Assembly (NCBI GenBank): GCA_023701385.1
Contig: JAMPXC010000019.1
Span: 1 to 57,532 of the forward strand
Direction: 5' to 3'
Length of the DNA: 57,532 bases
Source of the DNA: Pseudobdellovibrio sp.
GTDB lineage: Bacteria > Bdellovibrionota > Bdellovibrionia > Bdellovibrionales > Bdellovibrionaceae
A program made the position numbers and the translations under genes. Below, one piece after another: positions 1 to 57,532 of this stretch (positions are counted from its first letter, which is position 1; the number at the start of each line of letters is the position of its first letter). Under the pieces are notes generated by a model. It did not search any database. It was not told the DNA's origin and saw nothing but the letters and a program-made list of their open reading frames with translations.

Positions 1-165
1 ATTCAAAAATTTAACGAAGAAGAAGTGATTCTTTTTGGTTACGATCAAAACGGAAATTTCTTAAGCGCTGATTTAACAGCGAAAGCCGCTGAAACAATCA
101 CTTGGGAAGTCTTAACCGCTGTCGGTGAACGAGTGCCTAGACATTATAAAGGTGGGCAAGCGTGA
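1..165 (+). CDS. C-terminal end of an unidentified protein (partial)
   Basis: An open frame enters from the left edge and reads 54 residues to a TGA at 163-165. It ends ...GERVPRHYKGGQA. The stop overlaps the GTG start of the following MlaE permease (GTGA), so the two are translationally coupled and probably in one operon. I recognise no domain in this fragment. A role related to lipid transport or the envelope is only suggested by position. Confidence 0.6.
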   Translation: MQKFNEEEVILFGYDQNGNFLSADLTAKAAETITWEVLTAVGERVPRHYKGGQA

Positions 166-944
166 TTTTAGAAAAAGCAAAAAAGAAAATTAATGATGTC
201 GGCGAAGTCAGCCTTTTTGCGATTGAAAGCTTACGTTTATTATTCACTCAGCCCTATCGTTGGGGTGAAGTTGTAAAACATATGGAATTCATCGGTAATC
301 AGTCGGTGGGAATCATTTCTTTAACAAGTATGTTCACAGGCCTGGCGCTTTCTTTTCAAATTTACCTAGGTTTTAAATTAGTCAATGCGGTAAATCTTGT
401 GGGGCCAACAGTGGCGTTAGGTATCACGCGAGAACTTGGCCCGGTATTAACTGGATTAATCGTGGCCGCTCGTGCAGGTGGTGCGATGGCCGCACGTTTA
501 GGTACAATGCGTGTGAATGAACAAATGGATGCCTTAGATGTGATGGGTGTAAATACCAAACAATATCTAATCGCTCCAAGATTAGTAGCTGCGGTTTTCT
601 GTATGCCACTTCTAACGGCTTTATTTGATTTTATGGCGATGTTAGGTTCATGGTTTTTATGTACAAAAATCGTGGGATTAGATGGTGCTATTTTTTTTGA
701 AAAAATTCGCCAGACTGTAGATTTTCACCATATCGGTGAAGGGTTAATAAAATCAGCAATCTTTGGATTATTATTTGCGGTGATTTGTACATACCAAGGC
801 TTTAACACAAAAGGTGGGGCTAAAGGCGTCGGTGAAGCCACCAACAACGGCGTTGTTATGAGTATGGTTGGTATTATCATCATCGATTATTTCTTAATGA
901 ATATTATCCGCGTAGTGTACATCATGATGGGGATTCAAAAATGA
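162..944 (+). CDS. mlaE: MlaE-family ABC transporter permease
   Basis: This 260-residue integral membrane permease belongs to the MlaE/YrbE family, the inner-membrane channel of an MCE lipid (phospholipid) transport system. About five hydrophobic segments are visible. The family hallmark lies near residues 89-128: ELGPVLTGLIVAARAGG, then MRVNEQMDALDVMG (the EQMDAL loop that contacts the ATPase). The GTG start is preceded by an AAAGGTGG ribosome site about 7 bases away and overlaps the upstream stop. Its own stop overlaps the ATG of mlaF (ATGA). Next to an ATPase and an MCE protein, the assignment is firm. The transported lipid and its direction cannot be read from sequence. Confidence 0.95.
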   Translation: MILEKAKKKINDVGEVSLFAIESLRLLFTQPYRWGEVVKHMEFIGNQSVGIISLTSMFTGLALSFQIYLGFKLVNAVNLVGPTVALGITRELGPVLTGLIVAARAGGAMAARLGTMRVNEQMDALDVMGVNTKQYLIAPRLVAAVFCMPLLTALFDFMAMLGSWFLCTKIVGLDGAIFFEKIRQTVDFHHIGEGLIKSAIFGLLFAVICTYQGFNTKGGAKGVGEATNNGVVMSMVGIIIIDYFLMNIIRVVYIMMGIQK

Positions 945-1714
945 GTCCGAAACAGCAAAGCCAATATGCCATTGAACTTGATGGCGTTAAAAAAACTTTT
1001 GATGGTAAGGAGTTCGTACTTAAAGGTATCGATTTAAAAATTCCTAAAGGAAGTTTAACGGCGATCATCGGTTTCTCGGGTACGGGAAAATCTGTAATGT
1101 TAAAACACGTTTTAGGTTTATTTAAACCCACTGAAGGAACAGTTAGAGTTTTAGGAACTGATCTTTCAACTCTAGATCAAAATGAATTAACAAAGTTTCG
1201 CTGCAACTATGGGGTTCTTTTTCAGAGTGCCGCGCTATTTGATGATATGACAGTACTTGAAAACGTTTGTTTTCCGTTAGAAGAACACCGTCGTAATTTA
1301 AAAAAAGACCAAGTGATTCAGGTCGCGCAAACTAAACTAAAAATGGTAGGCCTTGATCCAAAACACTATAATAAATTACCGAGTGAGATTTCAGGCGGTA
1401 TGCAAAAACGTACCGGCTTGGCACGGGCCTTGGCCTTAGATCCAGAGATCATTGTTTATGACGAACCGACCACAGGATTAGATCCGATCTTAACGGAAAT
1501 GGTCGATAATTTAATTTTAGAGACACATAAGAATACTCCAGGCACGACTTCAGTCATGGTGTCGCACGATTTAAGTGCAGCTTTTCGAATCGCAGACTTT
1601 ATTGTGATGCTTGATGCTGGTAAAGTGTTACTAGCTGGAACTGCTCAGGATTTCTTTAATTCAGATATCGAGTTAGTTAAGCGATTTGTGACAAAAGGGA
1701 TGAAGCATCAATGA
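941..1714 (+). CDS. mlaF: MlaF-family ABC transporter ATP-binding protein
   Basis: This 257-residue cytoplasmic ATPase powers the MlaE permease. The ABC motifs appear in order: Walker A GFSGTGKS near residue 44, a Q-loop in LFQSAALFDDMTV, signature ISGGMQKR near residue 150, Walker B IIVYDEPTTGLDP near residue 170, and the SHD switch His near 208. The FSGTGKS and SGGMQKR variants are typical of MlaF. It overlaps mlaE by four bases at its start and mlaD by four at its end, which fixes the operon. Confidence 0.95.
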   Translation: MSPKQQSQYAIELDGVKKTFDGKEFVLKGIDLKIPKGSLTAIIGFSGTGKSVMLKHVLGLFKPTEGTVRVLGTDLSTLDQNELTKFRCNYGVLFQSAALFDDMTVLENVCFPLEEHRRNLKKDQVIQVAQTKLKMVGLDPKHYNKLPSEISGGMQKRTGLARALALDPEIIVYDEPTTGLDPILTEMVDNLILETHKNTPGTTSVMVSHDLSAAFRIADFIVMLDAGKVLLAGTAQDFFNSDIELVKRFVTKGMKHQ

Positions 1715-3090
1715 GTTTTTTCACCACCGCAGAATTTAAAGTAGGCGCGCTTGTCGTAGGCATCGGAGCGCTTATTGCCCTTATGTCAATGCAAGTCAGC
1801 GATGATCCTTCTTTCTTAGGGCGATCAAAAAAAGCTTGGTTTTATTTGGATAATGCCAATGGTCTTACAAAGGGATCGGCGATTCGTTCTGCCGGTATTC
1901 CGGTTGGCGCAATTAAAGATATTTCTTTATCTGAAGGCAAAGCCCGTATTGATGTTTCTGTAAAATCTGATGTGCCACTAACTCGTTCGGCACAAGTTGA
2001 AATGCGTGCAAACGGTATCTTAGGTGATAAATACATCGAAATTACTCCGGGTAATCCGACAGATCCAGGCTTAGAAGACGGTGGTCAAATCGCCAACGTT
2101 AAAACGGGCGGGTCATTAGATGATGTGATGTCGCAAGTTTCTGACATCACTTCATCGTTAAAAGAAGTTTCAAAACATTTAAATGAAGCCACAGCTGAAG
2201 ATGGAACAAATAAACACATCCTAGGCCGTATCGTGCAAAATATGGAAAAATTAACGGGCGATCTTTCGCAAATGACCTCTGAAAATAAAGAGCAAATTGG
2301 CGAAATTGTAGACCAAGTTCATAACATCACAGGCACATTAGATGATTTAGTAAATGATGAAAGTGAAACGGGCTTTAAGAAAACTTGGAAAAACTCAATG
2401 GCCCGCATTGATAAGTCTCTTAAAAATATTGAAGAAATCACAGATAAAGTTAATAAAGGCGAAGGTACTCTGGGTAAACTTATCTCTGATGAAAAAACTG
2501 CAGAAGATGTTTCATCAGCGATCGAAGGTTTAAGTGGTTTAGTTGATACAGCTAATAAAACGACAACGGCTTTTGATTTTAATGGCTACTACCTAGATAA
2601 TGTCGAAGCCGCTAAATCGTCGATTGGTATTCATATTCAGCCGGGTTTAGACCGTTTCTACTATTTAGGCTTAATTGATGATCCGGCCGGTGTAGTTGAA
2701 AGAAAAAATACTCTGACTGAATCAAATGGTGTTTCGACAAGCGTTGATGAAACGACGACATTTAAAAGTAAAACTAAATTCACAGCACTTTTTGGTAAGA
2801 ATATTTATAACTTCTCGTTTAAGGGTGGTTTAATCGAAAATTCCGGCGGTATCGGTATTGATTATTCGCCATTTAAATTACACCGTTTGAAATTTTCTAT
2901 TGAAGCCTTTGATTTTGACAATACAAACTTACGTTCGACGATTTCCTATAAATTCCGTTACGGTTTTTATGTCTTAGCCGGTTATAACGACATGTTACAC
3001 AATACAGATGCACAGTCGGCTTACGCCGGTGCAGGTTTATTCTTAACTAACGATGACCTTAAACTTCTACTAACGAAGTCACCATTCTAG
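1711..3090 (+). CDS. mlaD: MlaD/MCE-domain periplasmic lipid-binding protein with extended C-terminus
   Basis: This 459-residue protein has one N-terminal membrane anchor (about residues 8-27) and an MCE domain (about 38-120) with the usual GLTKGSAIRSAGIPVGAI and GDKYIEITPG signatures. It is much longer than E. coli MlaD (about 180 aa). After a predicted helical stretch (about 130-280, rich in DD, KN and EE heptad-like sequence) comes a beta-rich part of about 170 residues with alternating aromatic strands and a closing SPF. This resembles an outer-membrane-barrel-like tail. The tail may let the protein span the periplasm or touch the outer membrane; that is inference. It overlaps mlaF by four bases. 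Confidence 0.9.
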   Translation: MSFFTTAEFKVGALVVGIGALIALMSMQVSDDPSFLGRSKKAWFYLDNANGLTKGSAIRSAGIPVGAIKDISLSEGKARIDVSVKSDVPLTRSAQVEMRANGILGDKYIEITPGNPTDPGLEDGGQIANVKTGGSLDDVMSQVSDITSSLKEVSKHLNEATAEDGTNKHILGRIVQNMEKLTGDLSQMTSENKEQIGEIVDQVHNITGTLDDLVNDESETGFKKTWKNSMARIDKSLKNIEEITDKVNKGEGTLGKLISDEKTAEDVSSAIEGLSGLVDTANKTTTAFDFNGYYLDNVEAAKSSIGIHIQPGLDRFYYLGLIDDPAGVVERKNTLTESNGVSTSVDETTTFKSKTKFTALFGKNIYNFSFKGGLIENSGGIGIDYSPFKLHRLKFSIEAFDFDNTNLRSTISYKFRYGFYVLAGYNDMLHNTDAQSAYAGAGLFLTNDDLKLLLTKSPF

Positions 3091-3099
3091 AGGAAAGCC

Positions 3100-4887
3100 A
3101 TGCAAGCCGCCGCCGCCGACCGAAAATGGATGATCAAATCAGAAAATCGGATTTTAGGCCCGTATTCGTATGATCAGATCGAAGATTTATTAAAGAAAAA
3201 ACAAATCACTTTGATTGATGAAGTTCGCGATATGGATACACGCTGGATGTATGTGCGCGAATCAGAGGCGTTAAAAGCCATCGTTGACGAAATTCGTGAA
3301 GAGTTGGCTAACACCGACGACCACACTAAAACTTACCAAACTCGCACCTCTCAAGGCCTTACAAAAACAGGCACGGTCACGCAGGAACTTGTTCAGGCTG
3401 AAAATACGAAGTTTGAAATGCCAAACTTTACTGATGTAAAGGTTGAAGATGCTGAGTTTACTGAAGAAGAGACAACTCCGGCAGCAAAACCTTTAAAACC
3501 GCAGGCTCCGGCTGCAGCTCCGGCTGCCGCAACAACTGTGGCTAAAGCTAAGACTCCGCAGCAGTATGTATCAGCGGCTGATCCTGTCGTAAACTCACAA
3601 ATTCGTGAACGTTCTAAATTAACATTAATGATTTTAATTTCGATCTTGTTGGCCGTTATTGTTGTAGCTGGTGGATCACACTTCTATCAACAGCGTGATA
3701 AGAAAAAACAAGAGCTGCAGTCAATTGCGCAGATTCGCAAATATTCATTGTATGGTTTAGAAAATAAAGTGGTCGAAATTTTCGGTAATATGTCGCCCGA
3801 AGTTCAGCGCCAGGTTTTACCTGAGATTATTCCGATGATTCCTAAGCTTGATTCAGTGGGTTACATTAATGGCACTCAGACCATCAATAACTTAAAATCA
3901 AACCCGGGTGTGAACGATCAACGTAAAGCCTTATTAGATATCGTTCAATTTATTCAGTCTTTACAGGATCAAGATCTTAAAAAAGCCCGTGAATCGTTAA
4001 TTCGTGCCAAAGATTTAGATCCAAGCAGTGAATTAATCAAAGAAAACGATGCAATCTTAAGTTACTACGAAGGTAAATTTGATCAAGCGACAAAAACATA
4101 CTCTGAACTGTATAATACAGTTTCAAAAGGCCGTTGGTTATTTGGTTGGGCGATCAGCGAATTAGCAAAGCCTACAGCTAACGCCGAAACTGAAAGTATG
4201 CTTAATCACGAAATCGAACGCTACACAGAAAAAGCAGCTGATTTCAAAAAAGAATTGTTAATGATCAACATGCTTTTAGATAAGCGTACTGCGCGTGAAG
4301 AAAAATTCGACCGTGATTACAAAAACTATGTCGCTATGCCACTGGGTTTTCGCCAAAGATTTCAAGTGCCGCTGTCAGTGTTTTCTGGAATTTATTCGGC
4401 ATTCACGTTACGTAGTATTTATGAAAAATTAAAACCGTCGTTAACACCTTCACAAAAGTTTGTGCTTGAAATGCACATGAAACTTGAATTAGGTGAAGTG
4501 TCAGCGGCGCAAAGTTTATTTTCATCGTATCAAAGCCTTGTTGAAGATCCGGCAGAGCTTGCAAACTTAAGATTACAACTTGATTACGCTTTAAAAGATT
4601 ATTCAGCGGTTGTAGCCCAACAGAAAACTATAGATATATCAAAATTAAATGCTGCCAGTCATTACGTGATGATCTTAGCGAAACAAAGAGTTAATTCACA
4701 AACATCATTGATTGATGATGGTTTAACAGCGCATGTGAATTTCTTACGTTCAGAAAAAAATATCTTAGGGTTATGGGCTCAGCTTGTAACTATGGAGCCA
4801 GCTAAAAAACAAGCTTTTGTACAAGCGAACTCAGGAGCTGGAGAAGATTTTATCCCGTTTTTAGAAGTTAAAGGGTCTACAGAGTGA
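3100..4887 (+). CDS. GYF_2-domain membrane protein with C-terminal repeat-like helical region
   Basis: This 595-residue protein starts with a GYF_2 (DUF4339-like) fold (about residues 8-65, with the GPYSYDQIEDLLKKKQI pattern). A Pro/Ala-rich linker with APAAAPAAATTVAKA follows at about 125-155. A single transmembrane helix lies at about 174-192 (LTLMILISILLAVIVVAGG), then a long helical region that looks TPR-like (LIRAKDLDPSSELIKEN...SYYEGKFDQATKTYSELY). An AGAGGAAAG ribosome site precedes the ATG. It follows mlaD by nine bases, so it may be an accessory of the lipid transporter, but its function is unknown. The TPR call is by eye only. Confidence 0.75.
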   Translation: MQAAAADRKWMIKSENRILGPYSYDQIEDLLKKKQITLIDEVRDMDTRWMYVRESEALKAIVDEIREELANTDDHTKTYQTRTSQGLTKTGTVTQELVQAENTKFEMPNFTDVKVEDAEFTEEETTPAAKPLKPQAPAAAPAAATTVAKAKTPQQYVSAADPVVNSQIRERSKLTLMILISILLAVIVVAGGSHFYQQRDKKKQELQSIAQIRKYSLYGLENKVVEIFGNMSPEVQRQVLPEIIPMIPKLDSVGYINGTQTINNLKSNPGVNDQRKALLDIVQFIQSLQDQDLKKARESLIRAKDLDPSSELIKENDAILSYYEGKFDQATKTYSELYNTVSKGRWLFGWAISELAKPTANAETESMLNHEIERYTEKAADFKKELLMINMLLDKRTAREEKFDRDYKNYVAMPLGFRQRFQVPLSVFSGIYSAFTLRSIYEKLKPSLTPSQKFVLEMHMKLELGEVSAAQSLFSSYQSLVEDPAELANLRLQLDYALKDYSAVVAQQKTIDISKLNAASHYVMILAKQRVNSQTSLIDDGLTAHVNFLRSEKNILGLWAQLVTMEPAKKQAFVQANSGAGEDFIPFLEVKGSTE

Positions 4888-5534
4888 GATTTTTAATTCT
4901 GGTGTCAGGATTACTACTGCTTTTCTCGAGCTGTGAAAAACCTCACGAATCTAAGCCTAAGGTTATCGTGAATAAATCTTTGGCCGCTGATTTTAAAGTG
5001 CCTGAAGAAATTTTTACTGAAATCAAAAAAAGTATGGGCCCGGATAGTAAAATCGAGCCCGAATATCTTTTTACTGACTTAGAAGTTCAAATTCACTCTA
5101 ATCAAAAAAATGTTCTAAGCGATCCGGATTTGTTATTTAAATTAACCAACGGCGGCGGTGGTCTTGATCTTAAAGATTACGTGACTGGCGAGGGTAGTTT
5201 TTATCTCCATTTTCCGAAAGAGCAATTTACCACTAAGCCAGAGCTTCTATTTGTATTTTATATCAGCGATTCGCCAAAGGTGAATATTCGTGGCGAAGAG
5301 TACGGCCTTGGCTGTGGTCAATGGGTAGATTTAAAGCCCAAATTCACCAAATTGCAGGAAAAAAACTTTTTAAAACTAAACACTGTTGATCAAACTTATG
5401 CGCACGTGCTCTCGGGCCAGTATATATTTGTCTTTAAAAAGGGAATTCAATACTATCTGACGCACTTAAATCTGTCGGATTCACGCTATAGCGATAAAAT
5501 GTGTTCGAGAATATTTAATATAAAAAATAATTAA
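4884..5534 (+). CDS. Putative lipoprotein of unknown function
   Basis: This 216-residue protein has a signal peptide ending in a lipobox-like LLFSSC at about residues 12-17. It is therefore probably a lipid-anchored periplasmic or outer-membrane protein. The GTG start overlaps the TGA of the upstream GYF_2 gene (GTGA), matching the coupling style seen at the Mla permease. The mature part has GGGGLDLKDYVTGEGSFYLHF and three further cysteines. I do not recognise a family. It is part of the Mla-linked operon by spacing. Confidence 0.75.
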   Translation: MRFLILVSGLLLLFSSCEKPHESKPKVIVNKSLAADFKVPEEIFTEIKKSMGPDSKIEPEYLFTDLEVQIHSNQKNVLSDPDLLFKLTNGGGGLDLKDYVTGEGSFYLHFPKEQFTTKPELLFVFYISDSPKVNIRGEEYGLGCGQWVDLKPKFTKLQEKNFLKLNTVDQTYAHVLSGQYIFVFKKGIQYYLTHLNLSDSRYSDKMCSRIFNIKNN

Positions 5535-5545
5535 AGAAGTTGATT

Positions 5546-6526
5546 ATGAATACACCGATCAAAAATTTAAATGATAAAGACCCGGTTCAGGATCGTATTT
5601 TTTTAGTTAAAGATAAAGTCTTAGGCGTTGGTAAAACAGGTAAGTCTTTTTTAACTATTTTAATCGGTGATCAATCAGGGCAGTTAGATGGCCGTATCTG
5701 GGATAATATCGAAGAAATTCAGACACGCTTTGAAATCGGTGATTTAGTTAAAATTAAAGGTGTTATTCAAATCTATAATCAGCGTAAACAGTTGATTATT
5801 CATCGTTTAGAAAAAGTCGATGATCCAAGCTTAAATAAAGATGATTTTAAAATTAAAGAACGTCAAATCGATACGCACGCGCTTTATTCTGAACTATTTC
5901 AAATGGTGCAGGCGATTGAAATTCAGCCGTTAAAACAGTTGATGTTAGATTGTTTGCAAGATGAAGAAATCAAACCTCGCTTATTAAAAGCCCCAGCGGC
6001 TAAAACGATTCATCACGCTCACCGCGGTGGTTTGTTAGAACATATCGTTTCAATCTGTAAAGTGATGCAGTTTATGGCGTCACATTACAGTTATTTAAAT
6101 AAAGACCTTTTAATTTTCGGAGCTATTTTTCACGACTTAGGAAAAATCTGGGAGCTTGATCAAACCGAACAACAACAAATTTACTACACAGCTCCGGGGC
6201 AGTTATTAGGTCACATGCTTTTAGCCTGTGAATTAGTTGAGAAGAAATCACAGCGTATCTTAGGGTTTCCTGAAGATTTACGCATGATTTTAAAACATAT
6301 TATCTTAGCTCATCACGGAAGACTGGAATACGGAAGTCCTAAAGTACCGATGTTTCCTGAAGCCATGGTTGTTGCCATGATCGACGATATGGATTCAAAA
6401 ATGGACACGATGATGTCATTTATCAATCAAGAACGCCAAAGCGGTGAATCGTGGTCACGTTTTAATGAAAACTTTGAACGTTATTTCTATCTTGATGATT
6501 TAAAAACGAAATGGAATGCAAAGTGA
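5546..6526 (+). CDS. YhaM-like 3'-5' exoribonuclease (OB fold plus HD domain)
   Basis: The protein has 326 residues from the ATG at 5546. I chose that over the in-frame TTG at 5540 because AAAGAAG sits just upstream. An N-terminal OB fold (about residues 12-95, with [21 protein letters not shown]) precedes an HD phosphohydrolase domain. Its metal ligands are visible as [21 protein letters not shown] and LAHHGR. This architecture is that of YhaM/CBF1 exoribonucleases, which shorten RNA (and some ssDNA) from the 3' end in a metal-dependent way. The substrate here is inferred from the family. Confidence 0.85.
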
Positions 6527-7020
6527 TTACTTTTTTACGCGCTTACAAAAATTACGACCCTGCTGCAAAATCTATGTTAGAGATTTTGTTGTTATACCCA
6601 GGTCCTCGAGCGGTGTTTTTTCACCGAATTGCGCATGCCCTTTACACGTGTAAGTTATTTTTTATCGCACGCCTTGTAGCTGATATATCACGTACACTAA
6701 CAGGTATTGAAATTCACCCCGGTGCAACACTTGGCAAACGACTTGTGATCGACCACGGCGTTGGCTGTGTGATCGGTGAAACAGCCGTGATCGGTGATGA
6801 CTGTGTGATCTTTCACGGTGTTACTTTAGGTGGAATGAAATTCGAACCCGTAAAGCGTCATCCGACAGTAGGAAATAACGTTCTTATCGGTACAGGAGCT
6901 AAAGTATTAGGTCCAATCATGATCGGTGATGGTTCAAAAATTGGTGCAAATGCCGTGGTGATTAAAGATCTCCCACCAAATTCGATAATAGTTGCACCGC
7001 AGGCAGTTGTTTTAAAATAA
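6511..7020 (+). CDS. cysE: Serine O-acetyltransferase (short, CysE/EpsC type)
   Basis: This 169-residue left-handed beta-helix transferase converts L-serine and acetyl-CoA to O-acetylserine, the first step of cysteine synthesis. The family core is clear: [26 protein letters not shown], then [17 protein letters not shown] and FHGVTLGG carrying the catalytic His/Asp, then hexapeptide repeats to [10 protein letters not shown]. It lacks the long N-terminal domain of E. coli CysE, as in the compact Gram-positive type. The ATG at 6511 overlaps the upstream gene by 16 bases. A GTG at 6523 would give a four-base GTGA overlap and is an equally good start. Confidence 0.88.
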
Positions 7021-7108
7021 CAGCTTTTTAACACCGTACAAATTTTACTAGAAATGAATAAGTTACGGCTGCGTATCCACAGTTAATTGCCGGCGGTCCT
7101 GATTCTTT

Positions 7109-7154
7109 TTGACACGTAAATACATATATATTTATACCCAGAGGCTCTTAGGAG
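7109..7154 (+). promoter_or_regulatory. Sigma70-like promoter and ribosome site for the RHS gene
   Basis: TTGACA at 7109-7114 and TATACC at 7133-7138 are separated by 18 bases, followed by an AGGAG ribosome site near 7150. The -35 is a perfect consensus. This suggests the RHS block is transcribed on its own and not from the upstream operon. Confidence 0.6.
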
Positions 7155-7160
7155 TCTCAT

Positions 7161-10100
7161 ATGAAGTCATTTTACGGCATGTTGGTAGCTTTTGCTATTG
7201 TTGGTTACGTTTCTCAATCTCTCGCGGTTACCTGTAAGGAAGAGGAGGCTCGTCTTAGGAAACTTTGCGATGACATGAAAACGCATGCACCTCCGGGCGT
7301 AATAACTAAAACAGAGCTAAAAATTACTTATGTTGACGGAGGCTTTGATTCTGTTTGTTATTATACAGCAGAAGGCCAAACATTTTCCGTTCCCTTTGCG
7401 CGAGCTACGTGTGGAGAAGGTGTTCCAACTCCGCAACCACAGCCCAATCCAGCACCTGCGCCAAAACCAAATGAAATTCCAAGAACTGTTACAGAACCAA
7501 CGATTGACGGTGCTGCCTGCCAGAAGGGCTCTATTATTTTAACCGACAACCAAGTACTTGGTGAGTCTATTCCTGTTGTGGGAGCTAAGTTCAATTTAGC
7601 GTATTTCACAAATAAAGTCGTAGGACGAAAAGGCGACTATAAAATTCAAATTCCTCTAACTGTTGGCTCTTATAGTTCAAAATTAACGCATGTTAAATAC
7701 ACCGTTAAAGTTGAAGGAAAAACTGTTGATTCAAAAACGGTGGCCATTGCGCCCAATCTAACAGTTGACTACGTTTGGAATGGATCTGTTTCTGGAAAAA
7801 ATAGTCTCGGATCTGGTCTCGTAGAAATCGTCATAGAAAAAATTCCAAACGGTGGATCAACATCATTCGCAGTGCCCGTTGGAAGTTTACAAGCAAAGAG
7901 TCTTGGGTTTGGTGGTTGGGTTCCAACTATTTATCATTTCTACGATATAGCCAGAAAAAAAGTTTTAAGAGGAGATGGGTCAAGCTTGTCGGCAGCAGCC
8001 GAAGCCTTAACGGGAAATCAATTGCGTATCATCGATTCTGACAGATCGTTGGTATATATTTTTGATTCTGCAACTGGTAAGCATTTGCTTACAAAATCAT
8101 TCTGGCTTGGAGCAGATTTGTTCGTTTTCAATCATGATGCGAACGGGTTACTTGCTAATATCGCGGAGCCTTTCGGTATTAAAACTGTCTTCAATCGTAA
8201 TACTTCTGGTGATTTAGTTTCGATTACTGCACCGAATGGTCAGATTACGCAAATTACTTTAAACGCAAACAAGTACATTTCTGCAGTTACGAGTCCCGCA
8301 GGGCAAATCCATTCATTAGGTTATTATGATGCCAATGGATTACTAAAGTCGTTTCAGAAGCCACAAGGTCAGGTAAGTACATTTACTTATGACAGTTTTG
8401 GAAATTTAAACCAAGATGCGCATTCTGGTGGCTATTCTATTAGCTTAGAAAAATCTGTCGATGAAGAAGAGACTACTATCCTTTCTAAATCCCAAATGGG
8501 TCGATCTACGACTTTTGTAACAAGTACTATTTTAACTCCTGCTGACGGCGAAAATAAAGAACGTAAACTTTACCAAAGAGTTGAAGTGCACCCTGACGAG
8601 ACAGTAACAGTAACGGGAACTTCAGATGATGCGAGTATTTTATTAAGTGATGATATGTTTTATATTACACAATATAAAAATGACGAACGCTTTAAAAACT
8701 TTGCGAGAATAGTGGGAGTTAAAGCTGTTTCAGGGGCAACAGTGTACGTCTCTTCAAATAGAGAAGAATCTTTTGATTTAAGTGATACTGCAAATCCATT
8801 TTCTATTAAAAATTATTCTTTAACTGAATCTGATCAAAATGATGAAAAAACAATTACGAGTTATGATGGTGCAACTAGAACTTTTATTACGCAAAATCAT
8901 AGAGGAACAAAAGTCACAACCAAGATTGATGCGTTGGAAAGATTAATCTCGGTTCAAATCGGAAATGATCTGCCGAAAGAGTTTACATACACAAAAGATA
9001 AGCTGACTCGAGTATCACAAGGAACTCGGTTTATAGATTACGTTTATGACTCTGCTACTCAAAATCTAGCATCAACTAAAAATGTCTTAAGTCAGGCTAC
9101 TTTGTTTAATTATGATAAGGCAGGTAGATTGATATCTACTGAATATCCAGATTCTAAAAAAAATGTATTTGGTTATGATGAAAATAATAAATTAATAGGA
9201 ATTGTGCCTATAGAAAGACCTCAGCATAGTTTTGTGTTCAACTCTCTGGAGTTATTAACCAGCTATACGCCACCAATTATAGAAAACAATATTTCAACTC
9301 CAACAGTTTATGATTACAACGGCGATAAGCAGCTTTTAGCTGTAGCAAAACCAGATGGCCAAAAAATCAAATACAATTACGATGATGAAAAAGGAACTTT
9401 GAATAGTATTGAAACTCCGGCGGGAGTTTATACGTATAATTTCAATTCTGAACGTAGTAACTATGATAAAATCACTACGCCAATGGCCATCGAAACTCGA
9501 AAACAATTGTTGCCTGGTGGTTTTCTTGAGCGTGATTTTTTATTAAAAAAGGCTAGTCCGCTTGGTGCCTACACAGCAGTTCCAAATGAGCGAAATCTTG
9601 TGCAGAGAGATGTTGTACAGGGGGCTGTAGATGAAAAAGTTGATTGGATTGGTTATCACATTGCAGGTGATGGTAAAGTCGAAATTGCAGGCGAAGAGCG
9701 GATTCGTTACGACGATATTTCCGGCCGTATTACAGCAACATTTATCCCAATTAACGGTAACTATGTGGCCGAAAGTTATAAATACAACCAATATGGTGAA
9801 CTAAGTTCGTATACTGCAAGCTATAATGATACCACTCTTTATTCTTTTTCTTTGTTTTACGATGACCTTGGAAGAATCGTTAAAAAGATTGAGACAATTA
9901 AAGGAATTTCTCAAACGTACGAATACGCCTACGATTTGCGAAACCGTTTAAGCGAAGTGAAGCAGAATGGAGCAATTACTGGAAAATATAATTACGATGG
10001 TAATGGTAATCGCATTTCTGGAACTGTTAATGGTCAGGCAATTATTGCCAAATATGATGCTCAGGATCGTCTTGTCGCATACAACTCCGAAAGTTTTGAA

Positions 10101-11051
10101 TACAATCCAAACGGTGAGTTAACGTCGAAGAAAAATAATGTTTCTAACCAAGTCACTCCATTCGCTTTCAACTCGTTCGGCCAAGTGACATCAGTAAAAG
10201 TTGGGGCAGCGACGTACGGCTACGAAATTGATGGCTTAGGTCGAAGAATTCAGAACAGTGTTAATGGTAAGCTTAAAGATACTTACATATATATGGATCA
10301 GTTACGTTTAGCAGGAATCATTGGCTCAGACAGCAAAGTATTGCAGCGATTTGTTTACGGTACGAAGCCTCATGTTCCAGATTATTTTGTTATGAACGAT
10401 GATATATATCGTATTATCACTGACCATCTTGGCAGTGTAAGACTTGTGGTTCGAGTTAAAGATGGTTCGATAGTACAAGAAATGGTTCATGACGAGTTCG
10501 GTAAGATACTGAGTTCAGTCGGAGCTGGGTTTCAACCATTTGGATTCGCGGGTGGATTGTATGATTACAACACAGGCTTTATTCAATTTGGTGCTCGATG
10601 GTATGATCCACAGGTAGGGCGTTGGGTAAGTAAAGATCCGATTGGGTTTGCAGGTGGGGACACGAATCTGTATGCTTATGTTGGAGGTAATCCAGTGAGT
10701 TATGTGGATCCGACGGGGCTTTATTGGTTTCGTCAGTCTTGGCAAGAGCCTGGTAAATTCGGACGACCTGGTACCCGTATTGCTCCAGGAGGGCCAGTTA
10801 GTGAGTTTGCTGAACAGCATTTTCCAGCAGCTTACACATTTGCTGTGATTCATGACGATATCGTAGATTTTGGACTTAATTTAGGACTCCCTGACTGGGC
10901 AATTAATTTTACTACGATGGCCCCTGCATACGCGGCTGCCTTGCATGTGGAATTTTTTAGATCGGTGGGGATTCTCGATCAGCCAACACCTCAAGGGCAG
11001 CCAAAGTTGAGTCCAATGGCACCTCAAAAGGAATCAATTATATGCAAATGA
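7161..11051 (+). CDS. Secreted RHS/YD-repeat protein, candidate polymorphic toxin
   Basis: This 1296-residue protein has a Sec signal peptide (about residues 1-22, cleaving after SLA). A short Cys-containing domain follows, then a Pro-rich linker (PTPQPQPNPAPAPKPN, about 90-108), a beta-rich domain, and a long array of YD repeats (YDANG, YDSFGNL, YDGNGNR and similar). The RHS core ends with the conserved ARWYDPQVGRW...DPIGF...NLYAYVGGNP...DPTGL near residue 1187. After it comes a tip of about 109 residues that differs from the repeats and is the usual place of a toxin domain. I cannot name its activity. It has no PAAR or VgrG neighbour. Two small genes follow directly, as toxin partners often do. 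Base and codon use (more AAT, TAT and ATA) differ from neighbours. Confidence 0.9.
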   Translation: MKSFYGMLVAFAIVGYVSQSLAVTCKEEEARLRKLCDDMKTHAPPGVITKTELKITYVDGGFDSVCYYTAEGQTFSVPFARATCGEGVPTPQPQPNPAPAPKPNEIPRTVTEPTIDGAACQKGSIILTDNQVLGESIPVVGAKFNLAYFTNKVVGRKGDYKIQIPLTVGSYSSKLTHVKYTVKVEGKTVDSKTVAIAPNLTVDYVWNGSVSGKNSLGSGLVEIVIEKIPNGGSTSFAVPVGSLQAKSLGFGGWVPTIYHFYDIARKKVLRGDGSSLSAAAEALTGNQLRIIDSDRSLVYIFDSATGKHLLTKSFWLGADLFVFNHDANGLLANIAEPFGIKTVFNRNTSGDLVSITAPNGQITQITLNANKYISAVTSPAGQIHSLGYYDANGLLKSFQKPQGQVSTFTYDSFGNLNQDAHSGGYSISLEKSVDEEETTILSKSQMGRSTTFVTSTILTPADGENKERKLYQRVEVHPDETVTVTGTSDDASILLSDDMFYITQYKNDERFKNFARIVGVKAVSGATVYVSSNREESFDLSDTANPFSIKNYSLTESDQNDEKTITSYDGATRTFITQNHRGTKVTTKIDALERLISVQIGNDLPKEFTYTKDKLTRVSQGTRFIDYVYDSATQNLASTKNVLSQATLFNYDKAGRLISTEYPDSKKNVFGYDENNKLIGIVPIERPQHSFVFNSLELLTSYTPPIIENNISTPTVYDYNGDKQLLAVAKPDGQKIKYNYDDEKGTLNSIETPAGVYTYNFNSERSNYDKITTPMAIETRKQLLPGGFLERDFLLKKASPLGAYTAVPNERNLVQRDVVQGAVDEKVDWIGYHIAGDGKVEIAGEERIRYDDISGRITATFIPINGNYVAESYKYNQYGELSSYTASYNDTTLYSFSLFYDDLGRIVKKIETIKGISQTYEYAYDLRNRLSEVKQNGAITGKYNYDGNGNRISGTVNGQAIIAKYDAQDRLVAYNSESFEYNPNGELTSKKNNVSNQVTPFAFNSFGQVTSVKVGAATYGYEIDGLGRRIQNSVNGKLKDTYIYMDQLRLAGIIGSDSKVLQRFVYGTKPHVPDYFVMNDDIYRIITDHLGSVRLVVRVKDGSIVQEMVHDEFGKILSSVGAGFQPFGFAGGLYDYNTGFIQFGARWYDPQVGRWVSKDPIGFAGGDTNLYAYVGGNPVSYVDPTGLYWFRQSWQEPGKFGRPGTRIAPGGPVSEFAEQHFPAAYTFAVIHDDIVDFGLNLGLPDWAINFTTMAPAYAAALHVEFFRSVGILDQPTPQGQPKLSPMAPQKESIICK

Positions 11052-11491
11052 AAGTAATTGAAAATATAAAATTTCGCTCTTGTGTAGCATTCACTATAGT
11101 AATTTTAAGTTTCGTCTTTTGTAGTATAGGTTATGCAGAAGATCCCAAGACAGGGCAAAAATACAAAATCATCAAATCTATCCATATTATGGGTGTGTAT
11201 GATGATCTTAACAATAGGAAGCTCAGTAAAGAGACAGCACGTGGATATTTGCACCCAATCAAGTTCGCCAATAGACCGCATGTGGCATTTCGAACTGAGG
11301 TGCCCGCTGGTACAACAATGACTATCATTAGCGTACTTAAAAACCCATGGTACCGGCCTTTTTTAAAAAGTCGATTTCTCGTCAAATTAGATCCGGACTT
11401 ATCTCAAGGACTGGATGTGGAAATTGAACTCGCCCGGGGGCTTGAGGGAAATTTAGATGGGCTGAATTCGGAAATATTTAGTCGCGAATAA
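11042..11491 (+). CDS. Small secreted protein downstream of RHS (candidate partner or immunity protein)
   Basis: This 149-residue protein starts at an ATG ten bases before the RHS stop, with AAAAGGA nine bases upstream of it. A second ATG at 11048 would form an ATGA overlap. It has an N-terminal signal or anchor helix (about residues 13-32, VAFTIVILSFVFCSIGYAED). The mature part is small and mixed, with DDLNNRKLSKETARGYL, a VAFRTEVPAGTTMTII strand and ELARGLEGNLDGLN. No cysteine or catalytic motif is evident after the signal. Overlap with the RHS gene suggests co-expression. Immunity or accessory function is inference from position. Confidence 0.65.
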   Translation: MQMKVIENIKFRSCVAFTIVILSFVFCSIGYAEDPKTGQKYKIIKSIHIMGVYDDLNNRKLSKETARGYLHPIKFANRPHVAFRTEVPAGTTMTIISVLKNPWYRPFLKSRFLVKLDPDLSQGLDVEIELARGLEGNLDGLNSEIFSRE

Positions 11492-11516
11492 CAGCTACAA
11501 ATAGGAGCAGAGTTTT

Positions 11517-11849
11517 GTGTTAGACCTTAAAAAGAGAAATAAACGAGCCATGTTGGTTGGTTTTATTTTGTTTGCTGTGTTCATTTGGTCGGCAGCATAT
11601 TTAATTTGTCTAAAAAGCGATGCCTATAAAAAGGCAATTGAGTTTAGCTCGATTAATAAAATAGTGGTAAGTAAACTTGGAAATTCGTTGAGATTTCGAT
11701 TAGCGTTCTACGGATTTAGAGTTTCTGAGAATGTGAACTATGGAAGTGCAGAGTTTACCATTATTGCAGCTGGAGACCGAATGTATGGGGATATATACTT
11801 TTTACTCATAAAAAAACGACTGACTGGGAGATTCAAAAAGCGATATTGA
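11517..11849 (+). CDS. Small membrane-anchored protein, probably frameshifted (Coa1-like)
   Basis: The frame reads 110 residues from a GTG at 11517 (AGGAG site upstream). It has a basic start, one transmembrane helix (about residues 12-32, AMLVGFILFAVFIWSAAYLI) and a C-terminal beta segment GSAEFTIIAAGDRMYGDIYF. It ends at 11849 after a low-quality tail. A one-base change in the A7 run at 11810-11816 would instead read KKTTDWEIQKAILST and continue to a TAA at 11894-11896. The combined protein of about 126 residues resembles the Coa1-like small membrane family (short TM protein with a ...W.I... strand). That resemblance is by eye. It may be a broken gene or a sequencing error. Confidence 0.5.
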   Translation: MLDLKKRNKRAMLVGFILFAVFIWSAAYLICLKSDAYKKAIEFSSINKIVVSKLGNSLRFRLAFYGFRVSENVNYGSAEFTIIAAGDRMYGDIYFLLIKKRLTGRFKKRY

Positions 11850-11896
11850 GTACCGAAAACGAAAAAATTGATATCGTTGAAATCGACCCCATATAA
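11810..11896 (+). other. Likely frameshift site and displaced C-terminal tail
   Basis: The run of seven A at 11810-11816 is the shift point. Reading one base over from the upstream gene gives a protein-like, stop-free tail ending EIDPI at 11896, whereas the nominal frame gives a Lys/Arg-rich tail ending at 11849. This fits loss of one A from an A8 run. Confidence 0.5.
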
Positions 11897-11901
11897 ACCG
11901 T

Positions 11902-12357
11902 TTAAAACAAGTGAATCAACCAAACTGTTAAACGATATAACACATAAAAGATCGCAATGATAATTCCAAAGTAACATCCTAAGATCGCAATATTTGCCGC
12001 GATAGAACGTCTGATCGTGCGTTTAGAATTTACTAAGTAATTATCCATAATACGGTAATTCTTTGCATTCGCTTGCCAGAAAATATCACCTAAATTTCCA
12101 AGCACCGGAATTGCGGTAATAATCATATCCACGCTGATATTTAATAACATGCGAAACAGCACAACCGCTGAAACACCATGAAAAGCCGCATACACCACAG
12201 TAAATAATGAAATTAAAGTTGTCGCTACGTTTCCGTAAAAAGGCAGAAGGCCTAAGATAAAATCCCAGCCAAAGCTGATCCCCAAAATTTTAAATTGGCT
12301 ATCCATTATGGTGCTAATTTTATAAAGAAGCGGGTGTTGTTCTTTTAAAGCTTTCAT
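11902..12357 (-). CDS. DUF4112 family membrane protein
   Basis: This 151-residue protein has the DUF4112 pattern: LDSQF-like start (MDSQFKILGISFGWDFILGLLPFYGN), a central membrane region with VLFRMLLNISVDMIITAIPVLGNLGDIFWQANAKN, and a C-terminal hydrophobic helix. Two to four membrane segments are likely. Function of the family is unknown. It starts nine bases downstream of the hrpB stop on the same strand, so it is probably co-transcribed with it. It is convergent with the RHS block. Confidence 0.85.
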   Translation of the reverse strand: MKALKEQHPLLYKISTIMDSQFKILGISFGWDFILGLLPFYGNVATTLISLFTVVYAAFHGVSAVVLFRMLLNISVDMIITAIPVLGNLGDIFWQANAKNYRIMDNYLVNSKRTIRRSIAANIAILGCYFGIIIAIFYVLYRLTVWLIHLF

Positions 12358-12366
12358 TTTCTTTTC

Positions 12367-14817
12367 CTAAACTGAAGGGTCTTCTGGCCAGTCGTGTTTT
12401 GGATAACGGGCACGCAGATCTTTTCTAACATCGGCATAACTGCTTTTCCAAAAAAGCCCCAATTGGCTTGTGATCTGAGCTGGTCGCATATTCGGTGCCA
12501 ACAGCTCTAGGGTTAAAGTAAATTTATTATGACAAATCTTCGGGGTGTCTTTCCACCCGAAGGCATCTTGAATTTTAAGTGAAATTAACGGGGCTTTTTC
12601 ATCGATATAATCAACCGGATGAGTACGACCACGCGCTGATTTGACTGTTTCTGGTAAGTTCTGCAGTAAATCGCAAAGCTCTTCGTTTAAAACCTGATAA
12701 CTTAAGTAAAATAAATCACAGTTTTTATAGTCTTCAAAATCGTCATAGCCTTGCAAGATATAATCTGTGAGTAAATCTTCATAGTTTTCAATTTGCGCTT
12801 TAGATTCTTCAGATAAAGTGACATCTTTGCCATCTTTACGGCTTAAGAAATTTAAACGTGCTTTAAGCTTTTCATAATTCGGGTGAATCTTTAAAAAATC
12901 CAGAGGGGTTTTCTTAAAAAACTCTTGCCAGTTTTTTTGCAGTTCTTCGCGGCTTAGGCGCGATTTGCCAAAATCATTTAAAACAAAAGTTTCAAATTTT
13001 AACTGTTCGGTTTTAAAAAATTCATTTTTTTCAAAATCGTAGTGAACTTCAGTTTGCTTTTTAGCCAGCGGCGCAAAGATCTCTTGCGCAAGCTTTTTAT
13101 CAAAACCTAGAGCACAAGTAACTTGGGTAAATTGTGAATGGTTTTCACGGCCTGCAAGAGCAATAAAAAAATCAGAGTTAGCGGCCTGTGAGCCCGCCGC
13201 AGCTTGTAAGCCACGGCCAAACATTGAAACCGCATTAGTTTTATTTTTAACAAAGGCCACTTTTTCCGGAAAATATTCGGCGTAAACTTGAATCAAAGTT
13301 TTTTCAAAGTTTTCACCAGGTGCAGATTTGTCAGTAATTTTACAACTTGATAAAATCTGCTGGTAAATACGATCTGTCATAAAATCTAAAGAATCTAAAT
13401 CTAAAATTTTAGCCACATCAGAGCCTGAAAAGTTTTTATTTTTCTCTAAGATACTTTCGACGTTGCCGGATTCTAGAACTGCAATAAGCTTTGCTGATTC
13501 CTTTTCAAGGCCATGGCGTGAAAGTTGAAAATGCAAAATAGAATTTTCAATCGATAATGGCCATTTAGAAATCGTTTTCGCCAGCGGAGTTAACGTTGAA
13601 GCGTCAGTAATTAAATGCCATTTAGCTAACTTATGGCGCGCCTGTTTTAAAGTTAATGTTGAAGGTTTTGTTAACCACGAAAACGATTCGAGATCAGTCA
13701 CTTCTTGTTGAAATAACAAGAGCGATTCTTCAAGCAGCGAAGTTTTTAAAATCTCGGGCTCGATTTGTTCTTTCATCGACATTTCATCAGTCGAATGCCA
13801 AAGCTTAAAACAAACGCCAGCTTGTTCACGGGCGGCACGACCAGCGCGTTGTTTCGCTGAAAAAAGCGAAATACGTTGCAAGTCTAAGCCTGAAAAACCC
13901 ACTTTGTTTTCACGGTAAGATTTTTTCTCTAAGCCTGAATCAACTACACAATCAAGACCAGAAACCGTGATCGAACTTTCAGCCACGTTGGTACTTAGAA
14001 TAATTCTTCGTCCAGAACCCAAATCATTACGAATAATTTGTTTTTGCTCATTTAAGCTTAAAGACCCGTGCAAAATTTCAATACGGTACTGCGGAAAAAG
14101 CGGTTGAATGATATTTCTAAAACGTAAAATTTCACGCTGGCCCGGAAGAAAGATCAAAATATCTTTTTGCGCTGTCTTCCAAGCTTTTAATAAAGTGTCT
14201 TTTAAGTGATTAAAGAATAAATCATCACAGACAAGCTTTTGGTTTTTATCAGAATAGACAATATCTAACTTGTGCGGCGGAGCTTCGACTTCAAAACTAA
14301 CACTGTCACCTAAGAAAGTTTTAAGCTGCTGGACGTTTAAGGTCGCAGACATAATCACTAGTTGTAAATTACGACCTAAAACTTTCTGTTCGAAGCTTAA
14401 ACCTAAAATCAAATCAATCGAACTTGAACGTTCATGAAATTCGTCAATAATAAGGGTATGAATTTCATCCCAAAAGCTAGGGGTTTGAATACGTTTTAAA
14501 AATAAACCCTCGGTCATAAAAATCAGCTGGGTTTTAGCCGAGATCTTATTTTCAAAACGCACTTGATAACCGACATCTTCGCCTAATAGCCAATTGTTTT
14601 CAGAGGCAATACGATCCGCCGCTGATAGCGCAGAAACCCTTTTAGGTACGATGACAATAATCTTTTTAGGTGAGGACGTACGAACGGTTTTTAACAAATG
14701 CGCCGGAACACGCGTTGTTTTACCAGAGCCGGGACTGGCCGTTAAGATCACCGGCTTATCGCCAGTGATCTTTTTAACGATGTCGTCTAAATACGGATCA
14801 ATCGGTAAAGCTTGCAT
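12367..14817 (-). CDS. hrpB: ATP-dependent helicase HrpB (DEAH family)
   Basis: This 816-residue protein has the DEAH/RHA helicase motifs in order: Walker A SPGSGKTT near residue 29, DEFHERSSS (motif II) near 120, MSATL (III), STNVAESSITVSGL, and QRAGRAAR (VI) near 325. The HA2-like and HrpB C-terminal regions follow. The length matches HrpB (about 800-850). Substrate and role of HrpB are poorly defined in bacteria. It lies just after the RsmI-like gene with a short gap. Confidence 0.93.
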   Translation of the reverse strand: MQALPIDPYLDDIVKKITGDKPVILTASPGSGKTTRVPAHLLKTVRTSSPKKIIVIVPKRVSALSAADRIASENNWLLGEDVGYQVRFENKISAKTQLIFMTEGLFLKRIQTPSFWDEIHTLIIDEFHERSSSIDLILGLSFEQKVLGRNLQLVIMSATLNVQQLKTFLGDSVSFEVEAPPHKLDIVYSDKNQKLVCDDLFFNHLKDTLLKAWKTAQKDILIFLPGQREILRFRNIIQPLFPQYRIEILHGSLSLNEQKQIIRNDLGSGRRIILSTNVAESSITVSGLDCVVDSGLEKKSYRENKVGFSGLDLQRISLFSAKQRAGRAAREQAGVCFKLWHSTDEMSMKEQIEPEILKTSLLEESLLLFQQEVTDLESFSWLTKPSTLTLKQARHKLAKWHLITDASTLTPLAKTISKWPLSIENSILHFQLSRHGLEKESAKLIAVLESGNVESILEKNKNFSGSDVAKILDLDSLDFMTDRIYQQILSSCKITDKSAPGENFEKTLIQVYAEYFPEKVAFVKNKTNAVSMFGRGLQAAAGSQAANSDFFIALAGRENHSQFTQVTCALGFDKKLAQEIFAPLAKKQTEVHYDFEKNEFFKTEQLKFETFVLNDFGKSRLSREELQKNWQEFFKKTPLDFLKIHPNYEKLKARLNFLSRKDGKDVTLSEESKAQIENYEDLLTDYILQGYDDFEDYKNCDLFYLSYQVLNEELCDLLQNLPETVKSARGRTHPVDYIDEKAPLISLKIQDAFGWKDTPKICHNKFTLTLELLAPNMRPAQITSQLGLFWKSSYADVRKDLRARYPKHDWPEDPSV

Positions 14818-14829
14818 TGTAAATTAAAA

Positions 14830-15495
14830 TTAAACCTTATCGTGAGGGTAAATTAACAGCATAAATTCAGCTTTATCACGATCTAAGTTTTGTAAGATGT
14901 AATTCGCTGAACCTTCTAATACCAGTTCATTTTCTTGTGATAAATCTAAAGCTAGTAAGGCCGGGCGATTTACGAAGTGGCGGTTTAATTCATCAATCGT
15001 TTTTTTCAAACGGTACGGTGTATCCATAATAATGATTGCACGCTTTTCGCTAGTTAACTTTTGCCATTCTTTAGAACGCGCTTCAGTTTCAGCAGGTAAA
15101 AAACCACGAAATACAAATTCATTAAGTCTACGCGATGTTAACGATAATAATCCCATCAACGACGAAGCGCCCAAAACCGACTTCACCGGAATTTTTTGCT
15201 TACGGCATAAACCAATTAAGTCATTACCCGGATCGCAAAAACCAGGGGTTCCACAGTCAGAAACCAAGGCGACCGTTTCGTTTTTGCAGATTTCAGTTAA
15301 ACGTTTTAAATCATCAAGCGTTGAATGCTCATTTAAAAGCTCATACTTTTTAGCTTTAATATCTAACTGCTTTAATAATTTCGATGTTTCTTTTGTTGAT
15401 TCACATAAAATCACGTCAGCCGATTTTAAAATTTCTAGCGCGCGTAAAGTGATTTCAGAAACTTCTCCGATCGGAGTGGCCACTAAGTACAACAT
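14830..15495 (-). CDS. rsmI: RsmI-family SAM-dependent methyltransferase
   Basis: This 221-residue tetrapyrrole-methylase-fold protein of the RsmI family 2'-O-methylates C1402 of 16S rRNA in characterised members. It opens MLYLVATPIGEVSEITLRAL. The SAM-site motif ALVSDCGTPGFCDPG near residue 95 and the GASSLMGLLSL segment are clear. It is shorter than E. coli RsmI (286 aa), lacking the C-terminal extension, and has CESTKETSKLL where classical members have the EDTR motif. It may therefore be a paralogue with a different target. Its start directly abuts the HAD gene stop. Confidence 0.8.
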   Translation of the reverse strand: MLYLVATPIGEVSEITLRALEILKSADVILCESTKETSKLLKQLDIKAKKYELLNEHSTLDDLKRLTEICKNETVALVSDCGTPGFCDPGNDLIGLCRKQKIPVKSVLGASSLMGLLSLTSRRLNEFVFRGFLPAETEARSKEWQKLTSEKRAIIIMDTPYRLKKTIDELNRHFVNRPALLALDLSQENELVLEGSANYILQNLDRDKAEFMLLIYPHDKV

Positions 15496-16242
15496 TTACT
15501 TATCCTCTTCGATATAAAAGTTTGAAACTTTAATGACTGGAACATTCACATCTTCTTGGCGTGAGTGCGTTGTGTCCAGTTGAATAATATGAATATCCGG
15601 TCTGATTTTGCCTAAAGCATTAATATTTACAGGTTCATTTTCAAAAAAATAAACCGGCGAGGTTTCAGGCGGGTATTGTGAAATTGGAAAACGATCAACC
15701 ACCCAGTCGATTTTAAAAACATGGTCATCCATTGAGCGGTGCGGTTTTAAATGCAGACAACCTTCTCTGATCGGAAAGCCCCATTTTTGTAGGACTTCCA
15801 AAGTGCCCACGCCCATGCGGGCTACATCACGGCCTGTGAGGTAGTGAATTTCGCAGCCTGTTTCATGCAGACGTTGAACATAAGGAACAGCGCCGCGATA
15901 GGGGATATCATAATGTAAGTAAGTATTCGTAAAAAAACGATCCACCCAAAAATCACGAAGTGTTTTGTGCAGTTCAGGGCTTTCATCAAACTTATAACCG
16001 GCACGAACCAGGGCCTCTTTTAGCCCCCAATCAGTGTGTAAAATCTCTACTTTTTTAAGCTCAGGTTTATGCAGCTCTGCAAACTCGTGCAGGATTTGTT
16101 GAGTGCGCGGGCTTACATTGAAAAGTGTTGAATCGAGGTCAAAAACACACACTGTGCGCGGATTTTCAGCAGCCATTGTCAGGATTGTTTTAAGACTTTG
16201 CTTCAAAGTCTGTTTTAGACCAGGATCTTGCGGTTGATTCAT
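15496..16242 (-). CDS. HAD-superfamily hydrolase
   Basis: This 248-residue cytosolic enzyme carries HAD motif I FDLDSTLF (about residues 34-41; first Asp is the nucleophile). It also has a motif II-like YLTGRDVARMG near 137, a Lys in DDHVFKIDWVVD, and an acidic FFENEP stretch in the motif IV position. Substrate cannot be told from sequence. It lies upstream of the RsmI-like gene in a minus-strand run with hrpB and DUF4112, and is divergent from phnD. Confidence 0.8.
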   Translation of the reverse strand: MNQPQDPGLKQTLKQSLKTILTMAAENPRTVCVFDLDSTLFNVSPRTQQILHEFAELHKPELKKVEILHTDWGLKEALVRAGYKFDESPELHKTLRDFWVDRFFTNTYLHYDIPYRGAVPYVQRLHETGCEIHYLTGRDVARMGVGTLEVLQKWGFPIREGCLHLKPHRSMDDHVFKIDWVVDRFPISQYPPETSPVYFFENEPVNINALGKIRPDIHIIQLDTTHSRQEDVNVPVIKVSNFYIEEDK

Positions 16243-16371
16243 AAAAGTAACCTATCGAAGGACTCCGAAATAGGCAATGTAAATACTCGGAAACACTTGG
16301 AATTGGAAATCTTTTTTGATACGGTTTGCACACTTTAAATTCGCAGCTAAAAAAAGCAAAGCAGGAGACTT

Positions 16372-17298
16372 ATGAAAAACTTTTTAAGCGTTATCGCAAC
16401 GATCATGGTTGGTTTATCAATCGTAGGTTGTACAAAAAACAAAGCTGAACTTGGAACAGCAGAAAACCCAATCAAACTTCATTTCGTTCCTTCAGTGGAC
16501 GCTAAAGTTATCGAAGATAACTCTAAAAAATTTAAAGAGTACTTAGAGCAAGCGACTCCGTACAAATACGAAGTGACAATCCCGCAATCATATGTGGCGG
16601 TTGTTGAGGCTTTCGGAACTAAACGTGCTGACGTTTCGGCGATCAACACTTTCGGTTACATCTTAGCTAACAGCAAATACGGCGCTGAAGCTAAAATCAC
16701 TGTATTACGTCATGGCGCTGCGACTTACCAATCTATGTTCGTTGCTAAAGCTGACGGCCCAATCAAAAAATTAGAAGATTTAGCTGGTAAAAAAGTAGCT
16801 TTCGTAGATCCTTCATCTGCTTCTGGTTACATCTTACCTAAAAAATCTTTAAACGATAAAAAAGTCGAAGTTAAAGAAACAGTATTCGCGCAAAAACACG
16901 ACAACGTGATCTCTATGGTTTACCAAGGTCAAGTTGATGCAGGGGCCGCGTTCTACTCTCCACCTTCAAAAAATGCTTCTGGTACAGAAGAAATCGAAGA
17001 TGCTCGTCGTTTAGTTAAAACTCAATACCCAGATGTTGAAAAGAAAATCGCGATCATCGATTTATCTCAGCACATCCCGAACGATCCAATCATCTTCAGA
17101 AAAGATATGCCTGAAGATATGAAAAACAAAATCGTTGATGCTTTTATCGCTTTCGTTTCTACTGAAGACGGTAAAGCGGCTTTCAAAGCCATTTACGGCG
17201 TAACAGAACTTAAAAAAGCAACTGATGCTGATTACGATTCAGTTCGCGAAATGTTAAAAACAGTTGGCGTAAATCCAGACGATTTAATGAAAAAATAA
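16372..17298 (+). CDS. phnD: PhnD-type phosphonate/phosphate ABC transporter substrate-binding lipoprotein
   Basis: This 308-residue lipoprotein has lipobox LSIVGC at residues 15-20 and the PhnD family layout: LHFVPSVDAKVIEDN, FGTKRADVSAINTFGYILA, LAGKKVAFVDPSSASGYILPK, and a ...DAGAAFYS... hinge. It binds phosphonate, phosphite or phosphate outside the membrane and delivers it to PhnCE. AGGAGA lies just upstream of the ATG. It opens the phnDCE operon. Which phosphorus compound is preferred cannot be decided, and no C-P lyase genes are nearby. Confidence 0.92.
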   Translation: MKNFLSVIATIMVGLSIVGCTKNKAELGTAENPIKLHFVPSVDAKVIEDNSKKFKEYLEQATPYKYEVTIPQSYVAVVEAFGTKRADVSAINTFGYILANSKYGAEAKITVLRHGAATYQSMFVAKADGPIKKLEDLAGKKVAFVDPSSASGYILPKKSLNDKKVEVKETVFAQKHDNVISMVYQGQVDAGAAFYSPPSKNASGTEEIEDARRLVKTQYPDVEKKIAIIDLSQHIPNDPIIFRKDMPEDMKNKIVDAFIAFVSTEDGKAAFKAIYGVTELKKATDADYDSVREMLKTVGVNPDDLMKK

Positions 17299-17320
17299 TT
17301 GAAGAAATATTAGGTAAAGA

Positions 17321-18109
17321 ATGTCAGTAAAACCCATCTTAAGTATTAAGAACTTAAAAAAGACTTACCCGAACGGTGTGCAAGCGCTTAAAGGCGTTAG
17401 CTTCGACGTTAAAAAGGGTGAGTTCTTAGTTGTGATCGGTCTATCAGGTTCAGGTAAATCAACGATGTTACGTTGTATTAACCGCCTACATGAGCCAACT
17501 AGTGGAAATCTAGTTTTCAATGATGGCAAAGTTGAAAAAGACTTAGCTAAAATTGAAAAACCGGCAGAGATCAAATGGCTTCGCCAAAATGTGGGAATGA
17601 TCTTCCAACACTTCAACTTGATCCCACGTCATTCAGTTCTTAGTAACGTTTTGATGGGTAAACTTTCAAAAACTTCGACGCTTAAAAGCTTATTTGGCAT
17701 GTTTTCAGATGAAGATGTTGCTGAAGCCATGAAGTATTTAAAATTGGTTGGTATCGCTGATAAAGCACATATTCGTGCCGACCAATTATCTGGCGGTCAG
17801 CAACAACGTGTTGCGATCGCAAGAGCACTGACTCAGAATCCACAAATCCTATTAGCTGACGAACCAGTTGCCTCTTTAGATCCGGCAACTTGTCACGTGG
17901 TTATGGATTACTTAAGAAAAGTGAACCAAGAATTAGGAATCACTATCGTATGTAATCTTCACTTCTTATCTTTAGTGCGCCAATACGCAACTCGTGTTGT
18001 GGCTCTTAAAGGTGGTGAGCTTGTTTACGAAGGCGATCCAAAAAATATCGATGAAGCTTGGTTTGAAAAAATCTACGGCGCTGGCGCTAAAGAAGTACAC
18101 ATCAACTAG
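17321..18109 (+). CDS. phnC: PhnC-type ABC transporter ATP-binding protein
   Basis: This 262-residue ATPase has Walker A GLSGSGKS near residue 39, a Q-loop in MIFQHFNLIPRHSVLSNVLMG (typical PhnC), signature LSGGQQQR near 158, Walker B ILLADEPVASLDP and a CNLHFLS switch region. It couples ATP hydrolysis to uptake through PhnE. It follows phnD by 22 bases and precedes phnE by 11. Confidence 0.94.
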   Translation: MSVKPILSIKNLKKTYPNGVQALKGVSFDVKKGEFLVVIGLSGSGKSTMLRCINRLHEPTSGNLVFNDGKVEKDLAKIEKPAEIKWLRQNVGMIFQHFNLIPRHSVLSNVLMGKLSKTSTLKSLFGMFSDEDVAEAMKYLKLVGIADKAHIRADQLSGGQQQRVAIARALTQNPQILLADEPVASLDPATCHVVMDYLRKVNQELGITIVCNLHFLSLVRQYATRVVALKGGELVYEGDPKNIDEAWFEKIYGAGAKEVHIN

Positions 18110-18120
18110 AGGGGCACCAG

Positions 18121-19146
18121 ATGAAATCATACGTAGTACGCAGATCAATTTTAGACGGTTTTACTTTTGCATTCTTAATCGCTTCTTTAGCGGTTTGGAT
18201 TATCAATCCCACAGATGAACAAGCGTTAAACATGAGAGTGAATGTGGCTTTATTTGCTGCTGCTTTTATTTTAGGAACATTTGTTTCTCACGTTTTAACT
18301 AAATTAAAAGTAACAACTTTAGGTGAGTCGTTATTCCAGCCGCCTTACAAAAAAAATAAAGAAGCTGTTGCTTGGTACAAAACTTTCTCTGCTTGGCAGT
18401 TGATCGTTTTATTAGTGGGTTTAATGATCGTAAGTATCATTAAAACTAAATTTTCTATTTACGAATTATTAAATGAAGACGGTTTTAACGGTGCGATTCG
18501 TTTATTTAAAGGTATCGGTTCCCCGAATTTCGATATCTTGCCAAAAGCGATTTTGAATATTATCGAAACGATCTTCATGGCTTTCTTAGCTACGGCTTTA
18601 GCGATTCCTTTTGCGTTCGTATTAAGTTTCGTATCTGCCAAGAACGTGATGACGGGCAAAGTAGGTTTTTCAATCTACTTAGCAATGCGTACGTTATTCA
18701 ATATCATGCGCTCAATCGAAGCTTTAGTTTGGGCGATCATTTTCTCGGTATGGGTTGGTATCGGTCCATTTGCGGGTATGTTAGCCTTAATGATCCACTC
18801 AATTGCTTCATTAGCTAAACAGTATTCTGAAATGGTTGAAACTGTAAGTGAGGGCCCGATTGAAGGCGTTCAATCTTGCGGGGCTAACAAACTTCAAACT
18901 ATCTGGTACGCGATTGTTCCTCAGGTTGTTTTACCTTACGTTTCTTTCACAGTTTACCGCTGGGATATCAACGTACGTATGGCAACGATCATCGGTTTAG
19001 TTGGCGGTGGTGGTATCGGTACGCTATTAGTACAATATCAAGGGCAAGCGATGTGGCCTGAAGTGGGCACAATCATTGTGGTTATCGCCGTAGTTGTATG
19101 GGCGATGGACCAAGCTTCAGCCTACATCCGCGAAGCCCTAAAATAA
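18121..19146 (+). CDS. phnE: PhnE-type ABC transporter permease
   Basis: This 341-residue inner-membrane permease has the binding-protein-dependent transport pattern: FMAFLATALAIPFAFVLSF, RSIEALVWAIIFSVWVGIGPF, and the EAA-like loop EGPIEGVQSCGANKLQTIWYAIVPQ. The C-terminus has GLVGGGGIGTLLVQYQ. At least six membrane helices are visible. It is somewhat longer than E. coli PhnE because of two extra N-terminal helices. It ends the phn operon. Confidence 0.92.
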   Translation: MKSYVVRRSILDGFTFAFLIASLAVWIINPTDEQALNMRVNVALFAAAFILGTFVSHVLTKLKVTTLGESLFQPPYKKNKEAVAWYKTFSAWQLIVLLVGLMIVSIIKTKFSIYELLNEDGFNGAIRLFKGIGSPNFDILPKAILNIIETIFMAFLATALAIPFAFVLSFVSAKNVMTGKVGFSIYLAMRTLFNIMRSIEALVWAIIFSVWVGIGPFAGMLALMIHSIASLAKQYSEMVETVSEGPIEGVQSCGANKLQTIWYAIVPQVVLPYVSFTVYRWDINVRMATIIGLVGGGGIGTLLVQYQGQAMWPEVGTIIVVIAVVVWAMDQASAYIREALK

Positions 19147-19180
19147 TTCAGTTATTAGCAATAAGGACGACTGCGAGGCC

Positions 19181-19217
19181 GGCCCTTTAGAAAAAAGGTC
19201 AGCCGAAGGTTGATCAA
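19181..19217 (+). repeat. First copy of a hairpin cassette before the guanidine aptamer
   Basis: CTTTAGAAAAAA at 19185-19196 is followed by a hairpin, GGTCAGCC-gaa-GGTTGATC, at 19197-19215 and then AA. The same layout (CTTTAGAAAAA, GGTC, 11-base hairpin core, GATCAA) recurs at 19264-19295. The hairpin is 20/21 identical to one at 56869-56889 in a tRNA spacer. It may also end phnE transcripts, though no long T run follows. Confidence 0.5.
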
Positions 19218-19317
19218 TCCTGACGAGAGGATCCGTACCAGGGAAAACGCAAAGACGGCTCTACTTTAGAAAAAGGTCTGCTGACAGCAGATCAAAAAAA
19301 GGAAGGAGCCGTTTTTT
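19217..19317 (+). promoter_or_regulatory. Guanidine-III (ykkC-III) riboswitch with ribosome-site-blocking platform
   Basis: The core CCTGACGAG-5nt-CCGTACCAGG...GACGG at 19219-19258 matches the guanidine-III pattern (CCGGACGAG-5nt-CCGUACCCGG...GACGG). CCTG (19219-19222) pairs with CAGG (19239-19242). GATCCGT (19230-19236) pairs with ACGGCTC (19255-19261) with one mismatch, giving the pseudoknot. ACGGCTC is also an exact complement of GAGCCGT (19306-19312), which covers the AAGGAAGGAG ribosome site. So ligand binding should free translation of the exporter. The following Gdx-type gene supports the call. Confidence 0.85.
19264..19295 (+). repeat. Second copy of the hairpin cassette, inside the expression platform
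   Basis: CTTTAGAAAAA at 19264-19274, then GGTC, a hairpin TCTGCT-gac-AGCAGA, and GATCAA ending at 19295. It parallels the cassette at 19185-19217 in both order and flanking bases and sits in the loop between the two strands of the anti-ribosome-site stem. Confidence 0.5.
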
Positions 19318-19653
19318 ATGTCTTCGTTATCATCAAACACAATCGCTTGGATCGTATTAATTATCGCAGGTTTATTCGAAATCTGCTGGGCAATCGGTCT
19401 TAAATACAGCGAAGGTTTCACTAAATTAATCCCGAGTGTTTTTACTTTGCTTACCCTGGGGATCAGCATGTTTTTATTAGCGCGTGCGAGCCAAACGTTA
19501 CCCATCGGTACCGCATACGGAGTATGGGTTGGGGTAGGTGCTTTAGGAACTGCAATTCTAGGTATTGTCTTATTTCATGAACCAGTTTCGGCGTTACGCT
19601 TGTTTTTTTTGGCTCTGCTGCTTATCTCAATTATTGGCTTAAAGTTGAGCTAG
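19318..19653 (+). CDS. gdx: SMR-family guanidinium exporter (Gdx/SugE type)
   Basis: This 111-residue protein has four membrane helices. The Gdx (SugE) subfamily signatures are visible: AGLFEICWAIGLKYSEGF with the essential Glu in helix 1, then PIGTAYGVWVGVGALGTAILGI (GTAYAVW-like) and EPVSALRLFFLALL. The extra residues SSLSSNT at the start are unusual but follow a good ribosome site. Family members export guanidinium in exchange for protons. The guanidine-III switch directly upstream supports this role over general drug efflux. Confidence 0.93.
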   Translation: MSSLSSNTIAWIVLIIAGLFEICWAIGLKYSEGFTKLIPSVFTLLTLGISMFLLARASQTLPIGTAYGVWVGVGALGTAILGIVLFHEPVSALRLFFLALLLISIIGLKLS

Positions 19654-19803
19654 TTACTTTTCTTTCTCATTTTGATCAGCTCCCAAGATTTTTTTCGCTC
19701 TTGATTTGGGTTTACATTTTATATTTTAAGAGATTTTAAATTTGTCAAAAAGTGTAAACCGAAAATACGATTGATTTAGACTGTGTTTTTGACCGTTTAG
19801 GTC

Positions 19804-19822
19804 CTGTAAAAAAAATTTACAG
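19804..19822 (+). repeat. Hairpin upstream of the GYF_2-PilZ gene
   Basis: CTGTAAA (19804-19810) and TTTACAG (19816-19822) form a 7-bp stem with an A5 loop. The 236-base gap between gdx and the next gene also holds GTTTACA and TGTAAAC arms further apart. No gene is visible in it. A promoter or operator role is possible. Confidence 0.35.
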
Positions 19823-19889
19823 TTTCAAAAAGATTTAAGACGATGGTCCTGTGCTCCGATAGATACACTGAAATAATAGGGGAAGCAGT

Positions 19890-20657
19890 ATGTCGACTTA
19901 CTATATCGCGAGCCAAGGCAAGCAACAGGGACCGTTCACGATTCAAGAAATTGAAGTGAAATTAACGTCGCAAAAAATTAATTGGCACGATTACATCTAC
20001 GACGATAAAGCCGAAGACTGGGTTTTATTAATGGAGTACGCTCCGTTTACTCAATTATTTAATAAAAGTTTTCAAACACCTCTTGCTGTTGTGAAAGATA
20101 AACCAGATGTCGACCCGGCGAAAAAACGCCAATGGTTTGTATTAAAGCAAAATAATAATTACGGTCCATTTTCAAAATTAGATTTAATTCAAATGCTGCA
20201 AAGTAAAACTTTGCACGAGTACGATTTTATCTGGCACGAAAATATGACGGCGTGGAAGCGTTTAGCTGAAGTGCAGGAATTTTCAGTGCAGGAAATTCGT
20301 TTGTTATTTGATAAATACTCAAAGAAAAAAGATGCCAATGATAAAGTCTTCTTTCGCCGTAAGTATGTACGCGCGAAAGTGGATTCTCATGCGATCGTTC
20401 ATGATAAGAAAAAAATTTACAAATCAGTAGGTATTGAAATTTCTGAAGGTGGTGCAGGTTTAATGATTGAAGATGGCGAGTTTGATAAAGATCAACAAGT
20501 GTATCTTCATTTCAAACCGGCACCAGAAGTTCCGGCATTTAATGCGATTTGTAAAATTGTCTCTAAAAAAGGTAACATTTACGGCGTTCAGTTTTTAAAA
20601 ATCTCCGCAGCCGCAAAAACATATATTGCAAACTATACAAAAAAGAAAGCGGCTTAA
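19890..20657 (+). CDS. Tandem GYF_2 plus PilZ-domain protein
   Basis: This 255-residue soluble protein has two N-terminal GYF_2-like repeats (residues about 3-55, YYIASQGKQQGPFTIQEIE; about 81-130, WFVLKQNNNYGPFSKLDLIQML). A C-terminal PilZ-like domain starts at RRKYVRAKV (about 151). The RxxxR-type start and the later EISEGGAGLMI (D/N-x-S-x-x-G-like) support PilZ, a c-di-GMP-binding fold. It may read a second messenger and pass it to a protein partner through GYF_2; that is inference. The VWA lipoprotein gene follows by three bases. Confidence 0.82.
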   Translation: MSTYYIASQGKQQGPFTIQEIEVKLTSQKINWHDYIYDDKAEDWVLLMEYAPFTQLFNKSFQTPLAVVKDKPDVDPAKKRQWFVLKQNNNYGPFSKLDLIQMLQSKTLHEYDFIWHENMTAWKRLAEVQEFSVQEIRLLFDKYSKKKDANDKVFFRRKYVRAKVDSHAIVHDKKKIYKSVGIEISEGGAGLMIEDGEFDKDQQVYLHFKPAPEVPAFNAICKIVSKKGNIYGVQFLKISAAAKTYIANYTKKKAA

Positions 20658-20660
20658 ATT

Positions 20661-21659
20661 ATGAAAAAAACCACGACGGTTCTTGTTTTATCAGCGTTAG
20701 TTATTGCTATGCTTAATGCCACTGGCTGCTCAAATGCAGCGACAAGCTTTGCTTTGCCGCAACAGAACGAAGAGTTTTCAGGGCAAGTTTTTTATAACAA
20801 CAAAGTCGATCTTTTATTTGTTGTTGATAATTCAAAATCAATGCTTCAGTACCAGCAGCGACTGGCTGCTAAAGTGCAAGACATGGTCGGAACTTTAAAT
20901 AGTTTAGGTATGGATTACCGTGTTGCTGTGACAACATCGACAATGGCTAAAACTTCTGATTATCCTTCATCAAGAAAACTTGTGGGAAGCCCACATTATT
21001 TAACGCGTGCGAATGTGAATTTGCTGGCGGATAGAATTATCGTCGGAGAGTCAGGTTCTGATTTAGAGCGCAGTCTTGATGCGATGAAATTTGTCACTTC
21101 AGCAGATTATCCCGATCAGTTTTTAAGAAGTGATGCATTATTTTCTGTGATTTTTATCAGTGATGAAGTCGATCAGAGTTCTGAATTCGGTAACCCGAAC
21201 AACGATGATTTCGTAAATTACTTAAACCAGCGTAAACCGACTTTTTCAGACGGTACACGTGGGTGGATTGCGAACTACATCGGTATTTTATCAAATCAAA
21301 GTTGCGATGTTTTAGGCGGTCACGTTTCAATCGGGACTCAGTTCTTAAAATTGGTTGATTCCTCAAAGGGTGTTAAGTCTTCAATCTGTTCAGCGGATTT
21401 AAGTGCGGCGGTAGCCAACATCAAAGCTAGAATCATCGGTCAGCTTACGGCGTACAGATTTAAAGATATTCCGAATAAAGCCACGATCCAAGTAACAGTA
21501 GGTGGTCGTGCGATTTTTGAAGATGCGGCCAATGGGTGGACTTTGGAAACAGAAACAAATAACGGCGCGACTGTTTATCTTTTAAAATTCCATGGTGACG
21601 CAGTTCCAGCTTCAGATGAGCGTGTGACTGTCGATTATAAACCAAGCGGTGCGACTTAA
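20661..21659 (+). CDS. VWA-like lipoprotein
   Basis: This 332-residue protein has signal and lipobox NATGC at about residues 19-23. It then has a von Willebrand A-like domain: LLFVVDNSKSMLQYQQRL shows the MIDAS DxSxS (DNSKS) near residue 55, and FISDEVDQSSEF supplies a later acidic loop. A beta-rich C-terminal part (about 250-332) follows. Such proteins bind partners through a metal ion at the cell surface or in the periplasm. It is three bases from the GYF_2-PilZ gene, so the two are co-expressed. The last bases overlap the stop of a convergent gene. Confidence 0.8.
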   Translation: MKKTTTVLVLSALVIAMLNATGCSNAATSFALPQQNEEFSGQVFYNNKVDLLFVVDNSKSMLQYQQRLAAKVQDMVGTLNSLGMDYRVAVTTSTMAKTSDYPSSRKLVGSPHYLTRANVNLLADRIIVGESGSDLERSLDAMKFVTSADYPDQFLRSDALFSVIFISDEVDQSSEFGNPNNDDFVNYLNQRKPTFSDGTRGWIANYIGILSNQSCDVLGGHVSIGTQFLKLVDSSKGVKSSICSADLSAAVANIKARIIGQLTAYRFKDIPNKATIQVTVGGRAIFEDAANGWTLETETNNGATVYLLKFHGDAVPASDERVTVDYKPSGAT

Positions 21660-22309
21660 TCAAAATTCGAAAAAATTATTCCTACGCCAGCACGGTTCCA
21701 TTTAACAGGAGCTGTGCTTAAGCTTTCTGTGAACTCTTCTTGAGTATAATCTAAAATTAAACCAAATTTTCCACCCAAACAGTGAGTGTACTGAATGGTG
21801 TAGCCACTTTTGGCGATGTATTCTTGCTTGTTGTTATTGATATCAACTTTTTCTAACTGGTAGTTGTTACTTACGCGGTAGAATACGCCCAAACTTTGTC
21901 TGCCGTTATAATAATCAAGTCGCGGGCCAAAAGCTACACTGGTGCCGCCAACGTTCGTGTTAGCCACTTCTGAGGAGTCGGTGATTTGCGAAGCTTGCAT
22001 GTATTCAGCCATGGCAGACAGGCGAATTTTTTTTAAGCGAACACCGATAAATAGTTGCGCCGGGTAAAAATACATATCGCGATCGGGAGCATCGGTAAGG
22101 CCGTTTCCCATGGTTCCTTTGGAAGCGATGACTGAAAAACCAGCGCTGAAGACCTTGCTGTCTGAATTCTGTGCAGAAGGATCACCGTTAAAGCTATAAC
22201 CAGTAAAAGCTTTGCGCGCGAAAGCCGTCTCAGTGAGAATGATAATCATCGCGCCAGTTATTACGCTTGAAAAAGTTAGTTTTTGAAAAAACATAATTAA
22301 ATTTAGCAC
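21656..22309 (-). CDS. Hypothetical outer-membrane-barrel-like protein
   Basis: This 217-residue protein has a signal peptide (hydrophobic residues about 8-30, cleaving near TAFA) and a beta-rich mature part with strands such as IRLSAMAEYMQ, VAFGPRLDYYNG, LGVFYRVSNNYQ and KFGLILDYTQEEF. The GTG start at 22309 and the ATG at 22294 are both possible, and neither has a strong ribosome site. I do not recognise the family. It is convergent with the VWA lipoprotein gene and overlaps its stop by four bases. Confidence 0.65.
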   Translation of the reverse strand: MLNLIMFFQKLTFSSVITGAMIIILTETAFARKAFTGYSFNGDPSAQNSDSKVFSAGFSVIASKGTMGNGLTDAPDRDMYFYPAQLFIGVRLKKIRLSAMAEYMQASQITDSSEVANTNVGGTSVAFGPRLDYYNGRQSLGVFYRVSNNYQLEKVDINNNKQEYIAKSGYTIQYTHCLGGKFGLILDYTQEEFTESLSTAPVKWNRAGVGIIFSNFD

Positions 22310-22539
22310 AATCTTTTATCAGAGGCTATTTGCCTCTTTGGGAATGAGACTTTTCATTAAAGGACAAAAGTCTAGGTTTGGCGAAAATCACAACAAACAA
22401 ACACTCGAAAATTTGCCCGAAAGTGACCGCGCATTTAGCACGTTATGTCGTTGTCATCACTCAGGAATTTTGTAATGATGAGTCGTTGAAAACCAATTGA
22501 TTATACCAAAGGCCTGGCGAAGCTAGGTACGGAGTTCAT

Positions 22540-23133
22540 ATGTCGGATACAGTGTCTGATAAATCTTTAGAAGATATGTCAAAATCATTCGCGTTAACTA
22601 CGCGTCTTGATGCGATCGCAGCGTGGGGACAAAGAAATGCTTTGTGGCCACTTCCTTACGGTACAGCTTGTTGTGGTATCGAGTTAATGTCGGTGATGGG
22701 ACCGAAATATGACTTAGCTCGTTTCGGTGCGGAAGTTGTTCGTTTCTCTCCTCGTCAAGCTGACTTACTTGTTGTTGCCGGAACAATCACAGAAAAAATG
22801 GCACCCATCTTAGTTCGTATCTACCAACAAATGTTAGAGCCGAAATATGTTTTATCAATGGGAGCCTGTGCAAGCTCTGGTGGTTTCTACCGTGCTTACC
22901 ACGTGTTACAAGGTTGCGATAAAGTTATTCCAGTAGACGTTTATGTTCCAGGTTGTCCTCCAACTCCAGAAGCCGTTCTTGATGGTGTGATGACATTACA
23001 AAAAATGATTAAAGACAGAACGCCACGTCCGTGGAAAGACAACTGGGTTTCTCCATACGAAATCAATGCACAAACTGTTCCTGATTCTTTAACTTCAACA
23101 AGACTAGTAACGCCTCGTCCGGTGGGAGTGTAA
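22540..23133 (+). CDS. nuoB: NADH-quinone oxidoreductase subunit B
   Basis: This 197-residue peripheral-arm subunit holds cluster N2, the last Fe-S centre before quinone. Ligands are visible in [22 protein letters not shown] and [10 protein letters not shown]. It opens the nuo operon, behind a CGGAG ribosome site. The 230 bases upstream have no visible gene and presumably hold the promoter. nuoA, which normally precedes nuoB, is absent. Confidence 0.97.
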
Positions 23134-23134
23134 G

Positions 23135-24823
23135 ATGTCTGAACAATTGAATACATTGAAATCTGACATCGCCGTAAAATTCGGTGATAACGCTTACAAA
23201 TTTTCTACAACACCAGTTGGTGATCACGTTGTTGAAGCTCCGAAAGAAACTGTAAATGCACTTTTAAGATATTTAAAAGAATACGCTGGTTACAATTTCT
23301 TAATGGACGTTTGCGGTGTTGATTACCCGAACCGTGAGAAACGTTTTGATGTTGTTTACCACTTATTCGGTTCTTCAGACTCTCGTCGTCTGCGTGTAAA
23401 AACACAAGTTGCTGACGGTGAATCGGTTCCAACAGCAACGACTGTTTGGAAAGGGGCTGACTGGTTTGAGCGTGAAGCTTACGACATGTTCGGTATTAAA
23501 TTTTCTGGTCACCCTAATTTAAGAAAAATTTTAACTCATCACCAATTTGTTGGACATCCGTTACGTAAAGATTACGAAGCTGATAAACAACAACACTGTT
23601 CATCTGTTTTACCAATTCACTTTGATAACACACCTGAACAACGTGGTGACCAATTAGATTCTAGATATGTTCCCTTAAACATCGGTCCTTCACATCCAGC
23701 GATGCACGGAACACTTCGTGTAATGGCTGAATTAGATGGTGAAACAATCGTTCGTGCAATGCCAGAGATTGGTTACTTACACCGTTGTTTCGAAAAAATG
23801 GCTGAAACTCACCCGTACAACCAAGTTATTCCATACACTGACCGTTTAAATTACTGTTCAGCACCTATGAATAACATCGGTTACTGTATGGCTGTTGAAA
23901 AATTAATGGGCTTAGAAATTCCAGCACGTGCTGAAGCGATGCGTGTGATCTTATGCGAACTTTCTCGCGTGATCGATCATATCATTGCGGTTGGTACTGG
24001 TGGCGTTGACTTAGGTGCCTTAACAGCTTTCTTCCACTTATTTACTTTCCGTGAAAAAGTTTATTCTTTATTCGAAAAACTTTGCGGTGCTCGTTTAACA
24101 GTAGCTATGACTCGCGTGGGTGGTATGGCTTACGATGCTCCAGAAGGTTGGTTTAACGATGTTCTTCGCTTCTGCGATGAAATGTCTGACGGTGTAGAAG
24201 AAATTTCTAAAATGTTATTAGGAAATAAAATCTTCATCAAACGTACTCAAGGTGTCTGTCCGGTATCGGCACAAGACGCGATTGAGTGGGGATACACTGG
24301 CCCTTTATTAAGAGCTTCAGGTGTAAATTTAGATTTACGTCGCGCTCAACCTTACTATGGTTATGATAAATACGATTTTGATATTCCAGTTGGAACAACT
24401 GGCGATATCTATGATCGTTACTTAGTTCGTATCGAAGAAATGCGCCAATCAATCCGTATCATCAGACAAGTTTGTAAAAACGTTCCATCTGGTGACTGGA
24501 CAGTTCGTGATAAAGGCGTTGTACTTCCAGAGAAAAAAGACGTTTACGGTAACATCGAAGGTTTAATGAATCACTTCATGTTAGTGATTAAAGGTCTTCG
24601 TCCTCCGGTTGGCGAAATTTACTCAGCGACTGAAGCCGCTAACGGTGAATTAGGTTTCTACTTAGTTTCTGATGGTTCAGCCTCTCCGTACCGTTTAAAA
24701 GTTCGTCCACCATGTTTTGCCATTTACCAATCATTCCCAGATGTGGTTAAGGGTTCAATGTTAGCAGATGCGATTGCAACTGTTGCTTCAATGAACTTAA
24801 TCGCTGGTGAACTGGATAGATAA
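23135..24823 (+). CDS. nuoCD: Fused NADH-quinone oxidoreductase subunits C and D
   Basis: This 562-residue fusion has a NuoC half (about 1-165, ending ...HPLRKDYEAD) and a NuoD half (about 180-562, starting VPLNIGPSHPAMHGTLRV). The D half shows EIGYLHRCFEKMAE, FREKVYSLFEKLCGARLT and RRAQPYYGYDKYDF, and lines the quinone cavity with NuoB. Fusion of C and D is also known in E. coli. It starts two bases after nuoB. Confidence 0.96.
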   Translation: MSEQLNTLKSDIAVKFGDNAYKFSTTPVGDHVVEAPKETVNALLRYLKEYAGYNFLMDVCGVDYPNREKRFDVVYHLFGSSDSRRLRVKTQVADGESVPTATTVWKGADWFEREAYDMFGIKFSGHPNLRKILTHHQFVGHPLRKDYEADKQQHCSSVLPIHFDNTPEQRGDQLDSRYVPLNIGPSHPAMHGTLRVMAELDGETIVRAMPEIGYLHRCFEKMAETHPYNQVIPYTDRLNYCSAPMNNIGYCMAVEKLMGLEIPARAEAMRVILCELSRVIDHIIAVGTGGVDLGALTAFFHLFTFREKVYSLFEKLCGARLTVAMTRVGGMAYDAPEGWFNDVLRFCDEMSDGVEEISKMLLGNKIFIKRTQGVCPVSAQDAIEWGYTGPLLRASGVNLDLRRAQPYYGYDKYDFDIPVGTTGDIYDRYLVRIEEMRQSIRIIRQVCKNVPSGDWTVRDKGVVLPEKKDVYGNIEGLMNHFMLVIKGLRPPVGEIYSATEAANGELGFYLVSDGSASPYRLKVRPPCFAIYQSFPDVVKGSMLADAIATVASMNLIAGELDR

Positions 24824-24838
24824 TGCGCTTCCAGCGCA
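24824..24838 (+). repeat. Intercistronic hairpin between nuoCD and nuoE
   Basis: TGCGCT-tcc-AGCGCA follows the nuoCD stop at once. It is a 6-bp GC-rich stem with a three-base loop and no T run, so it is more likely an mRNA-stability or spacing element than a terminator. Confidence 0.4.
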
Positions 24839-24865
24839 ATGACAGATAGATAGGAATTAGTAAAT

Positions 24866-25351
24866 ATGTTTCAATTATCAAGTGCAGGAAAAGAAAAAGT
24901 TTTAGCTGAGTTGAAAAGATATGAATCTCGTCAATCAGCGGTTCTTCCGGCTTTGTATATCGCTCAAAGCGAAAACAAAGGTTACATCTCTCCGGAAGTA
25001 ATCAAAGAATTGTCTCGTGTAATGGATATTCCAGAAGCGAACATCAATGAAGTTTGCACGTTCTATACGATGTACAACAAAGAACCGATCGGTACTCATC
25101 ACGTACAAGTTTGCCGTACACTTTCTTGCTACTTAAATGGCGCGAAAGAATTGTCTGAACACATCTGTTCACAATTAAACACTCACTTAGGTGAGAAAAC
25201 TAAAGACGGTAAATTCACAGTAACTGAAGTGGAATGCTTAGGTTCATGTGGAACAGCTCCGATGATGCAAATCACTAGCGGTGATACAGCTAAATACTAC
25301 GAAAATTTAACTCATGAATCAGCGATGAATATCATCCGCGGTCTGAAATAG
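24866..25351 (+). CDS. nuoE: NADH-quinone oxidoreductase subunit E
   Basis: This 161-residue thioredoxin-like 2Fe-2S subunit holds cluster N1a. The four Cys ligands are visible as CRTLSC (about residue 91) and CLGSCGTAPMMQ (about 131). It partners NuoF in NADH oxidation. It is separated from nuoCD by 42 bases with a hairpin and from nuoF by eight bases. Confidence 0.96.
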   Translation: MFQLSSAGKEKVLAELKRYESRQSAVLPALYIAQSENKGYISPEVIKELSRVMDIPEANINEVCTFYTMYNKEPIGTHHVQVCRTLSCYLNGAKELSEHICSQLNTHLGEKTKDGKFTVTEVECLGSCGTAPMMQITSGDTAKYYENLTHESAMNIIRGLK

Positions 25352-25359
25352 GAATTACC

Positions 25360-26670
25360 ATGAGCGAAGTAAAATATCTTACAGAATTTTATCACTTACC
25401 AGAATTCAAAGGCATCGAAGGCTACAAGAAAAACGGTGGATACGTTGAACTTGGTAAAGCTTTAAAAATGCAACCTCAAGAAATCATCGACGTGGTTAAA
25501 GCTTCGGGCTTACGCGGTCGTGGTGGTGCAGGTTTCCCAACAGGAATGAAGTGGGGCTTCTTACCGAAAAACGGTGAAGAGCGTTACTTATTATGTAATG
25601 CCGATGAAGGCGAACCAGGAACTTTCAAAGATCGTATGATGATGGAGCGTGCTCCTCACCAATTAATCGAAGGTATGATCATCTCTGGTTTTGCCATCGG
25701 TTCAAAAAAATCTTACATCTACGTTCGTGGTGAGTACGATGAATCAATCAACTCATTATTAGCAGCGATTCAAGAGGCGTACAAAGCTGGTTACTTAGGT
25801 AAAAACATCTTAGGTTCTGGTTTTGATCACGATATGGATGTGTACCGCGGAGCTGGTGCTTACATTTGCGGTGAAGAAACAGGAATGATTTCTTCTCTTG
25901 AAGGTTTAAAAGGCCAACCTAAATTAAAACCGCCGTTTCCGGCAGTTCAAGGTTACTTAAAAAAGCCAACTATCGTTAATAACGTAGAAACTTTAGCCGC
26001 AGTTAAATACATCATCCGTGACGGAGCTGAAGGCTACCGTAAATACGGCACAGAAAAATCTGCGGGTTCAAAATTATTCTCATTATCTGGAAACGTAAAT
26101 AAACCAGGTAACTACGAAGTACCATTAGGATATCCATTAAAAGATATGATCAACGTACTTGGTGGCGGCATTAAAAACGGTAAAAAATTAAAAGCAGTTA
26201 TTCCTGGTGGATCATCGGCTCCGGTTTTAACCGCTGAAGAAGCTATGAAAGCTACGCTTGATTACGAAAACTTAGCAGCAGCCGGAACAATGTTAGGATC
26301 AGGCGCGATCATCGTGATCGATGATTCTAAATGTATGGTTGAATGCTTAGCGAACTTAACTCACTTCTACCACCATGAATCTTGTGGTCAGTGTACTCCG
26401 TGCCGTGAAGGTACTGGCTGGGTCGATAAAATCGTTCACTCTATTCTTTCTGGCAAAGGTCGCTTACAAGACATCGAATTATTAGTAAAAGTAGCTGATA
26501 ATATGAAAGGGAGAACTATCTGCGCGTTATCTGATGCAGCAGCGTTACCAATCATCAGCTTCGTCACTAAATTCCGCGATGAATTTGAATATTTCGTTAA
26601 AGAAGGCAAATCAAAAGTAAAAGGTACGGCGTACAAAGGACATGCATATGCAGCAACAGCCTCTCATTAA
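25360..26670 (+). CDS. nuoF: NADH-quinone oxidoreductase subunit F
   Basis: This 436-residue subunit binds NADH and FMN and holds 4Fe-4S cluster N3. Motifs: GRGGAGFPTGMKW (NADH/FMN), CNADEGEPGTFKDR, GAGAYICGEETGM, and ESCGQCTPCREGTGW for N3. The length agrees with the family. Its 3' end overlaps the start of nuoG by 29 bases. Confidence 0.97.
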   Translation: MSEVKYLTEFYHLPEFKGIEGYKKNGGYVELGKALKMQPQEIIDVVKASGLRGRGGAGFPTGMKWGFLPKNGEERYLLCNADEGEPGTFKDRMMMERAPHQLIEGMIISGFAIGSKKSYIYVRGEYDESINSLLAAIQEAYKAGYLGKNILGSGFDHDMDVYRGAGAYICGEETGMISSLEGLKGQPKLKPPFPAVQGYLKKPTIVNNVETLAAVKYIIRDGAEGYRKYGTEKSAGSKLFSLSGNVNKPGNYEVPLGYPLKDMINVLGGGIKNGKKLKAVIPGGSSAPVLTAEEAMKATLDYENLAAAGTMLGSGAIIVIDDSKCMVECLANLTHFYHHESCGQCTPCREGTGWVDKIVHSILSGKGRLQDIELLVKVADNMKGRTICALSDAAALPIISFVTKFRDEFEYFVKEGKSKVKGTAYKGHAYAATASH

Positions 26671-28258
26671 TTGTACAATTAACGGTGTCGCTCTTCAGGT
26701 AAAAGCGGGAACGACAATCATTGAAGCGATGTATGAAAACTCTCAAAAAATCGCGCACTATTGCTGGCACCCAGGCTTAAGCATCGCCGGTGTTTGCCGT
26801 CTTTGTATGGTGGAAATCGAAGGAAATCCACGTTTACAAATCGCGTGTAACACAGTTGTGACTGAAGGCATGAAAGTTAACAACACGTCTGAAAAAGTAA
26901 AAGACGCTGCTAAATGGGGTTTAGACTTCCACTTAATCAACCATCCATTAGATTGTCCGATCTGTGACCAAGCCGGTGAGTGCGGTTTACAAGAACAGTA
27001 CATGGAGTTTGGTAAATACAACTCTGAAATGGCTGAGAAAAAACAAAAGAAACATAAAGTGGTAGATTTAGGCCCAACAGTGGTTTTAGATTCTGAACGT
27101 TGTATTCTTTGTTCTCGTTGTGTGCGTTTCACTGATGAAGTTTCTAAAACTCACGAATTAGGAATTTTCAACCGTGGTGACCACGCTGAGATCGGAACTC
27201 ACGCTGGTAAACCTTTAGATAATAAATACTCTTTAAACACGGTTGATATCTGTCCGGTAGGTGCTTTAACTTCTAAAGACTTCCGTTTCCGTCAACGTGT
27301 ATGGTTCTTAAAAGATCAAGAGACTGTTTGTAACGGTTGTTCAACAGGCTGTAACGTGAAAGTGTACTTCAATAAAGAGGGCGTTTTCCGTGTTAAACCT
27401 AAGCGCAACGATGCGATCAACGGTCACTGGATGTGCGATGAAGGTCGCGACATCTATAAATTCGTAAATAAAGAACACAGGATGATCAAAGGCCACAAAT
27501 TGGCTAATGGCGTTTGGAATACAGAATTACACGCTGGTGCCGCTGCAAAAGATGCAGCGTTAAGCTTACAAGGTGTAACGGGTAATGACATTGCTTTAGT
27601 AGTCACTGGTCAACACACAGTTGAAGAGTTAGAAGCGATCGTTTCTACATTCGTAAACACTTACAAAACTAAAAATGTTTACCACTGGTGGAATTCTGAA
27701 GCGACAGCTTCTGAGTTCGACGGTATCCTTTTACGTGGCGATAAAAATCCAAACACTAAAGGTTTACAACAGGTTTTCGCTAAACACGGAATCACAACTA
27801 AGTTTTCTGATTTGGATCCATCTAAAGTAAAACACTTAGTGGTAGTTGGTCCTGAGAACGTTCCAGTTTACAAAGATTTCACAGCTAAATTAGAGTTCTT
27901 CGCGAAAGCTTCTAACTTAATTTACATGACGGCTGCGAAAGTTGATTCTTTAGTAGCTAATAAAAACTTAGCTGTTGGCGGTAAGACGGCAACAATCATT
28001 CCGCTTAAAACTTTCGTTGAAAAAGCAGGAACATTCGTTAATCACGCAGGTGTTTCTCAAACTTTCAAAAAAGTGACGACTGTTGTTTCTGAAGCTTTAA
28101 CTTTAGTTGAAGCAGCGGCTTTATTAGCGGGTCAAGAAATCAAAGTTGAAACATTAAATCCTAAGAACTTATTAGTAGCGGCTAACGAGCGTGCTGATAA
28201 AGTGACTTTAGATTTCCGTAAGAAAAATGAATTTATTTTCCAACGTGGAAAGTTATAG
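26642..28258 (+). CDS. nuoG: NADH-quinone oxidoreductase subunit G (short form)
   Basis: The protein has 538 residues. The N-terminal 2Fe-2S site (CWHPGLSIAGVCRLCMVEIEG..C), the His/Cys N5-type site HPLDCPICDQAGECGLQ, the CILCSRCVRF/ICPVGAL site and the CNGCSTGCN..C site (N7-like) are all present. The catalytic-like molybdopterin part is much reduced compared with E. coli NuoG (908 aa). The ATG at 26648 is an alternative start two codons in. Overlap with nuoF suggests coupled translation. NuoI follows by 11 bases. Confidence 0.94.
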   Translation: MHMQQQPLINCTINGVALQVKAGTTIIEAMYENSQKIAHYCWHPGLSIAGVCRLCMVEIEGNPRLQIACNTVVTEGMKVNNTSEKVKDAAKWGLDFHLINHPLDCPICDQAGECGLQEQYMEFGKYNSEMAEKKQKKHKVVDLGPTVVLDSERCILCSRCVRFTDEVSKTHELGIFNRGDHAEIGTHAGKPLDNKYSLNTVDICPVGALTSKDFRFRQRVWFLKDQETVCNGCSTGCNVKVYFNKEGVFRVKPKRNDAINGHWMCDEGRDIYKFVNKEHRMIKGHKLANGVWNTELHAGAAAKDAALSLQGVTGNDIALVVTGQHTVEELEAIVSTFVNTYKTKNVYHWWNSEATASEFDGILLRGDKNPNTKGLQQVFAKHGITTKFSDLDPSKVKHLVVVGPENVPVYKDFTAKLEFFAKASNLIYMTAAKVDSLVANKNLAVGGKTATIIPLKTFVEKAGTFVNHAGVSQTFKKVTTVVSEALTLVEAAALLAGQEIKVETLNPKNLLVAANERADKVTLDFRKKNEFIFQRGKL

Positions 28259-28269
28259 AAGAGGCGAAT

Positions 28270-28794
28270 ATGGCTGTAATGCAAAACACTTCTGAAAAAT
28301 CAAAATGGTACTTACCGGGGATCTTCACTGGTTTATGGATCACTTGGAAACACATGATCAAGAACATCGGCAACAAAGAGCAGATGATCACTTTAAATTA
28401 CCCTGAAGAGAAGTATGAGTACTCTCCGCGTTTTAAGGGTAATCACATTCTTACAGTAAAAAAAGACGGTGCGATTCGTTGTACGGCTTGTATGTTATGT
28501 GCAACAAACTGCCCAGCAGATTGTATCAAAATCACGGCGTCTGAACATCCAGATCCACATGTAGAAAAATACCCAATTAGCTATGAAATCGATATGCTAC
28601 GTTGTGTATTCTGCGGTTTCTGTGAAGAAGCTTGTCCGGTCGATGCCATCCGTTTAGGGCCTGAGTGGCAAACTCCAGGTTTAAATGGTGCGAATTTCAC
28701 TTACGACATCAAACAATTAGCTTACCGCCCAGGTCTTAAAGGTGGCGTTCAGTCTGTTGTTGATGATCAAGAACGTTTAAAATCTGGCATCTAA
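28270..28794 (+). CDS. nuoI: NADH-quinone oxidoreductase subunit I
   Basis: This 174-residue ferredoxin-like subunit has two 4Fe-4S motifs, CTACMLCATNCPADC and CVFCGFCEEACPVDA (clusters N6a/N6b), and passes electrons to NuoB. In the usual order nuoH lies between G and I; here it does not. It is the last gene of the operon, followed by a strong terminator. Confidence 0.96.
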   Translation: MAVMQNTSEKSKWYLPGIFTGLWITWKHMIKNIGNKEQMITLNYPEEKYEYSPRFKGNHILTVKKDGAIRCTACMLCATNCPADCIKITASEHPDPHVEKYPISYEIDMLRCVFCGFCEEACPVDAIRLGPEWQTPGLNGANFTYDIKQLAYRPGLKGGVQSVVDDQERLKSGI

Positions 28795-28835
28795 GGTAGC
28801 CAGGCCTTTTTTGATACGTTTAAATTAGAATTGAG

Positions 28836-28873
28836 AAAACAAAAGGAGAAGCTTTAGCTTCTCCTTTTGTTTT
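28836..28873. terminator. Bidirectional terminator between nuoI and dapB
   Basis: A perfect 17-bp stem, from 28836-28852 to 28857-28873, with a four-base loop. The stem has A-rich and T-rich outer ends and so works in both directions: nuo on plus, dapB on minus. Confidence 0.9.
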
Positions 28874-28877
28874 GTAA

Positions 28878-29660
28878 CTAAGTTGATGGGTCAAACTCCA
28901 ATTCTTTCACTTTTTTCATAAATTTTTCATGAACAACCTGTTCCATCGAATATAAGCCCGATGGTTTTTTAAAAAGCCATTTTCCGGCAAAGGCGGCCCC
29001 TGAGCCAAAAGCCGAACGACTAATACTTTCATGTACGATGCGAATCGTTTGATTCGGCAACCCAAAGACGACTTCATGTTTTCCGACGACACCACCAACC
29101 CGGATTGAATTGACATGTAATTTGGGATCAATATCCAAATGATCAGCTAAACGAAGTGCCGTGCCAGAGGTTTCTTTTTTATCGCGAAAATGTTCTTCAA
29201 TGACTTCGATATCCGCCAGCGGAATAATTTTCTGTAAAACTTTGGATGCAATCATCATCCAGTTGATACCTAAAGTAATATTTGGCGAACTCAGAATAGC
29301 TGTTTTAAGGCTAGCTTTTTTGATTAAAGCTTCTTCTTCGGGCGTGTATTTAGAAATCGCTGTAACGATACGGACGCCAGCATCAGCCAAAGTATTGTAA
29401 AGTGCCGTGGCTTTACCTGAAGAAAAATCGATCACAATATCGACCGGATTTTTTTTAATAAATTCGGGAGTTAACTTGTCAAAAGCCACAAATGGAGAAA
29501 ATTTTCCGTCAAAGCCTAAAGCGTGACTGGCATAAGTTAAAGCGGGATTAATTGTTTTTCTGCAAACCCATTGCAAAGAAAGTTCAGAGTCAGAAACAAG
29601 TTCTTTGGCAACAACAGAACCAGTACGGCCAAAGCCTAAAAGTCCTACGCGAATAGCCAT
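28878..29660 (-). CDS. dapB: 4-hydroxy-tetrahydrodipicolinate reductase (DapB-like)
   Basis: This 260-residue NAD(P)H-dependent reductase belongs to lysine and meso-DAP synthesis. I chose the ATG at 29658-29660 because AAGGAGGT precedes it. Motifs: VGLLGFGRTGSVVA (nucleotide fold), DFSSGKATA, SPNITLGINWMM and the active-site region EEHFRDKKETSGTAL. The second His of the usual HHR motif is Phe here, while the catalytic His, the Lys and the SGTA remain. That makes it somewhat divergent. It is convergent with nuoI. Confidence 0.85.
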   Translation of the reverse strand: MAIRVGLLGFGRTGSVVAKELVSDSELSLQWVCRKTINPALTYASHALGFDGKFSPFVAFDKLTPEFIKKNPVDIVIDFSSGKATALYNTLADAGVRIVTAISKYTPEEEALIKKASLKTAILSSPNITLGINWMMIASKVLQKIIPLADIEVIEEHFRDKKETSGTALRLADHLDIDPKLHVNSIRVGGVVGKHEVVFGLPNQTIRIVHESISRSAFGSGAAFAGKWLFKKPSGLYSMEQVVHEKFMKKVKELEFDPST

Positions 29661-29719
29661 AGCTACCTCCTTAAAAGTATGTTTGATGTGAAATAGATGT
29701 GAAGGGTTTAAGAGACAGT

Positions 29720-30046
29720 CTAAACCTGTAGAATTTCGCAAAACACAAAAGGAGAAGTGTGAACAGACAGTAAATTATTTTTGAGAGAAAAACTTTGTTT
29801 TAAAAACAAAGCCGAAATATCAAGTATCTGCGCATAAAGCAGAATAAAATAAGGGCTTACAAATAGGGGATATAATGTGTTTTCAACTTCGGCTTGAGCC
29901 TGTAAACGGCCGATCGGAAGTTTAAATTCTGAATATTGAATTTCTCCTTCTTTGTGGTCGGCGAGTAAAAGCGGGCGATCACCATGAGAATTCGGTGCAA
30001 AGACGGCAAAGAACGTAAAAATGATCGCGGCTAATAAAATACTCAC
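29720..30046 (-). CDS. Hypothetical secreted or membrane protein (weak)
   Basis: A 108-residue frame from a GTG start at 30046, with a hydrophobic first 22 residues (SILLAAIIFTFFAVFAPNS) that could be a signal peptide. It continues with HKEGEIQYSEFKLPIGRL and a second hydrophobic patch. The only purine-rich site touches the start codon, so the start is doubtful. No family is recognised. It may be a small real gene between dapB and the next envelope gene, or chance. Confidence 0.4.
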   Translation of the reverse strand: MSILLAAIIFTFFAVFAPNSHGDRPLLLADHKEGEIQYSEFKLPIGRLQAQAEVENTLYPLFVSPYFILLYAQILDISALFLKQSFSLKNNLLSVHTSPFVFCEILQV

Positions 30047-30094
30047 TCCCGTAATTTTATGTGAAAAATCACGAGAGAGTCAAAAAACAGAGCG

Positions 30095-30706
30095 TTAAAT
30101 ATCTAAACCTAAGAAAAACTTGACGTAATTGCCGCTCAGGTCGATATCTTTTTTATTTCCTGATAATGAATCGGTAGCATCTTTCCATTTTGTTTGAATA
30201 AGGCCAGCTTCAGCGCCTACGATCATCGGTAGAACGATCAGTGGTTTAACTTCTAATTCCATCCCCACAGTGTAGCTTGTCAGAGTTCCGCCAGAATAGT
30301 CGACCACATTTGAGCCGCCTTGAGCTACACGAATACCGGCGCTGTGATCAATACCGTAAGAAATAATTGGTCCAAGGTGAACAATCGTGTTGATCAGGCG
30401 GTAGTTAGCTAAAACCGCAGTTCTGTTAAGATGAGCTTCACCTTCGACTCCATTTTTATCGACTTCAAGTTTTAATTTTTCAGTGCGTAAACCAAAACCC
30501 ACCGGAACTAACGGAAGCGAAACAAGAACGTCAGCACCTAAACCATACAGAGGCACCATGCCGGGAGTTTGCCCTTCGCAGGATTTACCCTTACACACAT
30601 CAGTTAACGCGTCTTTGGCCACAATACCTGTGTAATTGGCACGAGCTGTAATTAAAGCCCAAGAACTCATTGGAAAAGCTAACACTAATAACAATAATTT
30701 TTTCAT
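30095..30706 (-). CDS. Hypothetical outer-membrane-barrel-like protein
   Basis: The protein has 203 residues from the ATG at 30704-30706, which has a GGAGA site upstream. A signal peptide (KKLLLLVLAFPMSSWA, about residues 2-17) precedes a mature part with amphipathic strands ending ...SGNYVKFFLGLDI, a barrel-like closing strand. Two cysteines (CKGKSC) lie near the N-terminus. No known family is recognised. It probably sits in the outer membrane. Confidence 0.7.
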   Translation of the reverse strand: MKKLLLLVLAFPMSSWALITARANYTGIVAKDALTDVCKGKSCEGQTPGMVPLYGLGADVLVSLPLVPVGFGLRTEKLKLEVDKNGVEGEAHLNRTAVLANYRLINTIVHLGPIISYGIDHSAGIRVAQGGSNVVDYSGGTLTSYTVGMELEVKPLIVLPMIVGAEAGLIQTKWKDATDSLSGNKKDIDLSGNYVKFFLGLDI

Positions 30707-30840
30707 TCGAAAAATCTCCCTGTACATAATTATGACCGAGCACGATTCGATTGGCGAGTCGTACTCGTCTTATGTCGGTGGTCGAGTCTAAATGACAGTT
30801 AAATCAATCTGAATGGCTTTGTTATTTAAGGTAATTCAGT

Positions 30841-31830
30841 TTGAAATATAAGAGTATGAATTACCTTAATGCTGAAAATTACCAGGCTCTAAACGAAAAT
30901 CTATCGGTTAGCTTTTCAGAAAAGTTTGGTGCGGCATTAAAGGTCAGAGCTTTTGAAAACTTTATGTTTGCCGGCTACGATTTATGTTTTGGTTTGTTAC
31001 AGTTTTTATCGCACAGGCCAAAAATAGGAATCGTTCGCGCCGGTAGTAGTCTTCAGGAATATTTGCTTCCGCATTTTTACCGCTTACAAACGCCGTTAGT
31101 CTTTAAAAAAGAAAACGAAAACTTTGCACAGTACATTTCACAGTTTGATCATGAATTTAATTTTGTTCTGTGGTCGTCAGAAAACGAAATCACCGGCGAA
31201 ATTTTATTAAGCTTCGAACAGCGCCAGGAAATTCATAAAAGTCTTACGGCTAAACGTATTTTTTCAATCGAAGTAAAATCAAAATTTACTGCACAAGACG
31301 TAGAAATTTTTAAACAAAGTGCTTATGCCGTAATTGTTGAAGCCGGAACTGTTTTCTCAAAAGAACAGTGTCTGGTGTTTCATTCAGATAAGTTGAAAAC
31401 GCCTTCTTTGATAGGGCACTATCAAAACAGTCTTAAGGCCGTCAGCGATTACGTGACTGAATCGAATTTTAAGCCCTCTGACAACACGGCGCTTCTGAAG
31501 CAGGCCGACGCTTCATTGTTAAATTATTTTAACCGCTATGCCGTTAAACCCGCAACTTTACAAGACCGTTTTGTGCTGTACTCTAAATCTGTAGCCGGAA
31601 CTGCACTTAAAGATGAGTTAAATTTGAATTCAAGCCAAGCTTTTGCTCCCAGTGAGCTTCCTAGTTGGATTGTTGATGCTATTCCGGCCTGGTGGCCTGA
31701 GGCTAAAAGCAGTGAGTTAATGATGGGCCTGTTGGTCATAGACCTTAAAGCTTTAGACGAAAAATCTTTACAAAGAATTCTAGAGATTCACGATAGACTA
31801 ACAACTCAGTCTACGTGGTCTATTTCTTGA
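30841..31830 (+). CDS. Hypothetical protein, possibly PLP-transferase-like
   Basis: The protein has 329 residues from a TTG start with AAGG nine bases upstream; the ATG at 30856 lacks such spacing. It is soluble with no signal peptide. The middle (FGAALKVRAFENFMFAGYDLCFGLLQFL, IGIVRAGSSLQEYLLP, EFNFVLWSSENEITGEILL) recalls the layout of aminotransferase-fold proteins, but I see no PLP Lys motif, so this is a weak guess. It sits just upstream of a response regulator and a His kinase on the same strand and may belong to that unit. Confidence 0.6.
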   Translation: MKYKSMNYLNAENYQALNENLSVSFSEKFGAALKVRAFENFMFAGYDLCFGLLQFLSHRPKIGIVRAGSSLQEYLLPHFYRLQTPLVFKKENENFAQYISQFDHEFNFVLWSSENEITGEILLSFEQRQEIHKSLTAKRIFSIEVKSKFTAQDVEIFKQSAYAVIVEAGTVFSKEQCLVFHSDKLKTPSLIGHYQNSLKAVSDYVTESNFKPSDNTALLKQADASLLNYFNRYAVKPATLQDRFVLYSKSVAGTALKDELNLNSSQAFAPSELPSWIVDAIPAWWPEAKSSELMMGLLVIDLKALDEKSLQRILEIHDRLTTQSTWSIS

Positions 31831-31861
31831 CAGTTTTCACGCACAAATTGATATTGAAATT

Positions 31862-32227
31862 GTGAGCGATAAATACGTGCTAATTGTCGATGACGACAAA
31901 GACATTCAATCCGCCATCAGAATGATTTTAGAAATGCATGGCTATCAGGTGAGTTGTGTCTCTAACGGTAAAGAAGCGTTAGAAGTTTTAACTCGCGGGC
32001 CTGCGCCATTAATTATTTTGTTGGATTTAATGATGCCCGTAATGGACGGTTTTGAATTTATGCGTTTGATGGAAGATGGATATATTTCACCAAAGGTTCC
32101 TATCGTTGTGATGACAGCTGCTCGTAATAAAGCGCATGAAATTAAAAACTACACGACATTATTAAAACCTTTCGACGTTACTAAACTGCTATCGATTATC
32201 GGAGATCAATATCAAACTAATATCTAG
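31862..32227 (+). CDS. Single-domain response regulator
   Basis: This 121-residue CheY-like receiver has DDD near residues 10-12, the phospho-Asp in LLDLMMPVMDGFEF near residue 56, a Thr in MTAA near 85 and the Lys in LLKPFD near 101. There is no output domain. The GTG start lies 31 bases after the upstream gene. The His kinase starts 35 bases downstream, so the two form a pair. Confidence 0.9.
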   Translation: MSDKYVLIVDDDKDIQSAIRMILEMHGYQVSCVSNGKEALEVLTRGPAPLIILLDLMMPVMDGFEFMRLMEDGYISPKVPIVVMTAARNKAHEIKNYTTLLKPFDVTKLLSIIGDQYQTNI

Positions 32228-32261
32228 CAGTCGCCTACAGCGGTTTTTTACACTTCATAGT

Positions 32262-33911
32262 TTGTTAATCACTATGAGCTTTTTGCTAGCCCTTGGCATA
32301 TTCTACCTATTTGTTGAATACATCGAAGAAAAAGACTACGGCAAAGTTGAATTTCGCGGAAAGACTGTTGAATCACTTTTGGAAAAATCGTTGAACCAGA
32401 ATTTAGAAGTCGTTTATTCGATTCAAAATTTATTTTTAACCCGCCAAGGTATTTCGCGCCAACAATTTAAGGATTTCGTGACGAACTCTTTATTGCGTCA
32501 CGCGGGAATTCAAGCGATTGAACATATGATTCGTATACCGCAACAAGAGCGTGCGAAGTATGAAACTAAAATGAAATCTGAAGGTTTCGTTAATTTTACG
32601 ATTAAAGAACTAGGGTCAGACGGTAAATTGCGTGTGGCCGGTGTGCGCGACGACTATCATGTTTTAAATTACATCGAACCTTTACAGGATAATTTAGCGG
32701 CCCTTGGTTATGATATCAGTTTCACTCCTGAAGCGAACGAAGCTTTGACGATGGCTGAATCAACAGGGATTGGTGTTTCACCGTGGTTAAATCTGGCTCA
32801 GGGCGAATTAGGCTTTGTGATTTATATGAGTATTCCTAAAACCGAAGGCATGGCCGCTGGAGTGTTTCGCTTAAAAAGATTCATCGAGGCTGCTATTGCC
32901 TCGTCACAGTCTGACGGCGTAGATTTCATTATTGAAGAAATTAAAGATTCACCGATTCGTACAAAATCTTTAAGATATGATTCGATAGAAAATAAACTAG
33001 TCAATTTCACACAAATGGATGACGGCGTTGATAAAGAATTGATATTTAGCAATATCATCGCCATTGGACAACGTACATGGCGGTTGACATTTTTTCCTTC
33101 GAGACAGTTTAAATCAGTGATTCATCCAAGTATTCCGTATGTGGCAGCCCTTACGGTATTATTATTGATGTTAGCAGTTACCTTCTTTCTTGATGAGCGT
33201 GATGCTCGCGCAACGGCGGAAACGGCAACAAAGGTACGCGAGGAGTTTATGACGGTGGCCTCGCATGAATTACGTACGCCACTGACGCCACTTAAAATGG
33301 AAATTTTCTTAGTTAAAGAATTAGTGTTAGCCGGGCAGGCCAGCAAAGATAAAATCATCAGTCTTTTAGATAATGCCAGTAAACACCTAAATCACATTGT
33401 GGGTTTAATTGATGATTTATTAGATGTGGGCCGCATCGGCGAAGAACACTATCAATATGAATTTTCACATTTTAATTTAGATATCTTGATTCGTGATACA
33501 GTTGAAAAGTTTCAACCAGTTTTTAAAGTGAATGGTTGTTCTATCCAAATGAACATTCAGCCTGAGGTTCGTGTGCGTTGGGATGCTCAACGTATTGAGC
33601 AGGTCGTTGCGAATTGTTTAAGTAATTCAGTGAAATTTTCTAATCAGGCGATTATTGAAATTAATCTGCGTACCGAGGGCGAATACGCTATTTTCAGTGT
33701 CAAAGATAACGGCATTGGTATTTCAGAAGAGTTTCAGGAAAAAATGTTTAATAAATTCGAGCGTGGTGTTTCTAATAAAAATTACGGCGGTTTGGGTTTA
33801 GGTTTATATATCGTTCATCAAATCATTACTGCCCATGGGGGAACAGTTCGCGTACGCAGTCAACCGGGCCAAGGTGCCGAGTTTATTTTCCAGGTTGCGC
33901 GTAATGTCTGA
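32262..33911 (+). CDS. CHASE-domain membrane sensor histidine kinase
   Basis: The protein has 549 residues. A first transmembrane helix (about 6-18) is followed by a periplasmic CHASE-like sensor (about 50-220, with EHMIRIPQQERAKYE and GFVIYMSIPK), a second helix (about 288-306), HisKA with ASHELRTPLTPLKM near 330, and HATPase (NSVKFS, DNGIGIS, GGLGLGLYIVHQI). The TTG at 32262 is the first usable start and has no clear ribosome site. The ATG at 32274 and an Arg-rich stretch upstream leave the start uncertain. It partners the receiver gene just before it. Confidence 0.88.
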   Translation: MLITMSFLLALGIFYLFVEYIEEKDYGKVEFRGKTVESLLEKSLNQNLEVVYSIQNLFLTRQGISRQQFKDFVTNSLLRHAGIQAIEHMIRIPQQERAKYETKMKSEGFVNFTIKELGSDGKLRVAGVRDDYHVLNYIEPLQDNLAALGYDISFTPEANEALTMAESTGIGVSPWLNLAQGELGFVIYMSIPKTEGMAAGVFRLKRFIEAAIASSQSDGVDFIIEEIKDSPIRTKSLRYDSIENKLVNFTQMDDGVDKELIFSNIIAIGQRTWRLTFFPSRQFKSVIHPSIPYVAALTVLLLMLAVTFFLDERDARATAETATKVREEFMTVASHELRTPLTPLKMEIFLVKELVLAGQASKDKIISLLDNASKHLNHIVGLIDDLLDVGRIGEEHYQYEFSHFNLDILIRDTVEKFQPVFKVNGCSIQMNIQPEVRVRWDAQRIEQVVANCLSNSVKFSNQAIIEINLRTEGEYAIFSVKDNGIGISEEFQEKMFNKFERGVSNKNYGGLGLGLYIVHQIITAHGGTVRVRSQPGQGAEFIFQVARNV

Positions 33912-34518
33912 TTTACAAGATAAGTTTATTATTCTTAAAAAAACCAAATATGGTGAAGCAGATTTAATTATTCATGCACTCTCAATTGCAGGGGCCAAAA
34001 AATCATTTATCGCCCGTGGCGCTTTAAAAAGTAAAAAACGTTTTGGTGGCGGTATTCTCGAGCCCACTCATTTTGTTAATCTGACTTACAAAAAAGGTAA
34101 AACAGACGATGCTTTAAATGTTTTAAATGAAGCGGTGTTAATCGATGACTTTAAAGATATTCGCGCTGATTTTGATAAGCTTGAATTTGCCCTGTTTATG
34201 CTAAATAGCGCCTATAAAGTTTCACAAGAAGGGGATTTTGATTCTCACTTTTTGTTTAACTTGATCGGCCATTCGTTAAGACAGTTGGGAAAAACCGCGA
34301 GTCTGCAACGTTTTAAATTACATTTCTACCTTAAGTTTTTATTTCAACAGGGGGTTATCTCTGTCGAAGAGTGGATGTCGCCCTTCTTAAAGGCCAACAT
34401 GGCTGATTCTGAAAAGTTGGATCAGTTGCCAGAGCTTCGTGAAATTGTAGCTACCTACGCTGATTCGATCGAATCGCAAGTTATTCACTATATTAAAAAT
34501 GCTGATACTGGTTTTTAA
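33904..34518 (+). CDS. recO: DNA repair protein RecO
   Basis: The protein has 204 residues from the ATG at 33904, overlapping the kinase stop by eight bases. The OB-fold start (LQDKFIILKKTKYGEADLIIHALS, then GAKKSFIARGALKSKKRFGGGIL) is typical of RecO, which loads RecA with RecR. The zinc-finger Cys set of many RecO proteins is not obvious here. The protein is a little short. It converges on the recombinase gene with overlapping stop codons. Confidence 0.85.
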   Translation: MSDLQDKFIILKKTKYGEADLIIHALSIAGAKKSFIARGALKSKKRFGGGILEPTHFVNLTYKKGKTDDALNVLNEAVLIDDFKDIRADFDKLEFALFMLNSAYKVSQEGDFDSHFLFNLIGHSLRQLGKTASLQRFKLHFYLKFLFQQGVISVEEWMSPFLKANMADSEKLDQLPELREIVATYADSIESQVIHYIKNADTGF

Positions 34519-35450
34519 ATTTTCTTTTTTGAAAGTGGATGTCTGACTTCAACAATACGGGCCAGCGTATCGATATTAAGATGAGTGTATTTTTCGGTGG
34601 CTTGTAAGCTTTCGTGACCTAACATCGTTTGCAGCGTGCGAAGGTTTGTACCACTCGCTAACATATGTGTGGCGAAGCTATGTCTTAATGAGTGGGGATG
34701 AAGGGGGTTCATTAATCCCACTTTACGGCCCAGGTTTCTAATATAGTCATAACCTTTGCGTGAGTTTAACGGCTCATCACCGAAAACATACTCTGAGTTT
34801 TTGTTTCTGGCTTTTTGTGCTTTTAAAACATCGTTGCAAGCCTCAGGAATAACAATCAAACGTTCTTTCTGGCCTTTACCTAAAATCAAAATTTTACGTT
34901 CATCTAAACGAATATCTTTCCAACGTAAGTTGCACGCTTCACTGATGCGAAGCCCACCACCATAGAGAAGATTAAATAACGTTTTTTGATTTTGTGTTTC
35001 TTCATCAGAAGATTGATTTAAAAATTGCAGAACACTAATGACTTCATCGACTGAAATAAAATGCGGAATTTTTTTCGGCACCTTAGGGCACACTAACTGA
35101 TCGGCGTAATTTTTATCGATGATTTTTTCAGCGTAGAGCCAATTAAAAAAGCTCTTTAATGTAGCAATCTTTCGGTTACGAGAAGCCGGTGATAAACGAC
35201 CCCATTGGGTCAAAGAATCACGACACAGAAGCCATAGCTCTTCACCGGAATTAAAGGCTGCGGCCTTAACATCGGCCAAATTAATCAAATTGTTGTTTTT
35301 TTGAGAAGAAGGTTTGGAGCCCTTATTTTGAAAGAACGCCTGGTTTAAATCCAGGGTATAAGCTTTTAGTGTCAAAGGAGAACAAGATTCAATATTCTCT
35401 AGGTATTTCAAGAAGTTATGTATTTGTTTAGACACTAAATAGGCCATCAA
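34515..35450 (-). CDS. Tyrosine recombinase of the XerC/XerD type
   Basis: This 311-residue protein has an N-terminal SAM-like core-binding domain (about 5-140) and a catalytic domain with the Arg in GGLRISEACNLRW, a Lys in LGKGQKERL, HSLRHSFATHML, LGHESLQATEKYTH and the nucleophilic Tyr in the last motif. Size and motifs fit a chromosome-dimer-resolving XerC/D protein. No integrated element is seen nearby. Its N-terminus is short and Asn-rich (NNNLINLADVK insert). Confidence 0.88.
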   Translation of the reverse strand: MMAYLVSKQIHNFLKYLENIESCSPLTLKAYTLDLNQAFFQNKGSKPSSQKNNNLINLADVKAAAFNSGEELWLLCRDSLTQWGRLSPASRNRKIATLKSFFNWLYAEKIIDKNYADQLVCPKVPKKIPHFISVDEVISVLQFLNQSSDEETQNQKTLFNLLYGGGLRISEACNLRWKDIRLDERKILILGKGQKERLIVIPEACNDVLKAQKARNKNSEYVFGDEPLNSRKGYDYIRNLGRKVGLMNPLHPHSLRHSFATHMLASGTNLRTLQTMLGHESLQATEKYTHLNIDTLARIVEVRHPLSKKKI

Positions 35451-35519
35451 ATTGATTATATATTAGGCCATAACAATTGAGGGGTCCTAAAAATATTTTA
35501 ATGCAATGCAAAATTTTCC

Positions 35520-35549
35520 TTGCAATATTTACCCGACTTTGGTTATATT
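35520..35549 (+). promoter_or_regulatory. Sigma70-like promoter of the sigma54 activator gene
   Basis: TTGCAA at 35520-35525 and TATATT at 35544-35549, spacing 18. It lies upstream of the inverted repeat at 35563-35597 and 88 bases before the start codon. Confidence 0.5.
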
Positions 35550-35562
35550 ACGGTCATAACAC

Positions 35563-35597
35563 GGTGTATCAAAATGAGCTAATCATTCTGAGACACC
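35563..35597 (+). promoter_or_regulatory. 15-bp inverted repeat in the leader of the sigma54 activator gene
   Basis: GGTGTATCAAAATGA (35563-35577) and TCATTCTGAGACACC (35583-35597) pair in 13 of 15 positions with a GCTAA loop. It lies just downstream of the promoter. There is no T run, so an operator or mRNA structure is more likely than a terminator. Confidence 0.5.
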
Positions 35598-35636
35598 AAA
35601 TTTAGGACGTTTAAAGTACGTGAAAGGTAGGCCCCA

Positions 35637-36698
35637 ATGTCTAATGACTCTAGCGCAACTACAGTTCTTCCGAGTTCACAAAATCAAACACAAATGAGTT
35701 GGAATCAAAACCAAACTCAAAAAGTGATCGAAAACAGATCAATCATCTACAAATCGGACGTTATGGGCCAAATGATGAAAATGATCGACCGTGTGGCTCC
35801 TTCACAAGCTAACATCCTTGTTCTTGGTGAATCTGGAACTGGTAAAGAGTTAATCGCTCGCGCTGTTCATGAAAAATCAAACCGTAGAACTAAACCATTC
35901 GTTGCGATCAACTGCGGTGCTTTACGTGAAACATTATTAGAATCTGAGTTATTCGGTCACGAAAAAGGTTCTTTCACGGGTGCTTACAATAAAAAGATCG
36001 GTTTAGCTGAAGTTGCTAACGGCGGAACATTATTCTTAGACGAAATCGGTGAGTTACCTCTTGCGATCCAAGCTAAACTTTTACGTTTTATCCAAGAAGG
36101 CGAAATCTTCCGCGTTGGTGGTAAAGAGCCAATCAAAGTTGATATCCGTTTAATCTGTGCAACTAACCGTGAGTTAGACCAAGAAGTTGTCCGTGGTAAC
36201 TTCCGTGAAGACTTATTCTATCGTATTAACACGATCGTAGTTGCAGCTCCTCCTTTACGTCGTCGTAAAGAAGATATTCCAGTTCTTATTCAATATTTCT
36301 TATCACAAGGTCACTCGTACCTTAACCGTGGTAAAACAATTGATGAAGAAGCTTTAAAATTATTAGTAAAATACGAATGGCCAGGTAACATCCGTGAATT
36401 ACAAAACGTTTGTGAACGTTTACAGATTTTATCTGAAGGCCACATGATCATGACGAACGATCTTCCTGACTTCATCCGTAATCCTGAAGTTAAAGAAGAA
36501 GGTCTTGAGTTTGATCCTTCAATGCCACTTTATGAATTAGAAAAACGTTATATCATCAAAGCTCTTGCTCACTACGGTGGAAACAAAACACAAGCGGCGC
36601 AAGGTTTAGGTATCACGATTAAGACTCTTTACAACAAACTTCATGAGTACGGTGAGTTCGAAAAATACGCTGTACACACGAAGCCTGCTAAAGATTAG
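35637..36698 (+). CDS. Sigma54-dependent transcriptional activator (AAA+ plus Fis-type HTH, no receiver)
   Basis: The protein has 353 residues. An N-terminal Gln/Asn-rich stretch (about 1-32) replaces a receiver domain. The sigma54 AAA+ domain has Walker A GESGTGKE, a GSFTGA loop near residue 116, Walker B LFLDEIGEL and an R-finger region in NFREDLFYRIN. The C-terminal HTH has GGNKTQAAQGLGITIKTLYNKL. This is a free-standing activator of sigma54 promoters, with input unknown. Target promoters cannot be read here. Confidence 0.92.
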   Translation: MSNDSSATTVLPSSQNQTQMSWNQNQTQKVIENRSIIYKSDVMGQMMKMIDRVAPSQANILVLGESGTGKELIARAVHEKSNRRTKPFVAINCGALRETLLESELFGHEKGSFTGAYNKKIGLAEVANGGTLFLDEIGELPLAIQAKLLRFIQEGEIFRVGGKEPIKVDIRLICATNRELDQEVVRGNFREDLFYRINTIVVAAPPLRRRKEDIPVLIQYFLSQGHSYLNRGKTIDEEALKLLVKYEWPGNIRELQNVCERLQILSEGHMIMTNDLPDFIRNPEVKEEGLEFDPSMPLYELEKRYIIKALAHYGGNKTQAAQGLGITIKTLYNKLHEYGEFEKYAVHTKPAKD

Positions 36699-36850
36699 TT
36701 AGTGGCGTCTTGCCGTGAAGGCGGAGCCGTAACATTATATAGAGCACGTGCGAAAACCACCGAATGTAGTACGTTAGTTGGTCGGTGTTGAACGAACTTG
36801 AATCATGACACGTTGGCGGAACAGGTTCGTTTTATTTTACGATTTTTACA

Positions 36851-36873
36851 TATAGGGACTAAGCGTCCCTATA
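36851..36873 (-). terminator. Hairpin at the end of the minus-strand kinase gene
   Basis: TATAGGGAC (36851-36859) and GTCCCTATA (36865-36873) form a perfect 9-bp stem. The minus strand reads into a T-rich stretch further on. It lies between the convergent sigma54 activator and kinase genes and may stop either. Confidence 0.5.
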
Positions 36874-36879
36874 ACCCTT

Positions 36880-38481
36880 CTAAATGGGAAGGCTCACCGT
36901 AAAGGTTGAGCCTTTTCCTATTTCACTCTCTACAGTGATTGTTCCGCCATGGGCATTAATAATTTCTTTTGAAATATAAAGACCTAATCCTAAACCATCA
37001 TAATTTTTTATCGAAGCGGCGCGTTCAAAGCGCTGAAATATTTTTTCACGGTCTTCTTCTAAAATGCCGGGCCCTTTATCAGTTACTTTTAAAAAAGCTT
37101 TATCGTGAGTGTTATCTACTGTGACTTCGATGGGTTTTCCGGCGCCGTATTTCATCGCATTACTTAATAGGCACGCAAAAACCTGCTCAATGCGGTTGTA
37201 ATCCCAAACTCCATTGACCGGTCCATCTTTGTTGATAATTAAAGAACATTGTTTTCTTGCAAGCTCATCGAATTTTTCATCACGCACTTGAGAAACAAGT
37301 TCGACTAAATTCATCGGTTCGCGGTTTAAAATTAAACGTCCTGCTGAAATGCGGGTGACATCTAACAGATCATCGGTCAGTTGAATCAGCCGGTTAATTT
37401 CGCGATCGGTGAAATCTAAAGCTTTAAGTAAATTTTTAGCTTTCGGAAGTAAATCCGGCTGAATTTTTCGAGCCTCACGTTTGAACCAATCAAGATACAT
37501 CTTAAGTGGTGTGAGCGGTGTACGAAGTTCATGCGAAGCCATGGCTAAAAAATCATCGCGGGATTGCACTGATTTTTCTGCCTCAATACGTTCGTGATGT
37601 TCGTGCTCTAATAAACGATCACGCTCAGCTTCGGCGCGAAGCTGTAAAGTGATATCGCGGTAATTCCACACCCGGCCAATAATTTCTCCGTTTAAAATTT
37701 GTGGATTAGAAACGCGTTCAATAATTCGTCCGTCTTTTAGTTTTAAAAGATCCGCACTTTTTTGGGCGGGATTTGCATAGATCGCTTCTGTGCGTTGAAT
37801 AACTTCGTCGGGATTTAGCATAAGCGCAGAAGCTATTTTTAAAGCACGATGACCATCAGAAGCTTCGTAAGTGTTTGCCATGCCTTCGGGCCACATTTGT
37901 AAAAAAGTTTTATTGCACTGAATAACACGGCGGTTGAGATCCATAACCATCACGCCATCGGCTGTTGATTCTAATGTCGCCTCAAGCAGTGATAGTGTTT
38001 TTTGGATTTCAGCAGTTCTTTCCTGAACTTTTTGTTCTAACAAATCGCGGGCTTCGCGCAATTCCACTTCCATTCGCTTACGTTCAGTGATGTCGCGGGC
38101 AATGAGAGTAGCACTCACAACGCGGCCATCGATAATCACCGGGGCAATTCTCGAATGATACCAATTGGAGCCCTGTCCACTGTCGCGGCTTAAAATTTCG
38201 TATTCAGTGGCAACACCTTCTTGAAAAATTTTTTTCAATGCTTTTTTTAAAATCGCGGCTTGATCTGGCGGAACAAAATCCACAGCATTTCGGCCGATCA
38301 CTTCGTTTGTCGCCATTGAAGAGACCGAGCGGTTGATAAATTGAATTTTTTCATCTGGCCCAATACTGATGATAATATCAGGTGCCGTTTCAGCTAATTG
38401 ACGCCATTTGGATTCGGACTCACGTAAAGCCTGTTCTGCGTTTTTAACGTTAGACTTGCGGGAGATTTCAGGTTCCATCAT
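36880..38481 (-). CDS. Cytosolic PAS-PAS sensor histidine kinase
   Basis: This 533-residue protein has no transmembrane helix. A first PAS domain (about 20-130, WRQLAETAPDIIISIGPDEKIQF) is followed by a coiled coil (LEQKVQERTAEIQKTLSLL), a second PAS (about 165-285, STADGVMVMDLNRRVIQCN), HisKA with ASHELRTPLTPLKM near residue 316, and HATPase (NAMKYG, DKGPGI, GLGLGLYISKEI). The start overlaps the stop of the receiver gene upstream (ATGA), so they act as a pair. The kinase core is close in sequence to that at 32262-33911. Confidence 0.92.
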   Translation of the reverse strand: MMEPEISRKSNVKNAEQALRESESKWRQLAETAPDIIISIGPDEKIQFINRSVSSMATNEVIGRNAVDFVPPDQAAILKKALKKIFQEGVATEYEILSRDSGQGSNWYHSRIAPVIIDGRVVSATLIARDITERKRMEVELREARDLLEQKVQERTAEIQKTLSLLEATLESTADGVMVMDLNRRVIQCNKTFLQMWPEGMANTYEASDGHRALKIASALMLNPDEVIQRTEAIYANPAQKSADLLKLKDGRIIERVSNPQILNGEIIGRVWNYRDITLQLRAEAERDRLLEHEHHERIEAEKSVQSRDDFLAMASHELRTPLTPLKMYLDWFKREARKIQPDLLPKAKNLLKALDFTDREINRLIQLTDDLLDVTRISAGRLILNREPMNLVELVSQVRDEKFDELARKQCSLIINKDGPVNGVWDYNRIEQVFACLLSNAMKYGAGKPIEVTVDNTHDKAFLKVTDKGPGILEEDREKIFQRFERAASIKNYDGLGLGLYISKEIINAHGGTITVESEIGKGSTFTVSLPI

Positions 38482-38951
38482 TGCAGTTTTTCGCTCGGAC
38501 AGTGATGGCGAACAAGGTCTAAAAGCAGATCAATGCGAATTGGTTTTTTTAAAACACCGTAGAAATTTTCTTTCGAAGAAATTTGCTCTGCAAAAGCTGT
38601 CACCGCTAACAATGGAATATTTTGATAGCGAGAATTTTTTTTCGCTTCTTCTGAAAATGTCCATCCATCCATAATCGGCATCATCATGTCGAGCAAGATC
38701 ATGCACGGTTTTGGAATTTGTGAAAGCAGAGCAAAGCCTTCAGCACCATTTGAGGCGGTGACTAAGTGATAACCTTCAGCTTCGAGCATGGCTTTCATAA
38801 GCTCACGGATATCGTCATCGTCTTCGATAACCATAAGCGGGTGAATATGATGCTGGTGCAGGAGTTTTACATCTTCCGATGAGAGCTGATCCATCAAGTG
38901 AAGATGCTGCAATTGTTGTGCAGAGGGTAGGTAAATTTGCGAATGGGGCAA
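38478..38951 (-). CDS. Response regulator receiver protein
   Basis: The protein has up to 157 residues from a TTG start. A core receiver begins near residue 39 (LMVIEDDDDIRELM), with phospho-Asp in LLDMMMPIMDGW and the Lys in VLKKPIRID. The first 38 residues are not part of the fold. The ATG near 38894 may be the true start, although no ribosome site supports either. It overlaps the kinase by four bases. Confidence 0.8.
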   Translation of the reverse strand: MPHSQIYLPSAQQLQHLHLMDQLSSEDVKLLHQHHIHPLMVIEDDDDIRELMKAMLEAEGYHLVTASNGAEGFALLSQIPKPCMILLDMMMPIMDGWTFSEEAKKNSRYQNIPLLAVTAFAEQISSKENFYGVLKKPIRIDLLLDLVRHHCPSEKLQ

Positions 38952-38987
38952 TCTTGGAAAAGGGCGTTCTGTCGTGCCCCAGAAAAG

Positions 38988-39014
38988 AAAAAGCCCTCAA
39001 AAGGAGGGCTTTTT
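38988..39014 (-). terminator. Terminator of the H1-like gene
   Basis: AAAAAGCCCTC (38988-38998) and GAGGGCTTTTT (39004-39014) form an 11-bp stem with a five-base loop. On the minus strand it lies about 35 bases after the H1-like gene's stop. Confidence 0.85.
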
Positions 39015-39048
39015 GACTCATTTAATTTTATCAAATTAAAACTAAAAA

Positions 39049-39561
39049 CTAGATGTAACCTTCGTCATCATCGTCGTTTTCTTCTTCATCGTTAGAAGCG
39101 AAGTTATCTTCGTCTTCCATTTCTTCTTCCATATCTTCTTCAGCAGATTCGTCTTCCATATTTTCGAAATCAGAACCTTCTTCACCTTCTTCAGATTCAC
39201 CTTCTTCGTAAGATTCAGCGCCGCTCATAGCATCTTCATCATCGCCAACCATAGAGTCTAACTCTAATTCGTCGTCGAATTCAGAATCGATATCAGAAAA
39301 TGAAGTTTGTGTTGGAACTACAGCTGGAACAACTTTTTTCGCGGCAGGTTTAGCTGCTTTTTTTGGAGCCGCTTTTTTTGCTGTTACTTTTTTCGCAGCT
39401 TTTTTAGCTGGTTTAGCAGCTTTTTTCGGAGCTACTTTTTTCGCAGCTTTCTTAGCTGGTTTAGCAGCTTTTTTAGCAGGCTTCGCAGCTTTCTTTGGAG
39501 CTGCTTTTTTCGCAGCTTTTTTTACAGGTTTAGCTTTTTTAGCAGGTTTTTTCTTAGCCAT
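39049..39561 (-). CDS. Histone H1-like protein with basic repeats and acidic tail
   Basis: The protein has 170 residues. The first 80 are almost all Lys, Ala and Pro in AKPAKKAA-type repeats (histone H1/AlgR3-like, DNA-binding). A short neutral linker (PAVVPTQTSF) leads to about 75 residues dominated by Glu and Asp (EEEMEDEDNF and the like, ending DDDDEGYI). Such a sharply bipolar layout suggests DNA binding on one side and self-inhibition or partner binding on the other. It is low complexity, so homology calls would be unsafe. It has its own terminator and a near GGAG site upstream. Confidence 0.85.
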   Translation of the reverse strand: MAKKKPAKKAKPVKKAAKKAAPKKAAKPAKKAAKPAKKAAKKVAPKKAAKPAKKAAKKVTAKKAAPKKAAKPAAKKVVPAVVPTQTSFSDIDSEFDDELELDSMVGDDEDAMSGAESYEEGESEEGEEGSDFENMEDESAEEDMEEEMEDEDNFASNDEEENDDDDEGYI

Positions 39562-39610
39562 GTGAACTCTCCATTTTTGTTAACGAAAACATTCATTAGA
39601 CTAGAGAAAA

Positions 39611-39640
39611 ATAAACACCTACGCAAGAGGTAGGTGCTTG
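39611..39640 (-). terminator. Terminator of the lipoprotein gene
   Basis: CACCTAC (39616-39622) and GTAGGTG (39630-39636) form a 7-bp stem. On the minus strand it is followed by a T-rich run (TTTATTTTT). Confidence 0.75.
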
Positions 39641-39654
39641 GAACTAGATGTTAA

Positions 39655-40410
39655 TTATAGTCCGAAATGGTCCTCAAGGATGCGAGCGAACTCAGGCGGT
39701 ACCACGGTCGAGATAAAAAGGCCGGGTTGGTGGCCATTTTTCGCGTTGACGTAGGTCAAATATCCAAAAGTTCTGCTCTTATCGCTGTTTTTGATCGGAA
39801 CAGTGATGTTAATTGGTAACGGAAGTGCTGCTTTATCCGGCAATGTCATAAATAAGCCCACAGCGCTTAGACCGATATAAAGATTAATTTTAGTGTTGTT
39901 CTGAGAAGGAAAGCTTAAGGCTAAGCTCGGTAATTCATTTTGTCCGGCTGGCATAGCTGGTAATAAATCTCCATTCGGAAGACGGCCCGCTGGAACAGTG
40001 GTAATTCCTTTTAAGATATATTTAATAGGAACACGTACGGCCATTTTCATTTTGCCTGTGCCATCAAACATCGGTGTAAAAGTAATATCTGGATATTTAT
40101 TGAATGTTCCAGACGGGGTGAATACCACGCCTTGAGGCATCGGTAACATAATGACGAATTCGCCACGTGTTTTATCGATATCAAAGGCTAAAGCGCCGTT
40201 AGCACCCATGCCCAACTTATTAGATGAATCATCTACGCGGCTTTTCATATCTACAGAATCAATATTAGGAGAAACCGGAACTTCAGGTGTTTCTGTGTTT
40301 TGACCTTGCTGGCCTTGTGGAGTTTGAAGAGAAGCTAGTTCTGGGGTTGTGCCACCACAAGCAGTTAAGTAACTTACTAATAATAGTGTTGTTGTGATTT
40401 TTAGTTTCAT
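39655..40410 (-). CDS. Putative lipoprotein
   Basis: The protein has 251 residues from the ATG at 40408-40410, preceded by GAGGG. The lipobox-like YLTACGG is at about residues 13-19. A Gln/Pro-rich linker is followed by a region with GALAFDIDKTRGEFVIMLP and beta strands. It is likely a periplasmic or outer-membrane lipoprotein of unknown function. It is co-oriented with the flagellin gene but separated from it by the flagellin terminator. Confidence 0.75.
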   Translation of the reverse strand: MKLKITTTLLLVSYLTACGGTTPELASLQTPQGQQGQNTETPEVPVSPNIDSVDMKSRVDDSSNKLGMGANGALAFDIDKTRGEFVIMLPMPQGVVFTPSGTFNKYPDITFTPMFDGTGKMKMAVRVPIKYILKGITTVPAGRLPNGDLLPAMPAGQNELPSLALSFPSQNNTKINLYIGLSAVGLFMTLPDKAALPLPINITVPIKNSDKSRTFGYLTYVNAKNGHQPGLFISTVVPPEFARILEDHFGL

Positions 40411-40498
40411 AAATCCCTCGCCCGAAAGCTGATTTTGATTTGCTTTCAGCAAACCTTATTTCGGACCAAGGTCCAGTTAGCTTTAGGGATTTTTGAAC

Positions 40499-40531
40499 AA
40501 AAAAAGCCGATCGTGATGATCGGCTTTTTTT
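40499..40531 (-). terminator. Flagellin gene terminator
   Basis: AAAAAGCCGATC (40501-40512) and GATCGGCTTTTT (40518-40529) form a perfect 12-bp stem with a five-base loop. Confidence 0.9.
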
Positions 40532-40593
40532 CGTCAACAAAGTTGACATAATCCATTAATTTTCAGAATCAGCTGTATATTAATCCGTCAATA

Positions 40594-41424
40594 TTAGCCA
40601 ATTAGTTTCAATGCTAACGTAGTTGATTGGTTAGCTTGGGCTAATGTTGCAGTACCAGCTTGTAAAAGAACATTGTTACGAGCCATATCAGAAGTCGATG
40701 ACGCTACGTCGGTATCACGGATACGTGAATTGGCGGCAGCTAAGTTTTCTTCAGTGATCGCTAATGTATCTACTGTCGAAGTCATACGATTTTGTAAGGC
40801 ACCTAAGTTTGCTCTCATTGCATTTACGTTTTGTTGCGCTGTTTCGATGTTAGAGATCGAAGAGCGGGCACTGTCTTTTTTTGAAAAATCCATATCAGTT
40901 AATCCTAAGGCATCTAATGTGCCCACATTTTTAGTTGCATCAAACGCAATTTGGTCGCTCTCAGTTGAGAAGATACCAATCTGGAAATCAAACGTTGGCG
41001 TAGAACCGTCTAATAAAGACGTTGAATTCCAGCGTGTTGATTTAGCGATACGTTGAACTTCATCTTTTAACTGAGAAATCTCAGTTTGAATTAATGAACG
41101 CTCGTTATCACCAATAGTGTCAGAAGCCGCTTGGATCGCTAATTCGCGTGAACGAATTAAGATATTTGAAATCTCACCAAGACCGCCCTCTGCAGTTTGC
41201 ACTAAAGAGATCGCATCGTTTGCGTTACGTTTTGCTTGAATCGCAGATCTAATTTGACCGCGCATAGTTTCGGAAATTGCTAACCCCGCTGCATCGTCCG
41301 CGGCTTTATTAATTCTAAATCCGCTGGCAAGTTGTGCTGACGAATTCTGCATCAATCTCTGACTGTTCGTCATGTTACGTTGTGTGTTGATAGCAGCTAC
41401 GTTAGTTGAAATTCTCAATCCCAT
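40594..41424 (-). CDS. fliC: Flagellin
   Basis: The protein has 276 residues. Conserved D0/D1 ends are clear: MGLRISTNVAAINTQRNM..., LASGFRINKAADDAAGLAIS, and a C-terminus with NLAAANSRIRDTDVASSTSDMARN and ...LANQ-type closing. The central domain (about 140-190) is short, so this is a compact flagellin. The start is behind ACGGAG. A long structured leader (41425-41896) precedes it. I see no other flagellar gene in the window. Several flagellin genes may exist elsewhere. Confidence 0.96.
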   Translation of the reverse strand: MGLRISTNVAAINTQRNMTNSQRLMQNSSAQLASGFRINKAADDAAGLAISETMRGQIRSAIQAKRNANDAISLVQTAEGGLGEISNILIRSRELAIQAASDTIGDNERSLIQTEISQLKDEVQRIAKSTRWNSTSLLDGSTPTFDFQIGIFSTESDQIAFDATKNVGTLDALGLTDMDFSKKDSARSSISNIETAQQNVNAMRANLGALQNRMTSTVDTLAITEENLAAANSRIRDTDVASSTSDMARNNVLLQAGTATLAQANQSTTLALKLIG

Positions 41425-41485
41425 TATAAACTCCGTTTATAAAAATTGTTTCATTTTCTTTTCCTTCCGTGAGTTGTTTTCGTAC

Positions 41486-41511
41486 AGAACTGCGTCCGAG
41501 CAGTTCTTTTT
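41486..41511 (-). repeat. 8-bp hairpin in the flagellin leader
   Basis: AGAACTGC (41486-41493) and GCAGTTCT (41500-41507) pair perfectly with a six-base loop. It lies about 60 bases upstream of the start codon. On the plus strand it is followed by T5, so it could also act as a terminator there. Confidence 0.6.
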
Positions 41512-41818
41512 GCGCCTGAGCGTCCACTTGGACTGTTGAGGTTGGCGCGTGCCTATTTAATATTCCTTCAATTTTTGGTTCATCCTTAATTCATCCTTGA
41601 GGCCTCCTTTCAAAAGGTCTGAGAATCTCAATCGTTGTCAGTAGCTGACATGGACGAAGATCATAGAGACTTCCAGTCTCTGAGTTTGTTGCTTATCTAT
41701 TTTTTCGTCGTGCTAAGGGTGATTCTTGACAGGACGCAAGAATAGAAAATAGTTTTTTAAACATTTTTTCTATATGATTATCCCTCTGAAAGTAGTGATT
41801 TCTAAACGTCAGTCTTAG

Positions 41819-41863
41819 GACTCGACGAGGCTTATTTTCAGTCTTGGGAATGTTGGTCGAGTC
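41819..41863 (-). repeat. Inverted repeat at the end of the mpg gene
   Basis: GACTCGAC (41819-41826) and GTCGAGTC (41856-41863) are exact inverted copies about 30 bases apart. They could stop the mpg transcript or bind a protein. GTCGAGTC also occurs at 30781-30788. Confidence 0.35.
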
Positions 41864-41896
41864 ATGGAGCGTGTCACTATTATGTCGATGCCTGTG

Positions 41897-42541
41897 TTAG
41901 ACTTTCTTCGAGATGAAATAATGATCTTTGAGAGTGAAACGAAGCTCCCAGTGTTTAGCCTCTTGGGCGTAATCAATACCTATTCTTGGCGAGGCCACGA
42001 TCTCTGAATCTTTGATTTTGGCTCCGATATCCTCAATGAAAAGCGTGTCGTCCGTGAGTAACAATGAATTGTGATCACGGGTGATCTTCATCGCTTGTGC
42101 TAGTTTTCCCGGGCCCGTGGTTAAGCTCCACAGATGTTTTTTATTCTCAGGATCAAAGGCTTTAAGCTTACGTGCTTTCGCCATGACCGATAAACCTTCG
42201 CAAGGTTCAAGAGCACGAATCAACACCGCTTCAGGAATATCTTGTTTTTGCGTGACCACGTTTAAACAGTCATAAATACCGTAGATTAAGTACACGTAAC
42301 TGTGTCCACCAGGTAAGTACATCGTTTCAGTGCGTTTAGTTTTACGGTTTCCGAAGGTGTGACAACCGCGATCTGTAATACCTAAGTAAGCTTCAGTTTC
42401 GGTGATGATTCCGGATAAGCGTTTGCCGTTCACGATATGAACTAGACGTTTACCTAAAAGCTCACGGGCCACAGTTGTGGTGTCGCGCTGATAGAAAGAT
42501 TTTTTAAGCTTAGTCGATTTCAAGAAAGCGGCATTGAGCAA
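41897..42541 (-). CDS. mpg: 3-methyladenine DNA glycosylase (Mpg/AAG family)
   Basis: This 214-residue enzyme removes alkylated purines. Family motifs are visible: VARELLGKRLVHIV, ITETEAYLGITDRGCHTFGNRKT, the catalytic Glu in the first of these, MYLPGGHSYVYLIYGIYDCLNVV and TTGPGKLAQAM. The start overlaps the upstream small Cys protein by 32 bases, so a later start is possible. Confidence 0.92.
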   Translation of the reverse strand: MLNAAFLKSTKLKKSFYQRDTTTVARELLGKRLVHIVNGKRLSGIITETEAYLGITDRGCHTFGNRKTKRTETMYLPGGHSYVYLIYGIYDCLNVVTQKQDIPEAVLIRALEPCEGLSVMAKARKLKAFDPENKKHLWSLTTGPGKLAQAMKITRDHNSLLLTDDTLFIEDIGAKIKDSEIVASPRIGIDYAQEAKHWELRFTLKDHYFISKKV

Positions 42542-42770
42542 TTTTCCCGCTCAACTCGTAGGAGTGAAGAGAATTCGCACGCAGGTGGTTTGCCGTATTA
42601 AAGCCTAAGGTACAAGTTGTCGTTTCTGAGGCGAAATGGGAGCAGTCTTCGCAAGCAAAAGGGATTTTATAAGCATTAAAATCACGCGCTTGAATGACGT
42701 CTTTTTTCATAGACGGTCTAATGCGAGCTGAGGACTGTTTTAATGGGATTTTACCATTGGCTTTCGACAT
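42510..42770 (-). CDS. Small Cys-containing protein (possible zinc ribbon)
   Basis: The protein has 86 residues. The C-terminal half holds four cysteines: CEDCSHFASETTTC and, near the end, AQCRFLEI. This C-x2-C...C...C set would suit a metal site, possibly zinc or Fe-S. No family name is certain. It overlaps mpg and is probably co-transcribed with it. Confidence 0.7.
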   Translation of the reverse strand: MSKANGKIPLKQSSARIRPSMKKDVIQARDFNAYKIPFACEDCSHFASETTTCTLGFNTANHLRANSLHSYELSGKIAQCRFLEID

Positions 42771-42846
42771 AGGTTTTATATAGGACCTCGGGTTGACAAA
42801 TGCAATCTATAACTCATCCTTATTGTATGGAACAACGAGGTAAACA

Positions 42847-45393
42847 GTGAGTAATGAAATCCAAAAAATGACCAGAAGAAGCCAAGAGGCTATGCAGGCT
42901 GCAGCTAAACTTGCAGAAAGCAAAAAGAACTCTTCCGTTGAACCCGAACATTTAATCTTAGAATTAGTCGAGCAAGATGATGGCGTTGTGCCACGTGTTT
43001 TACAAGAAGCTAAAATTCAACCAGCGTCTTTAATTACACCGTTAAACAAAGCGATCAGTCAGTTTCCACAATTGTCGTCGGCACAAGCAAATACATATGC
43101 GAGCCCACGTTTGCAAAAACTTTTTAAATATGCCGAAGCTGAAATGGTTGAAATGCAAGATGAACTTATTTCAACAGAGCATTTCTTTTTAGCGCTATTT
43201 AAACTAGACGATACAAATATTAAAAAACTTTTAGAAACGGCCGGCGTAAAAAAAGCGGCGTTTGCAGAAGCATTAAAAAAAGTTCGTGGTCATCAACGTG
43301 TAACAACAGATGAGCCAGAAAACCAATATGAAGTTTTAAAAAAATACGCGCGTGATTTAACAGCTTTAGCTGCTGAAGGAAAATTAGATCCGGTGGTGGG
43401 GCGTGATGAAGAAATTCGTCGTGTGATCCAAGTGCTTTCACGCCGTACAAAAAATAATCCAGTCTTAATCGGTGAACCCGGCGTTGGTAAAACAGCTATC
43501 GCTGAAGGTATGGCTTTACGTATTATTAAAAAAGATGTGCCTGATCACTTATTAGGTAAAAAATTAATGGCTCTGGATATGGGGGCTTTAATCGCCGGGG
43601 CGAAATACCGCGGTGAGTTTGAAGACCGTTTAAAAGCGGTGATCAAAGAAGTCACCTCTTCAAGCGGCGAGATTATTTTATTTATCGATGAGTTGCACAC
43701 ATTAGTGGGAGCCGGTAAAGGTGATGGCGCCATGGATGCGGGGCAATTGTTAAAGCCTGCACTTTCACGTGGTGAATTACGTTGTATCGGGGCTACAACT
43801 TTAGATGAATATCGTCAGTATATTGAAAAAGATGCGGCGTTAGAACGTCGTTTTCAAACAGTGTTAGTGGATGAACCAACCGTTGATGAAACAACCACGA
43901 TCTTACGTGGTTTAAAAGAAAAGTATGAAGTGCACCATGGTGTACAGATTACCGATGGCGCGATTGTAGCGGCCGCGAAACTTTCGCACCGTTATATCAC
44001 GAATCGTTTTTTACCAGACAAGGCGATCGATTTAGTTGATGAAGCGGCAAGTAAGCTTGGTATTGAAAACAGATCTGTTCCTGAAGAAGTGGATCAAATC
44101 GAACGCCAGATTTTAAATTATAAAATCGAATTAGAAGCGTTAAAAAAAGATACCGATAAACAATCTTTAGAACGTAAAGACAAGATTACTGCTGAGTTAA
44201 ATGAGCTTCAGGTGAAGTCGCAGTCTTTACGTGAAAAGTGGAACTTTGAACGCGGTCAGATTGATAAAGTTAAATTATTAAAATCAGACATCGAACAAAT
44301 TAAAAACGATATCAGCCGTGCTGAACGTGATGCGCAGTACGAAAAAGCCGCGCAGTTAAAATACGGAAAACTTCCAGAGCTTGAAAAAACTCTTCAAGAT
44401 CTTGAAAGTAAACTTAAAACTAAAGATGGCTCTTTACTCAAAGAAAAAGTTGATGCTGAAGATATCGCTGACGTGGTTTCTAAATGGACACATATTCCCG
44501 TCAGCCGCATGTTAGAAAGCGAAACGCAAAAACTTTTACACATGGAAGACGCTTTAAAGAAAAAAGTTGTCGGCCAAGATAAAGCCTTAGAAGTGATTGC
44601 TGATGCTGTTCGAAGATCGCGTGCAGAAATCGCTGATCCGAACCGTCCGATAGGTACTTTTATTTTTGTGGGACCAACCGGTGTAGGTAAAACCGAAACG
44701 GTAAAAGCTTTAGCTGATTTCTTATTCGATGATCCAGCAGCGGTTGTGCGCATTGATATGTCTGAGTACATGGAAAAGCATTCTGTGTCTCGTTTGATCG
44801 GTGCTCCTCCGGGCTATGTGGGTTACGAAGAGGGCGGTCAGTTAACTGAGATTGTTCGTCGTAAACCGTATGCGGTGATCTTATTAGACGAAATTGAAAA
44901 AGCGCATCCGGATGTGTTTAACGTTTTACTTCAGTTATTAGATGAAGGCCGTTTAACTGATGGTCAAGGCCGCACCGTTGATTTTAAAAACACAGTGATT
45001 GTCATGACTTCAAACTTAGGCGCAAGCCAAGGCAGTGAAGCGATTCAGACAGCACTTAAATCATTCTTCCGCCCGGAATTTTTAAACCGTGTGGATGATG
45101 TGATTGAATTTAAACCGTTAAGCCAAGAAAACTTAAACGGCATTGTGAAAATTCAATTACAACAAGTGATTGATCGTTTAGCGCAAAAAAGTATTAAAGC
45201 TGAATTCACTGATCAAGCGATAATGTATCTAGGTGAGAAAGGTTTTGATCCTGTTTTTGGAGCCAGACCGCTTAAAAGAGTTATCCAGACAGAGGTCTTA
45301 AACCCATTGGCGAAAAAAATGATTGCTGGTGAAATTAAGTCCGATTCTGTGGTAAAAATAGATTATGAGAACAATTCTATTTCTTTTAAGTAG
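42847..45393 (+). CDS. clpB: ATP-dependent disaggregase ClpB
   Basis: The protein has 848 residues. It has a Clp_N repeat domain, a first AAA+ with Walker A GEPGVGKT and Walker [14 protein letters not shown], a middle coiled coil (about 410-525), and a second AAA+ with GPTGVGKTE and [12 protein letters not shown]. The size matches ClpB. It rescues aggregated proteins with DnaK. The GTG start has GAGGT six bases upstream. I see no CIRCE repeat. The TTGACA at about 42794 has no matching -10 at normal spacing. Confidence 0.96.
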
Positions 45394-45871
45394 TATCGTA
45401 GTTGCTTCAACATCTTTTGCTAAAGAGACCCCGCTGGTTACTGGTGATATCGGGGGATCTACGGGTAATAACAACGGAGTGACATACCAAGAGGTTCACT
45501 TAGGGGTGAATTTAAATTTCACTGACTGGTTAACTTGGCGTAACTCGGGTTTTCAAAGAACCGGCGATAAAATCGAAACGATCACAGGTCTTGATTCGAC
45601 TTTACGTTTAGTTTTAAGAACTAAATTAGGCCAAAGCGGAAGCTTCAACTTTTTCTTAGGCCCTGGTTACCGTTGGTCAAGCAAAGAGGTTAACAATGCT
45701 GTGATCGGCGAAGCCGGTATCGGTGCGAACTTCGGTGGCTTCGGTTTAAGTGGCGGTGCTAAATACTTAAAGTATGATAAAGACCGCTTCAACTCTGACG
45801 GTGAGATTCTGAAAAATGAAGATGTAAACTACTTCATCAATATTTCAGGAAATACTTCTTTCGGTAAGTAG
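45365..45871 (+). CDS. Hypothetical outer-membrane-barrel-like protein
   Basis: This 168-residue protein has a signal peptide (about residues 1-19, ending TSFA) and a beta-rich mature part with Gly-rich turns (GSTGNNNGVTYQEVHLGVNLNF, GAGIGANFGG). It starts 29 bases inside clpB, suggesting coupling. It is closed by a strong terminator. Function unknown. Confidence 0.75.
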   Translation: MRTILFLLSSIVVASTSFAKETPLVTGDIGGSTGNNNGVTYQEVHLGVNLNFTDWLTWRNSGFQRTGDKIETITGLDSTLRLVLRTKLGQSGSFNFFLGPGYRWSSKEVNNAVIGEAGIGANFGGFGLSGGAKYLKYDKDRFNSDGEILKNEDVNYFINISGNTSFGK

Positions 45872-45903
45872 TCGACAGCTAATCTCGTTACATAATTTTT
45901 CTT

Positions 45904-45937
45904 AAAGGGATTGCGCGAACCGCAATCCCTTTTTTTT
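45904..45937 (+). terminator. Terminator after the clpB unit
   Basis: AAAGGGATTGCG (45904-45915) and CGCAATCCCTTT (45921-45932) form a 12-bp stem followed by a T run. Confidence 0.92.
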
Positions 45938-46078
45938 CGTCAAAAATCTTTTCACATTTTTAAGATTATGTTTTCTTTGTTCCAAACCCGCTAAAGGTCT
46001 AGGTAATAATTGCCGAACTAGTTGTTCGTCTAGAGAACTCATGTAATCGCCGTACTGGACAAAAAATTGGAGGGGTTG

Positions 46079-47185
46079 ATGTCTACCATCAATAAAAAGT
46101 TATTGTCCGTGGCGAGTTTAACAACATTGGCGTTATTAACAATGGCCAACCAAAAATGTGAAGAACAGCCTGTCGTTAAAGCCAGACAGTTAAAAAAGAA
46201 TGTGCAGATTCTAAAGATGGAAGCTTCATCATTCTTAGATAACTCAGGCTTCAATTTCTCTGAAGTGGCGCAAAACCAATTATCAGGTGTGATTTTTGAA
46301 GAAGAATCAATGTTTGAGCGCAATGTTTATCCAAAAGTAAATCAAGCTGATCCGCAATTTTCTGCCGGTTTACAAAAAGCCTCTGTTGAACAAAAACAAA
46401 TGACTCAGTTAAAAACGTGGTTCCCAACAATGAAGTCAAGTGATGTGCAATTATCACGTGATTCAAGCTGTTTGGTGTCTCGTCCGCAACATTTACTTTA
46501 CGGTAAAATTAATTCTTTAGAAGCTTATTCAGGAATGGCTTTACAGTTTGGTTTTAATTCAACGGCGGTGCAAATTCCATTAACTGCAAAATTTAAAATG
46601 GATAAAATGCGCATGGATCTAAGCTTTCACGCATTTGATCCATGGAGTTCGCAGCAAATGGCTGCGGTAAATTCTGAAGTGATCAAGAAAGATTACTCGG
46701 CAGGATTTGGTATCGATTTAGGTATCATTCATATCGGTCCAGAGTTCTACCGTGTAACGGGTATGGCAGAAACTGTTCTTAAAGGATTAAAACAGTCCAT
46801 CAAAGATATTTCTGCAAAACTAAAATCACTGCAACGCCAAGAATGGCATACGCGTGTGTTAATCAGCCGCGATAATTATGTGGTTATCGTAGGTGGTGCC
46901 GAACTTGGTCTTAAAAAAGGCGACCGCTTAAAAGTTGAAAACGAAGTGCATGACTGGATGGGTGAACCTTGCGGTGAAGGCAGCGTGTTACTAGGTTCGG
47001 TATCGGTAACAAACGATCCTTGGATTATCGAAATCGAAGACGCTGGTAACTTAATGGCCAAAGCGCGCGTTTTAAACCCTCGTGAGGACGAATCTATTGA
47101 GGTTGGTGCCTTAACTCGCGTCAGTCAGCTAGTTCAAGAGCAACCGGTTCAAACTAACAGCAAATCTTCTAAGAAAAAGAAATAA
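46079..47185 (+). CDS. Hypothetical secreted protein
   Basis: The protein has 368 residues from the ATG at 46079, which has GGAGG five bases away. An in-frame TTG at 46067 is less likely. Residues about 7-24 are hydrophobic (LLSVASLTTLALLTMA). The following NQKC is not a good lipobox, so I do not call it a lipoprotein. The body is mixed alpha/beta with GLDGFGIDLGIIHIGPEFY-like strands (AGFGIDLGIIHIGPEFYRV). The C-terminus is Lys-rich. No family is recognised. It stands between the clpB terminator and ribE. Confidence 0.7.
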   Translation: MSTINKKLLSVASLTTLALLTMANQKCEEQPVVKARQLKKNVQILKMEASSFLDNSGFNFSEVAQNQLSGVIFEEESMFERNVYPKVNQADPQFSAGLQKASVEQKQMTQLKTWFPTMKSSDVQLSRDSSCLVSRPQHLLYGKINSLEAYSGMALQFGFNSTAVQIPLTAKFKMDKMRMDLSFHAFDPWSSQQMAAVNSEVIKKDYSAGFGIDLGIIHIGPEFYRVTGMAETVLKGLKQSIKDISAKLKSLQRQEWHTRVLISRDNYVVIVGGAELGLKKGDRLKVENEVHDWMGEPCGEGSVLLGSVSVTNDPWIIEIEDAGNLMAKARVLNPREDESIEVGALTRVSQLVQEQPVQTNSKSSKKKK

Positions 47186-47212
47186 GCCCTTTAGAGTAAT
47201 CAATGGACTAAT

Positions 47213-47240
47213 GCTGCTTTAACGTGATAGTTAAAGCGGC
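47213..47240 (+). promoter_or_regulatory. Strong hairpin directly upstream of ribE
   Basis: GCTGCTTTAAC (47213-47223) and GTTAAAGCGGC (47230-47240) form an 11-bp stem with one G-T pair and a six-base loop. Only two bases separate it from the ribE ATG, and no ribosome site is visible otherwise. It probably affects translation start. Confidence 0.6.
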
Positions 47241-47242
47241 AT

Positions 47243-47836
47243 ATGTTTTCTGGAATTGTCGAGACCACATCTACTGTAATCCGCACTGAAAAAATGAACC
47301 AGGCTTCGCGCCTTTGGGTAAAGCGTCCAACGTTTTTTGATGATATCAAAATCGGCGATAGTATTTGCGTAAACGGTGTTTGCCTAACGGTTGAAGCTTT
47401 CGATCAAAACGAAATACAGTTCTGCTTAGGTTTAGAAACTTTGACATTACTTTCACGAAGTCTTCCATACTGGGAAAAATTTCCGTTAAATTTAGAGCGC
47501 TCATTAAAATTCGGTGATCGTGTGCATGGTCACTTAGTAACAGGGCATGTCGATGAGGCAGCTAAGATCGCTGTTTCAGAAGCCAATGGCGATGTGTGGG
47601 ATCTAGCGGTTGAAACGTCTCCTGAACTAGCTAAACACTTTTGGCAAAAAGGTTCGGCTTGCGTCAATGGCGTAAGTCTTACGATTAATAAAATTGAAAA
47701 CAATTTCATTTTCTTTTGTTTAATTCCAGAAACTTTAAAAGTAACCAACCTTCAGTATTTTAAAAAAGGTGATTACGTAAATCTTGAATCTGATTATTTG
47801 GCGAAGGCCTACATTCGCGCGCAAGGAAATAATTAA
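47243..47836 (+). CDS. ribE: Riboflavin synthase (alpha subunit type)
   Basis: This 197-residue enzyme has two lumazine-binding repeats. The conserved MFSGIVETTS start, NGVCLTV and NGVSLTI motifs are visible. It joins two 6,7-dimethyl-8-ribityllumazine molecules to give riboflavin. It opens the rib group. A FMN riboswitch is not evident. The stop overlaps ribB by one base. Confidence 0.96.
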   Translation: MFSGIVETTSTVIRTEKMNQASRLWVKRPTFFDDIKIGDSICVNGVCLTVEAFDQNEIQFCLGLETLTLLSRSLPYWEKFPLNLERSLKFGDRVHGHLVTGHVDEAAKIAVSEANGDVWDLAVETSPELAKHFWQKGSACVNGVSLTINKIENNFIFFCLIPETLKVTNLQYFKKGDYVNLESDYLAKAYIRAQGNN

Positions 47837-48462
47837 TGTCTAGCCAAATGAATTCTATCGAAGAAATTCTAGTTGATTTTAAAGCCGGAAAATTTGTGAT
47901 CTTAGTTGATGATGAAAACCGCGAAAACGAAGGTGACTTAGTTATCGCAGCTGACTTTATCACGCCAGAAGCTGTTAACTTTATGGCGAAAGAGGCGCGT
48001 GGTTTAATTTGTTTATCAATGACCGCTTCACAAATTGAAAAATTACAACTTCCGATGATGGTTTCAAAATCACATCAACGTGGACCCACAGAAACCGCGT
48101 TTACTTACTCGATCGAAGCCAGCTTCGGCGTAACGACAGGAATTTCTGCGGCAGACCGTTCGCACACAATTAAAGTGGCTTCGCGTGAATCAGCCCAGGC
48201 TACAGATGTGATCTGTCCAGGTCATATTTTTCCATTAAAAGCTCATCCACAAGGTGTGCTTGGTCGTGCTGGTCACACAGAGGCCAGTGTTGATATGGCG
48301 ATTCTAACAAAGCTCACTCCTGCCAGTGTTATTTGCGAAGTGATTAATGACGATGGCTCGATGGCGCGTTTACCAGATCTAATGGTATTTGCAAAAAAAC
48401 ATAATATTAAAATCGGAACGATCGAAGATCTCATCCAGTATAGGAAGTCAAATGAAAGCTAA
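47836..48462 (+). CDS. ribB: 3,4-dihydroxy-2-butanone-4-phosphate synthase
   Basis: This 208-residue monofunctional enzyme turns ribulose 5-phosphate into the four-carbon riboflavin precursor. The active-site DDENRENEGD, RGPTETAFTYSIEAS, SAADRSHTI and HIFPLKAHPQGVLGR(AGHTEA) motifs are intact. There is no GTP-cyclohydrolase (RibA) half, so that step is encoded elsewhere. Confidence 0.96.
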   Translation: MSSQMNSIEEILVDFKAGKFVILVDDENRENEGDLVIAADFITPEAVNFMAKEARGLICLSMTASQIEKLQLPMMVSKSHQRGPTETAFTYSIEASFGVTTGISAADRSHTIKVASRESAQATDVICPGHIFPLKAHPQGVLGRAGHTEASVDMAILTKLTPASVICEVINDDGSMARLPDLMVFAKKHNIKIGTIEDLIQYRKSNES

Positions 48463-48955
48463 AAGTGTTAAGCCAGCTAAAAAATCTGCTAAAACTAAAG
48501 TTGCTAAATTAAAACCGGCTCAAAAAATTAAAATCGGTGTTGTGACATCTCGTTTTAACGAAGAGATCACAACTAAGCTTGAAGAAGGTACTTTAGATTT
48601 CTTAGAAGCTATCGACGGCGTTGAGATTTTAGCTGTTCGTGTTCCGGGGGCGGTAGAAATTCCGTTAGCGGCACAAGCCTTACTAGAATACCAAAAAGTA
48701 GACGCTGTGATCACTTTAGGCGCTGTTATCCGCGGCGAAACGACTCATTACGAAGAGGTTTGCCGTTCTGTTGAGCGAAACTGCTCAAGATTAATGTTAG
48801 ATTACAAAAAACCAATCGCTTTTGGCGTTTTAACAACTGAAAACGAAGAGCAAGCACTTGATCGCGTAGGCGGTCGTCATGGCCACAAAGGTGTTGATGC
48901 AGCTCAAGCAGCTCTTGAGATGATTGGACTTCTTAGAGAAATTAAGAAAAAATAA
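48452..48955 (+). CDS. ribH: 6,7-dimethyl-8-ribityllumazine synthase
   Basis: The protein has 167 residues from the ATG at 48452, which has AGGAAG upstream and overlaps ribB by eleven bases. The first 25 residues are Lys-rich (KPAKKSAKTKVAKLK), an unusual extension ahead of the usual GVVTSRFNEEIT start. The active-site GAVIRGETTHYEEV and GVLTTENEEQALDR are present. It joins the RibB product to the pyrimidine. Confidence 0.93.
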   Translation: MKAKSVKPAKKSAKTKVAKLKPAQKIKIGVVTSRFNEEITTKLEEGTLDFLEAIDGVEILAVRVPGAVEIPLAAQALLEYQKVDAVITLGAVIRGETTHYEEVCRSVERNCSRLMLDYKKPIAFGVLTTENEEQALDRVGGRHGHKGVDAAQAALEMIGLLREIKKK

Positions 48956-48961
48956 AGGGGT

Positions 48962-51172
48962 ATGACCAATAAACCTACCGAAAATGTCGAGTTACTGAAA
49001 AGACGAAAAGAAGTTCTATCTATTTTTGTTATTTCAATCATGCTCGCCATTTTGATCGGTATCGAGGTTTTCGTATTCCGTTCCGGCCAAACCTTACCAA
49101 GTCCGTACATCATTTATTTTATTGGGCTTGTTAACGTAAACTTAATTTTAGTTTTATTACTTCTGTTTTTAATTTTTCGTAACGTCGTCAAAGTGTTTAT
49201 CGAGCGTCGCGGAAAAATTTTCGGTTCTTCGTTAAAATCAAAACTGATTATCGCCTTTGCCACGTTCTCGGTTATTCCGACATCGTTAGTTTTGATTCTT
49301 TCGGTTTTCTATCTTAACAGCTCATTTGACCGTTGGTTTTCACAGCGTATGATCGGTATTTTAAAAAATGCCTCTGAAGTGATTGATTCATTCATCACGC
49401 AAGAAAAACGCAAAGGTTACGACTACGCTGAGATGGTGGCGCAGGCCATTCAAAAAACGCAAAGCCCACAAAAGATCGACGAAACTCTAAAAAAACTGCA
49501 ACGTGATTACAAGCTTGATGCAGTTGAGTATTACCCAGATCTTTTATCAGAACGCTATATTGCTCAAGACGCCAAAGCGATCAAACAGGTTGTGCCAAGG
49601 CCTAATTTTGATTTTTTACAAAAAGGTTTTTTACACGAAAGCGAAGCCAGTTTGGTGCAAGTTTTTTCAGATTCACATTTGCTGCGCATGATGGTGCCAA
49701 TGGATCACGGTGTCGTTGTTGTATCTAAAATTTTAAATTTAGCCCCAGGGGCAAAGTTTGACGATATCGTCGGCGCTTACCAAGAATTCCAAACCAACAC
49801 ACTGATCGAAAATCCACTAAAGTCGATGTACTTCGTTATGCAGATTGTGATGTCGTTAGTTATCTTATTTGCGGCGATTTGGTTTGGTTTCCATTTGGCG
49901 AAACAATTATCAGTTCCGCTGGTGCAATTAGGCCGCGCTACAAAACGTGTCGCAGGCGGGGATTACTCATCATTAGAAATTGAATCAGGGTCTGAAGAAA
50001 TCAACAGCCTTATCGGAAACTTCAATCAGATGATTTCAAATCTTTCATCATCTGAATTAGAACTGCAGCAAACAATTAAAAACTTAAATCAATATACAAC
50101 TTACGTTGAAATTGTTTTAGGAAACGTATCTGCCGGTGTTTTATCGGTGGATATGGCGGGTGTGGTGACAACGATGAATCGCCGTGCTGGTGAATTATTA
50201 AATACTGATCAAACAAAAGCTGTTGGTAAGCCAATCAAACAATTGTTAGATGAGCAAAACTACAAAATTTTCTCGCAGTTTGTTCGTGCAATGCAGGAAA
50301 ATAATTTAACAAGTTTACAAAAAGAAATTCGTATAGAAGTTGAAAAGCAGACTGAAAAAGGCATTGAAAAAGAACCAATTCCTTTATCAGTTCACATTTC
50401 AATTTTACGTAATGAGTTCCAGCAACAAATCGGTCGTATCATGGTATTTGATGATATGACTCCGATCGTAAATGCGCAGCGTGCAGCGGCTTGGCAAGAA
50501 GTGGCCCGTCGTATTGCTCATGAGATTAAAAATCCATTAACGCCGATTAAGCTTGCGGCTGAACGTATTTCAAAAAAATACGGTGAGCAAATTAACGAAC
50601 AGGCTTTTAGAGACTCAATTCAGATGATCGTGTCGCAAGTGGATGATATGCGAAACCTCGTGAATGAGTTTTCGCAGTTTGCGCGTATGCCTGAACTTAA
50701 ACAAATTCACGCCCAGTTAAACGATGTTTTAAAAGGCATGGGTGAAGCTTATTCGCAAAACCATACGGATATTAAATTTAACTTAGAATTAGACCCAGCA
50801 TTGCCAGAATTTAAATTCGATCCGGCTCAGCTAAAACGTGTGTTTGTGAACCTGCTTGATAACGCGGTTCATGCAACTGAGGACGCCACAGCACAGATCG
50901 CAAATCCTGAAGTGACAATTCGTACGGAATACCAAACTCAGCACAGAATTGCCCGAATTTACATCATTGATAACGGCCCAGGAATCCCAGCGCGCGATAG
51001 AGTGCGTGTATTTGAGCCTTACTTCTCAACGAAAGAAAAGGGAACAGGTCTAGGTTTACCGATCGTGAAAAGTATTATCGAAGATCACGGCGGCGTCATC
51101 CGCGCTCTCGGTAACGAACCGCAAGGTACTAAAATTTATATTGAGCTTCCACTGTATACATCGGCGCCATAA
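48962..51172 (+). CDS. ntrY: NtrY-like sensor histidine kinase
   Basis: The protein has 736 residues. It has several N-terminal membrane helices (about 20-40, 50-75, 97-120), a periplasmic region, another helix (about 285-305), HAMP and PAS regions, HisKA with RRIAHEIKNPLTPIKL near residue 515, and HATPase (NLLDNAVHAT, DNGPGIP, GTGLGLPIVKSI). The layout is that of NtrY. It pairs with the NtrX-like gene after it, from which it is separated by a palindromic insertion-like element. Signal is unknown; nitrogen in relatives. Confidence 0.88.
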   Translation: MTNKPTENVELLKRRKEVLSIFVISIMLAILIGIEVFVFRSGQTLPSPYIIYFIGLVNVNLILVLLLLFLIFRNVVKVFIERRGKIFGSSLKSKLIIAFATFSVIPTSLVLILSVFYLNSSFDRWFSQRMIGILKNASEVIDSFITQEKRKGYDYAEMVAQAIQKTQSPQKIDETLKKLQRDYKLDAVEYYPDLLSERYIAQDAKAIKQVVPRPNFDFLQKGFLHESEASLVQVFSDSHLLRMMVPMDHGVVVVSKILNLAPGAKFDDIVGAYQEFQTNTLIENPLKSMYFVMQIVMSLVILFAAIWFGFHLAKQLSVPLVQLGRATKRVAGGDYSSLEIESGSEEINSLIGNFNQMISNLSSSELELQQTIKNLNQYTTYVEIVLGNVSAGVLSVDMAGVVTTMNRRAGELLNTDQTKAVGKPIKQLLDEQNYKIFSQFVRAMQENNLTSLQKEIRIEVEKQTEKGIEKEPIPLSVHISILRNEFQQQIGRIMVFDDMTPIVNAQRAAAWQEVARRIAHEIKNPLTPIKLAAERISKKYGEQINEQAFRDSIQMIVSQVDDMRNLVNEFSQFARMPELKQIHAQLNDVLKGMGEAYSQNHTDIKFNLELDPALPEFKFDPAQLKRVFVNLLDNAVHATEDATAQIANPEVTIRTEYQTQHRIARIYIIDNGPGIPARDRVRVFEPYFSTKEKGTGLGLPIVKSIIEDHGGVIRALGNEPQGTKIYIELPLYTSAP

Positions 51173-51177
51173 GACGC

Positions 51178-51277
51178 TAAAGTCTTTCTTTAAGCCAGCC
51201 CCGCGTTGCCGCGTCGTCGACGTACGTAAACGTACGCCTTCCTCCTTGCGCCTTGGTCTGACTTAAATAAAGTCTTT
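51178..51277 (+). mobile_element. Palindromic MITE/REP-like element with 10-bp flanking repeats
   Basis: An imperfect inverted repeat runs about 51188-51265, centred on CGTACGT-AA-ACGTACG near 51231, with matching TTAAG-CAG ends. It is flanked by identical TAAAGTCTTT copies at 51178-51187 and 51268-51277, like a target-site duplication. It contains no open frame and sits between ntrY and ntrX. Confidence 0.6.
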
Positions 51278-51289
51278 AGAGGAATTTTT

Positions 51290-52675
51290 ATGACTGTTTT
51301 GCACGAAGAAAAACTAAAAACGCGTATTCTAATTATCGACGATGAAGGGCCAATTCGTCAGGTCTTATCTGAAAGTTTAAAAGACGACGGTTTTCATGTT
51401 TTAACAGCCCCAGATGGACCTACAGGTTTACAAGTTCTGCAAGAATTTAAACCCCATATTTGTTTCTTAGATATCTGGATGCCGAAAATGGACGGTATCG
51501 AAGTTTTGACACAAGCAATTCCACACAACCCAGAGACGCAATTCATTATGATCTCTGGTCACGGAACAATTGAAACAGCAGTTAAGGCCACTAAAATCGG
51601 CGCGTGGGATTTTATCGAAAAACCACTTTCACTAGAAAAAATCACTTTAGTGATTGATCACGTTTTAAAATTCAAAGCTGAAAAAGATGAAAAACAAGCG
51701 TTGTTAAATAAATTAAGAAAAAATATCGCGCTTGTGGGTGAATCTAAATCGTTACAAAAAGTGCGTGAACAAATCACAACAGTAGCTAAAACTCAGCAAA
51801 CGATTTTAATTTCGGGTGAATCTGGATCGGGTCGTGAGTTAGTGGCGCAAAACATTCACTTTATGTCAGCGCAAGCCAGCCGTTCTATCGTTGAAGTGAA
51901 CTGTGCGACGCTACCGCAAGACTTAATCGAGATCGAATTATTCGGTATCGAAAAAGGTGTATTGCCGGGAATTGATAAAACTCGTAAAGGTAAATTAGAA
52001 TTGATCGAAGGCGGCACAGTGATCATCGAAGAGATCGAAGAAATGCCACAAGCGATTCAATTAAAACTTTTAAATTATTTAAAAGCACAAAAGTTTTCGC
52101 GCGTAGGATCGGCTGATCCAATTGATGCGTCTTCACGTGTGATCTTAACCTCATCGCAAGCTTTAACAGGCTTAATCAGCAGCGGAAAAATTGCGACTGA
52201 GTTAGCGGCGTTATTACAAAATAACGAAATCCACGTTGAGCCTTTACGCAATCGCCCTGAAGATATTCAGTCGTTAATTTTTCACTTCAGCGACATTATC
52301 GCTAAACAAATGGCTTCATTTAGAAAAACAATTTCTGAACAAGGTTTAAAACTTTTAGTTAAACACACATGGCCCGGAAACATCCGCGAGTTAAAAAACT
52401 TTATCGAGCGCGTGTATATCTTAACGCCGTCTGATTACGTTGACGTGCATGATTTACGTTTTGCCGGTCTATCAGATAAAAAAGATGGCCAACAGGGTTC
52501 ACACTCTGAAATTTCAACGTTCCGTGATGCGCGTGCGGAATTTGAAAAAGATTATTTAATTAAAAAAATCCAGGAAAACGGTGGCAACATTTCAAAAACG
52601 GCTGAAGCCATTGGTTTAGAGCGCAGTTACTTACACAGAAAAATCAAAGCATACGGTATCGAGGTTAATATATGA
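51290..52675 (+). CDS. ntrX: NtrX-like response regulator with degenerate sigma54 AAA+ domain
   Basis: The protein has 461 residues. A receiver (about 10-125, DDEG, phospho-Asp in [11 protein letters not shown]) is followed by an AAA+ region with GESGSGREL (Walker A Lys replaced by Arg), no GAFTGA loop ([12 protein letters not shown] instead), and VIIEEIEEM in place of the usual LFLDEI Walker B. A Fis-like HTH ([22 protein letters not shown]) ends it. It likely binds DNA but does not act as a classical sigma54 ATPase. It overlaps proS by four bases. AGAGGA is the ribosome site. Confidence 0.85.
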
Positions 52676-54417
52676 AAATTTCAACACTTAGATGGTCTCA
52701 AACTCACTTATTCACATTAAAAGAAGCCCCATCTGATGCCGAAATCCCGTCGCACAAATTAATGATGCGTTCTGGATTTATGAAAAAACTTGGCCCGGGT
52801 CTTTACACGTACAGTGCTATTGGTTTACGCGCGATCAGAAAATTTGAAGAGATCGTTCGTGAAGAGCTTCATAAAGCTAACGGTATTGAAATTTTAATGC
52901 CGGTGGTTCAGCCCCGCGAATTATGGGAAGAAACAAACCGTTGGGCTCAAATGGGCGCAGGTCTTTTAAAATTTAAAAACCGTAACAACCAAGAGTTTTG
53001 CTTAAGCGCTACAGCTGAAGAAGCGGTTGTGGATTACGTTCGCCATGAATTAAAATCATGGAGAGATTTTCCTAAAAACATTTACCAAATTCAAACTAAG
53101 TACCGTGATGAAATTCGCCCACGTTTTGGTTTGATGCGCGGTCGTGAATTCGTGATGAAAGATGCGTACAGCTTTGATGTCGATCAGGCGGGCGCCCTTA
53201 AAACATACGAAGATATGTACCAAGCTTACGATCGTATTTTTAGCCGCTTAAATTTAGAATTCCGTGCGGTACAAGCTGACGCTGGTAATATCGGCGGAAG
53301 CCAAACTCACGAATTCCAATTATTAGCAGAGGCCGGCGAAGATGCTTTATTAGTTTCAGATACAACAAGATTTGCAGCTAACGTGGAAGTGTGCCCAGCC
53401 ATCGATGCTGAACCGCAAATTTCAAATGAAGCTGAAAAAACGATGGAGAAATTCGAAACTCCAAATCAAAAAACAATTGCCGATCTTGAAGCTTTCACAA
53501 AAGTACCGGCGCGTGAGTTAGTTAAAACATTATATTTTAACTCTAACGAAGACGAGAAAGTTAAAGAAATTAAACCTTTCGCAGTTCTTCTACGTGGATC
53601 TGATGAAGTTAACCCGATCAAAGTTAAAAACATGCTGGGAATGACCAACGAACCAGAGATGTTAACTGACGAACAAGTGCGTGAAGTGACAGGAGCTAAT
53701 CCTGGGTCATGCGGACCTGTGGGTTTAAAAATTCCAATCTATGCTGATAACGGCATTATGGGTTTAAAAAACTATATCGTTGGAGCTAATGAAGACCATT
53801 TTCACTTACGCAATGTAAACCACGGCCGTGATTACCAAATCACAAAAACAGCTGATTTACGTATGGCGCGTGCGGGAGATAAATGCCCTGAATCTAATGG
53901 CCGATTAAAAGCTTACCGCGGTATCGAAGTGGGCCACGTTTTCTATTTAGGTCAAAAGTATTCTAAAACAATGAACGGTACATTCTTAGATAAGAACGGA
54001 AAATCGCAGTATTACGAAATGGGCTGTTACGGTATCGGTATCACGCGTGTAGTTCAGGCTGCGATCGAACAAAGCCATGATGCTGATGGTATCATTTGGT
54101 CAAAGGCGATTGCTCCGTTTCATGTTCATATTTGTTTATTAGATATCAAAGATGAAAAGTTAAATGGCTATGTGAATGAAATGGCTTTACGTTTCGCTGA
54201 AAAAGGCATTGAAACTTTCATCGACGATCGTGATGAACGCCCAGGTGTAAAGTTTAAAGATGCAGATCTTTTAGGTCTACCTGTTCGTATCGTGGTTGGT
54301 AAAAAAGGTTTCGACGCGGCTCAAATCGAAGTTGTAAACCGTAAGACAAAAGAAGTTGAAAAAATGGCTCCTGACCAAGTGATGGCTCAGGTTGAAAAAG
54401 TTTTAGCAACGAGATAA
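52672..54417 (+). CDS. proS: Prolyl-tRNA synthetase
   Basis: This 581-residue class II synthetase is of the bacterial type with an insertion (editing) domain between motifs 2 and 3 (about 220-400). Visible: motif 1 region LMMRSGFMKKLGPGLYTY, motif 2 RDEIRPRFGLMRGREFVMKD, motif 3 GIGITRVVQAAIEQ and the C-terminal anticodon-binding fold. It attaches proline to tRNA-Pro. Confidence 0.96.
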   Translation: MKISTLRWSQTHLFTLKEAPSDAEIPSHKLMMRSGFMKKLGPGLYTYSAIGLRAIRKFEEIVREELHKANGIEILMPVVQPRELWEETNRWAQMGAGLLKFKNRNNQEFCLSATAEEAVVDYVRHELKSWRDFPKNIYQIQTKYRDEIRPRFGLMRGREFVMKDAYSFDVDQAGALKTYEDMYQAYDRIFSRLNLEFRAVQADAGNIGGSQTHEFQLLAEAGEDALLVSDTTRFAANVEVCPAIDAEPQISNEAEKTMEKFETPNQKTIADLEAFTKVPARELVKTLYFNSNEDEKVKEIKPFAVLLRGSDEVNPIKVKNMLGMTNEPEMLTDEQVREVTGANPGSCGPVGLKIPIYADNGIMGLKNYIVGANEDHFHLRNVNHGRDYQITKTADLRMARAGDKCPESNGRLKAYRGIEVGHVFYLGQKYSKTMNGTFLDKNGKSQYYEMGCYGIGITRVVQAAIEQSHDADGIIWSKAIAPFHVHICLLDIKDEKLNGYVNEMALRFAEKGIETFIDDRDERPGVKFKDADLLGLPVRIVVGKKGFDAAQIEVVNRKTKEVEKMAPDQVMAQVEKVLATR

Positions 54418-54437
54418 TTTTTGAAAGGTGACCGATA

Positions 54438-55133
54438 ATGAATTCAAATTTGATCAAAAATCCAATCATGTTAGCTCTTGATGTTGATACGAAAGAGCAA
54501 GCAAAAAAGATTTTAGATCAGGTCGGAAGCGATGTCGGAGCTATTAAAATTGGTCCGCGCTTAGGTTATCAATACGGCGCGGATTTTATTAAAGAATGCG
54601 CAGCGATTGCTCCTGTATTCATCGACAATAAATATTTTGATATTCCCTCAACGATGGTTTCTGCCGTTAAAACTAGTTTTCAGGCGGGAGCTACCTTCGT
54701 TACAGTGCATGCACTTTCCGGTAAAGAGGCTTTAACAGAGCTTGCCAAGCTAGAAAAAGAATTAAATCAAATTCGCCCTTTTAAAATTTTAGCGGTTACA
54801 ATCCTGACAAGCTGGGATCAGCAATCAATGCCAAAATCGCTTCAGCCATGGCAGGTGTCAGAACATGTGGTAAGCCTTGCCAATCTTGTTCAAGAATCAG
54901 GTCTTTCAGGCTTAGTTTGTTCCGCTCATGAGTTAGAAGTGCTAAAAAACCACAATCTGTATAAGGTCACTCCGGGGATTAGACCGGCAGAAGCTTCTAC
55001 AGACGACCAAAAACGTGTAATGAATCCACAACAAGCACTTCGTGCTGGCGCATCGGCCCTAGTTATTGGTAGACCGATCCTTCAGGCGCCAAACCCAAAA
55101 CAAGCTGTTTTAGATATTTTAAAAACAATCTAA
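54438..55133 (+). CDS. pyrF: Orotidine 5'-phosphate decarboxylase
   Basis: The protein has 231 residues and makes UMP. Motifs include LALDVDTKEQA, IKIGPRLGYQYG, FIDNKYFDIPSTM (the catalytic D-x-K-x-x-D run), VTPGIRPA and LVIGRPILQA. The start is behind GAAAGG. It stands between proS and the SpoU methyltransferase. Confidence 0.95.
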   Translation: MNSNLIKNPIMLALDVDTKEQAKKILDQVGSDVGAIKIGPRLGYQYGADFIKECAAIAPVFIDNKYFDIPSTMVSAVKTSFQAGATFVTVHALSGKEALTELAKLEKELNQIRPFKILAVTILTSWDQQSMPKSLQPWQVSEHVVSLANLVQESGLSGLVCSAHELEVLKNHNLYKVTPGIRPAEASTDDQKRVMNPQQALRAGASALVIGRPILQAPNPKQAVLDILKTI

Positions 55134-55176
55134 AATCGCTAAGGGTTTTTGCTTTTAAGAATTTAGGAAAATAGTT

Positions 55177-56022
55177 ATGAGAAAATCTTCATTTCACCCA
55201 AAGGGCGGTAAAGGCCCACAACGTTCATCAGGCGGTCGCCCGCAACCTCGCGGCGGACAAACTCAAAGCATACACGCTTCTCTTCCTAAATCATGGAGAC
55301 AAATCACGGGTACACATGCGGTAAAAGAAGTTTTACGTGTGCGTCCTCAGTCAGTAAAACAAGCTATCGTTCAAAAAAATCTAATGTCGACTCCTGAAGT
55401 TAAAGAGTTATTAGCTATCTTTAGAGACCACGACATCCGTTTCGAAGAGCGTGCAGAGCCTGAATTAGCAAAAATCACTCAATCACACCAAGGTGTGATC
55501 GTATTTTCAGATTACAATCCAGCTTTTGATTACACTCACCAAGCTTGGGAGCACGAAAGCATGATCGTTGCTTTAGACGGCGTTGAAGACACCCACAATT
55601 TGGGCGCTATTTTACGTACGAGCTGGTTAATGGGTGTAAGCGGTGTGATTATTCCTTCTGACCGCGCGGTGGGTTTAACGCCGACAGTTCATAAAGTAGC
55701 GTGCGGTGGAGCCGAGCATGTTGAGATCGCAAGAATCAATAATTTCAACGAGCCCTTTGAAAAGCTAAAAGAAGCTGGCTTCTGGGTTTATGGTCTTTCT
55801 CATAAGGCTGAAAAATCAATTTACGATATCGAATACCCAGAAAAAGTAATCTGGGTGTTAGGCGCCGAAGATAAAGGCCTTCGCTCAACGACAGAGCGCG
55901 TGTGTGATGAGTTAGTGTCAATCCCACAAGCGGCAGCCGACGCAAGCTATAACGTTTCAGTAGCCACAGCGATGGCGTTAGCTGAAACAAAACGTCAATG
56001 GGCTGCTAAAAATAAAAAATAA
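55177..56022 (+). CDS. rlmB: RlmB-type SpoU (TrmH family) RNA 2'-O-methyltransferase
   Basis: The protein has 281 residues. The first 30 are basic and disordered (HPKGGKGPQRSSGGRP). An L30e-like substrate-binding domain follows (about 40-120), then the SPOUT knot with NLGAILRTSWLMGVSG, VWVLGAEDKGLRS and YNVSVATAMAL. Family members methylate G2251 of 23S rRNA or a tRNA ribose; which one this does is not certain. Confidence 0.88.
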   Translation: MRKSSFHPKGGKGPQRSSGGRPQPRGGQTQSIHASLPKSWRQITGTHAVKEVLRVRPQSVKQAIVQKNLMSTPEVKELLAIFRDHDIRFEERAEPELAKITQSHQGVIVFSDYNPAFDYTHQAWEHESMIVALDGVEDTHNLGAILRTSWLMGVSGVIIPSDRAVGLTPTVHKVACGGAEHVEIARINNFNEPFEKLKEAGFWVYGLSHKAEKSIYDIEYPEKVIWVLGAEDKGLRSTTERVCDELVSIPQAAADASYNVSVATAMALAETKRQWAAKNKK

Positions 56023-56073
56023 TTCATAAATAAGTTGGACCTTCGAAAATTCACGGTGATAAAATTACCGTGA

Positions 56074-56652
56074 ATGGAAGCAAAAACACCGAGTAAAAGA
56101 TTATTCGTCGCTATCAAACCAAGTCTTGGTCAGATCTATCATTTAGATCCTTTTTTAAAAAAATTAAAAAAATCTTTCGATCAAAAAGAAATTAATATCA
56201 AGTGGTCTCCACTCGAGAATATGCATGTGACCTTAAGTTTTTTAGGTGAGACGGGTGCAGAAAAAATTCCTGAATTACAGAGTAAAATTTCTGAAGTGGC
56301 GAATGAGTTTTCAGGGTTTAATTTAAAAATTCGTGATCTAGGTGCTTTCGATCATTTTCAAAAAGCGCGAACATTATTTGTAGATGTTCAGCGTTCACAA
56401 TCACTCTTAGATTTGCAATCAGCTCTTGAGGAGAAGCTGGGTTTAACACCGCAAATGCAATATTACCCTCATATGACTTTAGGACGGCTCAGAAATCCAA
56501 ATTCTATTGAGTCCGCCATTGGACCTTTTAAAAAGATAGATTTGGGAAAAGGTGAAATTTCGTCCATTTTTTTGATGGAAAGCCAACTTCATGGTCATTT
56601 TCCAGTCTACAGTGATGTCTTTGAGGCGCACTTGGCTAAAAATCCAGCATAA
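56074..56652 (+). CDS. thpR: RNA 2',3'-cyclic phosphodiesterase (ThpR/LigT)
   Basis: This 192-residue 2H phosphoesterase has the two catalytic H-x-T-x motifs, HVTLSFLG (about residue 51) and HMTLGRLR (about 131). The start MEAKTPSKRLFVAIKPS fits the family. It opens 2',3'-cyclic phosphates and can join RNA ends in relatives. Confidence 0.93.
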   Translation: MEAKTPSKRLFVAIKPSLGQIYHLDPFLKKLKKSFDQKEINIKWSPLENMHVTLSFLGETGAEKIPELQSKISEVANEFSGFNLKIRDLGAFDHFQKARTLFVDVQRSQSLLDLQSALEEKLGLTPQMQYYPHMTLGRLRNPNSIESAIGPFKKIDLGKGEISSIFLMESQLHGHFPVYSDVFEAHLAKNPA

Positions 56653-56737
56653 AACTTTGAATTCATTTAAAAATTCGATGTTGACCTGACACCGCGAATC
56701 CAGTAAAAATTCCAAGTTACTAAAATTTACGTCGATT

Positions 56738-56765
56738 TTGATCTAATCAAAATGTCCGATAATTT
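56738..56765 (+). promoter_or_regulatory. tRNA cluster promoter with overlapping palindrome
   Basis: TTGATC (56738-56743) and TAATTT (56760-56765) with 16-base spacing sit just before tRNA-Thr. TTTTGAT-CTA-ATCAAAA (56736-56752) is a perfect inverted repeat covering the -35. Confidence 0.5.
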
Positions 56766-56773
56766 TAGGCTAT

Positions 56774-56849
56774 GCTGGCATAGCTCAATTGGTAGAGCAG
56801 CTGATTTGTAATCAGCAGGTTGCGGGTTCGAGTCCCATTGCCAGCTCCA
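56774..56849 (+). tRNA. tRNA-Thr (TGT)
   Basis: 76 bases with a complete cloverleaf: acceptor GCTGGCA/TGCCAGC, anticodon arm CTGAT-TTGTAAT with TGT, T-arm GGTTCGAGTCC-type, and encoded CCA. Confidence 0.97.
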
Positions 56850-56868
56850 TTTTTTCGTTGCTTCGAAG

Positions 56869-56889
56869 GGTCAACCGAAGGTTGATCAA
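56869..56889 (+). repeat. Hairpin in the tRNA spacer, shared with the gdx leader
   Basis: GGTCAACC-gaa-GGTTGATC plus AA. It is 20 of 21 identical to 19197-19217. It probably helps processing between tRNA-Thr and tRNA-Tyr. Confidence 0.5.
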
Positions 56890-56946
56890 AACAGGCGGGC
56901 GAAATTTGCGAGTGTACACTAGCTAAGTACATGACGTTAATAAAAT

Positions 56947-57032
56947 GGGTAGGTGCCCGAGTGGCTAAAGGGGGCAGACTGTAAATCTGCTGGCTTCGGT
57001 CTACGAAGGTTCGAATCCTTCCCTGCCCACCA
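56947..57032 (+). tRNA. tRNA-Tyr (GTA)
   Basis: 86 bases with acceptor GGGTAGG/CCTGCCC, anticodon GTA, a long variable arm and encoded CCA. Confidence 0.97.
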
Positions 57033-57122
57033 TTTATCACGTCTTTTTTATTCTGTACTTAATTAGCCAAAACTAGTGTGTAGTCGCAAGGTTTAGATCA
57101 GCCTAACCATCTGATCGCATGA

Positions 57123-57199
57123 GCGGGAATAGCTCAATTGGCTAGAGTACCTGCCTTCCAAGCAGGGGGTTGCGGGTTCGACCCCCGTTTCCCGCTCCA
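57123..57199 (+). tRNA. tRNA-Gly (TCC)
   Basis: 77 bases with acceptor GCGGGAA/TTCCCGC, anticodon TCC between CCTGC and GCAGG, and encoded CCA. Confidence 0.97.
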
Positions 57200-57223
57200 A
57201 ATTTTTTCGGGTGTTACGTAAAG

Positions 57224-57298
57224 GCCCGTGTAGCTCAGTGGTAGAGCACACCCTTGGTAAGGGTGAGGTCGTCGGTTCGGCTCCGATCACGGGCTCCA
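57224..57298 (+). tRNA. tRNA-Thr (GGT)
   Basis: 75 bases with acceptor GCCCGTG/CACGGGC, anticodon GGT between CACCC and GGGTG, and encoded CCA. Confidence 0.97.
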
Positions 57299-57401
57299 AA
57301 GCAGTGGTCAAGAAAACTGACGATGCTAAAAATGGATTTTAGAATTAGTTAAACTTTTTAAAAGAAGTTATAAATAAATAAACATTCTCGCAGGAGGACA
57401 T

Positions 57402-57532
57402 ATGTCTAAAGAGAAATTTAACAGAAGTAAGCCGCATGTTAACATCGGCACTATCGGTCACGTTGACCACGGTAAAACAACTTTAACAGCTGCTATCACA
57501 ACTACTCTTGCGACTCTAGGTAAAGCGCAAGC
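57402..57532 (+). CDS. tuf: Elongation factor Tu (partial, N-terminal)
   Basis: The first 43 codons of EF-Tu, cut by the window edge. The start is behind GGAGGA. The P-loop GHVDHGKTT (about residues 19-27) is visible after the family opening [19 protein letters not shown]. It delivers aminoacyl-tRNA to the ribosome. The Thr-Tyr-Gly-Thr tRNA order before tuf matches E. coli tufB. Confidence 0.97.

Follow-up and report, generated by a model that had tools for sequence, protein, structure and literature searches.

The window analysed here, the whole stretch of 57,532 nucleotides of Pseudobdellovibrio sp. DNA (contig JAMPXC010000019.1, assembly GCA_023701385.1), carries an ntrX-like response regulator gene that follows a gene for an ntrY-like sensor histidine kinase (see table). 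The initial annotation had the coordinates, frame and length of the regulator gene right: it lies on the plus strand, starts with ATG and encodes 461 amino acids. In this open reading frame Pfam recognises a receiver (residues 13-121), a sigma54-activator AAA+ domain (148-314; PF00158, 150.3 bits against a cut-off of 20.2), a lid and a Fis-type helix-turn-helix (HTH; 415-455), so that the receiver-AAA+-HTH layout expected of NtrX is present. The expected pairing with an NtrY-type kinase is found as well: NtrY_N, HAMP, PAS, HisKA and HATPase domains are all matched by Pfam in the adjoining upstream gene. Among the NCBIfam models, the NtrX equivalog NF051870 scores highest at 383.8 bits and its curated cut-off of 600 bits is missed. 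The same cut-off is missed by two GAFTGA-bearing orthologs from the class Bdellovibrionia (480.6 and 495.7 bits), by one class ortholog that has no GAFTGA (476.6) and by a Desulfuromonas sequence (523.3 bits); the model is therefore narrow, and 'NtrX-like', rather than formal NtrX, is a fair name.

The gap between the two genes measures 117 bp in the window against 35 bp in the closest species. It contains an element with a core at about 51204-51253, four more copies of which occur elsewhere in the genome. Its imperfect inverted arms give a long hairpin when folded as DNA (z -2.39), and it looks like a REP- or MITE-like insertion within an apparent operon. About 15 kb upstream of the ntrX-like gene, at 35637-36698, lies a receiver-less canonical sigma54 activator of 353 amino acids with a GSFTGA loop.

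Table. Features of the ntrY-ntrX locus and motif positions within the NtrX-like protein (window coordinates)
Feature	Position	Strand	Remarks
ntrY-like sensor histidine kinase, presumed partner	48962..51172	+	H, N and G boxes matched by simple patterns
ntrY-ntrX intergenic stretch	51173..51289	+	dispersed hairpin-forming repeat within
ntrX-like response regulator gene	51290..52675	+	461 aa, ATG start; receiver, AAA+ core, lid, Fis-type HTH
Receiver domain	51323..51655	+	residues 12-122; intact phosphorylation pocket D17, D18, D61, S89, K111
AAA+ core	51728..52237	+	residues 147-316; confident fold prediction, replaced catalytic residues
Walker A, GESGSGRE	51815..51838	+	Lys182 to Arg; P-loop glycines retained
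Loop 1, GVLPGI in the GAFTGA position	51956..51973	+	equal length; position-4 Thr to Pro (T226P)
Walker B, VIIEEI	52019..52036	+	Asp247 to Glu; Glu248 retained
Sensor I	52145..52156	+	residues 286-289; Asn289 to Ser
Arginine-finger helix	52193..52213	+	residues 302-308; Arg302 to Ala, Arg308 to Leu
Sensor II, GNIREL	52376..52393	+	Arg366 retained
Fis-type HTH	52520..52660	+	residues 411-457; recognition region near-identical between GAFTGA and non-GAFTGA orthologs

Substitutions in the AAA+ core

How much of a sigma54 enhancer-binding protein is left in this product? The hallmarks are absent, with GVLPGI standing for GAFTGA and R182, E247, A302 and L308 at the ATPase positions; the names of these positions (Walker A and B, loop 1, the sensors and the arginine fingers) are those in general use for the family. 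The initial annotation had read an arginine in Walker A (GSGRE) and IIEEI in Walker B, and both readings are borne out, as is its view that the receiver and the HTH are intact. Its 'missing' GAFTGA loop is correct for the motif and incorrect for the loop, which has been substituted at unchanged length and not deleted. Its list of substitutions did not include the losses of the arginine fingers and of the sensor I Asn. The arginine-finger segment reads IATELAAL, in contrast to FREDLYYR in many canonical orthologs, and the loss of both fingers is the stronger argument against ATP hydrolysis. Arg occupies the Walker A position in all 14 orthologs of the window's own genus, and dN/dS for the whole gene is 0.038 against the closest species, whose protein is 95% identical; the substitutions are thus neither chance nor sequencing error.

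Could ATP hydrolysis or sigma54 contact persist with the altered residues? Glu248 and the sensor II Arg366 are retained and a Lys to Arg exchange preserves charge, but the change T226P comes with replacement of both arginine fingers, the sensor I Asn and the Walker B Asp. According to the available text of PMC3419264 (Table 1), single changes at such sites nearly abolish the ATPase of PspF: the wild type turns over 39.5 ATP per min, against 0.23 for D107A, 0.18 for R162A, 0.08 for R162H and 0.17 for R168A, while activity of K42A is not detected, in a table that holds no K to R or D to E variant. We regard persistence of either activity as very unlikely.

The source genome (3.18 Mb in 96 contigs) provides internal controls. 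It encodes 12 other strong PF00158 proteins, which score 204.7-253.8 bits against 153.2 for the NtrX-like protein. All 12 retain the Walker A Lys, GAFTGA or GSFTGA, the Walker B Asp-Glu and both arginine fingers, and their sensor I residue is Asn in seven and His in five. The change in the ATPase motifs is specific to the NtrX-like gene within this genome, and a general decay of its activators is ruled out by the canonical state of the other 12 at Walker A, loop, Walker B and arginine fingers. Loss of sigma54 as the cause is likewise ruled out, as rpoN is present in the source genome and matched in 129 of the 143 class genomes. The 14 genomes without an rpoN match, many of them incomplete drafts, include both states of ntrX (GAFTGA in G121 and G122; the window's own genus in G005, G008 and G011).

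Given sigma54, 12 canonical activators and a recognition helix that is that of canonical NtrX orthologs, the protein might be an anti-activator, occupying enhancer sites or joining mixed rings with one of the intact activators and so damping sigma54 transcription. A second NtrX-like protein is, however, not found in the genome at E <= 1e-80, the other 12 activators reach 162-245 bits in a tblastn search with the NtrX-like protein against 935 for itself, and the changes in arginine fingers and sensors leave ring building with partners uncertain. Such a role therefore appears unlikely to us.

Two states of one orthologous gene

Orthologs were matched at E <= 1e-90 in 121 of the 143 class genomes, and the motifs were examined in all 121. 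GAFTGA is present in 36 of them (22 genera, 7 families), every one with all seven ATPase residues. It is absent from the remaining 85 (36 genera), and 84 of these have lost at least two of the seven. The exception, G055, has the loop GSFAG with one residue deleted and has lost none. No genus among the 58 is mixed, just 16 of which have two or more members. Altered loops of full length favour Pro at position 4 (64 of 83 ungapped loops), and Walker A Lys has become Arg in 17 of the 121 orthologs, namely the 14 of the window's genus and one in each of three other genera. The initial annotation had left room for the substitutions being standard in the family. This is so for the Lys to Arg exchange within the genus and for GAFTGA loss within the window's own family (65 of 65 orthologs, 20 genera), and not so across the class, where 36 orthologs retain the motif. 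The canonical class orthologs share with the window protein the ntrYX gene order, the receiver pocket and the recognition helix; unlike it, they retain every sigma54 and ATPase residue examined. The receiver pocket is invariant wherever it is readable among the class orthologs, and the recognition helix is the same in canonical and non-GAFTGA orthologs.

That a paralog has been mistaken for NtrX is ruled out by the conserved gene order: of 36 distinct ortholog loci compared (two of them in duplicate), 35 have proS on the downstream side and 32 have ntrY on the upstream side. The sequence starts at ntrX in two of the four loci without ntrY (L056, L074). The other two, from the window's own family, have upstream DNA in which ntrY was not found within 1.9-3 kb of ntrX (G021, L052; G023, L069:1872-3212), and in these genomes ntrY may be absent or located elsewhere. 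By motif, an upstream kinase frame is detected in 64 of 68 loci with sufficient flank, and simple patterns match all three kinase boxes in 43 of 56 loci without GAFTGA and 7 of 8 with it.

A few genomes depart from this picture in other ways. G026 has a second NtrX-like regulator (L075:2899-4374; 274.9 bits) with canonical GAFTGA and ATPase residues, and none of ribH, ntrY and proS was found as its neighbour on L075. In G010, a draft genome of the window's own genus, the ntrX frame ends after 306 amino acids, before the lid and HTH (L068:3356-4276), and the proS match starts about 470 bp past the stop; a frameshift or a sequence error may have cut the frame short. No NtrX match at E <= 1e-90 was found in 22 of the 143 class genomes. 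At least 12 of these 22 are genomes of 1.2-2.1 Mb from family f4 in which rpoN is still present, pointing to a regulator that has been lost or has strongly diverged there.

The origin from a sigma54 activator, which the initial annotation had proposed, is strongly supported: orthologs in 22 other genera carry the full GAFTGA and ATPase motifs, loci of both states have a common gene order, and the three outgroup genomes have GAFTGA. How often and in what order was the canonical state abandoned? We built a tree from 76 of the 121 orthologs after removal of the motif columns, with three genomes from a different order as outgroup. It implies no fewer than nine changes of the GAFTGA state, four of them forced by well-supported branches. 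A tree that leaves out residues 147-372 requires 11 changes, three of them forced in this way; both trees are quick and have many weak branches. Since the outgroup has GAFTGA, these state changes are best read as losses, and several separate conversions have probably occurred in the class, their number being uncertain. An independent-pairs test of the coupling between GAFTGA and the ATPase residues yields 3 supported pairs only, too few to reach significance. Nearly every conversion has cost the loop Thr of GAFTGA and the sensor I Asn; the Walker A Lys has changed least often, to Arg only. By genus, 34 of the 36 without GAFTGA have lost the sensor I Asn, 23 the Walker B Asp, 17 the Walker B Glu, 15 and 16 the two arginine fingers, 7 the sensor II Arg and 4 the Walker A Lys. 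These figures suggest that loop and sensor I changed first and Walker A last, an order drawn from counts and not from a dated series.

Selection and what the AAA+ domain retains

The AAA+ core is the part of the protein in which constraint has changed. In ortholog pairs with 50-92% receiver identity, the median ratio of AAA to receiver divergence is 0.60 for 624 GAFTGA pairs versus 1.89 for 3157 pairs without the motif, and the HTH to receiver ratio is 0.55 versus 0.51; as pairs share history, these medians are descriptive and not p-values. Conservation by site, with one row per genus (22 with GAFTGA, 35 without, the G055 genus being left out), gives the same contrast between domains: values with and without GAFTGA are 0.65 and 0.64 for the receiver, 0.76 and 0.75 for the HTH and 0.59 and 0.52 for the lid, against 0.75 and 0.48 for the first half of the AAA+ core and 0.78 and 0.38 for the second. 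In the comparison of the window gene with its closest relative, dN/dS by a simple counting method (dS 0.62-1.10) is 0.021 in the receiver, 0.057 in the AAA domain, 0.012 in the lid and 0 in the HTH. Relaxation is confined to the AAA+ core, yet purifying selection persists there, and the gene is in use.

The fast divergence of the AAA+ core and the truncated frame of G010 in the same genus could be taken as marks of a decaying, functionless gene. The low dN/dS, overall and most of all in the HTH, the conserved gene order and the receiver pocket, invariant where readable, argue against such decay, which we find barely credible; a pseudogene is ruled out by dN/dS.

What does the core keep? The 22 GAFTGA genera have 77 invariant AAA sites. 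These include the P-loop glycines G176, G179 and G181, which each of the 35 genera without the motif has kept too. All 35 likewise have a basic residue, Lys or Arg, at position 182, as do all 121 orthologs. Among the 35 (G055's genus again excluded) Thr226 is retained in 0 of 34, N289 in 1 of 35 and D247 in 12 of 35. The 'lost ATPase' of the initial annotation thus holds for the residues of hydrolysis and does not extend to the P-loop glycines and the basic residue 182, which stay. As these are kept, nucleotide binding may survive, and the pocket may still hold nucleotide without hydrolysing it. Other core glycines are equally constant, so a purely structural reason for the constancy of the P-loop glycines is also possible. 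An AlphaFold2 model (mean pLDDT 88.7) places the AAA+ part on active NtrC1 with 1.6 A rmsd over 247 residues (Z 28.5), a match of fold and not of function; its pTM of 0.61 leaves the predicted arrangement of the domains unsure.

The same observations allow the AAA+ domain to have been repurposed as a ligand sensor, in which the level of ATP or ADP, or a dinucleotide such as c-di-GMP, would be the switch, as in FleQ and VpsR. In its favour are the basic residue 182 and the constant P-loop glycines while hydrolysis residues drift, the purifying selection that still acts on the core, and fold matches, among many activators, to FleQ with c-di-GMP (5exx) and to VpsR (7v2b). Against it, an Arg just after Walker A is a c-di-GMP contact in VfmH and FleQ, according to the available text of PMC10714721. 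The window protein reads ELVAQNIH in this stretch, and Gln187, in our reading probably the equivalent position, is shared by all 22 GAFTGA genera and by 28 of the 35 without the motif. We consider a ligand switch rather doubtful.

Proposed mode of action and known relatives

We favour a different model as the likely one. The NtrX-like protein is predicted to bind DNA under the control of phosphorylation and to regulate sigma70-type promoters; it would be a former sigma54 activator whose AAA+ domain is now a non-hydrolysing scaffold that may bind nucleotide. Its ancestor was an NtrX-type, ATP-driven, sigma54-dependent activator, a mode of action that the protein would since have abandoned. NtrY would presumably phosphorylate the receiver at D61, a reaction for which the residues are present. 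The phosphorylated protein would then bind, through its unchanged Fis-type HTH, the kind of DNA site bound by canonical orthologs; the recognition helix is conserved, and the sites presumably are too. From there it could act on sigma70-type promoters, where it would block RNA polymerase or recruit it. A repressor or sigma70-type role, as put forward in the initial annotation, may fairly be inferred by analogy. The AAA+ core, in which the sigma54 contact motif is absent, would have become a scaffold; its catalytic sites are replaced, and the PspF mutants make ATP hydrolysis very unlikely, although the kept P-loop may hold nucleotide passively. The acting form would probably be a dimer or small oligomer. 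The arginine-finger variants of PspF are constitutive hexamers in the available text of PMC3419264, a precedent that does not favour a dimer. More tentatively, we envisage a wider scheme, possible rather than probable, in which one sigma54 activator has been converted in parallel with its DNA reading unchanged, the loop Thr and sensor I changing first and Walker A last and only to Arg, while the kept P-loop serves as a passive sensor of the energy state.

Regulators of this kind, related to sigma54 activators but devoid of GAFTGA and acting at sigma70 promoters, are already known. In the available text of PMC10274813, the NtrC proteins of Caulobacter and Rhodobacter capsulatus are examples, and Caulobacter NtrX lacks GAFTGA too. 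In these two NtrC proteins the loop is deleted, whereas it is substituted here. According to the same text, ATP binding is required by R. capsulatus NtrC, and Caulobacter NtrC still depends on the Lys of Walker A and the Asp of Walker B. Loss of the loop alone thus does not make hydrolysis superfluous, and the Caulobacter NtrC case counts against our mechanism. VpsR of Vibrio cholerae, as described there, works without GAFTGA at sigma70 promoters and reportedly does not need ATP. It binds c-di-GMP, as the title of 7v2b indicates, and is 24% identical to the window protein in the structural match. The available text of PMC3162934, a 2011 survey, gives TyrR, DhaR and HupR as homologs that work independently of sigma54. 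It reports about 110 homologs whose loops deviate, with Pro preferred at position 4 as here. NtrX, NtrY, Walker motifs and Bdellovibrio do not occur in its main text.

The closest structural counterpart is NtrX of Brucella abortus (5m7n, 5m7o, 5m7p), the best PDB match by sequence and by Foldseek and, by VIA-align 2, just behind NtrC1/NtrC4 (Z 33.3 versus 34.9). Both proteins have the receiver-AAA-Fis layout and neither has GAFTGA. In our own reading of the alignment, however, Brucella NtrX keeps the Walker A Lys, the Walker B DE, both arginine fingers and the sensor II Arg; it has four loop residues deleted and its sensor I Asn changed to Ala, whereas here the loop is substituted and the hydrolysis residues are lost. 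The Brucella structures include ATP and ADP forms, according to their PDB titles.

What, then, is new? In the literature searched, which takes in few subscription journals, no paper dealt with Bdellovibrio NtrX or with such a conversion series, and in the available text of PMC12316311 ntrY-ntrX is named once, as having sigma54 promoters, and Bdellovibrio goes unmentioned. It seems new that a single orthologous gene at one locus exists in both states with many intermediates, and that the loss extends to Walker B, to the arginine fingers and also to Walker A, the last mainly in a single genus. The switch from ATP-driven sigma54 regulation to another mode has so far been known from scattered single cases; here one class, which has retained sigma54, offers the end states together with intermediates, so that the order of steps, the retention of DNA targets and the role of an AAA+ domain after hydrolysis become testable. 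The setting is that of relatives of predatory bacteria, in which parts of an ATP motor have been lost and the signal-receiving and DNA-reading parts kept. Annotation as a sigma54-dependent activator is probably wrong for the whole family.

Similar conversions may occur elsewhere, beyond the class. The best 80 matches to two peptide patterns include 68 named loci that we place outside it by their titles, with Desulfuromonadales, Nitrospira and others among them, some perhaps not NtrX. Of these 68, 60 combine GAFTGA or GSFTGA with the full set of seven residues and 4 have another loop with the full set; 3 have lost the loop with some of the residues, and 1 combines GAFTGA with changed Walker residues. 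An upstream reading frame with a kinase H-box accompanies 56 of the best 80 matches. The single GAFTGA case is an NtrX-like protein of Desulfuromonadales (L173:4989-6341) with Arg at the Walker A Lys and Asn and Gly at the Walker B Asp-Glu, the reverse pattern, in which the ATPase residues are lost and the loop is intact.
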